Shown here one piece after another: positions 1-64,000 of a stretch of 64,000 nt of DNA. The notes under the pieces are model-generated. The model searched no databases and was not told the origin of the DNA. It saw only the letters and a program-made list of their open reading frames with translations. Position numbers and translations under genes: made by a program. How positions within the stretch are numbered: the first letter of the stretch is position 1; each line of letters starts with the position of its first letter. Source of the stretch: Thozetella sp. PMI_491 (taxonomy: Eukaryota; Ascomycota; Sordariomycetes; Chaetosphaeriales; Chaetosphaeriaceae); assembly GCA_021432635.1 (NCBI GenBank), contig MU270047.1, positions 655,112 to 719,111 on the forward strand, read 5' to 3'.

Positions 1-249
1 CGTGTACTGCAGTTCTCAAGTGAGGACAAGTATACCAAGTACGAGATGTGTCGGGTCTTTGGCGAGATTATGGGCCTCTCGACCAATCGCATCGAGGCCA
101 ATACTGAAGGCAACGACCCCAATGCCAGCGTGCAGCGGCCCTATGACTGCCATCTCAGTACCAAAGCACTTAAAGACCTTCAGATCGACATATCCACCCA
201 AGACTTCGTTGGCTGGTGGAAGCGTGAGTCAAGAGCCTTCCGGCACTAA
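1..249 (+). CDS. MAT2B/RmlD-like NAD(P)-binding reductase, 3' end (partial)
   Basis: The frame is open from base 1 to a TAA at 247-249, giving the last 82 residues of a protein that starts before the window. The visible part includes FSSEDKYTKYEM, then a PNASVQRPYDCHLST segment and a C-terminal WWKRESRAFRH. This matches my recollection of the C-terminal substrate-binding part of RmlD / dTDP-4-dehydrorhamnose reductase-like proteins, in particular the fungal homologue of the regulatory beta subunit of methionine adenosyltransferase. In that family the sequence near 'RP+D..LST..L' sits close to the nucleotide-sugar-type pocket. The catalytic YxxxK and the Rossmann glycine motif would lie upstream and cannot be seen. 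The assignment is from memory of the family. No intron is needed in the visible part. Confidence 0.72.
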   Translation, partial: RVLQFSSEDKYTKYEMCRVFGEIMGLSTNRIEANTEGNDPNASVQRPYDCHLSTKALKDLQIDISTQDFVGWWKRESRAFRH

Positions 250-1318
250 CTCCAGTCTGGGACCAAACGGCAGCGGTCTTCTGTTCCCATGGGGCGCGGG
301 GAGGGAAAAGGAAAAGGAAAACGGACGCACAATCTGGATGCCATCACTAGCAGCTATTTCAACTGAACCTTGTGTAGGCTACCAGAACAGCAATGCAATC
401 AGAATCCTCGCGGCCTAGTGAGAGGGGTAGGCGGGCACGACATATGTGCTCAAGATGGTGAAGCGCCACACGACACGTTCTTGTCAAGCCATTGCTTCTC
501 TGCTGCTGAAGACGGCGGAGGTAACTAGTTCTTCGCTGCCTGCGTCTGCAGGTTCCGGAGCCGACTGTCTGAAACGAACAAAAAAGAGAATATCCGCTCC
601 TAGCGAAAGTTCTCTGGGCGTAGCAACCTCGCAACCGGGGCAGCTCAAACCTTCGATCTCGCCTTCCACCGGTAGTGGGGATTGCGCGCTGTGCGCATGT
701 TGATGTTAGCGCCTAAATATTGAGATGGCTGTTGAAGACCTTTCCGGCCAAGGAATGTACTCCGGCACAGGATGACAGGCCGTCAGAGTGATCGTCTTCG
801 CATGACATTTCTGCGCGGGAGGGAGATTGCCTTGTGCTAGTCCCGCCGCCACTTGGACGCGACTAAAATGGCCAGACCTGCATGCCTCAAGTAAAGAGGC
901 ACGCAACGAATGCATCGCACCTCGACACCGGAGAATCTCCCTACGGCGCGGCTGCCCCATGGAATTCAATGTTTAACTCCAAATACCCACGAGCCAGCCC
1001 CGTTGGGTTTCCCACATCTCCCTACCTCTCCTCCCTGTTTGTTTGACCTGTTGATCCCCCAGGATTCACCCTCGACTACTTTCAACCCGATCAGATCACC
1101 CGACGACTTACGAACATCGACGGCATCGCCTGTAGAGAGAAAGCGCTAATCGGAGGGGAAAGAGCAACAACAAAGTGAGCGCAGCCCAAGGTGGATTTGC
1201 TCGCGACCACAGGCGAAGTAGCGGCGGGCCTGGGGTAGTGCTGAGCGCCACTGCGCGGCAATCGGAACCCTGCTGAAGATCCGGGGAACCTAGCGCAGCC
1301 CGGTACCAGCGGCAGGCC
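250..1318. other. Intergenic: 3' flank of MAT2B-like gene and promoter/leader of the RA-PH gene
   Basis: About 1.07 kb with no supported gene. Open frames here (for example 446-703 +, 706-969 -) are short and do not look like protein families. The stretch at 990-1140 is pyrimidine-rich with several CCTC/TCCC runs, as is common upstream of fungal starts, and probably belongs to the promoter or 5' leader of the gene starting at 1319. Confidence 0.5.
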
Positions 1319-4300
1319 ATGTCGGCCACATCGACGGTGGCCGTGGCAGCACCTACAATGGTCTCCCGGTATGCGAACTTGAGGAGAAACAGCCTATCCG
1401 AAATTCGCAAGGATCTGGACAAGCTGCTGCTGGAAGATGAAGAGCAACATGCGCCCGCCTCAGGACCGCTCAAGAGCGCCAAAAGCAGGAGAGAAACCCA
1501 GAGTCGGCCGAGAGCCAAGACCGTCTCGTCGGGGCAGGATGGTCCGTTGAAGCAGGGCCACTTCAATGCTCTCGACTTTTCGTTCCCGCCACCGCTCCCT
1601 CCTCTCCTCCCACTGCCTCCGCTGCCGCCCACGCGCCGAAGGGAGGACGAAGGCCGCCGGCCAGAGGGTTCATTCGTGCAACATGAAGGACCGAGCTTAG
1701 AACGGAGGCGGCTAGCCGACCCGGACCCGGACCCGCACATGTTCCCAGTTGCTACGGCAATTACTGTTGACGAAGCCATCGCGGCTCCGATCGACATTCC
1801 GCACTCCGAAAGTGAGCGGGATCTCTATTTCCCCCACCAGGCAGCAGATCGCAGGCGCCGGGAGGAGGAAGAGGCAGGACGATGGGCCGCCGAGGTTGCG
1901 CGACTGGAAGCCGAGACCGATCGGATCCTGGCCGAACAGCGCAAGAGGGATCTAGCCCGGCAGCTTCAGGCCCAGCTGGGCCCGTCAGCGTCCCTTTCCT
2001 CCGTCAAGGCCAAGAGCCCCGTACTCGAACGCTTCACCTTCCTATCTCGCGGGCGAAGATCGAATGCCGCCACGCTCTCACCCACATCGTCCATGTGCGC
2101 ATCGGTCGACTCCAGCCGAGCCCATAGCCTAGAACCAACCCTGCTGCCGAGAAACTTCATGGATGCAACTGCCAAGGCTGTTTCTCCGCAGATGGATGAG
2201 CCGATCTCTGCAAGCAATAGTGGGGCCCAACGAGTGAGTTTGTCCCATTCGATATGATTTTTTTTTGTCTCAGGGCCGATCCATTTGTACTGACAAAGAG
2301 CACCAGTGGGTGATGGTTCGTTGCCGGGAGGTTACATTAAGCATTCCCGTCCGCCTCGGCACAACGACGGTCGATGTCTTGTGGGAACTCTCTGATCGGC
2401 TGATGCAACCAGTCAATGCGGAAACCAGCATCCTGATTGAGACATACGCACAACTTGGCGTGGAGCGGCGCCTGCGCCGTTATGAGCGCCTGTGGACCGT
2501 CCTAGACTCTTGGGATAAAGATACGCAGAACTCACTTCTGCTCCTGTCGGACGCATTCGTGGACAAAGACCTCGACCTCGCCAGCGTTTCGGTCACAGAA
2601 CAGCCACCAGACGGTGTTACCCTCCAACTGTACCACTCCCAGCGGCCAGGCAGGTGGAACAAGAGGTATATTACCCTCCTCTCGGGCGGTCAGATCTTCT
2701 TGTCCAGGAGGCAGGATCCCAATCCAACCGACAGGGACGTGCAGAGCGTATGCCACCTGACCGACTTTGATATCTACACTCCAACAGACGCAACTCTGCG
2801 CAGGCAAATCAAGCCGCCCAAGAAATACTGTTACGCCATCAAGTCACAGCAAAAGACTTCACTGTTCTTTCAGGCTGAGAATTTCGTTCATTTCTTTTGC
2901 ACCGACGATCGCGACGTTGCGGCTCAGTTCTATGCCGCCGTGCATGCCTGGCGCAGCTGGTATTTGGTCAATCGAACACATCTCACACCTCCTCAGAAGC
3001 CGGCGCCGGCGCCGAATCGCCCACCGCCGCCTTCTCTTGTCGAGGAGGAACCTCAGGTCGCCGAGGAGCCCGAGGAGTGCATGGCACCGGAGAGGCCCAA
3101 GGAGCCAGAGCGGCCCAAGGAGCCAGAGAGGCCGCCGCAGATTACAACTGTCAAGCACAAGCCAAAGAAGTCCATCAGCCACGTCAAGGTCAACGGACAT
3201 AGGGTGCGCGTGTCGGTTGACGAGGCGCCGTATGCGATCGGAGAGTTCTCCCCGTTGATCAACCTAGAGAGATTCAATAAGCCTCTCGACGAGTTTGGAA
3301 AAGACTGGGAGCCCGACATGGTGCGCCAGTCAATGTCCAAGGGAGTCTCCCTACCTGAGAAGCTCGCGGCGCAGAAGCAGAAGCTGTCGACCGACCGACA
3401 GCGAGAGAAAGAAGCGCGGCCAGGGCCTCGCTCACCGCTCTTGCCCATGTCCGAAGAGCCTGCATTCGCCACCACCGGTTTGCTCGGCAGCAGGTATAAT
3501 GAACGCCTGCAGGCCCAGAAGGATGTGAGAAATAAACTCCAGAATGCATTCCCGACTGACGGCCCTTTCACGGCGGGCCCAAACCTACTAAATGGCGGCA
3601 TACCAAATGCACCGGGTGGGTCGAAACCGAGGCTCGGGTCAGCCTCATCGTCCGTCAAATCTGGCTCCTCTGCTGCGTCTAGGAGGAACGATCTCTCTTC
3701 ATGGTTCCCCTCTGCGATAGAGCACACGGCGAAAATTAGGACTACGCCAAACTCGCAGCAGTCGTACGATCGAGGTGATCGCGAGAGCATCCGGCGGCAG
3801 CAATCTCGGATGCCAGCGCCCCTGGTCAATCTCACACCAACTTTCATCGAAGCGCCGCAGTGGTCTCGCGATAATGTTGGCCGTGGCGTCAGGGTTCCTG
3901 AAGGGACCATGCTCGTCGATCTCGCGACGTCCCCCTGCCCCCCTAACAGCCAGGCTCGTTTCCGGGACACCTCAGGCCCGGCGCCGCGGTTAATTCGAAG
4001 GGAGACACCGCCGCAGCCGCCGCCACAAGCGTCAACCTCCAGGCCAAACACGAGCGATGGCCGTTCAACGATGTCCGCTAGGCAGAGGGCCGGGACCGCA
4101 GTTACGAGCAGCAGCTCGGCGTCTCGGAGAGACGAGAGGGCTTATGCAACTCCGCCAATGCTTCCGCCGATTTCAGGTCTCTCGACAAGAATCACGAGCC
4201 GAGAAGGGTTTGGAGGTCACATCGCAGGAGAGCACAACTTTCCGATTCCACCGCGAGATACGACAAGGCCACGCGGCGCCGCGGCGTCAAGGCCATCACC

Positions 4301-4370
4301 GCCAGGCTCTGCGGGTGAACAAAATCGAGACAGAGACCGGATGGGGATCGATTCCACGTTCCGGTTCTAA
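1319..4370 (+). CDS. RA-PH domain protein (MRL/lamellipodin-like architecture)
   Basis: Two exons: 1319-2233 and 2307-4370, using a 73-nt intron with donor GTGAGT, branch TACTGAC and acceptor CACCAG. An earlier acceptor at 2273 also keeps frame, leaving only a 40-nt intron and adding 11 residues. The product is about 990-1000 residues. The N-terminal 300 are disordered and basic/serine-rich, with a helical Glu/Arg segment near residues 180-215. The start of exon 2 has a ubiquitin-like Ras-association fold (VRCREVTLSIPV onward, about 90 residues). A PH domain follows, with RWNKRYITLLSGG, KKYCYAIKS and a closing tryptophan in HAWRSWYL. Next come a Pro/Glu repeat (three PERPKE-type units near 3090-3135) and a long disordered tail. 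RA followed by PH is the MRL layout, which links Ras-type GTPases and phosphoinositides to actin. A polarity role is an inference. Confidence 0.78.
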
Positions 4371-4942
4371 TCCACCGGAGGCTGCTTTTGGGGGGGGGCT
4401 GTCGTGGGGCGCTGTCTTGCCGCGTTGGCTGCTAAATATGGGGTTTTGGGTCACATACAAAGCGAATGGAAGGATCAACTGTGGGCAGGCTTGGCATGAG
4501 TTGTGCTGGGCATTGACTTGAATGAGCCGATCTAGGCGTGGATATGAATAATTGGATGAAAGCATAAAGGGGGGGGTATGCATTTGTGTCGAGATGGAGG
4601 CCGCCATTCCGTCCTCCCGGGGTGATCACGAGCGGAGAGATGATGTGTGGGCACGGCGCGTTGCCAGATCTATTATTTTGTCTCATAGCCAAAGGATAAG
4701 AGGAGACTGCCCCGTCGCGTGCCAGGGGGTTCCTCGAGTCAGCAAGTTATTCGCACTGTCTCTATCTCTCTGGCGACCTAAGCGGCCGTTCCAGATAACA
4801 GTTTCTCTTTCGAAAGTAGCTTTTTAGCGCTTCGGCTTGCTTCCCTTTTATAAAATTAACTGTCACCCACACACCACCACCAGTTCTGCAGAAACCACCG
4901 GGACTCGCGTGCTCGATCCCCATTCTCCATCTGCCGGCCTCT
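4371..4942. other. Convergent 3' intergenic region
   Basis: This 572-bp region lies between the stops of the RA-PH gene (+) and the farnesyl pyrophosphate synthase gene (-), so it should hold both 3' untranslated regions. It has a G-run at 4390-4398 and another at 4569-4576. I see no gene or structured RNA. Confidence 0.5.
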
Positions 4943-6089
4943 CTACTTGGTGCGCTTATAGATTTTGGAGAGGAAAGCGTCGAATACTCCCTTCTTCAGA
5001 CCTTCGCTCTCGTCTACGTTGTCAATCAGGACGCGGATCTTGCTGACGGCGTCCTCCTCGTAGTCCTGGTATAGCTTCTCTAGCTCCAGGTCGTCGTAGA
5101 GCTTCTTGATGACGGTTTCCTTGTCCTTGTCCTTGATGCCGTAGTTTTCCTCCAAGGTCTTGCGCACCTCGGGCTTGCTCTTGGCGATCTCCAGCGCCTT
5201 GTTCACCAGCCATGAGCACTTGTTGTCCTGGATGTCGGTGCCGATCTTTCCGATGTGTTCAGCAAGTCCAAAGTTGTCGAGGTAGTCGTCTTGAACCTGG
5301 AAGTACTCCCCGAGCGGGATGAGGATATCGTGGGCCTGCTTGAGGTTCTTGGGAGTAGCCACGTTGAGCTGGTGGAGCGCGAGGGCCACGGGCAGGTAGA
5401 AGCTGTAGTACGCCGTCTTATAGATGACGATGAACCTGTACTTGCTCATGCTGAAGTTGTCCAGGTTCACCTTGTCCTCGGGTGCTGTCAGGAGGTCGCA
5501 GAGCTGGCCGAGCTCGGTTTGGTATGTGACTTCATGGAACAGCTCCACGATGTCGATATAGCTGGGGTGGGAGCGGAAGTACTTCTTGAGCAGGATGAAG
5601 ATGGCCGACTCGAGGATGAAGGCGTCGTTGATGGCGATCATGCCAACACCCTCCTGGCGGTACCAGCACGGCTTGCCGCGGCGAGTGATGCTGCCGTCCA
5701 TGATGTCATCTGAAACGAGGAAGAAGGCCTGGAGAAGCTCCGTCATCCAGCCAAGCGTCGCGGCGTGGAAGTACTCGTCTTCGGAGAGCGCCCGTCCCAG
5801 GAGGATGGACACCGAGTCCGGCACCGACATGCCGCGGTTGCATTTTCCGCCGAGCGTGTTGACCTCGAGGCTCTGGAGGCAGAGAAAGGACAAGGGAATT
5901 AGCGAGCTTGTTGAGAGATGCAGAGGAGAGACGGGGTGGAATGGTTCTTGGGAGGCAAGGCACACGCACCTGCTTAAGCCAGTCCAGCTCGGTCTGAGGA
6001 AGGTTATACTTCTTGGCGGACTCGAGAATCGCCTCCTCCAGCTTTGGGAAGACGCTCTCGAACTCCTTGAGGGTGGCTTTCTGGGCCAT
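4943..6089 (-). CDS. erg20: Farnesyl pyrophosphate synthase
   Basis: Two exons on the minus strand, 6089-5970 and 5872-4943, with a 97-nt intron (GTGCGT..CTCCAG). The product is 349 residues, close to the usual fungal length near 347-350. It condenses dimethylallyl and geranyl diphosphate with isopentenyl diphosphate to make farnesyl diphosphate for sterols, dolichol, ubiquinone and prenylation. The first aspartate-rich motif DDIMD is at residues 95-99 and the second, DDYLD, at about 235-239. [11 protein letters not shown], formed just after the intron, is the conserved substrate-binding segment, and the protein ends IYKRTK. The start at 6089 ([11 protein letters not shown]) fits the family; an in-frame ATG at 6137 would add 16 residues but is less likely. 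The phe-phe pair before DDIMD (AFFLVS) fits a C15-length product. All key residues are present. Confidence 0.95.
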
Positions 6090-7062
6090 CTTGGGCAGCG
6101 CTACTCGTCGAGGTCTCGAATTTCGAATTGAGTCCAAACTGGCCGCACAACAGGCTGGTAGAGCTCAGAAGGCGGGGCGAAAGGGAAAGTGTCGGGGAGC
6201 ATCAGAGAAGATACCGTTTGTTTGCACCCCGCCAAAATGATTAGCAGTGGGGCACGCTCGCCCTGCCTTGAGCCGATCTCGCCGTGCATGTCGGCTCTAC
6301 ATCCCAGGGGTCTTCATTGGACAAGCCGCGCGAGGAGCGCTTGGGGGTTTGCCCTTTTCTTTTGACAGCTTGTCATACGCAGGCTATGTCGGTATAGTTT
6401 CAGCGCCTCCTCTTTGGGCCGTCCGCACAGCATAGCAGCTGATATAGTCGAATGCTCTCAGTCACCGGCATCACATTTGGTAGGTAGACTTCATGGCTAC
6501 TACGTTGTCATGGACGCTCCAGGTTTGGAATAGAGTGGCTGGTTCTTGAATGGATGAGCAAGCAATTGACACTGTACTTCGCAATGGCGGTTCTACCCGA
6601 GCCTTTAGGCACCTTATTTTCCTGGCTGTGGTCCGCCAGGTTAGTTGAGGAGCGGTGTGCTGGGTTGCGGCTACTGTACCTGCCTTGCCCCACTGCGCGA
6701 CCCCCTTCTGGTACGCTAGACCCCTCCGAGGCGGTGAACAGCTATCGGATGAACTGGGTAGGTGGGGAAGCGCGGCAGAATGCGCGGGCTCCCTCGACGC
6801 GACGAGCACTTTGTTGGAGCTCTCAGCCTGGAGAGCATGCCCGTTCATCACGTACACTCCGTCTCTCATCGCTTGCCTGCTGTCTAGCCACCTCGGGTCC
6901 CTCGACCAGCTCGCTGCATCCGATGCCCCAATAACCCCTTCTGCTACTTTGTTTTCCTCACAACCCACAGCGCCTTCCTTCCACGCTGTCCTTCCCCACA
7001 CGTCAACCCTCCATGTTTACTTGAGGCGCCGAGGTTACTCGTCATCGGAATCCGTAATTACC
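6090..7062. other. Divergent intergenic region between FPP synthase and Cdc23
   Basis: This 973-bp stretch lies upstream of both flanking genes and should carry both promoters. Several 60-176 codon open frames cross it on both strands (for example 6471-7001 -), but none resembles a known family and they overlap each other antisense. I see no clear TATA box. Confidence 0.5.
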
Positions 7063-9224
7063 ATGACGCAGCTCTCTGCGTCAGATTCTCAGACGCTCCG
7101 CGAAGCCCTCCAGGTTGCGGTGGTTAAATGCTCCGAACGATGTCTCTATCAATCAGCGAAATGGTATTGGCTCCAAAAATCTTAGCCAACGCGTTGGGTG
7201 CCCGCGTCTAACACCCTGGATGCAGGGCCGCCGAGCTACTCGATTCGATCCCAGAGCCGACCGACGATGCGAAATCGCGAGCAGACGCGAATTCCAAGCC
7301 CGCCATGCACCCCGCTTTCTCCATTGAGTCCCAGGGAGACGAGGCAGTACTCGAGGCTCGGGAATTGAACCGATACCTCCTCGCGAAATCACTCTTTGAC
7401 TGCAAAGAGTTCGACCGATGCGCCGCCGTCTTTCTTCCCGATTCGCTACTGTCTAGTCTCCTGACGTCGAGGCCCGACGATGTCATATCTCCCAAAGGGA
7501 AAGGGAAGGCAGTTGCTGCCGCGTCTCCAGACGAGCCGCTGCCCAACGTCAGCCAACGGAGCCTGTTTCTCGCCCTCTATGCAAAGTTTCTTTCCGGGGA
7601 GAAGCGAAAGGATGAGGAGACGGAGATGATAATGGGCCCGCAGGACCTAGGCACTGTGGTGAACAAGCAGCTGACCGTCGTCAGTCGTTTCCTTGACCGA
7701 TGGTTCGCGGAGCGTAGGATGGACGACGGAGGGGTTCCTGGGAGCCAGGGCTTCCTCGAATTTCTGTAAGCGACCCCGGTTCGCACACCCCCGGCCCGGC
7801 CGCGTCTAACTGTGCGAGGACAGATACGGCATGGTTTTGGTCAAGGAGAAGAATGACCAGGCTGCGTTGGAGTATCTCATGTCAAGCATCCACATCTTTC
7901 CCTGGAACTGGGGGTGCTGGCTTGAGATCACCAACTTGACAAGTAGGACTGAGCAGGTACGAGCCCTATCTCGACGCCGCCGTCGGCGCTGGCTAATGAT
8001 GGAAAGCTGAACTCGATCGCCCCGCACCTGCCTCAAAACATCATGTCATTTATCTTCCATATCAACACGGCGGTAAACCTCTATCAACAAGACCCTCAGC
8101 TGTCTAACTCGCTGCACGACCTCCTCAACATCTTTCCCACTTCAGGATTCCTTCTAACGCTCAAGGCATTGCTGGCCTACCACTCGAAGGATCTCATCGG
8201 TGCCGAGCAGGACTTCAGTTACCTCCTTTCGCTACATCCGCACAGACTGGACTCGATGGATCACTATTCCAACATTCTCTATGTCCTAAACTTGCGGCCC
8301 AAGTTGGCCTTCTTGGCTCATCTGTGCTCTAGCGTGGACAAGTTCCGGCCGGAGTCCTGCGTAGTGGTAGGCAATTACTACTCGCTCCTGTCACAGCACG
8401 AGAAGGCAGTGCAGTACTTTCGGCGAGCGCTCACTCTGGACCGGTCCTGCCTCTCGGCCTGGACCCTCATGGGCCACGAGTATGTTGAGTTGAAGAATAC
8501 GCACGCCGCCATTGAGTCATACCGCCGAGCCGTGGATGTCAACCGCCGGGATTATCGTGCCTGGTACGGCCTAGGACAGACCTACGAAGTGCTCGAGATG
8601 CACACGTATGCTCTTTGGTACTACAAGAAGGCTGCTGGTCTGCGTCCGTGGGACGGGAAGATGTGGCAGGCAGTCGGTTCCTGTCTGCACAAGATGAATC
8701 GGGACCGGGACGGCATCAAAGCTCTCAAGCGTGCTCTTCTGGCCGACAGCTACTACGATTCCACTGCGAGCAGCTTCGGCAGTGGTGGCCCCGGAGCGGT
8801 CGATCGAACCTCGCAGATGGACCCCGAGGTTTTGCTACAGATCGCGAGCATGTACGACCGACTCGGCGAGGAGGAAGAGGCAAAAGCCTACATGGAGTTG
8901 TGTGTGGCGCAAGAGGGTGACGGGACAGGAGGGGATAGCTTAGGCGACTCAATTGCGATCCATAACGACTCCCCCGGCGCTGCCTCTGACGATGGTGAAG
9001 GCGCCGACAAGACTGGCGGCGGGGAAGGCACCGGTGTGACGATTGCGACTTGCAAGGCGCGCATGTGGCTAGCCAAATACTCGATGAGGGCGGAGAATTT
9101 CAGCACGGCCAACCGCTTAGCCACTGAACTGTGTCAGGATGGATGGGAGGTCGAGGAGGCCAAGGCGCTCATCCGAGAAGTGCGCTCAAGGACAGAGTTC
9201 GTGGGCAAGGCAATGGAGGGCTAG
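7063..9224 (+). CDS. cdc23: Anaphase-promoting complex subunit 8 (Cdc23), TPR protein
   Basis: Four exons: 7063-7163, 7226-7765, 7824-7956 and 8007-9224, with introns of 62, 58 and 50 nt, giving 663 residues. The first junction rebuilds SERCLYQSAKW|AAELLDSI and the second LEF|LYGMVLVKEK, both typical of the APC8 N-terminal domain. The rest is tetratricopeptide repeats. Clear units lie around 8380-8660, such as NYYSLLSQHEKAVQYFRRAL followed by helices beginning AWTLMGHEYVELKN and AWYGLGQTYEVLEM. APC/C is the nuclear ubiquitin ligase that triggers anaphase and mitotic exit; APC8 is a scaffold TPR subunit that also contacts the Cdc20 or Cdh1 coactivator. After the TAG at 9222-9224 the same frame stays open for 55 more acidic codons (see findings), so the true C-terminus may differ. 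A Gly/Asp-rich insert near 8930-9030 is probably a disordered loop. Confidence 0.92.
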
Positions 9225-11874
9225 AAGCCCCCATCTCTACCGTTCCTCAGCCTTGGGGCCGTGCTTTCGTCGGCCCGACTCGGTGAAGGTGAGGACGAGA
9301 GACTAGGCGATGACTTTGACGACATAGACATGGGCCTGGTGGACCGCCCAGAAAGAGATATGGAATTGGACCAAGGGGCAGAAGACTCATGAGTCATGAG
9401 TGGGAGGGAATTTTACGAGTTGACGATCAAGCTGCCAGAAATGAGGCATAATGGTTTGTACTGAACAGATGGACCAGGCATGGTTTGACCTTGTCCTCCC
9501 TCTCAAAACATGGTATATCCACTGCTGCCGCGGCCCAAGACTTCAACTCTACTCTGTCGCGCCCTGTCGGGGTCGCAACAGAGGCATATCGCTAGCCGAG
9601 GTCAGGAGACCGGTGGTACCGATAGGTTACGGCGGGGGGGCCGGAAGGTGATACGAACTTCTCGCTCAGTCTGACATGACGAGCGCTACGTCTTGGACGT
9701 CCCGAGGGGGCGGGTTTTAGGGGCATGTAACACAAACCACTTGCGAAGAGATGCTAGCAGCTCAATCCAACTGACTGCGGTGAAGTAACACGATATCATC
9801 CTCATGAGAATAGAAGGTCGGGAATCCAGTGACAAAAGAACCCGGCCGGGCGGGGCATGATCGAGGCGCCGACCGTGAGATATTCGCGGCCTGCTATCGG
9901 CCAGCATAGATGAAATAGCTCGGTTGCAAATCACAACGAGACGAGCAGCTTAGCGAATCTATCTCTAGTGTTCAGGAACTTCTTACCGGGTGAAGCGGCA
10001 AGGCCTGCCGCTCTCGCCGCCTAACGGGCTCTCGGGAACGGGGGCGAAATAAGGACTCTGCGGGCTCTCTTTCCCGATATTTGATCCGGGCGTATCCCAG
10101 GCCAACCCGTGCCTCTTGCTTACTAGACCCGAAGTCTAGAGTTGGCCATCACTGATCATCTCGACAACCAGAATGCAGTGGACTGCGCCTTCTCACTACC
10201 CGTCGTATCTGGCCGCACAGCAAGCAGTATTTCTACACCGATCGCCAGAGGCCAATCTACGGGAGAAACGCAGCCGACATCTCACCGCGCAAATTGCGCC
10301 CAGGTAGGGTCGCTTGGCGGGCTCACCCGTGGTGTCTCCTCTCTCTAAACCCTCCTTGTCCGGTAGTTGGAATACACGAGATGGTGTCTTCGTTTTCGTT
10401 GGGGTGGAGGTGCGCTCGCGGCCAACGCCAACGCCAACGTCAATGAGAGGCTGTCAGCCATGGCTCCTAGGTCGCACGGCCGAGTGATGATAGATTGCCC
10501 GGGCCTTACGATTCGCCTGCTGCGAGTAGGATTGATTCGAATGAGTGAGCCCGCCGCCGCAGCGAGGGCAGAGTCGGAGAAGCGCTCTGCAAGGTCCATC
10601 GCAGCCCACAGTCTTGCCCCAGGCCAGGAACATCGCATCCCTACCTGAGCAGGCGGATAGATGGGCACACCACCTCTGCAATATGCAACCTACCTATCGG
10701 GGCAGCGCACGTTGTTCGTCTCTCCGCTCGCGCGCGTGCTCTCCTCCTCCTCTGGGGCTCGAAGGTCGCAGCGCACAACCAAGAGACCCCGCGGCGGCCG
10801 CCCAACCACATCTCGCCAGAAAGCCCGGGAGTTCCGTTTTGAGAGAACCGTCAGTGCTGGTGGCTGGCCGTTTGCCGAATGACGCAAGGTATGAATACGA
10901 GGGCTCGCTTAACGTGGCATGCATGCATGGCAGCCTCTCGACGGCCACCGTAGTCTAATGCAGTATCTTGTCGCTGACTGTCCAGGGAGGGACAGCTTTT
11001 TGGGTGGCTGGCATTTGGTCGCTTGTTGGTCAGCATGAGCAATAGCTGTCCGGCAGCATCCGTGCCTTAACGGAGCCTGCCGGCCAGAGGGTCGAGCTCA
11101 GGGTCCAGAGCGCCGACCGTTGTCTCTCGACACACCGGGCTTATCGCAGGGATTGGACACCGCTGGAGAGGGCTGTCAATGCCTTTGGCTCTTTCAGTTC
11201 CCTACTGCGTCATGACATAACTGCCAAAACCCGCCATGCTCTACTTGACATGGTTCCACTGGTCAAAGTTTGGAGCAAAGTTGAATGCACTAATGGCGCA
11301 TAGTTTCGTCGCCCCTTATAGCCTTTCGACGGCGTTGACTTTCGACGACTAGGCTATTTAGCTATCTGACCTCGGTCCCCACAGACATGTCTCACTAGTA
11401 ATAATTGCGCACCTTCGGTTTATTCTTGTGCTTGCCACGCTCACAGCGCTATAATGAGGCTCAAGAGGATTATATCGCGAATATATCATTGACTACATAG
11501 TTGAATTTCATCTCGGCACACGTCGTTTCGCCCAGCTGATGAGAGACATACAAGAATGTCTGTCCTCGCTAGCATGTGTATATAAATGCAAATCAATTTG
11601 CCCACTCTCTCTGTTGGACTCCGTGAATGACTGTAAGAAGGGTATAATGTCCCATTCCGAATCCGTAGTGACCCATAAAATGATGCTTTGCCAACGAAAC
11701 GTCTCTAGATCACCGATTTCTGTGCGATCCTTGCACGAAGGAGAGCTCTTCGTGGTCTCTCACGTTTCCGGGCTCCCTCCCGGGATGGAGACCAGGCATG
11801 GCCTGCGTCGCGCAAAACCTCCTCTCGGAAGCCTCGTCTCCACCCCCGTAAAGACAAAAGATTAGGAATTAAAT
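9225..11874. other. Gene-poor intergenic region
   Basis: About 2.6 kb between Cdc23 (+) and the GPI-type wall gene (-), which converge on it. The first 165 bases continue the Cdc23 frame (see findings). Beyond that I see only scattered open frames without family features. The part at 11200-11700 is richer in A and T than its surroundings. No tRNA, transposon ends or repeats were recognised. Confidence 0.5.
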
Positions 11875-12540
11875 TTAGAGCAGATAGGCTGCCATAGCGC
11901 CGAGAAGGGCGACGGCACCCACGCCGGGGGCAACCTGGGCGCCCACGTTGGCGGTGACAAAAGGACTGGTGGCAGTGGCCGGCTTGCTTGAGCTACTGGA
12001 CTTGGAGGTGCTGGCCGGAGGGGTGTTGACTGGAGGGGTGTTGACTGGAGGAGTGTTGACTGGAGGAGTGGTGACTGGCAGGTAGGTCGTCGGGGGAGGA
12101 GTAACAATCGAGGTAGTAGGAGGGTAGGTGACGTTTCCGTAGGGCTTGGAAGTGGTGTTGCAAGGGATAGTAGTGGTGTACGGGGGCGGCGTGTAGACCG
12201 AGAGGGTACAAGGGCAGTCTGATAATGAGTTAGCATATTGATAGTATGCGCGCACAGAACTTTGTATGCGGAGCAAAGCCTACTGGTGATAGTAATGGTG
12301 GTGGGCTTCGTCACTGTATAAGTGTGGTTCTTGTATGCCCAAGTAGTAGGGGACTATCCAGCGTGTTAGTCGTCAAACCCTGCAACAAGGTGCGAGGTGA
12401 TCCCCGAGTTCGAGCACACATACCGGACAATAGGTGGTGTAGGCCGTCACAACCTCGGTGGTAGTCGTGACCCAAGGTTTCCCCGCGTTGGCGGACGTGA
12501 CAAGCCCGATAACGGGCAGAACGACGGCAGCCAGCTTCAT
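11875..12540 (-). CDS. Small GPI-anchored-type cell wall protein
   Basis: Three exons on the minus strand: 12540-12424, 12353-12284 and 12218-11875, with introns of 70 and 65 nt (a CTAAC-type branch in each), giving 176 residues. The N-terminus is a signal peptide (MKLAAVVLPVIGLVTSANAG). The mature part is Thr/Pro-rich with a joined TITITNCPCTLSVY segment; the NCPCT-type cysteine pair recurs in fungal wall mannoproteins. A tandem PPVNT repeat (15-bp units, 12014-12075) and a Ser-rich stretch follow. The C-terminus is hydrophobic (VGAVALLGAMAAYLL) after a small-residue region, as expected for a GPI attachment signal. It is probably a covalently wall-linked surface protein; no enzymatic domain is visible. 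On the coding strand a TGATAAAAGG element at about 12721-12730 could serve as a TATA box. Confidence 0.8.
12014..12075 (-). repeat. 15-bp coding minisatellite (PPVNT units)
   Basis: On the plus strand the unit is GGAGGGGTGTTGACT or GGAGGAGTGTTGACT, repeated four times with one to three changes, the last copy reading GTGGTGACT. In the wall-protein frame it encodes Pro-Pro-Val-Asn-Thr. Proline/threonine repeats of this sort act as rigid, O-glycosylated spacers and often vary in number between strains. Confidence 0.8.
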
Positions 12541-15500
12541 CTTTTCCGTTGCCTGGCGGAATTAGTCTTGAGCGAATGTTGGGGTGTCGATGGGTGAGTA
12601 GCGAGAGTTGGCGACTGTAAGGTCGGTGAAGCTAGGTGTAGAGCGAGAACGACGGACGGGCCTTCGAAGTAATATTGCCGAGTAAGTTGGAGCGCCTTAT
12701 GGATGGGGGGATGTGCCGGTCCTTTTATCATTTGACCGTCCTGGTGCTTGGTGGCGATCGCCTGAGCCCGGGGTGGTGGGAAAGTGCAGCTGTGGGCGCC
12801 CTATGGGGGGCACCATGACATGCCATGGGTCGTCAGACGCTACCATCCTTATTCAGAGGATACGAGTGAGAGGGGAAGCTCTATCGTAGCTGGAGCAGCA
12901 TCATCGTGCCGTTACGGCGTGAACGAGCGAGGGCAGACCCCGCCAAACTGAGCCCCGGGCTGCTGAACCCCCCCCCCCCTTCCGACCCCGTCCATCCCCA
13001 CGTTCATAGGCCCTAGTCCGCTCTGCGATGTACCGACACATGGGCGGCGATGGCTGGGTCCGTAAGCCCAATATGTCGATGCATGTGCAGAAAGAGTGCA
13101 GACCAGCGCAGGCACTATGGAGATGAGGTCACTGTTTATCGCCAATGCACATGGTATGGGTACGGCGGCGACAACAATCCCCCCCTCCCTGCTAGTTGCC
13201 ATGCCTCATCAACCGGCCGTGACCGAGGCCCTCTTGTAGGGTCCTCAGCCTTCTTTGCGCACCTGCGTATTTGCGGTACACAACACATGCTACTCTTTAT
13301 GCGGGCGTACAGAACCCTCCGAGGCACTCTGGTCCCCTTTTCATAGCTAGTGGGCGGCAGCACTAGCATTGTCGGTGGCTTGCAACAGGCGACAAACGCA
13401 GAGTTCTACTCGATGACTCCCTCGGCCGTCATCAAAAATCGGCTTGTGCTGATGACATGGCTAATAGTCCCTAGTCCGAGGCCCCTCATCTATCAGCACT
13501 CTGCTGTGAAGGTACCCAGATCCGACCCCTCCCCCCCTTGCAATAATTGGGACAAACTCTTTGCTGGCGATCAATACGAGGTTTGGGTCCTTGGGTCGAG
13601 CCAAGAAGAGAAAGGTCTGGGCGGCCGTGGTGTGATAGCGATAAGCTTGATTGTAACCTTCGTCACATCCCTGCCTGTCGATTGGTCCTCGGCCATGTAT
13701 CCGTGTCGAAATGGGCAAGTGGGTGGTCGATAGGACCGGGTAGTGTACAACAGCGGCTGGCGGCGCAACGGAGGATAGGGTTGGGTACTAACAGATCAGC
13801 CAGATCAGCTAGACCGCCGTCGACGCCGCCCCCCAGCAGCTGCTGGACCGGCTGTCTGGCAAAGCTGTGCGATAACAGAGTGGTAGCCCTTGCATTGCAA
13901 GATAGGGCTTCGATGCCGCTAAAACGCCTGGGGAAGCATCCACAATACGGTGGTAGAGAAAACGGTACGATCTCGGGGCTCTCTCATCTTGTCGTCCGTC
14001 CCCTCTCCTCCATTCCACCCTGTTCCTGCGGCCTCCTGGCCGACCCGTGATGGCATCATGGCGAGCCACCACCCTCTCTAAACAGCGAGCCTCAATTGAG
14101 AGGAGGGGGAGGGGATTATCTTCAGATGCTAGGGAGGCGCCCTGCGACGGAGCGAGACAGGCATCACAGTGTAGCTCGCTCTGCAGTGCTGACAAGCCCT
14201 ATTAGGGCCTCTCCACCTGAGTTCGGCCGATTGTCCCGACTCGACGACGGCGGGCCGCCGCTCCCGCGACTCGGTTTACGGGCATGACAGAGTCGTCGAA
14301 GTATCCGAGAAAATCCCTCAGGGCCAGGTACCTAAAGTTCCCGCCCGGCTCGAAAACTCTTCATTTCTAGCGTGAAGATTCATGTGGCCGAGAGGCGCAA
14401 CCATCGGGAGTTTGGCCGACGGGCGGCGCCCGCTTTCTTTGTTGCGGAAGGCGGACTCGGGGAGACTTGGGAGACTCCCGGGAGGCGGTCCGGTAGCACG
14501 CGGGCAGGCACGAGGCACAAAGAATAGCAGCCGACAAGGCAGGATGTCGTACAAAGAAGGTTCCTGAATGACCCCGCCTGTTCTCCGGGACGCTCGTTGC
14601 CCCGCCATGGTCCTGTATCGGGATACGACGATCCACCCCTCCGCTAGGCTGTTCGTCGAACTCTGGCTCCCCCGCTCGATTTCATCATAGCCACCCTCCT
14701 TTCATCATCTTCGAGCACTCTCAAGCGCTGCTTCCAAAGGACTCGAAGGAGAAGCCATCTAGGAGCTAGCGGAGGCAGACACTACAGAGTAGCCACCCTC
14801 GCTGTTCTCCATACCAGGGTAGCTGACTGGCCCCCAACAGTGTCAATTCTACAGATATTTGGCTTCACGGGTAGAAGGAGACTGTCGAGGTGACGCATGC
14901 GAACGAGAGCAACCAAAGGAATCTTTGAACACTTGCCGGCATATACCTCCTCTATCCACTTATTCACTCCCTCGGCCAACGCAACCTTGGTACGACCAGG
15001 AACGCATGCTCATACACCAGCCAAAACGAGATTCTTGGACCCTGGAACGAACTCTATTGGCTTTGCTGCACAGTCCTTGTCGTTGCCCCGTAAGATGCGT
15101 CTTCGATTTGCTTAGTTGAGTCCAGCTACTGAATCATCGAGCCCACTTCTTGCACCCTCAGAACGGCAATTTGTCCGAGAGGCGAACAGGCAAACAACAG
15201 AGGCAAAGCTTTCTTTGCGGCCCGAATGGCCGGGCTGGACAGCGTGAGCTTCGCCCCCGTGTGGACCTCACGGGCTGGGTTTTTGGCGGCACATGGGACG
15301 GAAGAACTGGGAGCCGGTTGTGCTAGGCTTCGTCTCGAGGCCTGGATCGCGAGGACAGGACCAAGAGTGCCTCAGAAAGTAGGCATCATACCCACTCGGA
15401 ATACCGGGTGTGTGTACCTCTGCCACCGAGACCAGGGGGAAGTGGGTCTGACTCTGCCCCAACAAACCTTAGGGAACCATTGCCCAACTTCTGCAGCCAT

Positions 15501-18240
15501 CTAACAAGCTCAGACGCATACGTTGGGCCGACGTGATACCGACTCTCACTCGACGAGGGCCTGGCGGCAGGGAAAAATAGGCCGTGCTGTGCAACCCCAC
15601 ACCCTCTCCAGGCTATGGAATCGCAGTGCAAGAGTTTTCACCGAGGGCCGGCGGTGGGCGAGTCCCACGCCGAGGTTCTTCTGCGTCGGATGTTGAGGAG
15701 CCTCTGGAGGGAGCCCAGTGCCGTCGTCACCATCTCGGCTTCCGGTGGAGTGCCACTCGCTCAATTCAGCCCCTCCCCTGCAACCACTTTGCCTGTTCCC
15801 CTAGCACCTGCCTGAGGAGCTTCCCGAGATGATTGATACTGGGCGTTCGAGGGCGAGAGTGGTACGAAACCGGGAAATTTTGTGCTGGGCACCGGGCGGA
15901 CTTCGGTGAACCTGACTTATTGCCTAGGCGCCAGGTAGGCAAAGGTAAGCTCCTGGCTCATGTTGACAGAGGCCTGGATCAAGTGACAACGTCCTGGGGA
16001 GAAGAGCCTGTCACCGGAGCGCAAAGTGTCCCGCTCCGCAGCTCGATGCTAGCAGCCGGTACTGCACGAGCTACCCTCGTGGCGATGGCTCCCCGAGTCA
16101 TTTTTCGCCCACTCCAGCGCGCACATAATCGCCTCGAGGCAGCTCTGCGGCACGCAGTTACGAAAACCCGAGTGGTCGGCGCGTCGTCCACCTCCGTGGT
16201 TCCCACCCCAATGGGCGCCTGTTCTTTGTCCACCCATGTGCTGTATGTACATACCACGGTGCGAGGTGCAGACGCAGGGAGTCTAGATTCCGCGTCGCTG
16301 CATGTGGGCCTCCGACTAGCTCGTCGGCGGGTTCAGACGGGCGTTTGGCCAACCACGCGTCTCCTGCGCCCCTAGCCCCCGGCAGATGCCCAATCCCTCC
16401 TATTCCTGCTACTGTATGTACTCGGCACGGGGGCCAAGTTTTTTTTTAGGGGGCTGCTCAGGTGAGGTTTGGGTAGTTTTGCTTTTCTGCAGCTAACGAT
16501 GTGGTGTGACGACTTTGCCAACCTCGCCGTGCGCCCTCTGGCCAACAATAAGCCCACTTGCAAATTCTGCCGGTCAGCGTCGGCAGCACTGTACCCCCCC
16601 TCCCTTTGGGTTGGTCTAGCGAGTCCGCGAGCCCCAGCCTGCCGCGCGGAACCTGTCGGAGCGCGACACATCACTGTCTACCCGCTGTCAGGTACCAGGA
16701 ACCGGCGCAAACACCCGTCCAATTAGACGCCAGAAGAGCACCCAAACCCGCATGCACCTAAAAACGTGAAGTGGATGAGCTTAGAATCCAGCGAATCCGG
16801 TCGCTTCCCACTCCAACCTGCTGCCAGCTTTTTTTTTTCTTCCCCTCTCCTCTTCTAGGGACGTCCCGGGGAAAGAGGAACACGGGCTTAGCTCGCCGGC
16901 TGGTGCTTGTGCTGATCGTTTCCCCCCTGGTTCATCTGGACTGAGCTGCACCTTTTTTGCCTTGTCTTTCCAAGAACAGCGGCGTGATGCCGACTCCACG
17001 GCCCCTCCTCGGCCGCCACTGCTGGGATCCTCATATTTCCACATGTTTAAACCCGTCGCCCTTCTATCCCCGGCCACCTATTCAGGTTGTGCCTGAGTCC
17101 CTTAGTTTAGAACTTTGACGCCAGAACCATTGCCTTACGCCCTTGATGATTAGCTAACCGCTGGAGAAAGGGCGTCCTCGTGGCAGAAGTCCGCAGAAGA
17201 TAGTAGTGTGCAGCGCTAGACAAACGCCGAAGGCGTCGGGAGGAGATGGGCTCATCTTTGCCCGGTTTCCGAAGCCGCCAGCCAGCCAGCCTAAGCCAGC
17301 CTGCCTGCCTGCCTACCTGTCTGCCGCCAAAGCCTTTGACGGGAGCCCTCGAAGGGGAGGGAGAGACCTGAGCCGGAAAGTGGATTCTGTGGTTTAGAAC
17401 GCATGTCTTATGGAGTAGGCCGTCCTCCCACCGGGCTCTCTCGGCTGCAGGTACAAGTGGTGCCACAACTGGTAACCGACCGGTAGGTACCAAGCGGTGC
17501 CTGGCTCAGACCCGTCCATCTTTCCTCTTTCCTCCTTAGTCTCAGGGCGAGCCGGTTATAGCGTGCCCCCCTTGCGAGCGGTCGTCCGAGATCAAGCCAA
17601 GCTAGGCTCCACGCTTACGACTTGCCGCCGGCTGACGCCGACCCACACCCGGCAGTCTTCTATCCTTGCCGCGCGACGAGACACTTGGTTCTAGTTCTTG
17701 CTTCTGCCAGCAGCCAACAGTAGTAGACCACCAGCCTTCGGGTGGTGTCCACCCCTCCCCGTCCCCGCCCCCCTCCGAGAGGGAGCAGTCGGTAGTATAC
17801 TCTTGTTCCCTCCCATATCTGTGCTCGTTCTATAAAGGGGCTTGGACGCCCACCCCCTTGCAGCACACTCTTTCTTGTCCTCACTCCAATACATTCTCTC
17901 GGTGTGTCACTCGTTGCCAGCACCACTTCGATACTTGTTCATCTCTCCTTGAAGGACAGTATCAGCACTCCCTTAGCTTACCAAGCCATTATCACCACCC
18001 TCTTTCACAGACCCTGGTGTGTCTTTGTTTTTTTGTGACTACTCCGAGATCTCGCATCCGGTTTTCACCAGCAGCAGCAAGGACTAGCTAGCTATTCTTT
18101 AAACATAGCCCTTTCAAGTCCTAGTGACTTGAGCTATATCCAACCAACGTGCTAAAGCAATAGCAACGACTCTCTCTTGAGCCTACATATATCCATTCAC
18201 ACTCACACATACACACAACTACATACACAACACCGCCAAG
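12541..18240. other. 5.7-kb gene-poor region
   Basis: No convincing gene in 5.7 kb. Open frames up to 180 codons occur (for example 15833-16375 +) but lack family features, are overlapped antisense by similar frames, and are expected in GC-rich DNA. Notable sequence features are a run of 11 C at 12968-12978, short GCCA/GCCT microsatellites near 17275-17315, and scattered AGGTAGG/GGTACC-type motifs. The right end (17830-18240) is the promoter and long pyrimidine-rich leader of the secreted protein gene. Confidence 0.5.
17831..17836 (+). promoter_or_regulatory. TATA box upstream of the secreted DNase1-type gene
   Basis: TATAAA followed by GGGG lies 410 bp before the ATG at 18241. The sequence after it (17860-18240) is strongly C/T-rich with CACA repeats next to the start, like leaders of highly expressed fungal genes. 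If used, it implies a 5' leader of about 350-380 nt unless an intron is removed. Confidence 0.5.
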
Positions 18241-18852
18241 ATGCAGTTCCTCAAGCTCGCTACCTTCCTCTCGGCCGCCGCCATGGCTGCCGCTGCCAAC
18301 ACGGTCACCTTTGTTTCCCAGGACAGCACTGAACGCACTATCTACTTCACTGCCAACCCTGGCTCGAGCGCCATCAGCACCATCGTCGTCCCGGGCAAGG
18401 CCACCGTCACCGTGAGCATCCCGCACGCCTGGCAGGGCAACTGGTACGCGGTCTCGAAGGGTGCCACCAACGTCCCTGGCATGCTCGGCGAGGTCGCCTT
18501 CAACAGCTGGGGCGGCATCACCTTTTACGACGTCTCGGCCATCGTCAACCCCAACGACAAGAACGGTGTCAAGAAGCTCTACCCGGCCAGCACCCCGAAG
18601 ACCAGCCTGTCCAGCACCACGCTAACCTCGGGCTGCGACTTGTTCCCCTGCAACAACGCCTACTACCTGCCTGACGACGTCCAGACCAAGACGACCCAGG
18701 AGACCGACCTCATCTGCACCCTGGGCAGTGCCTCGTCCACTTCGGCCCGCTCCCCGGCTCCCGAGGCCGATGCGGCCGAGGAGGCTACGGCGCCCGTCTT
18801 CACTCGCGAGTGGGTCATGGGCAAGTGGACTCCCCATGCCAACGCCATCTAA
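18241..18852 (+). CDS. Secreted 'DNase1'-type protein of filamentous fungi
   Basis: A single exon encoding 203 residues, with the start preceded by CCAAG. The N-terminus is a signal peptide (MQFLKLATFLSAAAMAAA) likely cleaved before NTVTF. The mature protein begins with a beta-rich segment (NTVTFVSQDSTERTIYF) and continues WQGNWYAVSKGA and GEVAFNSWGGITFYDVSAIV, which I recognise from fungal proteins annotated 'DNase1 protein' and distantly like the thaumatin/osmotin fold. Three cysteines are visible, at SGCD, FPCNN and LICTLG. The fungal name comes from old annotation; nuclease activity is not established by anything seen here. The C-terminal 50 residues are Ala/Ser/Glu-rich. Codon use is strongly C-ending, suggesting high expression. 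Confidence 0.8.
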   Translation: MQFLKLATFLSAAAMAAAANTVTFVSQDSTERTIYFTANPGSSAISTIVVPGKATVTVSIPHAWQGNWYAVSKGATNVPGMLGEVAFNSWGGITFYDVSAIVNPNDKNGVKKLYPASTPKTSLSSTTLTSGCDLFPCNNAYYLPDDVQTKTTQETDLICTLGSASSTSARSPAPEADAAEEATAPVFTREWVMGKWTPHANAI

Positions 18853-21800
18853 AGACGATTTGCCGATCGCGAACGGCCTCGGGCCTCTCCCGTGCAGGCC
18901 GGCAGCCACTCCCTCCCCCTTCCTCTTTTTTGGCTTCACCCACCGCGCAATGAGGACCAGTTCTTCTGATCACGACGCACACGCGCAGCGCGCTATTGAC
19001 GACCGATGAGTTCATGACATGACCACGCACAACACAAACAATCCTAGAGAGGGGGACGCATGCCACATGTTTTCGCGATACCCCAAAACAAAACAAAAAA
19101 GTTACCCTCGTGCCGATCTCCCGTATCCCCCGGCCGGGCTAGCATCTCGTGGGCCCGGGATCTTCCCGCCACACCATGTACTACACACTGATGCGGGCGA
19201 CCGGAAGGCGAGACAGAGCAGGCGGACTGGAAAATTCGGGAAGGGAAAAACAGGGAATTGGAGTAGGAAATCGGATATTTTCTTGGCTCGGGGATAGAAG
19301 GGGTTTCTGGAACAACTTTTTTTCACTTCTTCACTTCTTACCCTCATTCACCTCTTTCTTCGAAACCATATTAGAGGCGTTGTCGATCCTTCTCGGGAGG
19401 ATCCCGTGGCACCACCACGTCCCAAAAAGGATCTCCCGTCTTACCCTTTCCCTCGTCTGGTGTGCTTCGGACGAGGGATGCAACCCATATTCTCTACACT
19501 CGTTGGTCCAAGACCACCCATTGTTTACACCTTACAACTTGAGCTTTCAATATGTATATATATAGATTTGAGCGGACAAAAATTCAATCTTTCCGATCTT
19601 CACTCGGGTAGAAAAAAAAAAAAGTGACCTGGCCTTTCGACTTTGTGGGTAGCACACTGTAAGGCTTCTTTGAACTAACCAAGTCTCGTCTTGTGGGACC
19701 ATATCGATCAATGTGCATTCCTTGACGCTTTTCACAGAATGACTCGTTCCTTTGACAGCCTTGACTCTGTAGCGCCGGCCCCCAACCTCATCCAGCCCTC
19801 GATCGTTGCCGCCATCTCCATCTTGCCGTGCCATTGTCTAGCTCTGCGACTATGGAATGGATCTGGCCCACTGTCTTGGCATGATGGTGGACCCCATCAA
19901 GGAATCTAGACGCAACGTCGCACGCAGACAGCGAGTGCGCACAATGGAAAACATCGGGCTCCTGGCCCAGCGGCTCGAGGCTGAACGACATCTCGAGGGA
20001 CGTTCAATCGGCCAACCAGCACGCAAGCGGGCCCTCAACAAGAAACCCAGCCCATGACCAAACAGCTTCCCCGTGTCCGCGATTCGCCCCCCCTTGGAGC
20101 GGGTGTTAATAGCGGCGGCAATATAATAGCGACGATAAGATATGAGTTACCATCCATCAGACACCACCACTTCCCACGTGGTTGTGTCGCACTTGACAGG
20201 CTAAATGAGATCGATCCCCTGGGGGGAGAACCCAGGGCCAGGGGTTCTTGTCGATAGCCGCCGGCGCCTGGCTGCGGCCTGTGAGAAATCTGGGGGGGGG
20301 GGGGGGCAATGCTACCTAAGGAGGCACATATAACACAGCTGCCTACCCGGCTGTGGCACCCCCTGTGCCTGGGATTGAGCAATGCCGTCGGCACATCGTT
20401 CGGGCGAGATTTGTCATGTCTATCTAGAACTCTAGCACGGGCCGGCTTGGCCTCTTTTCGATCCCGAATGGCGTCGGTGATGGGATGTATCGGAGGGCTA
20501 ACCGGTGGGAAGCAACGAGATTGAGGCTGGCTACTGTACTTCGTACGCGGTCTGCCTTGGGGAACCGTCCGGCTCCGTGCCCAGCGCCTGCCACGTTGCG
20601 CTCAGAGGGGCAGGAGGAGCAACTTCCAAACGGGGCAGCTCCCGCTCTCATCTGCCCGCCGCTTGACCAAGTGCCGGGCGCCTTACGAGCGTCGTAGAAC
20701 CTTCATCCCAGGCTCTGAAAGTGACAGCCGGACTGCTGCCACCCGTGCGCTCTCCTTCCCGTACGTCATACAGGCCGGGACACAAAAAGCACAACACCTC
20801 TCCGCCTTGTCCCAAGCTCTAGATCGTGCCTCTAAACCACGTTCCGCCAGTCGGTATATCGGTATATCGGCTTATGTTTCAGACAGCGAAGAAGCCTTTG
20901 ATGCATTGTAGCGCAGACTCACCCCTTCCCTGGTGCATGTCGCGACACAAGGACCCGGCAAGGTGGCAGAGGGTAGCTGCACGCATCCGAGACGAGGAGA
21001 CTGTAGAGGAGCTTGTAGAGTTGCGTCGTGACTTTGAGGCCAAAGACTTCTACGATGTGCTCTTCAGGCCGCTCCTACTTTTTAGGTATCCCATGGTGAC
21101 AGCCTTAGTGTATACGCCCGTCTCCTCCTCGTCGCTGTGGTGGCCCGGCTGTCCCTGCCTAGTGTCTGTAGTTATGTTGTCTAGTATAGCCTCCGGCCGT
21201 TGCTAGCCTGGCCGGCCACCCTTCAGCCTGATATAGCTAGGGGATCGAATTGCGAAACATTCACGAGCCCGGGAGAACGGGTCAACCCAGTTCAAGAGCT
21301 TGCGGTGATAGTGGGGGTTGGTATGGGCCATGCTGACATCACCATCTGTTCCACGGCGATGGCGCTCTATAAAGTTCAATGCCGTGTCATCGGGTTCGTG
21401 ATCCTGGAGGGGGGGCCGGCATTTTACTCGGACGCGCCATATCCCAGTATCCTCCCGTTGATCCGGATACCACTGTCGGTACGATGGAGACCAGAAATCT
21501 TCTAGAAGCTGGTTGCCGCGTTACCCAGCCTGCTCTCGTCATGTTACACCGCAATCCTCGGTTGCCGGGGCCTACTTTCCGTCTTTTGCTTGTCACCTCA
21601 CTAGTTGTAGCCACGGGGTTGCGAAGAGCAAACCGGATGCCACGCAATGCCGGAACTACCGGCTGCGACTGAGGGATTCAGCAAGCAAATGGGAATTGTG
21701 CCGAAGTTGGACATCAAGCGCTCCAAGTTCCTGTCCCGCCAACCCCTCCTGCACCATGGCTGGCCTATGCTAGATATCATTATGGTACATGGGATATTGA

Positions 21801-21881
21801 CAACAAATGTCGGAGATCCAAGAAATGACTCTCCCTATGAGTCAAGCAGTCATGATCCCATCGGTTGCGAGTCTCAGATGC
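18853..21881. other. 3.0-kb gene-poor region with two weak coding-like segments
   Basis: No gene is firmly supported. A 15-G run lies at 20292-20306 and a 14-A run near 19611-19624. Two open segments are slightly more protein-like than the background: 19857-20057 (+) and 20936-21070 (+), listed among the findings. AATAAA-like signals downstream of the secreted gene are not obvious. The right end holds the 3' flank of Vps54. Confidence 0.45.
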
Positions 21882-24800
21882 TCATGACCTGCTCTCCTTC
21901 TCCTTGGTAACGTCTCCATTCTTCTCCACCGCCGGGCCGGTAGTTGAGTCTTCGACCTCTGTCTTCTCATCCTTCGCCTTTGCCTTGGTTCCCGAACCAA
22001 CTTGCGCTTCGGCAATTGGCGATGTAGTAGCAGGTGGAGGCGACGTCTTCGCGTCTTTGCTTTGGATGCTCTTTGTTGCCGAGCCAACTTGCGATTCGGG
22101 AGCTGGCGAAGCAGCAGCAGGTGGAGGCGACGTCTTCGCGTCTTTGCTTTGGATGCTCTTTGTTGCCGAGCCAACTTGCGATTCGGGGGCTGGCGAAGTA
22201 GCAGCAGGTGGAGGAGACGTCTTGATCTCTTTGCCTTGGATGATCTTTTCTAGATAGTCTCCGGCATCATCGAACCCATCGATCTTACTAAGCTTTGCCT
22301 TGAAGAATTCGACATCACGCAGCATACTGCCCGAGGTTAGTATCGGCCCGTAACACAATGGATCCTAGGGATCAAACATACCTCTCACGACCCGCTTCTG
22401 ACTTGAGCTCCGTCCCCTTCAGCGCGGTTCCGAACGTATCCTTGTAGCTTCGGAACACGGGCATCATGATGACTCGCACAGTGCCTTCGGGGAGGTGCTT
22501 GGTAAGGTTGCGGTGCAGTGTCGTCGTCTCCTTCGCGAGCGTCTCCATGTACTCGTGGGCCGAGCTGCTTGGCGCGTCCCAGTCGAGAGCCTTCATCTTG
22601 CGAGCGCCCGCCAGTGCACGGCCGCTCATAATCTCGACCAGCTTGTCGTAGATGCTATTCTGGTGCTCCTGGTACAGCCTCCGTACCTTGTCGAACTCGG
22701 CAATGACTGGGGCAACCGTGCTGCTACTGCAGTGTCGCCGGACAAACTCGCGAACGTGTGGAATAATGCCTGCAACGAAGGCAAGTGCTTGCGAAGCTAG
22801 AGCGAGGTGCTTGGTCGTGATGTTCTTGAGACCGGCAGACCGGGTTGCGCCGGCACCGAGGATAAGCTGCGTGCAGCGAGAGTTAAAGAGTTGGAGATAG
22901 GATACCAGAGAACCCGATATGTCAGCGGTCATGGAGGGGATGCCGACGATCAGGTGGAGGAACTGCGCCATCCCGTTCATGCAGAGTACCGCCGAGTTTG
23001 GAAGAAGATACACCTCGCCCTCGATCTCAGCACTTCGGGTCTTGGCTTTCGTGGCAGCGCCGGCGGCGCCGGAACCACCAACCTGAGCGGCAGCGGCTTC
23101 ATCAGCGCCATTTGGCTTCGGGGCGCCATTAATCTTAGACGAGGAGAGCTCATCGTCATCAACATCGGAGTACGGGATCCAAATCTTAGAACCTTCAGTC
23201 CACTCTGGAGGATCCCTGGTGCTGCTGTTTAGGATTTGGTTGAGCAGTTGGGTATCGTTATCAGTGAAGTCCTTTACGTTCCATTGGTCAGACTCCATGC
23301 CCTGGGCAACCTTCTGCTTCTCGACATCGCCGTGGTGTTGCACGAAGTCCTTAATGTGTCCGTTGACTACATTCTTGAGAGTTGTACCACTGCGTCCAGA
23401 GATCGACTCACACTCATTGGCGAAGTGAAGGTTGAGAGTGAAGTAACGAAGGAACCATACCAGCTCCAAGTGCGTGCTCTGCTCTGACCGCACCCGGAGG
23501 AGCTTGACTATCTTGTCTTGGGCGACATCGACAGCTTGGCCCAGCAAGTTGGCAAGGTCTAGAGCCTTATGTATCTCCTCCTGGGCCTCAAGGGCCTCGA
23601 TAGATGGTTGCCGGAAACCCGGGCTGTAAGGCGGCGACTTGAGAGGAGGTGACTTCAGCCCTCCCACCCCGGCTGGGTCGCCTATCGCGCTGGCAACGTC
23701 CAGAAGAACTTTGACCTGCGTACTCACCCTCCTCAGGGTCTCTGTTACGCTGATATAGATGTAGACAAGCAGATCCTCGGCGTCCTTCGCATCCAACGCA
23801 CGCAAATTGCGGGCTAAGACGGTCGATTTTTGCTGCTGCGTGAGCTTGCTGCTTCCCGTGAAGGTGGAAGATGACATCATGGACTCGTTGTCATCGTCGT
23901 TCGAGCTAGGTAGCGGCTTCCGAATCAGGTTCCGGATCTCTCGCATGGCCGCCTCCCGGTACGCTGTAGTTGCGGCGGTTAGGTACTTCGCTCTTTGAAG
24001 GCCGGTGAGGCTAGGCAAAAGAGCTGTCCTCAGCGCATCGACGGACGCCATGTAAGACGGGAATGCCGACGGCTCCCGTGTATGACCCCCCCGAGCCCGC
24101 ATCGAAGCGCTGCTCCAGCGCACCAGAACCTCCTGGGAGGAAACTTCTTCCACATGGCGACGAAGATCTCCCACCAACACGTTGAGGAACATAGCCTCAT
24201 AAGCGTTCCCAATTCTGTAATGCAAGGTGTAGAGATCATTGCTCACGCCTTTTAGAGCAGTAGCACCTCTCAGGTCGATCAACTGGCGACCCGGCGGGCC
24301 CTCATGTCCTGCGATGAGCTTTTCAAGATTATCAATATGGTCGAGCGCCTGCTCAACCTCTCCGGAGTCCACCAAAGACTCGCAGATGGCGACCCCTTCG
24401 ACAATTTCCCTGAGCTGGAGCACGGCATCGTGTAGCTGCTGCAGGTTCTCCCGCCTACGTCGCTGCTGGACAAGGTCTAACCCGCTGGTGGCAATCTCTT
24501 CGTCAAGCGCGTCCAATTCTTTTCGCAGGGCCGATATTCTCTCCACCGAATCGGCAGCCTCCGAGTGAAGCTCTCTCAGAGAGCCAAGCGCTGTGAAGAA
24601 GGTCGTCGATGCCGTAGATATCGACTGAATCAGGTGCATCTCGATCGTGTCCATGTACCAAGAGAGTTTCTCTTGTAGAATCGCGTTTGTTGCTAGAGCC
24701 TTTCGAGGAGCATCTGCACGGCCATTGGATGCCTTCTCAGTCCCTGGAACCGGCTGAACGACCTCGGACCTCTCGCTCACGACGTCAAAGGTCCGGGGGT

Positions 24801-25554
24801 TCTCGAGATGGAAGTCGTCATCGAAATAGACAGTCGGGATCGTGGACAGCGGCGGTGGGCCCTGCGCTGTGGCCCTCCTGAAGCCAGAGCTACTGCGTCG
24901 CGATGGACTGGGAGCTTCGATCGGCGACATCGAGGTGATAGATGCCGACGAGGTCCTCCTGGAGTGTGACGGACGTCCTCCTTTTCCGGGCCGCAGCAAC
25001 CCTTCATCAGCCGCCTCTCCATTTTCGGGCTTGCTATTTCGCCGGTTGAATATGTTCCCGCCGTCCTCCTCGCTCTCCTTGACGCGCCTGAGCTGTTCAT
25101 ACAATGCGCCGACCTGCGACAGATATGGTTTAAATTCGGAGGTGTCGACATGCGGGATGTTAGTTAGCGAGACAGGAGGGATGTCTCGTGCGGTCGGGGG
25201 CTTATGAGTGCTGGATGACGGCGCTGAAGTATGCGGGAGCAGTCCGGTTCGCACGATAGGCGGCTGAAGCAGCGTGGAGATGGCATTCTGGCCGGATTCG
25301 ATGACCGCATCGCCCCAGCTTCCTGGTGATGTGTCTAGTGATCCCCCAATGGAGTGTATTGAGCTCGCCGTTGATCCTCGCCGTCGGTGTTCACTCACGG
25401 ATCCTCGACTGGGGAGAGTTAGCTAACGAGCCGTACCAACTTTGAGATACGCGGCGTCGTCTTACCTATGGAATGGGAAGTCACCTCGGGGTCCAACAGG
25501 CGTCGTGGGCGAGAGGCTGTCGACCGACTTTCGTGCGCCCGGGTTAGCGTACAT
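21882..25554 (-). CDS. vps54: Vps54, GARP complex subunit
   Basis: Three exons on the minus strand: 25554-25466, 25408-22382 and 22326-21882, with introns of 57 and 55 nt, giving 1186 residues. The small first exon (MYANPGARKSVDSLSPTTP) joins in frame to SRGSVSEHRRRGS. A conserved block, FKPYLSQVGALYEQLRRVKE, starts near residue 120. The coiled-coil Vps54 N-domain follows (one-mind-of-siblings around ISALRKELDALDEEI and QQRRRRENLQQLHDAVLQL). The C-terminal Vps54 domain contains LLPNSAVLCMNGMAQFLH and, after the last intron, MLRDVEFFKAKLSKIDGF. GARP tethers endosome-derived vesicles to the late Golgi. The tail after residue ~1060 is a low-complexity region built from three 29-residue repeats. 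The gene shares a 690-bp promoter region with MCM5. Confidence 0.93.
22010..22250 (-). repeat. 87-bp tandem coding repeat in the Vps54 tail
   Basis: The block starting CAGGTGGAGG recurs at 22031, 22118 and 22205, exactly 87 bases apart. The two left-hand spacers are almost identical, with only a few substitutions; the outer edges are more diverged. Eighty-seven bases is 29 codons, so the frame is kept. Each unit encodes KTSPPPA, then SPAPESQVGSATKSIQSKD. Confidence 0.9.
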
Positions 25555-26244
25555 GTTGGCTCACCGGGCTTCCCCTGCCTCAAGGCGGAATCTAAATGGA
25601 GCGAATAATCATCGAGGTTGGAAGGGGGTGGTGCGAAGAAGAGCAAATAGCAAAGGTGTCGTCAGCTGCAGGAGACGGAACGAGTCGAAGCGATGCTTGC
25701 GAATCACCGGGGTATCATAGTACAGTAGCCGCAAATGTATCTGAACAGAAAATAGGGGATGGGTTACGCCAGGTACGGAGCAGCATATAAAGCCAACTGC
25801 TGATTCCAACGATGTTAGGATGCTGCTTCGTCAATGGCAGGAGAACGGGGCCAAAAGGTGAAAGGTCAGCAAGCCCTGAGCTAGGCAACTAGGTAGGCAA
25901 GTACAATTGCTGCTGTTTCCCGAGTCGCTCGAGCCACGAAGCCACGAATTCTCCAGCGCCGATGTCCGACCAAGGATCAGCTCTTGTTGGCTTGGACACT
26001 GTGGCTTGACTGCTTACGTTATTACTGGTGGGGACCGTCAATTAATATCCCTGTCAATTCTTTTAGTGGAGGTCGCGTGCGAGACGCGCTAAGCAAACTA
26101 CTTTACGCGTCGCGCTTGCCAGTCTCCCGCTTCCCCCTTTTGACAAACCCCTCCAAACCATCGAGTTCTGTCGCCAGCGAATTCTGACTCAACAACCTCA
26201 ATTATCCTTCTCGCGAGCTCGGTGACACATCGTCGTGGCCCAAG
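25555..26244. promoter_or_regulatory. Bidirectional promoter region between Vps54 and MCM5
   Basis: A 690-bp divergent intergenic region. The half next to MCM5 contains ACGCGT at 26105-26110 and a related GACGCGC at 26080-26086. The half next to Vps54 has no clear TATA. No open frame here looks coding. Confidence 0.6.
26105..26110. promoter_or_regulatory. MluI cell-cycle box (ACGCGT) upstream of MCM5
   Basis: The palindrome ACGCGT lies 135 bp before the MCM5 ATG and is flanked by TTT and CGCGC. In yeasts this element binds MBF and drives G1/S expression of replication genes, including MCMs. Use in this organism is an inference from position and sequence. Confidence 0.6.
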
Positions 26245-28575
26245 ATGGATCGTCAGTCAACCGTGCACTCGACCCATATCTTTGAGTCTCAGTTTAAGGA
26301 GGCCGACGACAGTGCTGTCGAGGTGCGAAAGCAGCTACAGAACTTCATCCTGGACTTCCGCCACGAGAACAACTTCATCTACAGGTAATTTCCAGTCCTC
26401 CTCCTCGGTTTTAACCTGCTGCTAACGCCAGAAAAAGAGACCAACTTCGCCAGAATGCCCTGCTGAAGAAGTTTTACTGCGACGTCAATATTGAGGATCT
26501 GATTAAGTACAATGATCACCTCGCCCACCGGCTCGCGACAGAGCCCGCCGAGATTATCCCACTAGTATGTACACAATACTAGCCCAGTCTAGGAACCCTC
26601 ATATGCTTATATCGCTATAGTTCGAGTCGGCGCTGAAGCACTGCACGCACCGCATCATCTTCCCACACGAACCCCAAGTCGACCTCCCTGACCACCAGCT
26701 GCTTCTTCACTCTACCGCGGAGGAGACGTCCATTCGTGATCTAGAGTCCGAGAAAGTCTCTAGGCTTATCAGGACCCCTGGTATCGTGATCGGTGCCTCG
26801 GTCATGTCGTCCAAGGCGACAGAGCTCCACATCGAGTGCCGAAACTGTGGCCACAACCAGGACGTGCCCGTGCTGACTGGATTCTCCGGCGTGGCTCTTC
26901 CCAACAAGTGCGGTCGCGCCAGGAACCGGGACGACCCAGTTGGCAACTGCCCACCGTATCCATACTTTGTTCTGCATGAGAAGTCCAAATTCAACGACCA
27001 GCAGATCCTCAAAGTTCAGGAGGCTCCCGACCAAGTGCCCGTGGGAGAGTTGCCCCGACACGTTTTAGTCACAGCCGACCGCTATCTCACCAACCGTGTC
27101 GTGCCTGGTTCGAGATGTACAATCATGGGAGTTTACTCGATCTACCAGAGCAAAGGTTCCAAGAACTCTACCAGTGGTGCCGTTGCTATCCGGACTCCGT
27201 ACATCCGTGCAGTTGGCATTCAGACCGACATCGATCACACAGCCAGGGGTGCTGCCGTCTTCACCGAGGAGGAAGAGCAAGAGTTCCAAAATCTCAGCAG
27301 GCGACCAGATCTGTATAAGGTTATGGCCGAGTGCATCGCTCCTTCCATTTATGGCAATACCGACATAAAGAAGGCTATCCTGTGCCTTCTAATGGGCGGC
27401 TCCAAGAAGATCCTCCCTGATGGCATGAAACTTCGTGGAGACATCAATGTGCTCATGCTGGGTGACCCCGGTACCGCCAAGTCTCAGCTGCTGAAGTTTG
27501 TCGAGAAGGTGGCCCCGATCGCCATCTACACCTCAGGCAAAGGCTCATCCGCGGCCGGTTTGACGGCTTCAGTTCAGCGTGAGCAGTCAACACGGGAATT
27601 CTACCTCGAAGGTGGTGCCATGGTGCTAGCGGATGGAGGTGTAGTGTGCATCGACGAGTTTGATAAGATGCGCGACGAGGATCGCGTTGCGATCCACGAG
27701 GCCATGGAACAGCAGACCATCTCCATCGCCAAGGCAGGCATCACGACCATCCTGAATGCTAGGACCTCAGTCCTAGCCGCTGCGAATCCCATCTTCGGCC
27801 GTTATGATGACATGAAGACTCCGGGCGAGAATATCGACTTCCAGACGACGATTCTGTCTCGTTTCGACATGATCTTCATCATCAAAGACGATCACGACCG
27901 CAGTAAGGATGAGCGTGTTGCGAGGCACGTACTGGGTATACACATGGGCGGCCGTGGTGTCGAAGAACAGACCGAGAGTGAGATCCCTGTCGACAAGATG
28001 AAGCGGTATATCAGCTATTGCAAGTCGTAAGTTCTCCTTGTCATCCCGAGCCGAATATCACGGACGCTAAACATGCTCCTAGCCGCTGCGCGCCTCGCCT
28101 TTCCCCCGAGGCAGCTGAGAAGCTCTCGTCGCACTTCGTCTCGATTCGGAAGCAAGTTCACGCCTCGGAGCTGGAGGCTAACACGCGCTCTTCCATCCCC
28201 ATCACGGTCCGTCAGCTGGAGGCCATCGTGCGCATTACTGAGTCGCTCGCCAAGCTCACTCTCTCACCGATCGCAACAACGGAGCACGTGGACGAGGCAA
28301 TCCGGCTCTTCCTGTGCTCGACCATGGATGCTGTCAGCCAGGGCAGCAACCAGGGCAGCCGGGAGCTCAACGATGAGACATCCAAGGTCGAGTCCGCACT
28401 CAAGCAGCGCCTGCACATTGGATGGGCCAAGAGCGTCGCGGCTCTGAGGCAGGAAATGGTTCAAGACCGCGGCTTCAGCGACGCGGCATTCCAGAGGGCA
28501 CTGCTGGTCCTGCAGAGGCGAGATACGATCATGTTCAGGGAAGGCGGCCGGGTGGCAGTGCGGACGAATGCTTGA
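26245..28575 (+). CDS. mcm5: MCM5, subunit of the MCM2-7 replicative helicase
   Basis: Four exons: 26245-26384, 26438-26564, 26621-28026 and 28083-28575, giving 721 residues. An alternative acceptor 6 nt earlier (exon 2 from 26432) would add Lys-Arg. The N-terminus MDRQST and HENNFIY are MCM5-like. A zinc-binding module begins CRNCGH near residue 161 and continues with cysteines in NKCGR and GNCPPY. The AAA+ core has Walker [14 protein letters not shown] (about residue 370), Walker [10 protein letters not shown] (about 433), sensor I AAANP and the arginine finger LSRFDMIF (about 502). The C-terminal part has the conserved [16 protein letters not shown] helix. It acts in origin licensing and fork unwinding in the nucleus. 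The MluI box upstream suggests G1/S expression. All ATPase residues are intact. Confidence 0.97.
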
Positions 28576-29001
28576 GCACCTGTTGGTGGGAATTGATGTG
28601 GCATGTTTTGGACGCACGTCTATGTGGATGACAAGGAACTTGGATGAGCTGGATGATGGGCACGTTGAGAACTGGCTTCGGCGTCGAGGATAATACCTAT
28701 GGTTATACAATGTCGTAAAAGAGACAGCACATAATCTTTTCTACTATCACGTTTACATGTCTAGGTCTCGGGCGCATGCAACCCTCTTGGTAGTAAAAGA
28801 GCTCGAATATCTTTCGGTATTCAAAAAAGTTTTAATGGCGGGAATTCTATCTTCGAGCTCTCAATTTCTTACCACGTGGTCACAGCAACTGAACGCTAAC
28901 GACACCCATCCCCAGCCCGCCGAACGCTATGTCAAAGAGGTAGAGTGTGTGAGCGAAACCTCCCTTGTAGGTGCTGAGCACCTCGACTTGATCCGGCATA
29001 T
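28576..29001. other. Convergent 3' intergenic region
   Basis: This 426-bp region lies between the MCM5 stop (+) and the AMP-binding-like gene stop (-), and holds both 3' ends. I see no gene. Confidence 0.5.
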
Positions 29002-30811
29002 CTAGATGTATGCTAGGGTGTTGTCGTCTCGGATGACGCCCGTGACACCGAGTCCTGCCTCACCACCAGCGACGCAAGGACCGCGAACAAATATCTATTA
29101 ATTAGTTAGCATGTGACGGGCAGCCACTTGGGGATCCAGCATACCTCTCCCTTGCTTTGTTCATTCGTCGTCTTGTGCTCGGCCGTGTCCTTCAGGAATA
29201 TTTCGGTGCTCGTCAACGGGGCACCGAAGTGCGAGTACTTGTCATCAAATGTCCGGTAGTCGTAGAAGCCGGTCTGCGTGGCCGCTCCGGCGACCTTGGG
29301 TGCCGTCAGAGCATAGATCAAACGTGCACCAAGGAAGATGCGCAGGTCAGAGAGAACGGCAGATGAGAGCGCCGGGGTATTTCCGCCAACTCGCTCCGCC
29401 GTGAAGACCATACGCAGCTTTCCGGGAGTAGCACCGATGGCAGGGCGCAGACTATCGTTGTAGGTTGAGATGAGCGAGGCAAGGGGCATCACCCCCTTCT
29501 GGGTCAAAGTCTGCGTCTGCAGCCAGTGAACATTGCGGGTGAAGAACGAGGCCAGGCGGCTGGAGGTTTCCTCATGAGTCTTGAGAAGAGTCGCCGGGTT
29601 AGCAACGATGATGGTGGGAGCAATGCCACGGGTAGCCACGGCCAAATCATTCGCCTGGGAGGTGACTGAGTTGAATGCAACCGAGGCGTTCGAGTATAGG
29701 GCGGCGAGGGTTAGGACTAGGGTGTGGGTGTTGGCGAGCGAGTCAGCGGGGAGGAAGAGGTCCGAGGGGCCAATGCGCTGGGCAGTGGGGATGGCGAAGA
29801 TCTGAGCTGCGACGGCAGAAACGAGGTTTGCAGTGGTGAAACGGACCATCTCCTCAAGGGTCCCGGGCTTGCCCTGCCAGAAGACGGTGATATCGCGCGG
29901 CTCTCCTTGGCCCTCGAGGAGCGGCAGGTCCTTGCCAGCGTCCACGGGGCCGTCGTTGACGACGTCTTGCCAGGTAGACACGTTGACGCTCCCACCGGTG
30001 CCCTGAGGAACCTCGTTCCAATCCATGTGCTTGCTGCCCTCGTCCACGACCCAGATCAACTGGCGCAGAGAAGGATAGCTCTTGACCACGCTGTCGAAGG
30101 GAAACGACCCAGGAGCGGTGATGACGGTATCCGCGGCGGACCGGCGCAGCATGGAAATGACAACATCGTCGGTCTGGTCAAACGGCAGAATGATGGCGGT
30201 CAGGTTGTAAAAGGCACATGCAAACAGCGAGGCTATGAGCTCGACCGAGTTTGGCAGGTAGATGGCAACCCGGTTGCCGCCCTGGTCGAGGATGTTGTGG
30301 CCGATGAGGTTGATCTGACGGGTGATGTCGTCTAGCAGCTAATTAGCACACGGGTCCAGATGGGCGCCCGCGAAGTCTCACCTAAGCGGTGTTCCTGCAC
30401 ATTTTGCGAGCCATGCACGGTGAAGATGCGGCCGGTCGCGCCCTTGGTCGCGCCGTCCTCCTGCACACCGTTCACGGCCTGGCGCCAAATGTCGCGAAGG
30501 TCGCCGTCCCGACCCCGCGACCATCGCGACGCGCCGGGGTCCTTGACGTTCAATCCACTGTTGAGAGGCATGCCATGGGGGGCCGACTGTGATCGGTAGA
30601 CGGCTGATTCTCCCTGCTGACGGACGGGCGACGCCTGCGCCTGCCGGGCAAGGAGCATAGGGTGGGTATCCGCCTCGCGGCGGTTGTAGATGGTGTAGGT
30701 CAGGATGCCGGCAAGGACGGTGAAGAGGCCAGACGTGTACAGGTTCCACTGGCCGAAGAGGCCGGTGACACCTTCGTCAAAGGCCACCATGATGTTGTCA
30801 AAGGCGCCCAT
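29002..30811 (-). CDS. Membrane-anchored AMP-binding (ANL)-like protein, probably catalytically degenerate
   Basis: Three exons on the minus strand: 30811-30382, 30331-29145 and 29094-29002, with two 50-nt introns, giving 569 residues. A predicted transmembrane segment (YTSGLFTVLAGILTYTIY) lies near residues 26-43, followed by a basic linker. Adenylation-fold features start around GGNRVAIYLPNSVELIASLFACAF and ANPATLLKTH. The usual phosphate-binding loop of acyl-CoA synthetases (TSGTTG-P-K) is replaced by WQGKPGTLEEM. The C-terminal lysine-bearing subdomain is absent: the last exon ends GVIRDDNTLAYI. The enzyme-like middle without these parts suggests an inactive or altered member of the family at a membrane (ER or lipid droplet would be a guess). 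I do not recognise a named gene. The short last exon was placed because the frame of exon 2 otherwise runs through a clear GTATGC donor. Confidence 0.72.
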
Positions 30812-31655
30812 GGTGTCCAGATACGCAACGGACCGAGCCGCGTGGAAGTCCGACAGATCGAAACTAAGCGATGTCTTGGGCGAGCAGCAGGATAGGGGGA
30901 GGTTACCCTACAAAGAGGACGCAAAAGGGATATCTCTCCACTAGGCCAGCATGGCAGTGGGAGAAATAAAGAGCCCGCGCGGGGAGTGTTGGCAGTGTTG
31001 GCGCCCAAGCGGACTGAGCAGGTGCCGAAGCCTCGGAGAAGGGGACGGCAGCAATGTTGTCGAAAAGAGGATGGCGGGGGGATCTCACAACGTCAGCCGG
31101 CGCTACTCCGTAGAAGGAACCTTACAAATGGATGCTACTGGCGGGGTGGGTGGCCTGACAAGCCTGAGCAACCCGGCACAGCACAGCGCACAGCGCACAG
31201 GGCACAACGAAGAAGGCAGGAAGCTTGGGCCAACCAACAGCGGGCGCCCGTCCATCGGCAAAACCCTGGCACAACGGCCCTCCCCCCCCATGTCACGTCG
31301 CTAGGGAAGCTGCTCTGTTGACTTCGCGTCCCACGGTCGCCAGACCTTTTTTCCTGACCCATTCCTGCCATCGACGACAACGACAGCGGCGCCAACCGAC
31401 GAGACGGTGTCTCCCAACCGCCAACGGCTTCGGCCACCCGACCTTACTAACCCACAGCAGGACCGCAGCAATTAATTATTCCAGCGCCATTCTGTATTGC
31501 CCGCCCAGCCCCTGGCGCCAGCCTACATCAGCCTACGCCTTCCATCAGGCCCCCGAAGCCCGAGACCGTTGCGCCCGACAGCCAACTCTTGGACAAGATA
31601 TTCCCGACGACAGCCCATCTGATAGTCTTTGGGTTGCTGATTCTACCCCGCCGGA
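30812..31655. promoter_or_regulatory. Divergent promoter region between the AMP-binding-like gene and Pom34
   Basis: An 844-bp region upstream of both genes. It holds a CAGCGCACAG-type short repeat at 31180-31205 and pyrimidine-rich DNA near 31320-31560 that probably forms the Pom34 leader. A frame at 31225-31821 (+) overlaps the Pom34 start in another frame and looks non-coding. Confidence 0.45.
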
Positions 31656-32537
31656 ATGTCATCTGCCACACTGGCCCACTCGCCGAGGCGAGCAACCCCC
31701 ATCAAGCAGGCTGCTCTTCCGGTCAAGGAGAGTCCAGGCAACTGGAAGCACCCGCGCCTGGCTGAGATTCAGAGGCGCCAGTCCCGGACTGTCTTCTCAG
31801 ACAAAAACGCAAAAACTGTAGCATACAATGCTGCAACGCTAGCCGTCGTGCTCTTTTCGCGATCCATCGTTAGCTCAGTGCTACCGGCTGATTTGTGAGT
31901 AGCTGTCGCGGGCCAGGACAAAGCAGCGCACAGCATAAGCTAACATATCCCGCGCGCTAGGCTTAAAGCCCTTTCCGTGCCCTATGCGGGCTTGATATAC
32001 ACGGCATTGCTCCTGCTTCCGGTTGTCAACATCGTCACTGCGTTGATGCCCCTGGTCCGCCCGGCGGACCCTATGGAAGACATCCCCCTCACCCCAGGCC
32101 AGCGTAAGCTCCTCGGCCTGCCGCTCAGCAAGAAGAAGGACACACCCGACACGGTGTACAGCACGCCTCCAAAGTACTCAAGGACACCCTCCCTCGGGGG
32201 GACGCCGGCGAGCAATAGGAGCTACGCAAGCTCGCCCCTTTCGGGCAAGGGCAGCCCAGCATCGGCGATCCGCCTGGGCAACTCCTCCTTCTCACCACTA
32301 CCGACCAGCCCACTCCTCAAAACTATCAATGGAGGATCCAACGGCCCGAGGCGTTCCTCTTTTGGCTCTCCGAGCCCGCTGGTTGCCAACAACTCGGGGC
32401 TGTTCGCGGGTGAAGTGCCTGGCACGCCAAGCCCGTCGGGAGGAAAGCGGTCGAGTGTTGCCCTAAACAACAAGTGGCTGTACGAACGAGGACGGAGAAC
32501 ATCGAGCAACAGCTGGTTGCACCAAAACTTGTCATGA
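31656..32537 (+). CDS. pom34: Nucleoporin Pom34
   Basis: Two exons, 31656-31894 and 31961-32537, with a 66-nt intron (GTGAGT..GCTAG), giving 271 residues. Two membrane segments are close together: TVAYNAATLAVVLFSRSIVSS, and YAGLIYTALLLLPVVNIVTAL just after the intron. After the second comes PLTPGQRKLLGLP, then a Ser/Pro/Gly-rich tail with TPPKYSRTPSLGG and repeated SP sites, and a conserved-looking end NNKWLYERGRRTSSN. This layout, two hairpin transmembrane helices and a phosphosite-rich tail, is that of fungal Pom34, a pore-membrane ring protein that pairs with Pom152 and Ndc1. The tail is rich in possible proline-directed kinase sites. Confidence 0.87.
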
Positions 32538-33226
32538 GACCTGGATTGCTCAGGGTTATGTAGATGTTGCATAGATGTTATGGCGTAGAGGCTATGATAC
32601 CACGACCATGTCTGGCGACCTGTAATGAACCGATTTCACTATACTGCGTTTTCTTGCTACTTGATGAGGCTCCGTGAAGGTGACTAGAGGATATCCTAAG
32701 GCTTTGGCACAAGCAGAGGCCGACGCAATGTGCACTTGGCTTTCAGAAGATGAGAAAGGGCATGCCGGCACGTCTTGTCGCCTTGGTCACCGCTAGCATT
32801 GTGGAAGAAGCAGGAAAGCTGGCGACCAAACAACGGTTCGCAAGTTACCGCATTAGGCAGATAGCCTATATAGAGACTGAAACCGTTTGATGACGTGGAA
32901 TTTGTGTCCATCCCGTCCATGCTCTAACACCAGTAGCGATTGCTGGGCCCGCCAACTTTGCGCCAGGACGCTTAGTCCATACTCCCGAATACCCTAATAT
33001 ATCCTATGTCCATCCCGCGCCAACACCCGGCGAAGCAAGCCCGTACATACATTACCATTTTCCCTCTTCGGAGTGTGCTCAGTATATTCCCCAGCGAAAT
33101 ACTCGCCCAATCCGTGATCAGAACTCCTTGAAAAGTAGAGAGAGAAAGAGAGAGAAAAGCTAGCGTTCAAACGACAGGATAGAATGTGGCTCAAACGAAC
33201 CCGCCTTTTCATAAAACTCCCCTCCC
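32538..33226. other. Convergent 3' intergenic region
   Basis: 689 bp between the Pom34 stop (+) and the GMC/hydrolase stop (-). The part at 33140-33160 is a GAGA-type purine run on the plus strand. I see no gene. Confidence 0.5.
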
Positions 33227-36200
33227 CTAGTACAGCAAGTCACCGTTCTCCACCATTTCCCTAAACTTGTCGTGCGGCTCTTCAAACTTGTACGTCGGAC
33301 CCCTGGTCACCCGGTCAACCTCCTCGCGAATGAAAGGATACACGTCCTTCCACGCGTTCCGGCCCATCCAGCCGTCCAGATGGCCGTAACCGGGCACGAT
33401 CTTGCGCTTGTAGTCGATGCCCTCGGTCATACCGCCGTTGGAGGCGCCACCGAAAGCATTGCAAAGCGCCTCATAGGATCTCTCGGTCGACTCGGGCGAC
33501 AGAACCGCGTTGTCCCGGCCCACCCAGAGCTGGAAGGGGATGCCCTTGAGCCGCTGGATATTCTCGGGCGTTGTCAGAACCTCGTAGGTCGGCTCGTTGC
33601 GCATGGTCTCTCCATGGCTGCCTTGGCGCATCAGCAGGTGCAGCAGACGCATATTGACGCCGCCGAAGAAGCGGTCGATCTGCCGGTGTGTCGCCTCGTT
33701 GAGGTTGCGGTGGTTCCAGCAGCGGCCGAACACCAAGGTGCAGCGGTGGCACGACGCGTTGTTGCAGATCTCACGCCGCTCATCTGGGTAGAAGCGCAGC
33801 ACCTGGTTGATAGCCTTCTGCACGAAGCTGTCGTCGTGGCTCGTGCTGCAGCTGAACCACGAGCCAGCCATTGACGTGTAGATGGTGTCGGCGGGGATCG
33901 GCCCAGCCATGGCCTTGATCATGTTCAGGGTGTTCCAAAGCGGATTCATGAAGACCTGACTGCAGCTCGCGCCCAGGATCCAGTCGCCCGGGATCGTGCC
34001 GTCGAGCAGGCCGCTCGCGAACGCCACACCCCCCATGCAGTGGGTAATGGTATAGATTTTGGCCGGGCCGTGTTTCTCGCGGATCCACTCGAGACAGGCC
34101 TTTAAATCGAGCCTAGCATCGTACGTAGTCCAGTTATTCTCAGCCACCATGAGCTGGCCGATGCGGTGCACGCTGATGTGCACGCGGTAGCCAGCGCGGG
34201 TGAAATAGTTGACGGCGTTGAAGGGAATGGTCGGGAGCGCAAAGATCTGGTGGTCGACCGCCGCGCCGGGGATCATGAAGAGATTACGGATGTTTCTCAC
34301 GTCATCTCCGGGGATGCTGGTAGGCTCCCAGACGTGGAGTCGCGTGAAGACGCCGTCGTGGGCGCGAATAGCCACTGACGAATCGGGCGGCGTGTTGTTG
34401 ACGTATCCGTGGTAGCTAATGCTCGGATACTCCAGCTGGGTGAGGGGGGCGAGGAACAGGGACACCGACTTGCGCGTGAAGTAGGTCATGAAGCTGGTGG
34501 CGCTCATGACCTTGCGCAGGATACTGCTGCCTGTCGGGGTGAGGGTCAGGGCCTCGGAGAGGAAATCGGCAGGCTGTATATGCATCATGCCCTTGGCCAG
34601 CACCTTCCCACGCCGCCATGCGTCGGTGTCGCCGGGCTGGTCGCAGATGCCCTTAGCATGCTCGCTGACGGTCACGTACAGGGTGCTGGTGGCCCGCCAG
34701 AACTGCATCGGCGCGAGCGCTACAGACGAGTCGACAACCTTGTACCCGTGGAAGTGCAGCTTCTCGTGGCCGATGCCGCGCATGTCGAAGTCGTACGTGA
34801 GGTTCTTGGTCCCTGGGGCCTTGTGGTCATCCACGAAGAGGTTGAATTCGCCTCGCTGCACCATAAACGGTGAGCCTTTGATCGTCGGACACACAAAAGT
34901 GCCAGTCAGCATGGCGCGGTGGTGTTCATGCTTGACGACCTCCTTGGTATCGAAGGCCTGCACGCTAAGAAAGAAACGGGCGCTCTCGCAGTTGTTCTTG
35001 GCCACCCGATGCGCCAGCTCGTACGTATCCCGCGTATCTTTGACCATGTTCTCGTCGTGGTGGATGAACCCGGACATGACCTCGGTGAAGCCGAACCCAC
35101 TGGCTTTGATCGCGTCGGCCTTCTGTATCACATCCATGGCGTCGTTGACGCTATCAAAGTCCTCCTTGGACCCATGCCGGCCCCCGCGGCGATGCGATGA
35201 AACCGCAGGCTGGCCAAACAAATTCAGGATGCCATTCTTCTTGTCGTTGTACTCGAGTTTGTGGTTGCGAATGTAAAGCTCGAGGGACCGCTCGGCTAAA
35301 GCCGCGATGGTGGCGAAAGGGTTCGCGCCGAGAGCAGCGGGAATGACAGATGCATCAGTAACGACAAGGCCCTTGTATGTCTCGCTGCCCTTTCCGGTGA
35401 ACACCTCTCCCATGTGGTTGGTTACTCCGGTGGCCGGCGAGTTGTCTCGCGACATGCACGCGCCGCTATAGGTGTGGTGGAAGTAGTTAGCAAATGCGGG
35501 ACATCGCACGGCGGTAATAGGGAATAGAAACATGGAGTTGGAAATCTTACCCGATGGGATGGACTGTGACTTCTTGGTTGCCCATGAGGGCGAAGAAGGG
35601 GTGGTGGATGAGGGTGCCTCCCACAGCCTCGGTGGCCGTCGCAAGGATTTTGTTCAGACGCTGGACGTGGGCGCTTCTCCCAACGCCAAGGAACTCGAGG
35701 ACCGGCTTGTCGTCCTTGAGCGTAAGCACTGCTTGGTTACCTATACATAGCAATTAGCTTTTGCCTGGGACTGGATCGAGCTAGGGAGACTGACTGTCGT
35801 GCGACATGATCAAGTAGACCTGGGTCTTCTCCATAGCGCCCTTCTTGAAGTACGGGCCCAGGAACCTGCTGCCATAACGGGAGAAAGCAGACTGGGTTCG
35901 CTGATAGAGGGTCTGGTCCTGAAGCTTGATCTTCCCGGGCATCAAGTCGAGCATCGTCTGCAGAAGGTGGGAGAGCGCATGGGGGACGGCCCCCTCCTCG
36001 ATGACAAACCCGTCGAGCGGGTTGTCCTGGTCTCTGCAGTCAATGACGCCGTTGATAGTGGGACCGACGGGGTTGTACGGCGACGGGTACGCCCTGCCAA
36101 TCCCATTCACATTCTCCGCCGTGTTATACCTAGACCAGTCAGGTTAGAGTCCGCCTACGTAGCAGCGCGCCTCTTGTAAGACGAGCGGGATGAAACGTAC

Positions 36201-37755
36201 CCAAAGGCTAATATGTCTCCGTTTCCGCTCATGTTCTGACCGACGAGATCACTCATGCCGAGACCCATAGCCTTGCTACGGAGCAGGATCTCTGTCGAGC
36301 CGATGGCGCCGGCGCCGAGGAACACGGCCTCCTTTGCGTGGACCCACATAAGATCGCCGTGCAGGTTGGCCTTGAACACCCCTCGGTTCCTGCCGTGCCA
36401 GGCGTAGTAGATGATGTAGCCCGGCCGTTTCTTCGCCTTCTCGATGTAGCGGACCTCACACTCGCAGAACATCTCGGCCCCCCAGTTCCACGCGTCGGCG
36501 AGGTATGTGACGAGGGTCGTCGTCTTGGAGCCATCGTTGACACCGGTCGTGTCCTGACCCGTCAGTGCCGAGGGCGACATCTCGACACCGCAGCTGTTGG
36601 GGCCATTCTTGAAGCGTGTCGTCTGCTTCACCTTGTGAAACTTGTCGCCGTAGCCGAGGATCTCAGCCTGCCGCTGGAGCAGATCGAGCTTAGGGAGCTT
36701 AGGCCAGTCGTCGGGATACTCGGTAGGCTCCAGGACCTCTTCGACTTTCTTGTAATCTGGTCTACATCAGCAACGGTACCCATTGGCTTCCGCAAGAGGA
36801 AAGAGGCTGGAGACATACAAGTCTTGAATTCATCGAGGTTCTCCCGGATCTCAGCAGGCCAGACCCTTGTCGAGAGAACCCTGTCGTCCGCCTCCATAAA
36901 CACATTGGCGTTCATGAGGCTCGTGCCACCGAGGCCTGCGTATCTGTCAGATGACGATTGCCGCTCAGGGAGGCCGTGCCACCCAATATGTCGGAGCAAC
37001 TCACCATTGCAAACCACGGCATTCTGGCCCTTGCCCAAGATTAGGTGGAACATGCCGGTAGGATCACCACCTTCTACCCCCACGCCCGGGGCGCAGTAGG
37101 GCGCAAACTGGCCCGAGACGTGCAGCTCCTTCATCGCATCGACAGTGCCGGAGGGATACTCGCCCGGCCACTTCTCGCGGCCTCGCTCGAGCACGCAGAC
37201 GGACTGACCAGTGCGCGCCATCCGGCTAGCGGCGATGGCGCCGCCGTAGCCGGAGCCGATGACGACGACATCATACGAGTTGCGCATCAGCTCCACGGGC
37301 CTGGACAGCCGCGGGAAGCTGCGCACCTTGCTGTCTTCAGTGAAGCTGCGGATGTGGGCGTGAGCCCGGCTCTGCGGACCGCCCGCTTCGTGCTCGTGCG
37401 GTCGGGGAGGCGGAATCGGGTGGCTGTGGTGCCGGTTGAACTCCTCACGTTCTTGTACACCTCCGAGGACCGAAGCGGGCACCTGGTAGTCTTTGGGAGA
37501 GGTGACATGAGCACCATTCTCCCGGCTGCTATCCTCGCGGCCGACTAGTGTCGTCCCAGCGCTCATGCCGTTGGGCAGGGGCGGATGGCTATCCACGGAC
37601 CCCATGCTGCTATCCGTGGATGCGGCGCCGCTACTGCTCGGCCGGAGTCCACCCTGACGGTGGCTGACGGCCGTGGCGGCGGGGGTTAGCGGTGGTGAGA
37701 AGGGGAGTCCATTGGCGAGGAGCTCGGGCTCTTGTGAGAGCTTGTTCTCCATCAT
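33227..37755 (-). CDS. GMC (cholesterol-oxidase-like) oxidoreductase fused to an alpha/beta hydrolase
   Basis: Six exons on the minus strand: 37755-37005, 36935-36819, 36756-36201, 36129-35795, 35740-35551 and 35465-33227, giving 1395 residues. The first 150 residues are disordered. The FAD motif VVVIGSGYGGAIAASRMA is at about 161-180, followed by LERGREKWPGEYP, GGTSLMNANVF (after intron 1) and GAGAIGSTEILLRS. HPIGG is formed at the exon 5/6 junction, and GANPFATIAALAERS matches the C-terminal GMC_oxred_C region of cholesterol-oxidase-type enzymes. A middle domain follows. The C-terminal third is an alpha/beta hydrolase. Its nucleophile elbow reads ITHCMGG with Cys1126 where serine is usual, an acid candidate Asp1301 (VGRDNAV), and His1345 (GYGHLDGW). 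It likely oxidises a sterol or similar alcohol and acts on an acyl or ester bond. Exon 4 uses a weaker donor, GTCAGT. A TATA-like element lies 282 bp upstream. Confidence 0.85.
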
Positions 37756-40700
37756 GCCGGTGCCGTGACCGCTGCGCGGATCCAGGCGCTGAGGCGCAGG
37801 ACCTTGCTCAGTCTTCTGGGCTCGAGGTGGGAGACCGGCCGTGACTCAAGCCTGGAGGCGCGTCCGTCTGTGGGTGCGAACCGGGGACTTGTGGGGCCGG
37901 AGCGTTCGTGGGGTGGTGGTGTGCGCGGTGGGAAGCGTCTAGAGAGCACGCCTGGGTATCCTTACGAGGTGGAAGAAGCAAGGAAAGACCGCGATACAAG
38001 GCCTTGAATCTAGGGTTCAGAACGGGGGAGGGGGGGTATATATTGGTGATCAAAACCTAGGTCCCAGCATGGACCCCTTGACAGGGGAGGGGAGAGCCTC
38101 TTTTCTTTTATAATGTGGCGGCCGGGTGTGCGAGGGAGGTGCTGAGCTGCAGCCGTTCCATGTAGGTACATGCTGTAGAGTACCTCGCACTCGTGTGGGG
38201 GAGCGCCGAGCAGTAGTAGAACGGGCGAACTGCAGTGGACGATCCCTGGTCGGCTAGTCCACGGCGCAGCGTCGGGGGTAGGCTTGGATTCGCTTGGTCT
38301 GGTGAGGCTGGCTGTGTATTTTTACGCAGCTGAGGGGAAGTTTGCTGCCATTGGCTCAGTTACACTCGGAGATCTTCTATCAATTGGAAAGACCCCGGCA
38401 CGCAGCAAATGGTGCGTGGTGCTAACGGACGGAACGGTAGCGCTCGTGTCACACATGCTTAGGCAAAGCACCCCCCCCGGTCTATAGTGGTATGTTCTCC
38501 TACCCATAGTACTGTGGCGGGCGGACCCCAAGGCGAAGGCGGTGCCTCTGCATCCCGTACCTGCCTGCGCCGCGGATAGGAGAAAGCCCGAAGCACATAC
38601 ATACTGCCTTTTGGCTGCCCAATTCTCTTGGTCGAATCTCGATGCGGCAGTATTCCGTACGATGTGCAAGGGAGAGCCTCAAACGAGACGAGCTGCTGCC
38701 TTGATGGGCCCTTCTCAGCGTAGCACCCCGTCCTGGCAAAAGCTCCGGCCCTCCAGAGCCCCAAAGCGGGATCCTAGTAGCTCCGGCAAGTGGACCACGG
38801 CCGAATCCTCCTTTGTGGATGGTGCTGACGATGAAGACATATCCCTAACCTTAACGTCATTCGCCACAGTGCAGAAGAGGCAGGATGACTTGTGCTCTCT
38901 CCGAGGGCCGACGAAAGGGAGGGGATGGCGCTATAGCGCGGCCCCCTCTTCGGAGAGCAGAACGGAGGGGACTGAATGGGGGGGTAGGGAGAGACCCCGG
39001 AGTCTCAGTCGCATCGAGACCTTGTGGTTCGCAAATGGGGGGAATGGACAGAGAGACCCCAGGAACTCGAGTTCCCGAGGGAAAGGTCCCCCTCCACATG
39101 GCGGCCAGGGTTGTGTGGGTGCCGGTGGCTTCGCGGCGGGCGCATTATTGGCCCGAGAACGAAAGCGCCAGTCAGAGGTCACGGCCCTGTGCCGTGTGTG
39201 CGAGAAAAAACCACTGACGAGTTCGCGATTGCCGCTGCTACCCCCGATGCCACGCGGAAGTCTTTCGCTTTCACTTACTCTCGTTTCGTCGTGGGCTCGT
39301 GGGAAGCCGGCCGGTCCTGCAACAGATCGGCGCGACACCGAATCCATCATGGCGCTGCCCTCCATCGCCAAAGTGAGAGCCTTTTGTCTATCCCCTTACC
39401 ATGCCAAGGTACCCATACTGTATTGTACTGCCTAGCCACCACCCTGGAGCACGGTGATACGGATAGACCTGGAAAGGCAATTGGGTCCGGTGATTGGGTG
39501 GTTGGTGCGCCGAGTCCCCCGAACTTGCAGGACAAGGGACGGAAAAAAAAAAAAATAGTAAGGCCGGCAGAGTGTGAGACAGGGTCTAACGACGCGGCCT
39601 TTCAGCCCGGTGGAGGGACGCCCCCTGGGCGCGCGAGGCAGCGAGGCAGCGAGGCAGCGAGGCTGGGCATCGGAGAAGTCGAAGAAGGCAGATCGACGGG
39701 CTCTGTGTCTCATCCCTCGGCTCGACTGTGTGCCTGGCTGCCCTCTCGGTGTCTGTAATATCACTCTGTCCTAGCCTAGGCTCTCGCCTGGCTTGAGTGG
39801 CTGCAGGCTTTCTTCGCTCGCGGGCCGCAGCAGAGTGAGATGACGTACAGAATGGTCTCCCTAGTAAGCCAGAATTGAAGCCTGCTTCGACGGCTGTCCG
39901 TCATGGCACCATTGCGGGACAGCCCTCTGGCCAAACGGACGGGCTGATCCTCGCTGGGTCCCTGTCCAGGATGCAAGAAAGACCCCCCACCTGTACCTCC
40001 GTAAGGCTGAGTAGGAGAGGCACCGCACGTACCAACTGCCCTACTCGCTCGTACGGAGTGAGGGCAATGGCGCTTACGCAGGGGGATGGGGGGATCTGGA
40101 ATGAAGAAATGGGTCGATGAGAAAATCAGTGGCGACCAGGGCAGGTTCTGTTGGTTTGTTGGTTCCAGCGACCCGGCCGAATTTTTTTTTTCACCTGTAC
40201 TTCGCGTGCAGTTGCTCATCGGATCGCCGGAGGCCGGGCCATTGGTTCGGGACGATGCAGCATCACCTCATAGATACAGCCTACCTTCCCCATATAACGG
40301 TTGGTTGCACCGGCCAGGGAAGGGTCTCTCTTCTTTAGGAAACCTGCATACTCAATTGCGCACTGCGCACTGCGGTCGGAGAAAGGAGAGAGACATAGGG
40401 GAAGGAGGGGGGGGAGGAGGGATGAAAGGTCAGACGACAGGCAAACTCGAGCGTCACCTCCGGCAACGACTCCCAGGCCTCCGCGAGGACGCCGTTGCTG
40501 ATGGTGGGGGGGGGCCATGGCTGGTGGGGAACAGCCCTGACTGGCGGGTTCATCTGGGTGTGGTGTGGTGACACTGCTGCTCCTCAGCTCCTTTCTGTCA
40601 GCCTCGTGTCGGCCAAGCGGCTATCGGCAACCTCTTTCGTCAACCACTCGTTTGCTCGAGACGATCGCATGCACGCTGGGGACTCCTTCGCCCAAACGGC

Positions 40701-41823
40701 CAACAACGGAAGATCAAGAGGCACAGGCCAGCAATGAGGTCACGGGAGCCTAGTGTTAATGGTCCTTGGGGGCTCGCTGCTGCTCGAGTCCTGTCGTGTG
40801 CGATGCAGCCGATCACCCGAAGCACAAGAATTGCCCCGACGTAGGTGCCACGGCACAGGCAAAGCGGCACGAACACGGGCGAGGCTCCCCGATGCCACTG
40901 TGCCATGCCACCACCGTTCGGGTCGTACCTTGATCTGTCCGAGGCGAGTCTCGAATCTCAGGTACCAAAAGGCAGATTTGACAGATCCGTGAGACGTGAC
41001 AGTGGGAGCCTTTTTCCCGTAGCACGCACACCGGGGAGGGAGGGGCCATAGGTTTGCTCAGGGCAGCTCAGTCGGCTTCGTGGCTCACACAAACAGTATT
41101 CAATCAAGGCCCAGGCCCCGACTGCTAGGTTTCGATTTACCTGGGTTCGAGCCCCAAGACGGCTTGCATGTGATCACCCTGCCTTGCCTGCCTCTTGCCG
41201 CCGGATTCCTTCCGCTGCAGTCTAGTCTACGGCACAGGACGGGGGGGATAAGGTGCTTACAGCCGCTCAGGGGGGCTGAGGTACGTGCGTACCTAGGTAA
41301 GCAGGATATTGTAAGAACTCATCATCTCACTCACCGAGCCGAATCAGCGCCTCGGAGCCGGCACGCAACCGCTGGCCTGGACGACGTCCTGGCTGCCGTC
41401 GGCTTTAAGCTAAGGTTGGATGCTATGGCCACTGGCTTGTTCCGTGACGGCCCCCACGCAGCCATCATGACGAGTCCTGTCGTGCGTACTTCTAGGGCGC
41501 TAGCAGGTGGCACTGAGAGACAACAACTCCCCGGGAACTATCGGTTGGTTGCACGGTGCAGGGGTTTATGTCCTATACATCGATTCTCTACTGCTAGGCG
41601 CTGTACACAGCCCCTGTCTAGGGTAAATCTCTATGCTTAGCAGCTTACATCGGATGTACGGAGAGAGAAGGACGAAGAAATTAGAGAAAGAAACAATATC
41701 ACGCTTTGAGCCGCCGTCCCAAGCCGAGCCAAACCGTGCCACCGACGCCGTCAACTCCGCACCAAACCAACATGTCGTTACCATCATCACGAGGGCGTTC
41801 CGCCCCCGGGGCTAGGCAGACGT
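37756..41823. other. 4.1-kb gene-poor region
   Basis: No supported gene. Open frames up to 297 codons (38542-39435 +) and 244 codons (39024-39758 +) overlap each other and antisense frames, and show no family features. A short tandem repeat of GAGGCAGC occurs at about 39642-39667, a 13-A run near 39543-39555, and a purine-rich GGGGAAGGAGGGGGGGGAGG block near 40398-40425. The left end contains the promoter of the GMC/hydrolase gene. Confidence 0.5.
38037..38043 (-). promoter_or_regulatory. TATA-like element upstream of the GMC/hydrolase gene
   Basis: TATATAT lies 282 bp before the ATG at 37755, just downstream (in gene direction) of a short AT-rich spacer. A second AT-rich TTTTATAATG sits near 38107. 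Use of either is an inference. Confidence 0.4.
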
Positions 41824-46334
<4,511 letters not shown>

Positions 46335-47368
46335 TTACGACACCTGCATGACCATGGGGCCGGCCAGGATGATGTCGTCGGTGATCTTGCCGGAGTTGGG
46401 GCCGGCGCTGGAGAGGGTGACGTAGACGATGCCGGCAAGGTTCTGGGGAACCTGGCAGCCACCGGTCTGGGTGAAGGGAGTAAAGGCGGTGCCGCCGGGG
46501 AGACCACCCGCGGTGAAGGCACAGAACGTGGCAGTGGCAGCGGCTTCGCTCTGAAGCTGGAGAGTCGCGCCAGCGGTCACGGCCTGGGCATTGGCGCCGG
46601 CAGCCATGGTGAGGGTGGGGAACGCAGTTATGGCCAGGTTGCTGCCCTGGGGGCACGAGGCGATGAAGGGAGCGGCGAGCGAGAAGACCGCCTTGGGCGA
46701 CAGAGCGGTGTCGAAGGCCTGGGGTGCAGCAGCAACCTTGCTGGCAACGCGGATGAAGGTCTGGTGGCGGCCCTCGACCGTCAGGATCGAGGCGGCGGTG
46801 CTGAGGATGCCCGAGTCCGAGATCAGCGGGCCACCTCCGAGGTAGGCCGAGACACCGACGTTCTCGAGTACAGCGGCGGTGCCGACCATGCCCTTGGCAT
46901 CAGTGAAGCCGAAGTTGTACGTGCAGGGCTGCACGGGCTGGACGCCGGCTTGGGCAATGGCGCCCTGGAGCAGGACAACGTGCTCCTGCTCGCTCTGGCC
47001 GACGTTGATCAGGTCCGTCACCTCCTGCTGCGAGAGACCCAGGGCAAGGAAGTCCGACTGGGGGAACTTGGCGAAACCCTGCTGGTAGAAGGATGTCTCC
47101 AGCCACTCTAATGTGAGAGCACTGGGCAAGACCGTGTTAGCAAGACTGGCCAGGGCTCGGCTATCTAGCCGCGTCGCCGCGGGGGAGGCACTTACAACTG
47201 CAGGATGTCGATGTCGGTGAGACCAGCGGCAGCGGCAGCGGCGTTCTGGCGCTTCATGTACTGGTGGATCTTCATTTGGTTGGGCGTGAACTTGGGGATA
47301 GCCGGGAGCGCCGAAACGACGGCGGCGAATCCTGCCACAGCGGCACCGAGAGTCTTGATCGAAGGCAT
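46335..47368 (-). CDS. Rds1-like secreted protein with a ferritin-like fold
   Basis: Two exons on the minus strand, 47368-47196 and 47121-46335, with a 74-nt intron, giving 319 residues. The first 20 residues form a signal peptide (MPSIKTLGAAVAGFAAVVSA). The intron junction rebuilds DIDILQF|ALTLEWLETSFYQQG, the first helix of the ferritin-like domain. It carries glutamates of the kind that bind metal, and GQSEQEHVVLLQGAI in the next helix supplies further Glu/His residues. This is the family of fission yeast stress protein Rds1 and many secreted fungal ferritin-like proteins. The C-terminal half is beta-rich with four cysteines (CTYNFG, SCPQGS, FCAFT, GCQVPQ). Codon use is strongly C/G-ending, suggesting good expression. 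A role in stress or sexual development is known for relatives; here it is inferred. Confidence 0.88.
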
Positions 47369-50300
47369 CTTGATTGTTCCAATTACGCTTTTTCCAAGCT
47401 TCTCTTTTGTCCTTTGTCCTTTTTGTCCTATTTCTCTTATTTCTTCCTTAGCGGTGTTGTATGAGCCAAAGTCCAGCCTTGAGGTGGGTCGAGTTGTATT
47501 AAAGTGGGAGTGGTTGAGAATGGAAGTAAGTCAAAACGAGAGTGACAGGCTACACAGACTGAGCTGGTTAAAGGAGGGTGAAAGCAGACCAGCGCTTCGG
47601 TAGTGAGGTAGGAGAGAATAGAACACGGCGTGGTGCGAGGGATAAGGGAAGGAGAGGAGGGGAGGGAAACAAGAGCTACGTGGGGTGGGAAACGGGCTTG
47701 AATAAAGACCACGGCGGATGCCAAGCGCCAGGGATGGAGCCAGGACAGAAGGAAATCTCCCATAGGGATCTCCCACCCGTGCCCGACTGCCTCAACGGCT
47801 GCTGGTCTTTCCGTGGCCCGCCTCGTGAGCGTCCCTGGCCGTCCCTCGACAGGGACCCTGGCTCTGGGGGGGGTCTGGGAGGTCTGGGTTTGGGAGCTCC
47901 GGCAATGCGGCTTACCTTCTTCCCACGCTCAGACTCTTCCGACTTTACCTCCCAGGCCTCCCGTTTTGGTTCCCGTGGGTGCCCTAGGAGGAAGAAAGCG
48001 GAGGGGGGGGGGTAGGGGGGTTGGGGGGTTAGGGGGTAGCGCTAGGGGGAGGCCCATACGTCGGGTACGGAAAGACAGGGTTGAGAATAAGCTTCTATCG
48101 CAGCTTCTCACTCGGATTAGGCTGGGAGCACGGAGAGGGGGAAGGGGGGGGGCGTGCTCCTGCAGGGCCTGCGACTTTCAGATGGCAGGAGACACGGCCT
48201 TGGATGGGCCTTGAATGTTTCGTTTGGAGCCTCCTCGTGGCTCCTGGTCCTGTGAGTGGTCCCGGGCTCGATTCCAGGGTCGAAAAAGGTCGAAAGAAAG
48301 CTAGAGGGGCAGGGGCCGGCCAATCAGCACCCCGGCGCGGCGTTTAAAGTTGGGATGAAGCTTCCCTGCTCGGGTCCCCGGGACGCCCAGTGCTGGGGGC
48401 TTGGCGGGGTCGCACGGGCCGGGGGGTGAAATCGTGGCGGACAGGGGCAGCGTGCGCTGTGAGTGGCTGTGGCGCTTTTTCCCAGGGGTGGCACGGCCCT
48501 GGATGGCTCGCTGCTGCCCGGGGGTCCTGGGACCTGTGACATTGGCGCTACCAGTGCTTGTCTCAAGCTCGTTTCAATCGGACGGACGCCCGCGCACCCG
48601 GCCTTACATCACTGCCTTTCTCATCGCCTTCGGCAATGCGCTTGACCTTCATCTTTTCGACCCGGTGATGACGCCTTGCTGCTCTCTACCTCTCTGTCTA
48701 GGCCCATTACGGTAGCCTGCCCGGGGTGAGAGGGGGTTCTTTACGAGGGGGGGGCGAAGCGATCTGGGCAATGACACTTGTATTTACGAGATGGACCATG
48801 TCGTCGTCGCTACAACCTCACCCGCGCTAGCAACGCACCTGGTAGAAGCGAGATGTTCACTCTAGACCAAAGAGAGGGATTCTAAATTTTAATCTAGGTT
48901 TCCAGGCCTACTCCGTGCTCCTGATAACCGCTTCCTCCTCCTCTATCGAGACTTCGATACATATCATCTCCTTGCCCGTAAGCCTCACTCGGTAAGCCGC
49001 TAGCTCAAGGTCGCCGATGGCCAAGTGAGCCAAGGTCCCTCGTGCCGCTTGCTGCCAGTGCCAATGTCCAGTCGCATCTTAGCTCCGGCCAAACGTCAGC
49101 TGGTCGGCCCCCGGAGGGACAAATGCTCGCCTTGGCAAAACCCTCCAGTCTGGCCCACTGCGCTGCCCCTCGGAGGGCAACGGCTTCCTTCATCCGGCCG
49201 GAAGCCTCTCTCTCCTGACCCTCTCTGCTCCTCTTTGCGCCTCGGTCTCCATTGGCCCGTGGTCGGGATCTGACAAGCTTAAACACCCAATAACCCCCCC
49301 CCCCCCCCTTGCACTGTCATATCTGGTTTTGTTCCTCATAAGCTTTCCTGTGCCAACTCTCCCCATGTCGATTCTCCCGGGATCGCCCCTTCTGATTTGC
49401 TCTTCCGAGCCCAACTCACGTTTCCGTGCATCGTAGAGGGGCAGCGGGGCCGACGACCCAGTTCCCGTACCCCTGAGCTACCTTGAGGACCGGGGGCTAA
49501 GAGAGGAACGAGATCGGGATCTTGAGTTCTGAGGCAGTTGAAAAGCTTGGCCTGCCATGCTCGTTGTTTGCTGTTCCTTGCCCCACGGGCGGAAGAGCTG
49601 TCGTCCGTTCTTTGCAACTCGCATTTGGCCTTGGCTGGCGATCCTGAACTAACTTCTGCATGGCCATAACGTGCGCGGCGTATTTGCGGAAAAAAGAGAG
49701 AAAGCAGGCAATTAGGTGGTTAACCCATAATTTTGTTTCTATACGATCATCTTCCACGCTTGTTACCTTGATAGGGCTGCTGGCGTGCTTCCTTCTCCTC
49801 TCCCTCCTTCCACCCATGGTGAAGGTGAGGGTGGCTTTGCGTCTCAGGGCTGGGTTGTGTTTGGCCATGTAAGACGACCCACGGTAACCTGTGATTATGT
49901 ATACACAGCTGAAGGTCCGTCCACCAGTAGGGCAGGCTTGCTTACCTGAGTGAGTATTGGTACCTTCTTTTTGGTGATCCAATGAAGCTGGGACTCTGAT
50001 AAACCCCTGACAACCGTTTGACCAAGCCATAAACCTCCCCGCCGCAGATCTCTACTTCCTTCTTCATTTTCCCGTAGTCCGCGTCCCACTGTCTGTCACT
50101 CTGGAAAGCTTCCGGCCGTGTTTCCGCGCAGGAACGATCTACGCCGGCCGGCCGAGGGGGAGTTATGGCCCTTGCGGAGACAGCACGCCAGTCTGCTGCC
50201 GGGCCGGTTAGCATGCTGCTACCTACCCCGTTGCAGAGCCCGTTTCGCTCTGGCGGTGGCGCTGCTCCTCGTGCCTGACTGGTCCCTCCACTCTGAGCTG

Positions 50301-51419
50301 GAAGTGTGGAACCAAAATGGTTCTTCGGTATGGCGACTAAGATCCTTCGGAGAAAAGGTAAACTAGGGCCAGGTGGGTAGATAAACGTCGCCGTCCCCGC
50401 GCTCTTGACACTTTCCGTGGGCCAGTCTATAGCCTGTGCCGCCCGCGCTGCCCTCAAGAGCGGTGGTGCAAGCGTGCACATTGATACGCGGCTCTCTCAC
50501 GTCTCACCTTGTCCGCGCCGGTGCTCTGCCACTAATTAGCCTATTATTGTTGTCCTTCTCCGCGTTGGAGAGAGCGCATTCTACCGGCGCGGCATCGCTT
50601 CCACCGCAGCGCCTACACAATGCGCAACCTGGAGGCGGATCTAGATCGGATCCCAGCATATGTAGGTCCGCCGCATGCAAGCATGCAGCTGCCTCTTGCC
50701 GCTGCCGGTGCGGGAACGAGGTTGAAGACGGTAGCGAGTAGCACTCTGGTTGATTCGCGACAGATCAGTCGCACAGCTTGAGCTAGAGCGCGGCATCGAC
50801 CCCGTAGAGCCGAGAACACGGCTGGCAGCGAACGTACTAGAACAGCTAGGATGGCGCCGGGGTCATCAGCGAAGGTCGATATCGGTTCGCGGGCGGACTT
50901 CGACAAGCGAGCCTGTGGTGTGCATTGCATTCGTGGTAGGAAGTCCGGTATTAGAATGAGGCTTCTTGTACGGCAAGCGAGCCTTTCAGTCTTGGCATTT
51001 CTTCTGTCTCGATTCTTCTCCACCTTCCCTCTCGCCTGCGTCCCCCTCCTTACGATGTCTTTCCCACTTCTCTCAACTGGTGTTATCTGTTCTGTTCTCT
51101 CCTTTTCAACCCTACACGCAACAGCATTATCAATCTCGAACGACCATTATGTCAGTAGCAACTGCTGAAACTATGCTGCCCGCTGTTCTCAACCTCCTGG
51201 ACGCCATTTGGGGCTCTCGATACGCCATCCCACCTAGGTGAACAAGGCAATCCCCCGTCTTCTAGTCACTCTCTCCTGCTCCTCTGGAGCATTCCTTGTT
51301 CCTTAGCCTTGTACCATGGGCACTGTTGCTAGGCGCCCGCGTCCTGTGAACCTGGGCGCCATCGCCAATCGCACACCTGTAGTACTGGGTGCCATAGCTG
51401 ACGCCACGCGGCCAGGAGC
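47369..51419. other. 4.05-kb gene-poor region
   Basis: It contains the Rds1-like promoter (left), a very G-rich block at 48003-48049, a 15-C run at 49293-49307, and the 3' flank of Ssd1/GUL-1 (right). Frames of up to about 180 codons are present on both strands without family features. No tRNA cloverleaf could be folded by eye; the GGGCTCGATTCC at 48266-48277 is only a B-box look-alike. Confidence 0.5.
48003..48049 (+). other. G-quadruplex-type block
   Basis: G-runs of 10, 6, 6, 5 and 5 bases are separated by TA, TT, TTA and TAGCGCTA. The short loops make an intramolecular four-stranded fold likely in single-stranded DNA or RNA. It lies about 640 bp upstream of the Rds1-like start, with the G-rich strand opposite that gene's coding strand. 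Confidence 0.7.
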
Positions 51420-54400
51420 TTAAAGAGCGTAAGGGTTTAGAGAGCGGATGGTCAAGCATCTATGCAAGTTAGTCAATGGCGTTGCCCCTAAGGGAGTCTA
51501 TCAGATAGGTGTACTTACGGGGGGCTCTTGGTCAAATCGGTCTTCAGGATGACCGGTACGCGAGTCATCTCAGTCACATCCTGAATGTACTCGCCACCCT
51601 CCTCGCGAAGCTTGAACAGCTTGAGATACTTCTCCTTGTTGGTGAGCTTGGACTCCGGAGCCTCGGCTTGAGGCACGCGGGAGTCGGAGCGAGCGCGGTG
51701 GAGAGGTCCGGGGGCATCGGACCGGACCGGTGAGCCGGGAACGCTCTGAGTGGGGCGTTCAGCCAGGGAAGCACCGGCCATGGCCTCGGTGATATCCGAG
51801 GCATTGTCATCATCGTCGTCAAACAAAGCATCGACATCATCCGTAGAGATGGTGCCGGTCTCAGTCTGCTTGCGAGCAGCCTCCTCGCGCTCCTTCTTAG
51901 CGCGCTCCGCCTCCTCCGCGTGCCGAGCGGCAGCCATGGCGTTGGACATTCTCTGGGACTGGGCGGCCTTGGGCCGCTCATCCTCGGGGACGTAGGCGGA
52001 GCTAGGCACGCCCTTCTCCCAGTACAGCTCGAGGACACGCTTCTCCTTGCGGAATTCCGCCTTCTTGAGGGGAAGCTGATCGCAGTGGACACGCTTCTCG
52101 AAGCCCCACTCAGGAATGAGCACATCAAAGGCCGACTCGTACACACAAACGACGATACCTTCGCTGATCAGGTCACCATTCGTCTGCTGGCGCTTCTTGT
52201 CCATCAGGCGGCACGACTCGATGTGGATGCTCTGTTCCTGAGCATTCTGAGCCGAGTCCTTCTTGGTGTTGCAAGACTCAACGGTCTTGGCCAGGTTCTC
52301 GAGATCTTCATTGTACTCGACTTTGCCGTCTACAGCAGACAAGATAGCGTCTAGCTGGCGGTGGACGATGACGTCCGCATACCGGCGAGTCGGGCTGGTG
52401 AAGTGGGTGTACAACGGCAGGTTCAGTGCATAGTGGGGCCACAGATGCTTGGGCGTCTTGGACGCGATGTAGTACTTCGCACGCTGCATCGTCTTGAGGA
52501 ACAAAGTCTCCATGCCCCTGCGGATTTCGGCGTCCTCGACCTTGAACAGGCTAGTCTGCAGGCTACCGCTGCTGACCGAGTCCATCTCGTAGCCAAGCGC
52601 TGTCATACGCTCGACAAAAGTCTGCAGGCGGCGAGGGTTCGGGGGAGATTGGCGGCGAAGAAGTGCCTTCTCCGGGAGAGCTTCAGCGAGGCGGTGGGCT
52701 ACGTACGTGTTGGCCTTGTGAATGATCTCCTCGACGATCTCGGTCGAAACGTCCGAGTCGAAGATGTTGTGCTTGATGGGGATGTTCTCATCGTCGAGTT
52801 GCTGGAGGAGGCGCAGGGGGGCCACAGGCTCGCCTCCAGCGCCCAGGCGCTGCTCGCGGAACTTCTGGCCAAGGACCTATAAACGAAAACGTTAGAAAGA
52901 GAGGCAAGGGTTAGGGGGGAGGAGAGGGGGGGGTTCCAAGCTTTGACAAACTCACGTTGAGAATCTGGATGTCCTTTACTTGCACGTGATCATGAGAGAA
53001 GCCCCCCTCGCTAGCAAGGGCCGCGTCGATTTGCGAGAGCGAAAGCTTGCCCTTGCTCTTGATAATACTCTTACCGATCCAAGTGTCGCTCTCCGCGACG
53101 GCGCCGCTGTGCGGGTTGACGTGGAAGACGACACTGATGGCCAGCCGATCGGCGCCGGGAGTGAGAGAGCAGATCTCACTCGACAGCTTGGGGGGGAGCA
53201 TGGCGCAGAACCGGTTCACCAGGTGCACGGCAGTGCCGCGCTTCTTCGCTTCGCGGTCCACGAGCGAGTTGGGCTTGATGAAGTGGGTGACATCGGGCAC
53301 GTGAATGCCGATCTCGATCTTGCCGTCGGCGAGGGTCTTGAGGTGAATAGCATTGCCGAGCTCAGTAGAGCCGTCCATGTCGAGCGTGAAGACATTTTCC
53401 TCACGGAAGTCGCGGCGAGCAGCAAGAGCGGCCTCGTCTTCCTTCTCGAGCGACCAATCCTGGTAGCCGACGTTCCGGAGGACAGCCTCGGAGAATTCGT
53501 CCGAAGAGAAGTTGTTGTCCCGCAGGAGAGCATCGGTCTCCACCTTCAGATCACCCATGCGACCGAGCTGCTCAACCAGAGTGCCGAAGGGATGAAGCGA
53601 GGTGATGGGCCAGCGCTTGATGCAAGCGACGAAGATGCGATCCGCATACTCCTGGTGCTTCTCGACAAAGTCACGGGGAGCTTGCTCGGTAGGGATGGCA
53701 ATCAGCGGCACGCGTTTGTCGGTCGGCTTGAACCATACAATCTTAGGCTTCTCGTTACCCCGGCTGTCGTTGTGTCGCGGGTTGTTGCCGTCCCTGGCGG
53801 CGCGCTCGGCCTCCTGCTTCTCCTTGGTGGCCTGGCTGCTGGGCCGCAGCAGGCCAAGCGTGCCCGAGAACATCTGGCCAGCCACACGCTCAATGACGGC
53901 CACAATATGGCCGGCATACAGGGGCTTCGACTCGTCGTTGATCTCCTCTTCCTCCACGAGGAGTAGGCTCTGGCCCTCAACTTCCACATCGTCGTTCTTC
54001 TTCTGAGTGGGGCGCTGTCTCAAGCTACCCCGACGACGAATGCCACCTTCACCGTTGGCACCGTCGTCTCCATTCGCATTGCTTTGGTTTCCTCCATTGG
54101 TGGAGCCGGAACGAGTGTCGGTGATATCCTTGCGCTTCTTCTTCTCTTCCTTTTCGCGCTTCTGCGACCAGACCTCGTCAACATCGAGGAGCTCGACGGC
54201 GACCAGATCGCCCTCGAGGGCCCGGTTACGGTCCTTGCTGCCACAAATGAATATGTCGGCATCGAGCAGGCCGTCCGGCGTCGCGACGTAAGCGTCGCTG
54301 CGGTTCTTCTTGTTCACGCGCAGGATGCCCGACACGAGCTGACCGTCGGTGAGAAGGGCGGGCAGCGTGGCCTGGGGAAGGTAGGGAGTGAACAGGGTCT

Positions 54401-55792
54401 TGCGCTGCTGTTGCTGAGGCTGCTGGGTATTGATCTGCGGAGCGTGCTGGCTGGCTTGAAGACCCACCAGGTGCTGACCACCCATCTGGGCAGCCTGGAG
54501 AGCCTGCAGCTGGCTGATCTGCATCTGGTTAAGCTGCTGGCCGGGGTAAAGCCCCGGAATCATCATCTGGCCGGGCATCTGAATGAGCTGCGGCTGTCCA
54601 GGATACTGGAAGGCGCCGATGTTCGATATCGACTGGTTTATCGAGCCGCGGCTGCGATGGCCGGGCTGGAAGCCCTGGTTCTGGACGCCGGGCTGGTCTT
54701 GGCCGTGATTCGGTGCCTGGTTGCGCCAGTTGCCATCGAAGTTGCGGGAAGACGAGCGGCCGTGTCCTGCAGAAAAGAGGCATCAGAAGCTTGCAACCAA
54801 AAAAAGGCGGAAAGGGGGTGTTAGCGGCAAAAAAAAAAACGTACCTCCTCGACCACCACGCCCGCTGGCGCCGACGGCAAGGCTCTGGCTTCTGCCATGT
54901 CCGCCTCGGCCACCTCGGCCAGCGGGCGCAACGGGCGCAGGCGCCTCCGCAGGAGGCTGCTCGGATGCCGCTGGAGTCTCGTCCGACTTCTCAGATTTAT
55001 CGCCAGCGGCACCCGGACCAGGGAACTGGAAGCCCTGGGTGGTGCGCTTCTGCTGGGCAGCTTCCGCGGCCTTCTTGGCCTCCCCTACAACTAAAGAATG
55101 TCTTCGCTGGTGGCCATGGCCGCCACCGCCCCGTCCTCCACGGGGAGCAAGGTTCTCTCTTCCTTGGCCTTGCGAGTTATCGTTGCCGAAGTTGGAGCCC
55201 GAGGCTCCTGAAGACGGGGCCGGCGGGGGTCCCATGCCCATATTGGGGAGAGCCGACTGATTACGGCGATGTGAGAGGGGTTGCGACGGCGGGCCCATGT
55301 TCACGCTCTGCTGGGGCAGCTGGGCGGGGAATTGGAAGCCGGCCTGGGGCGAGATGTTTGCCATGTTGGGCTGGAGGGGGTTGAAGCCGCCTGGGCCCAT
55401 GGCTTGGTTGGGCGCGAGCATGCCCATGTTGAGGTACTGTTGTTGGGTAGCTTGAATCTGCTGCTGCTGCTGTTGCAGCAGCTCGATCTGCTGCTGGATC
55501 GCGAGCTGTTCCACTGCGAAAGGGGGTCCCGAGTCAGCATTCCGTGTGGAGCTACGATGTTTTACCTTGGGAGGTTCAAGGAAAGAGGGGCTAGCCTGAT
55601 ACCGCGGTCGCTAAAACGGGGCAGGAGGAATGTGAAGCTTGGAGGGGCGAACCTACTTCCTGGGTTGGCGAACATGCTCATCAATGGGGTCAGCTCGGAG
55701 GGGCTCCTGCGGTGGGCGATGTGAAGCCGACGGCCGGCAGGGCCAGGGACGCCGCCCGTCTGGGGTGGCGGCTGCTGCTGCTGCTGGTCCAT
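51420..55792 (-). CDS. ssd1: Ssd1/GUL-1 translational regulator (inactive RNase II-like)
   Basis: Five exons on the minus strand: 55792-55657, 55513-54845, 54766-52956, 52876-51519 and 51459-51420, giving 1337 residues. The N-terminus is Gln-rich with RRLHIAHRRSPSELTPL, a conserved Ssd1 block. RGG repeats and LSHRRNQS-type phosphosites of the Cbk1/NDR kind (HxRxxS) follow. A cold-shock domain starts about FTPYLPQATLPALLTDGQL (residues ~400-470), then a second OB fold and the RNB domain. The catalytic RNase II aspartates are lost: the site reads FTLDMDGSTELGNAIHL near residue 735-745, where active enzymes have DLDDAL. The last exon is just 40 nt and supplies CLTIRSLNPYAL, which I recall as the conserved Ssd1 end. 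Ssd1 binds mRNAs for wall proteins, controlled by NDR kinase. Spacing of introns agrees in phase throughout. Confidence 0.95.
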
Positions 55793-58423
55793 GGCGGGCT
55801 GGCTTGTGTGCTGGCTGCGAGATCGCAGTCGCAGAAGCTAGCTTGGGAACAATGCACGTCAAGTGCGCCTGTGAGGCAAACCAGGGTTTGGAGTTGGTGC
55901 GGAGTTTGTGGACGGCTTTTTCGGGGAAGGCCTAGGCTTTTGACGGGCCGACCGATCAAGAAGAGCTGGAGCTGGGGGGCCCGGAGCTGGAGCTTCTGGG
56001 ATGGAGGCCGATGGGCTGGCTTGGGTTCTTGGTTCTTATAGGAGCCGAGATGAGCTGGGCGGGTTTTTTGGAGACGGTGGGATTCTGACACTGGAAAGGC
56101 GATGATGGGGGGATAGATGGAGTCGCAGTCGAAAGACAGTGTGCGGTGGGATCAATTCGCGAGTGTGTATCAAAGGAGGGCTGAATGAGAGGATGAAATC
56201 GAGAGACTCCGATGCGGGAGCTCGCAAAACCAGTCCTGGCAGTGGGAGAGGGAACGTGTGGGAGATGGGCAAGGAAAGGATGGTGGAGGAGGGAAGGTTG
56301 CAAGGACAGAGTTGGGTGGTTGATGGGTGGGAAGTTGTGATGCTGAAGAAGGAGGTCAGCGCTCGCCCCCCCCAGCTTGGCCTTGGATTCTGGCACTGGC
56401 TGGCTCCTGGCTGGCTCCTGGCTCCACCGCGCTCTGCTCCGTGACGGGGTCCACAAGGAGGGAAAAAGTGGGTAAGATCCGCCCGCACCTCTGGCTGGAC
56501 GACGACTCAGGGCTAGGCCGGAGGGGTCGCTGGACAAGAAATTGGGGTCGGCGGCATGAGCCGGCCGTGCAAACCTTCGAAGCCAGCTTGCACACTTGGA
56601 CCAGCTCGGCGAAACCAATTGTCTCTACACATGCGCCTGTGCCACCGAGGCAGAAAGGAACCTCTTTTGTCTGCCTGGCCATGGCTCGAATGGCCCCGCA
56701 GCAGATCCGGATGCAAGGCGCGGCGGGCAGGATCGTGCATGCTTGGTTGCTCATGCTGCTGAGGAGGCTCGCAAGCCAAACAAACCATGCCGCTTCGATG
56801 ACGCCGCCGCCCCGTTCGCTGGTGGCCACCCTGGCCGTCCGACCCATACTAGAAATAGAGTCGTCATCTGTCCTCAGGCGCTGGTATAGCAGCGCCTTCC
56901 CTAGCTTCGCCGTAACAGAGCGCATTCCTGCCCGCGGCTCTGGGAGACAAAGCCGGGTCGCTGATACGTGGACATGGGGGGGCCTCAAAAGTCTGGCGGC
57001 AGCTCCCTAGCGAACTAGCTTCCTTCCGTCCCCCATCTTTCGGATATTTCTGTAGGATGGGGGGGAGCTCTGGGGGGCGTGAGCCGGGGTACATGCACCG
57101 GGAGCCATTCGCGGTGTCTTACGCAGAGGCGGCTCGCTGCACAGACGCCCCTAGGGGTTGTATGGAGGGGACGGGCCACCAAGAAACCCACAACACATGA
57201 ACCAGCACAAAAGGGAGCCCCTCTTCCTCCCGACTCAGAGACGGCAGTTCGCCGCGTTAGCATGCCCGCGCTGCCGTCTATGATAACCTGGGAGGGCCCA
57301 GTAGGCCGCCAAAAGCATCGTACATAAGAGCTCTATTGCAGCACAAAGCAAGCGAAGTTTTGGGTGCTCCCTGATTTGGGGAGGGGGGTGACCCGGCAAA
57401 AACTTCTCTGCGTGCGCGTTGGGGGGACAAAGCATGGGATACGAGAAAGAGAGACCAGTGGGTGGCCTTCGCCAGTGTCCATGCTCCACACCCCCCCTGG
57501 TCGAGCCCAGGTCGGACTCCCGGACAACGCAAGGTAGCTTTCCCCATGGAAAGTCGGGGAGCAGCCGCGGGTACAGTAGTAGCACGAAGCAGAAGCGGAA
57601 TACCACAATGCGGCCGCATCGCGTGCGTGGTTGGGTGGTGCGAGTCGGGCGGCGCCAGCATGCAGGTAGACCCTCCATAGATAAGGTAGTAGATTGTATC
57701 TACCCGCCCAGCTCTCTTCCCTCAGAAACCTGGAAGAGATGAGTAGGGGGAAAAAGAACATCCTAGGCTCCGAAAGGGGGGCTGGTGCCTTCTCGATGCC
57801 TCGACTGACGTTGTTGGCGCTTCAGAGATCTGCTCTTGCCTTGGCCTCCGGGGTTTGGAGCAATGAAGGCTGCTGTCAACGAAACCTGTAAGTAGCCTTG
57901 CACACCTCCTCCCCCTTAGCCTTCTCCTTCCTGGTTCCAAACCCCTAGTGCTATAGCGCCTACGGAGCAGTGGGGGCACTGGGGGCCAATCCTTTGGCAA
58001 ACTGCTGTGCCATGAATAGCGAGCGGGTTGGGCGGGTTAGAATGCCCCCCAAACTCCTTCCCCACTTAATTGTCTTCTTCCACTCACCGCCCGCGGAATT
58101 CTGCCGCCAAACGCCAGATGTAGGTGAGGAATCGAACGCCGCGATTTGGGTGTGGTAGCAAACCGAACTACCAGCCAGAATCGCTCGCCGACGGTGTTCC
58201 TCAGCATTCCGCCCATCCCCTCGATCTCTACTAGCAGAGAGCTGCCGCGTCCGGACCGGAAAACTGGCGACCCTCTGCCTTGTCTATTCGCGGCGGCCCA
58301 TCTGTGAACAGCCGATTGGCACGTCCTGCTTTGGGGACCTGGGCTACCTCGCCCTCATTTCACGACGCGCTACATAGATATGTCCATATAGCCACTTGTT
58401 TACCCGAGACAGCAAACGCCGAG
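55793..58423. other. Divergent 2.6-kb region between Ssd1/GUL-1 and Gle1
   Basis: The Ssd1 5' leader and promoter (left) and the Gle1 promoter (right). Long frames such as 56327-57010 (+) and 55956-56618 (-) overlap antisense and have no recognisable family. CTGGCTGGCTCCTGGCTGGCTCC short repeats lie near 56394-56420. A tRNA B-box look-alike lies near 58128-58140 on the minus strand but no cloverleaf fits. Confidence 0.5.
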
Positions 58424-60140
58424 ATGGCAGACTCTTCGCCTGCACACCGGCGCAGCATGCCATTCTCTAGTCCCCAGCGATCGGTCCTCTCCGACATTAT
58501 CAGCGAGGACCGCAATTCTGAGGCGCGCCACAAGCTGCTGCTGGAGGCGGCCAAGCGGGAGCACGACCGGGTTCGCGAGGAGGCCGAGCGGGTCTACCGT
58601 TCGCACCTGGAGGAAGAGAAAAGAAGGCTTGCGGAGGAAGAGCGCAGGCATATTCTCGAGGAGAAGCGTAAGGAGGAGGAACGCATCAAGCGCGAAGAGC
58701 AACTTGCAGCCGAGCGTGCTCGGCTTCATGCGCTACGGTCCAAGAAGGTTGAGATACCTCCTCCGCCCCCCCAAGAAGCACCACGGCCCCCCGCAGCGCC
58801 GGCAAGTACAGCGACACCAACGGCATCGACAGATGTCGCCCCAGCCAGTGCCGCCTCCACCGCACCAAAGTTGCCAAATCTTCTCAATGGCGCTCAGAAA
58901 CCATCGCTCTTCGGCCCTAGTCCGTCTGCCACCGCTGCTGCCGCCGCCGCCGCGAAACCTGCAACTCCCACCTCGATCGCTCCCGCGCAACCTCCTGCCG
59001 GACTAGCCGCAAAACCTCCGCAGGCTGTCCGACCTCCCCCCTCTCTGCTGGGCGGTTCGGCGGGCGGGGCGCAAGGACAGCTGGCTAACGGAGCGCCCCA
59101 GCCTGCCCCGAAGACCTCAAGTCAGCAGCCAGACAGATATACCATCATATTCCGGAACCTAAAGGCGTTGAGGAAAGGAATGCAAGATCAAGCAAAGAGA
59201 AATTCGGCACTCAAGGGCCGCATGGGCGACATGCGGCGTGAGGTCAAAAAGTCCATCGGCCAACTGGTCGGTGGCGCCCCCGGTGTCAATCGTCAGCAGG
59301 TAAGCGAAAATGTCCTATCCTCGACTCTACTGGTCTCTGTGCTGACTCTATCTGCCTTAGTCGCAGAAGATCACCTCCATCTTGAAGGAGGCATTGGCGA
59401 ACCAGGTTGGCAGTCAGCCAATCGACGCCAGTAACTTCGTCCTAGCACCACGGCAGCCAGTCGAAGGCTCTCTTCACAACGAGCCCATGATGCCGTCGCT
59501 GTTCATCTACCTACTCAACATTGTTGCCAAAGCAGCCATCGCCCAGTATATCAACGAAGCTGGGCCAAAGCCCGAGGCAGCGGACCCCGTCGGCATCCTC
59601 GTTGCAGCAACCTTCTCGGAGACCGAGTTTCTTTGGCGTGGCGAGTCACTCATCGACATTCTACTTGCCAAGTTCAGGGTTATGTGTCCAGTCCTCTTCG
59701 GATACCGTGGCAACGAAAAGATGGAAGGAGGGCGCGAGGCCTTGGGATGGAGGAAGGAGAACGGCCGCTGGGTTTCCGAGCAGACACACATCGACCGGAT
59801 GCAGGGCCTGGGCGCTGGCTTCGCGTCCATTGCGCTACGCAACTTCGGCAAGTCCAAGAAAAAAAATCCTTTCCCGCCGCGGAACTACTGGACAGCCCTG
59901 GCGAAAATCGTCAATACGCCACCCGCGGAGGTCTCCAACACACAGTGCGTGGTCTTGAAGGCCATGATCGCCAACTTCGAGCAGAAATTCCTCGAGGCTT
60001 ACGGCAACGCGGCTGTGGCAGCCCTGCGGGTCGCCCTTGTGGATTTTCCCAACCGGATTCCCTACAAATCGTCAGCGGTGACATCTCTGACAGTGCAGGC
60101 CCAGCTCATGAGCAGAGACTACGGTCTAACTCTCGCATAG
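58424..60140 (+). CDS. gle1: mRNA export factor Gle1
   Basis: Two exons, 58424-59299 and 59361-60140, with a 61-nt intron, giving 551 residues. The N-terminus (MADSSPAHRRSMPFSSPQRS) is followed by a long charged coiled coil, about residues 40-110, from EARHKLLLEAAKREHDRVRE to KREEQLAAERARLHALRSKK. A proline/alanine-rich linker follows. The C-terminal GLE1 domain starts near RNLKALRKGMQDQAKRNSA, then SILKEALANQVGSQ, PSLFIYLLNIVAKAAIAQY, VGILVAATFSETEFLWRG and CPVLFGYRG, all typical. Gle1 with inositol hexakisphosphate activates the DEAD-box ATPase Dbp5 at the cytoplasmic face of the nuclear pore. Lysines in KSKKKNPFPPRNYWTALAKIVN fall where the IP6-contacting basic region is expected. An upstream in-frame ATG at 58280 is less likely as the start. 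An AATAAA lies about 310 nt after the stop. Confidence 0.93.
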
Positions 60141-60531
60141 CGGCCGGAAGGTCCTGGCTATGTGCCAGAGGCGGCAATGTGATTTCCATCTGTCGGTGTT
60201 TTGGGGAGCGGCACTCCAGGGGTTCAGGCCACAGCATTCATATGCGGCAGCGGGGAGTCGGTTGGTAACAATCTGGCATGTTAAATAGAGAGTTTCGTTC
60301 CACGGGTGCCGGAACCTGGCTGTATCATATGTACATAGAGAGAAGCGAGCCAAAACCAAAGCAGGTACCACCTGAGCGCTGCGTTTTGAAGCGGCCAAGC
60401 CGCTTCCAACCCCCCCGGGATATATATCTAAAAAGTGACGGTAGCCCCATGCCAATAAACTCCAAGCCGCGTACGCCAAGCCCCGTTCGTCGTGTCCTTT
60501 TCTTCACTGTTCCTATCACCGCCTCCCTTGA
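60141..60531. other. Convergent 3' region of Gle1 and Tlg1
   Basis: 391 bp between the two stops. AATAAA at 60454-60459 could serve polyadenylation of Gle1. No gene seen. Confidence 0.5.
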
Positions 60532-61332
60532 TCAAATCGCCAAGAGGAGGATGAGCAAGATGATGAGCACAACAATGAGAACCCCTATGCAGCAGCTGCT
60601 CAGTCGGTCCTCATTGTGCCGCATCACGTACTTGAGCTTGTCCATGCCCGTCTGCAACCGGCCGCCGACGCGATCTGCCAAGTTGTCAACGACCTCGAGC
60701 ATCTCCCTCTGCTCTTCCAGCTCCCGGCCCATGTCGTCGGCCTGGCGCCGGAGGTTCCCGACCGTTTGGAAGACGCCGTCGAGGTGGTCGTCCTGCTCGC
60801 GCATCATCTGCACCTGCTGCTGCTGCTCAAACTCGGCCGCGTAGTCGTCGCCGCCGGTGTCGCCGTCTGCAATTGCGAACGAGTTCGGGTCCGGGAGGTC
60901 GCCGCCGGCGCCGTCCCGTGCGCCCCCTCGCGGCTGCACCTTCTTGGCCAGCTCCTCGCGCATGTCCCCAATCTCTCCGCCGACCTCCTGCACCAGGCGC
61001 TTGCGCCTTGCTACCTCGGCCGTGCTCAGCCCGAACTGCGCCGGATTGCTCTCGACAGCCCGGACGGACTCGACCAGATCCGACAGGTCCTCGGCGAGTG
61101 AGGCCAAGGCAGATTCGAGATCGGATCGCGCGGATGCCAGCTCTGGGGAGGCGGCCGTTGTGGTGAGCGATCGTATGCGGACATAGGACGAAAAGAGCGA
61201 GCGGGTGGATTGTATCTGGGCCAGGACATCTCTGGTTGAGGACGGTTAGCACTAGTTTGCACGAAGCATGCGCGCCTGGGGAGCTCACTGTTGGACCTGG
61301 AGGAACGGGTCCATCTCGTTTGTCGACGACAT
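60532..61332 (-). CDS. tlg1: Tlg1/syntaxin-6-like Qc-SNARE
   Basis: Two exons on the minus strand, 61332-61289 and 61231-60532, with a 57-nt intron (GTGAGC..CAACCAG, CTAAC branch), giving 247 residues. The start is MSSTNEMDPFLQVQ; the DPF.VQ opening is the mark of the syntaxin-6 family N-domain, completed across the intron by QDVLAQIQSTRSLF. A three-helix N-domain runs to about residue 110. A Gly/Asp linker follows, then the SNARE motif from REQDDHLDGVFQTVGNLRRQADDMG. The ionic-layer glutamine lies in ELEEQREML. The C-terminal anchor is CCIGVLIVVLIILLILLLAI. Tlg1 acts in fusion at the late Golgi and endosomes and binds the GARP tether in yeast. Confidence 0.9.
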
Positions 61333-61812
61333 CGTGTCGCAGTGATATGCGCAGCGAGGGAAGGCTCCAACCGTGTCGTTCGGAAGGTTCGCGGCAGCGA
61401 GTTGCTATCACAGGCAAGAGGTCTTCCGGAAGACAGCGCGTGCGACTAGGCTGAGCCGTCCTAAGATGACGTTGCCGGCTTCCGTGTGGTCAAGCAAGAG
61501 CGGAACTACACATCTACACTCCAGGGGTGGCTGCAGTATCCTCAACGCCAGCTCCCCCCACTTCTTGCTGTAAGCAGCACGGCCTATTCGCTCAGGCTGG
61601 GGAGCTTTACCCCTGCAAAGACCCCGACTTTGAAACGTAGCTTCCACTCTGGCCTTTCAATCCCGCCGCCATCCCGCCACCATATCCTCAATTGGCCCGG
61701 AGACCCCCCCTCCCTTCTCACCGCTGAAGTCACAGACTCTTTTGAGCCTTCCCTGTCTCTCCCATCCATCCCAATTATCCTTCTCGACATTGTGCATTGC
61801 AAGAGAGCCAAG
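61333..61812. promoter_or_regulatory. Divergent promoter region between Tlg1 and the ER cyclophilin
   Basis: 480 bp upstream of both genes. A TGACGTT element sits at about 61466-61472, related to but not matching the canonical unfolded-protein response core. A long C/T-rich stretch (61640-61800) precedes the cyclophilin ATG. A frame open across the start (61486-62148 +) only extends the real exon upstream. Confidence 0.45.
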
Positions 61813-62610
61813 ATGTTGAACATCCGCCGTCTGTTCCTGACGGCGACGCTGCTGGCCGGCCTTGCTGTCCTGTGCTTCGCCCAGACCGCTGACGCCGCCA
61901 AGGGCCCCAAGATCACCCACAAGGTCTACTTCGACCTCACCCAAGGCGATGAGCCCCTCGGTCGTGTCGTCCTTGGCCTTTACGGCAAGACGGTTCCCAA
62001 GACGGTTGAGAACTTCCGCGCCCTGGCCACTGGCGAAAAGGGCTTTGGTTACGAGGGCTCGACCTTCCACCGTGTCATCAAGAACTTCATGATCCAGGGC
62101 GGTGACTTCACCAAGGGCGACGGCACCGGTGGCAAATCAAGTACGTGAAGTCAATTGATGGCCAATCGCGGGGCTACCGTTGTATATGCAGAGCCCAGAT
62201 GCTGACACAGTGTCTCAGTCTATGGCGAGAAGTTCGCCGACGAGAACTTCAAGCTAAAGCACACCAAGAAGGGCATTCTGTCGATGGCCAACGCCGGCAA
62301 GGATACCAACGGCTCGCAGTTCTTCATCACCACTGTCATTACCAGGTAAGCATTACCCCTATCTCCTCTAACCCCCGGTCCCTCGCCTGGCGTACCCCGC
62401 GGTTGTAAGCTCGTCGCTGACCAGGTCCTTTTCCACAGCTGGCTTGACGGCCGCCACGTCGTCTTCGGCGAAGTTCTCGAGGGCTACGAATTTATTGAGA
62501 AGATCGAGTCCAGCGAGACCAGCCCCGGCGACAAGCCCGTGAAGACGGTCAAGGTCGCCAAGAGCGGCGAGCTGGAGGTTCCCCCAGAAGGTATCCACGT
62601 GGAGCTTTAA
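61813..62610 (+). CDS. cypB: ER cyclophilin (peptidyl-prolyl isomerase B), lumenal HVEL form
   Basis: Three exons, 61813-62140, 62219-62345 and 62439-62610, with introns of 78 and 93 nt, giving 208 residues. A signal peptide is present ([28 protein letters not shown]). The cyclophilin core has [14 protein letters not shown], the active-site segment [20 protein letters not shown] with the catalytic arginine, [11 protein letters not shown] (after intron 1), NGSQFFITT and [11 protein letters not shown], whose tryptophan confers cyclosporin binding. It ends [16 protein letters not shown], whose last four residues resemble the HDEL/KDEL retrieval signal. A donor GTATCC begins 20 bases before this stop, allowing a second C-terminus (see the next entry). 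Proline isomerisation in the ER lumen is the expected role. Start and frame are certain. Confidence 0.93.
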
Positions 62611-63065
62611 AACTTTCCCTCTATGACACAGAACCTCGCGTGTGTCATATATCCTCCCCCCAGTCTCCCCATCGAGCAGCACACAAGACTAGGCAACGGA
62701 ATTGCATGGGTCGTATACAATGTACAAGAGACAAGGGGAGATAAGCTTAGAAGCCTCCTGTGAAGAAAAAAGACAGCCGTCATCTGTGTTCTCTCCATAC
62801 TGCCAAGTCTGATTTTGTCGGTGTTGTACTGATTCGCTATCTTTCCGGCACTCTAGAATCCCTCTATGGCAATGCAGGATGGGCATCCGGTGTCTCCGAC
62901 GAGATCGACGACCCCGTTCCGGTGAAGCCCGATGCCAGCTGGACCGTCTTCCAGAAGGCCTTCTTTTTTGTCCTTATCCTCTCCGCCGTGGCCCTCTACC
63001 TCAGGATTTCCAAGAAGCGCCAGCTGAACAACCCGGCTTACGAGAAGGCATCCAACCTGGCGTAA
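61813..63065 (+). CDS. cypB: ER cyclophilin, alternative transmembrane form (spliced 3' exon)
   Basis: Exons 61813-62140, 62219-62345, 62439-62590 and 62857-63065, the last intron being 266 nt (GTATCC..CACTCTAG), giving 271 residues in frame. The luminal domain is unchanged up to VPPE. The HVEL tail is then replaced by [20 protein letters not shown], a short linker, a membrane segment [20 protein letters not shown] and a basic cytosolic tail [10 protein letters not shown] ending NLA. The positive residues after the membrane segment fit type I orientation with the isomerase domain in the lumen. I recall that fungal cyclophilin B proteins of both kinds, soluble and anchored, are annotated, but cannot verify it. 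AATAAA at 63471-63476 is about 405 nt after this stop. Which form is made, and when, needs transcript data. Confidence 0.8.
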
Positions 63066-63587
63066 GAAAAGAAAGGTGGATACCCATGCACTCCGTATAG
63101 CGATCCTCGTGACTTATAGATAGACTGGCTACAATGCGTAGGGCAGACGTTTGCAGTCGTTCGAGCCCTTGCTTGACATCTGCTGGTCGGGATTCTCGGG
63201 AAGGGTGCTAGCATTGGCTTGACTAGTGCTGCTGCACATCTGGATACCATTGCTTTGACATGTATGAATATCAAATCACGTCCGAAGCGGGCAGTTTGAC
63301 GGTATGTTAAACCGAAATCTGTACTATTTTGTCCAACCATGCCCTCCCCCGCCCCTCTTGCAGCCCTGTATCCCTTGGCCGTCATCTACCGGTGGCATGG
63401 TGTCGTAAAGCAACTCGAGGCAAGCAAGTTGACTCGGGTCGAGTGTTGGGCGGACCTACAAGCTTCTCTCAATAAAAAGATAAAAACGCACAACGCGCTG
63501 TTGACAAAGACTGTGGGATAAAACAAGGGTGTGCATGTCTATAAGGTGCTGTGGCCAGCTCGATTTCCAAGCCTACGAATCAGACGC
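63066..63587. other. Convergent 3' region
   Basis: 522 bp between the stop of the long cyclophilin form (+) and that of the PFK2-like gene (-). It holds AATAAA at 63471-63476 (+). No gene seen. Confidence 0.5.
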
Positions 63588-64000
63588 TCAGTCCTCGTCC
63601 GCAACTTTGTCGGCAATAGCTTCGGCTGCCTTGTTTACCACCTTCTCCGGCGGCCTCGTAACCACTACATCCACCGGCTCGGCAGGGCTGCTTAGACCCG
63701 GAATTGGGCTCAGATTCCCAGTTGGCGTCTGCAGCACAGGGATGCGAATATCCTCAGGGCTCCCCGGAACTATCTTGGGGTCCAGCCCAGGGATGTGGAT
63801 GCGCTTGGCCTCGTTTTGATACGCGGCAGGGATAATCTCGATGATTTCGTCGCGAGGAAACTTAAGTTTAGGGATGTCCCTAGTGCTGCAATGCATTTGG
63901 TAGGCATAGAGCACGCGGAGTACGCTCTCGTGCGCAATGATCAGGAGATCGCTCTGTTCACGCTCAAGTTCGAGAATGACAGGCTCAAGTCGCACCGCCA
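63588..64000 (-). CDS. 6-phosphofructo-2-kinase/fructose-2,6-bisphosphatase, C-terminal end (partial)
   Basis: The frame is open from the right edge of the window to the stop at 63588, giving the last 137 residues or so. The visible part is the end of the histidine-phosphatase (FBPase-2) domain: RLEPVILELEREQSDLLII, then AHESVLRVLYAYQM, whose histidine is the second active-site His of the family. DIPKLKFPRDEIIEIIPAAYQNEAKRI follows, a highly conserved stretch of fungal PFK2/FBPase2 proteins. The C-terminal tail is Pro/Val-rich and ends DKVADED. The enzyme makes and/or breaks fructose 2,6-bisphosphate, the regulator of glycolysis. The kinase half lies beyond the window, so whether it is bifunctional cannot be told here. 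Confidence 0.9.
   Translation of the reverse strand, partial: AVRLEPVILELEREQSDLLIIAHESVLRVLYAYQMHCSTRDIPKLKFPRDEIIEIIPAAYQNEAKRIHIPGLDPKIVPGSPEDIRIPVLQTPTGNLSPIPGLSSPAEPVDVVVTRPPEKVVNKAAEAIADKVADED

Follow-up and report, generated by a model that had tools for sequence, protein, structure and literature searches.

In the fungus Thozetella sp. PMI_491, the gene for an ER-type cyclophilin has two well-formed endings, and we consider it likely that both are used, one gene yielding a soluble and a membrane-anchored cyclophilin B. The gene was found in a stretch of 64,000 nucleotides of contig MU270047.1 (the window), and all positions are counted from the first letter of that stretch. If the last intron is kept, or if polyadenylation takes place within it, translation would stop at GIHVEL and give a soluble lumenal enzyme with ER retrieval via HxEL. 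Splicing of 62591-62856 would instead lose the retrieval signal and add 69 residues consisting of an acidic linker, a short helix and a basic tail, and the spliced form would be membrane-anchored with its active domain remaining in the lumen. We posit that both mRNAs are made, that the KDEL receptor reads HVEL, and that the ratio of the two forms matters. A first-pass annotation of the same DNA had proposed that one gene makes two proteins here; the two endings are indeed present in the sequence, and that both proteins are made is what we infer from them.

The gene structure is given in Table 1. The product appears to be an ER-type cyclophilin B, composed of a putative signal peptide and a PPIase domain. 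The domain matched PF00160 in a Pfam search of the protein (5.6e-49, profile positions 2-157 of 159), and the closest solved structure was 8k0f_C, a chain named PPIase B (7.7e-84), with PPIase B-type chains outranking A, C and F types among the best 60 of 161 structure matches. The N-terminus is hydrophobic and signal-peptide-like by hydropathy and insertion energy, and the extent of the signal peptide (about residues 1-29) is an estimate from these two measures rather than predictor output. The cyclophilin family is represented by 16 exon-wise matches across the 72.3 Mb genome. At least 577 relatives of the soluble protein were found in genome contigs, where the 80 examined were all bacterial by title (55-68% identity), and none were found in viral contigs. 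The gene is whole and lies about 0.9 kb from the contig end (window position 64000 is contig position 719,111, the last of the contig). Divergent from it, on the minus strand, is an ORF at 60532-61245 that ends in a long hydrophobic anchor and by eye resembles a syntaxin-6/Tlg1-like SNARE, and the region 51515-60140 holds ORFs that by eye are SSD1/Dis3-like (minus strand) and GLE1-like (plus strand); all of these names are putative.

Table 1. Features of the ER cyclophilin gene and its two endings (positions in the window; a slash marks the exon-intron boundary).
Feature	Position	Strand	Basis or remark
ER cyclophilin gene, whole	61813-63065	+	
Exon 1: start codon, putative signal peptide, first part of PPIase domain	61813-62140	+	donor CAA/GTACGT
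Intron 1, 78 nt	62141-62218	+	intron-finder call
Exon 2: PPIase domain	62219-62345	+	codon score, translation
Intron 2, 93 nt	62346-62438	+	intron-finder call
Exon 3 to alternative donor: end of PPIase domain	62439-62590	+	domain match, codon score
Read-through ending: G completed, then I H V E L, stop	62591-62610	+	HxEL-type putative ER retrieval signal
Alternative last intron, 266 nt	62591-62856	+	donor GTATCC, acceptor CTCTAG; intron finder, also with intron held out
Branch-site-like CTGAT, 24 nt 5' of acceptor, A at 62832	62829-62833	+	short-consensus match only
Exon 4: predicted membrane-anchor tail, 69 codons and stop	62857-63065	+	codon score, shuffles, single copy
Predicted membrane helix, 23 residues (231-253 of spliced form)	62940-63008	+	insertion energy
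Basic tail of 20 residues, predicted to be cytosolic (net charge +4)	63003-63062	+	charge count

From position 62590 the gene has two open continuations, a read-through of 208 residues in total and a spliced form of 271 residues. On re-check, the start of exon 3 at 62439, the donor at 62591, the AG at 62856 and the 69-codon exon were all placed correctly in the first-pass annotation, and both of the in-frame outcomes described there, read-through to the HVEL stop and the spliced extension, have open frames.

The read-through ending is encoded by CAC GTG GAG CTT (62596-62607) with TAA at 62608-62610. HVEL, read as a KDEL-like ending in the first-pass annotation, has an HxEL form that is rare before stops, and other ER-type proteins of this fungus end in that form. 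In a six-frame sample that included the gene's own stop, [KRH]xEL preceded 7 of 12,804 stops and HxEL only 2 of 12,804. Scanning 25 loci of the same genome for [KRHQ]xEL before a stop gave seven matches, two of which belong to the cyclophilin gene and three to ER-type proteins, while the remaining two (loci L008 and L113) were chance-like. The three ER-type frames end in HNEL in an FKBP locus and in HDEL and HEEL in two Hsp70 loci (L112, L116, L120), and we take their products to be FKBP22-, BiP- and Lhs1-like, respectively. Together they suggest a putative HxEL code in Thozetella sp. PMI_491. The cyclophilin's HVEL fits this form, and its reading by the receptor is putative. V is not known to be among the residues that the PROSITE pattern for KDEL-like signals allows at its second position. 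Elsewhere, HVEL of mouse Ces1d is called a functional retrieval sequence in the source consulted (PMC5818367), and the ER FKBP of Neurospora crassa is listed with a C-terminal HNEL (PMC1618848).

The last intron was called by a finder combining a coding score, a branch motif and an iterated donor matrix, which yielded 60 introns in 264 kb of the fungus's own genome, among them 62141-62218, 62346-62438 and 62591-62856; these intron sets are computed rather than observed, with a length limit of 300 nt. When every candidate in 62560-63065 was removed from the training set, 62591-62856 was the sole candidate called there (13.9 against a threshold of 11.5). The donor (GT at 62591-62592) is weak. 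Held out, AAG/GTATCC scored 4.37 bits, where the median donor has 7.04, and 7 of the 60 donors scored no higher; the value obtained when the intron trains its own matrix (5.94 bits, 16 of 60 no higher) is flattered. This check thus weakened the donor, kept the intron call and left our estimate for the use of both endings unchanged. Of the ten GTs in 62439-62610, only the donor at 62591 is in phase 1, and it also has the top score. Its position +5 is not a G, which also holds for 8 of the 60 finder introns. A weak donor is to be expected if splicing is partial. The donor sits six codons before the stop, so that, as had been remarked in the first-pass annotation, splicing would delete HVEL. The acceptor (AG at 62855-62856) is ordinary, 32 of 60 acceptors scoring no higher, and is the first AG 3' of the CTGAT motif. 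The intron had also been described as the longest in the window; it does exceed the gene's two others, and the broader claim was checked on the 264-kb computed set, where three others among the 60 are at least 266 nt long under the 300-nt limit.

With stops penalised, the codon score marks the intron as non-coding in all six frames. Inside it are polyadenylation-type motifs (TGTA at 62721 and 62825, AAGAA at 62763), which are weak evidence. The choice of ending showed no sign of regulation in RNA folding or in an Rfam search: in three stretches near the splice sites, 34, 47 and 98 of 200 shuffles folded equally well or better, and Rfam gave no matches at the gathering score within 61400-63600.

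Exon 4, which ends with TAA at 63063-63065, has the character of coding sequence. The codon model was built from 45 long ORFs in 264 kb of the same genome. In the frame set by splicing it gave exon 4 +0.298 bits per codon (20.3 bits in total, GC3 0.79), and in the five other frames the scores were negative. Exons 1, 2 and 3 scored 0.37, 0.61 and 0.40 bits per codon (with limits one base off), and the 415 bases 3' of 63065 were negative in all six frames with stops penalised. None of 5000 base shuffles reached the score of exon 4, and among 4047 equally long stop-free windows, which include true genes, 7.1% scored at least as high. In 3000 dinucleotide shuffles of 62591-63490, a phase-1 ORF of 60 or more codons preceded by branch and acceptor arose in 237; with a hydrophobic 19-mer (mean hydropathy of at least 2.0) it arose in 2, and with a coding-like score in addition, in 0. 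A separate ATG-started gene at this place was ruled out because the open frame 62751-63065 contains no Met.

An in-phase coding-like exon also lies downstream of 19 of the 75 coding-like ORF ends sampled, with a hydrophobic stretch in 2 of the 19, and an ORF end followed by such an exon is the ordinary appearance of an intron. The main rival to dual output builds on this, namely that the last intron is constitutive, that only the anchored cyclophilin is made, and that HVEL is a chance ending or a relic of an ancestral soluble form. Exon 4 is coding-like, its splice sites are usable, and any intron that is read through must end somewhere, all of which agrees with constitutive splicing. On the other hand, the scarcity of [KRH]xEL before stops makes HVEL in an ER-type protein improbable by chance, and the donor is weak and the intron long. 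We regard constitutive splicing as unlikely. The same two-ending arrangement was seen after none of the three genes ending in HNEL, HDEL and HEEL, one of these loci having only 231 bases downstream.

The converse explanation is that the gene yields nothing but the soluble HVEL protein, exon 4 being left over from an anchored form or never spliced on; this seems very unlikely to us. It would accord with the weak donor and with the survey of Pemberton (2006), in which N. crassa and Gibberella zeae are each listed with one ER cyclophilin of 22.6 kDa, described as 'PPIase only' (PMC1618848); the N. crassa entry there, Q7S7Z6, is marked as manually re-annotated (22.6 kDa), with no reason stated alongside (PMC1618848). 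A relic should decay, however, and exon 4 retains a coding signature in the exact frame with no stop. UniProt appears at one time to have listed an N. crassa cyclophilin B that is longer, at about 285 residues; if so, the anchored form may already be in annotation elsewhere. Use of another acceptor such as the AG at 62877, a variant of the dual reading in the same phase whose tail would be seven residues shorter, leaves 62 codons and 19.9 bits with the same donor, but it is highly improbable, as no branch-like motif lies within the scanned distance upstream and 62856 is the first AG past CTGAT.

Under the dual-output model that we favour, the 69 residues would serve as a membrane anchor. The 23-residue helix has a predicted insertion energy of -1.4 kcal/mol. 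No segment of the soluble domain does better than +4.0, and a SNARE-like anchor from the same window, taken as control, gives -4.3 (parameters entered by hand). The linker 5' of the helix is acidic (net charge -5), and together with the charge of +4 on the tail this means that the PPIase domain would face the lumen. The 'clear membrane helix' and basic tail of the first-pass annotation are thus borne out as one predicted helix and a tail of +4, the former tempered by an uncharged core of only 15 residues. Such a core suits ER or early Golgi membranes and, because the helix is short, we posit that the anchored form would stay there. A C-terminal KKxx is absent from the tail. The tail also reads NPAY at 63036-63047, a match to the NPxY motif of endocytic sorting that may be chance. 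The tail is a single-copy sequence, the search of its own genome finding only itself; no relative emerged from 23 pattern matches in viral contigs and 194 in prokaryote genome contigs, and the tail had no Pfam or NCBIfam match.

Taken as read from the DNA, each ending appears unlikely to have arisen by chance alone, and a single weak donor of the correct phase lies between them. The use of both is the simplest account. What sets the case apart is HVEL and the weak donor jointly, not the downstream exon itself, and this anatomy supports both endings as putative functional protein ends. It is possible, if doubtful, that a single splice decision further sets the lumenal versus membrane share of ER cyclophilin by removing the retrieval signal and adding the anchor. 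If dual output is true, a single gene does a job that budding yeast divides between separate genes, and a fungal ER cyclophilin so far listed as a simple PPIase has a membrane form. That form might act on membrane-protein clients, in the way that NinaA does on rhodopsins. The exchange of a retrieval signal for an anchor in a housekeeping chaperone would then be a compact and testable case and, if it also responded to ER stress, a splice-controlled switch of folding capacity.

Drosophila NinaA is a membrane-anchored cyclophilin of the secretory pathway, encoded by a separate gene, with rhodopsins as clients. To our knowledge, neither NinaA nor Cpr4 of Saccharomyces cerevisiae has an alternative soluble ending. 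Cyclophilin B (PPIB), placed in fungal orthology Group G by the Pemberton survey (PMC1618848), shares with the Thozetella protein the signal peptide, the PPIase domain and the ER location (predicted here), whereas the Thozetella gene has a second, predicted membrane-anchored ending. The same survey lists S. cerevisiae Cpr4 as an ER cyclophilin, gives it a putative membrane domain and places it in Group H, which it finds only in Saccharomycotina (PMC1618848). Cpr4 is likewise a secretory-pathway cyclophilin with an anchor (predicted only in the Thozetella gene), yet it is a separate gene rather than one gene with two endings, and the Thozetella gene is not placed in Group H.

We recognised no report of a dual soluble and anchored cyclophilin ending in our searches of an open-access library, and the main texts of RNA-seq splicing surveys of two fungi (PMC9801653, PMC8475275), as far as consulted, contain no cyclophilin. 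Splice-dependent localisation is already known in fungi, while its retrieval-signal-for-anchor form was not found in that library. Fungal cyclophilin A genes are described as producing mitochondrial and cytosolic isoforms by alternative splicing (PMC3688495); there, too, a single cyclophilin gene serves two compartments via splicing, although the paralogue and the compartments are different. In S. cerevisiae, PTC7 is described as giving a spliced or an intron-retaining mRNA from one gene, with products at two locations (PMC3597508). In the Thozetella gene, too, both predicted mRNA forms would be open to a functional protein end, as judged by sequence. The PTC7 intron stays open to translation when retained, and the product of that mRNA is directed to the nuclear envelope (PMC3597508); in the cyclophilin gene, by contrast, retention would terminate the protein at a soluble ER signal, and the anchor would come from splicing.
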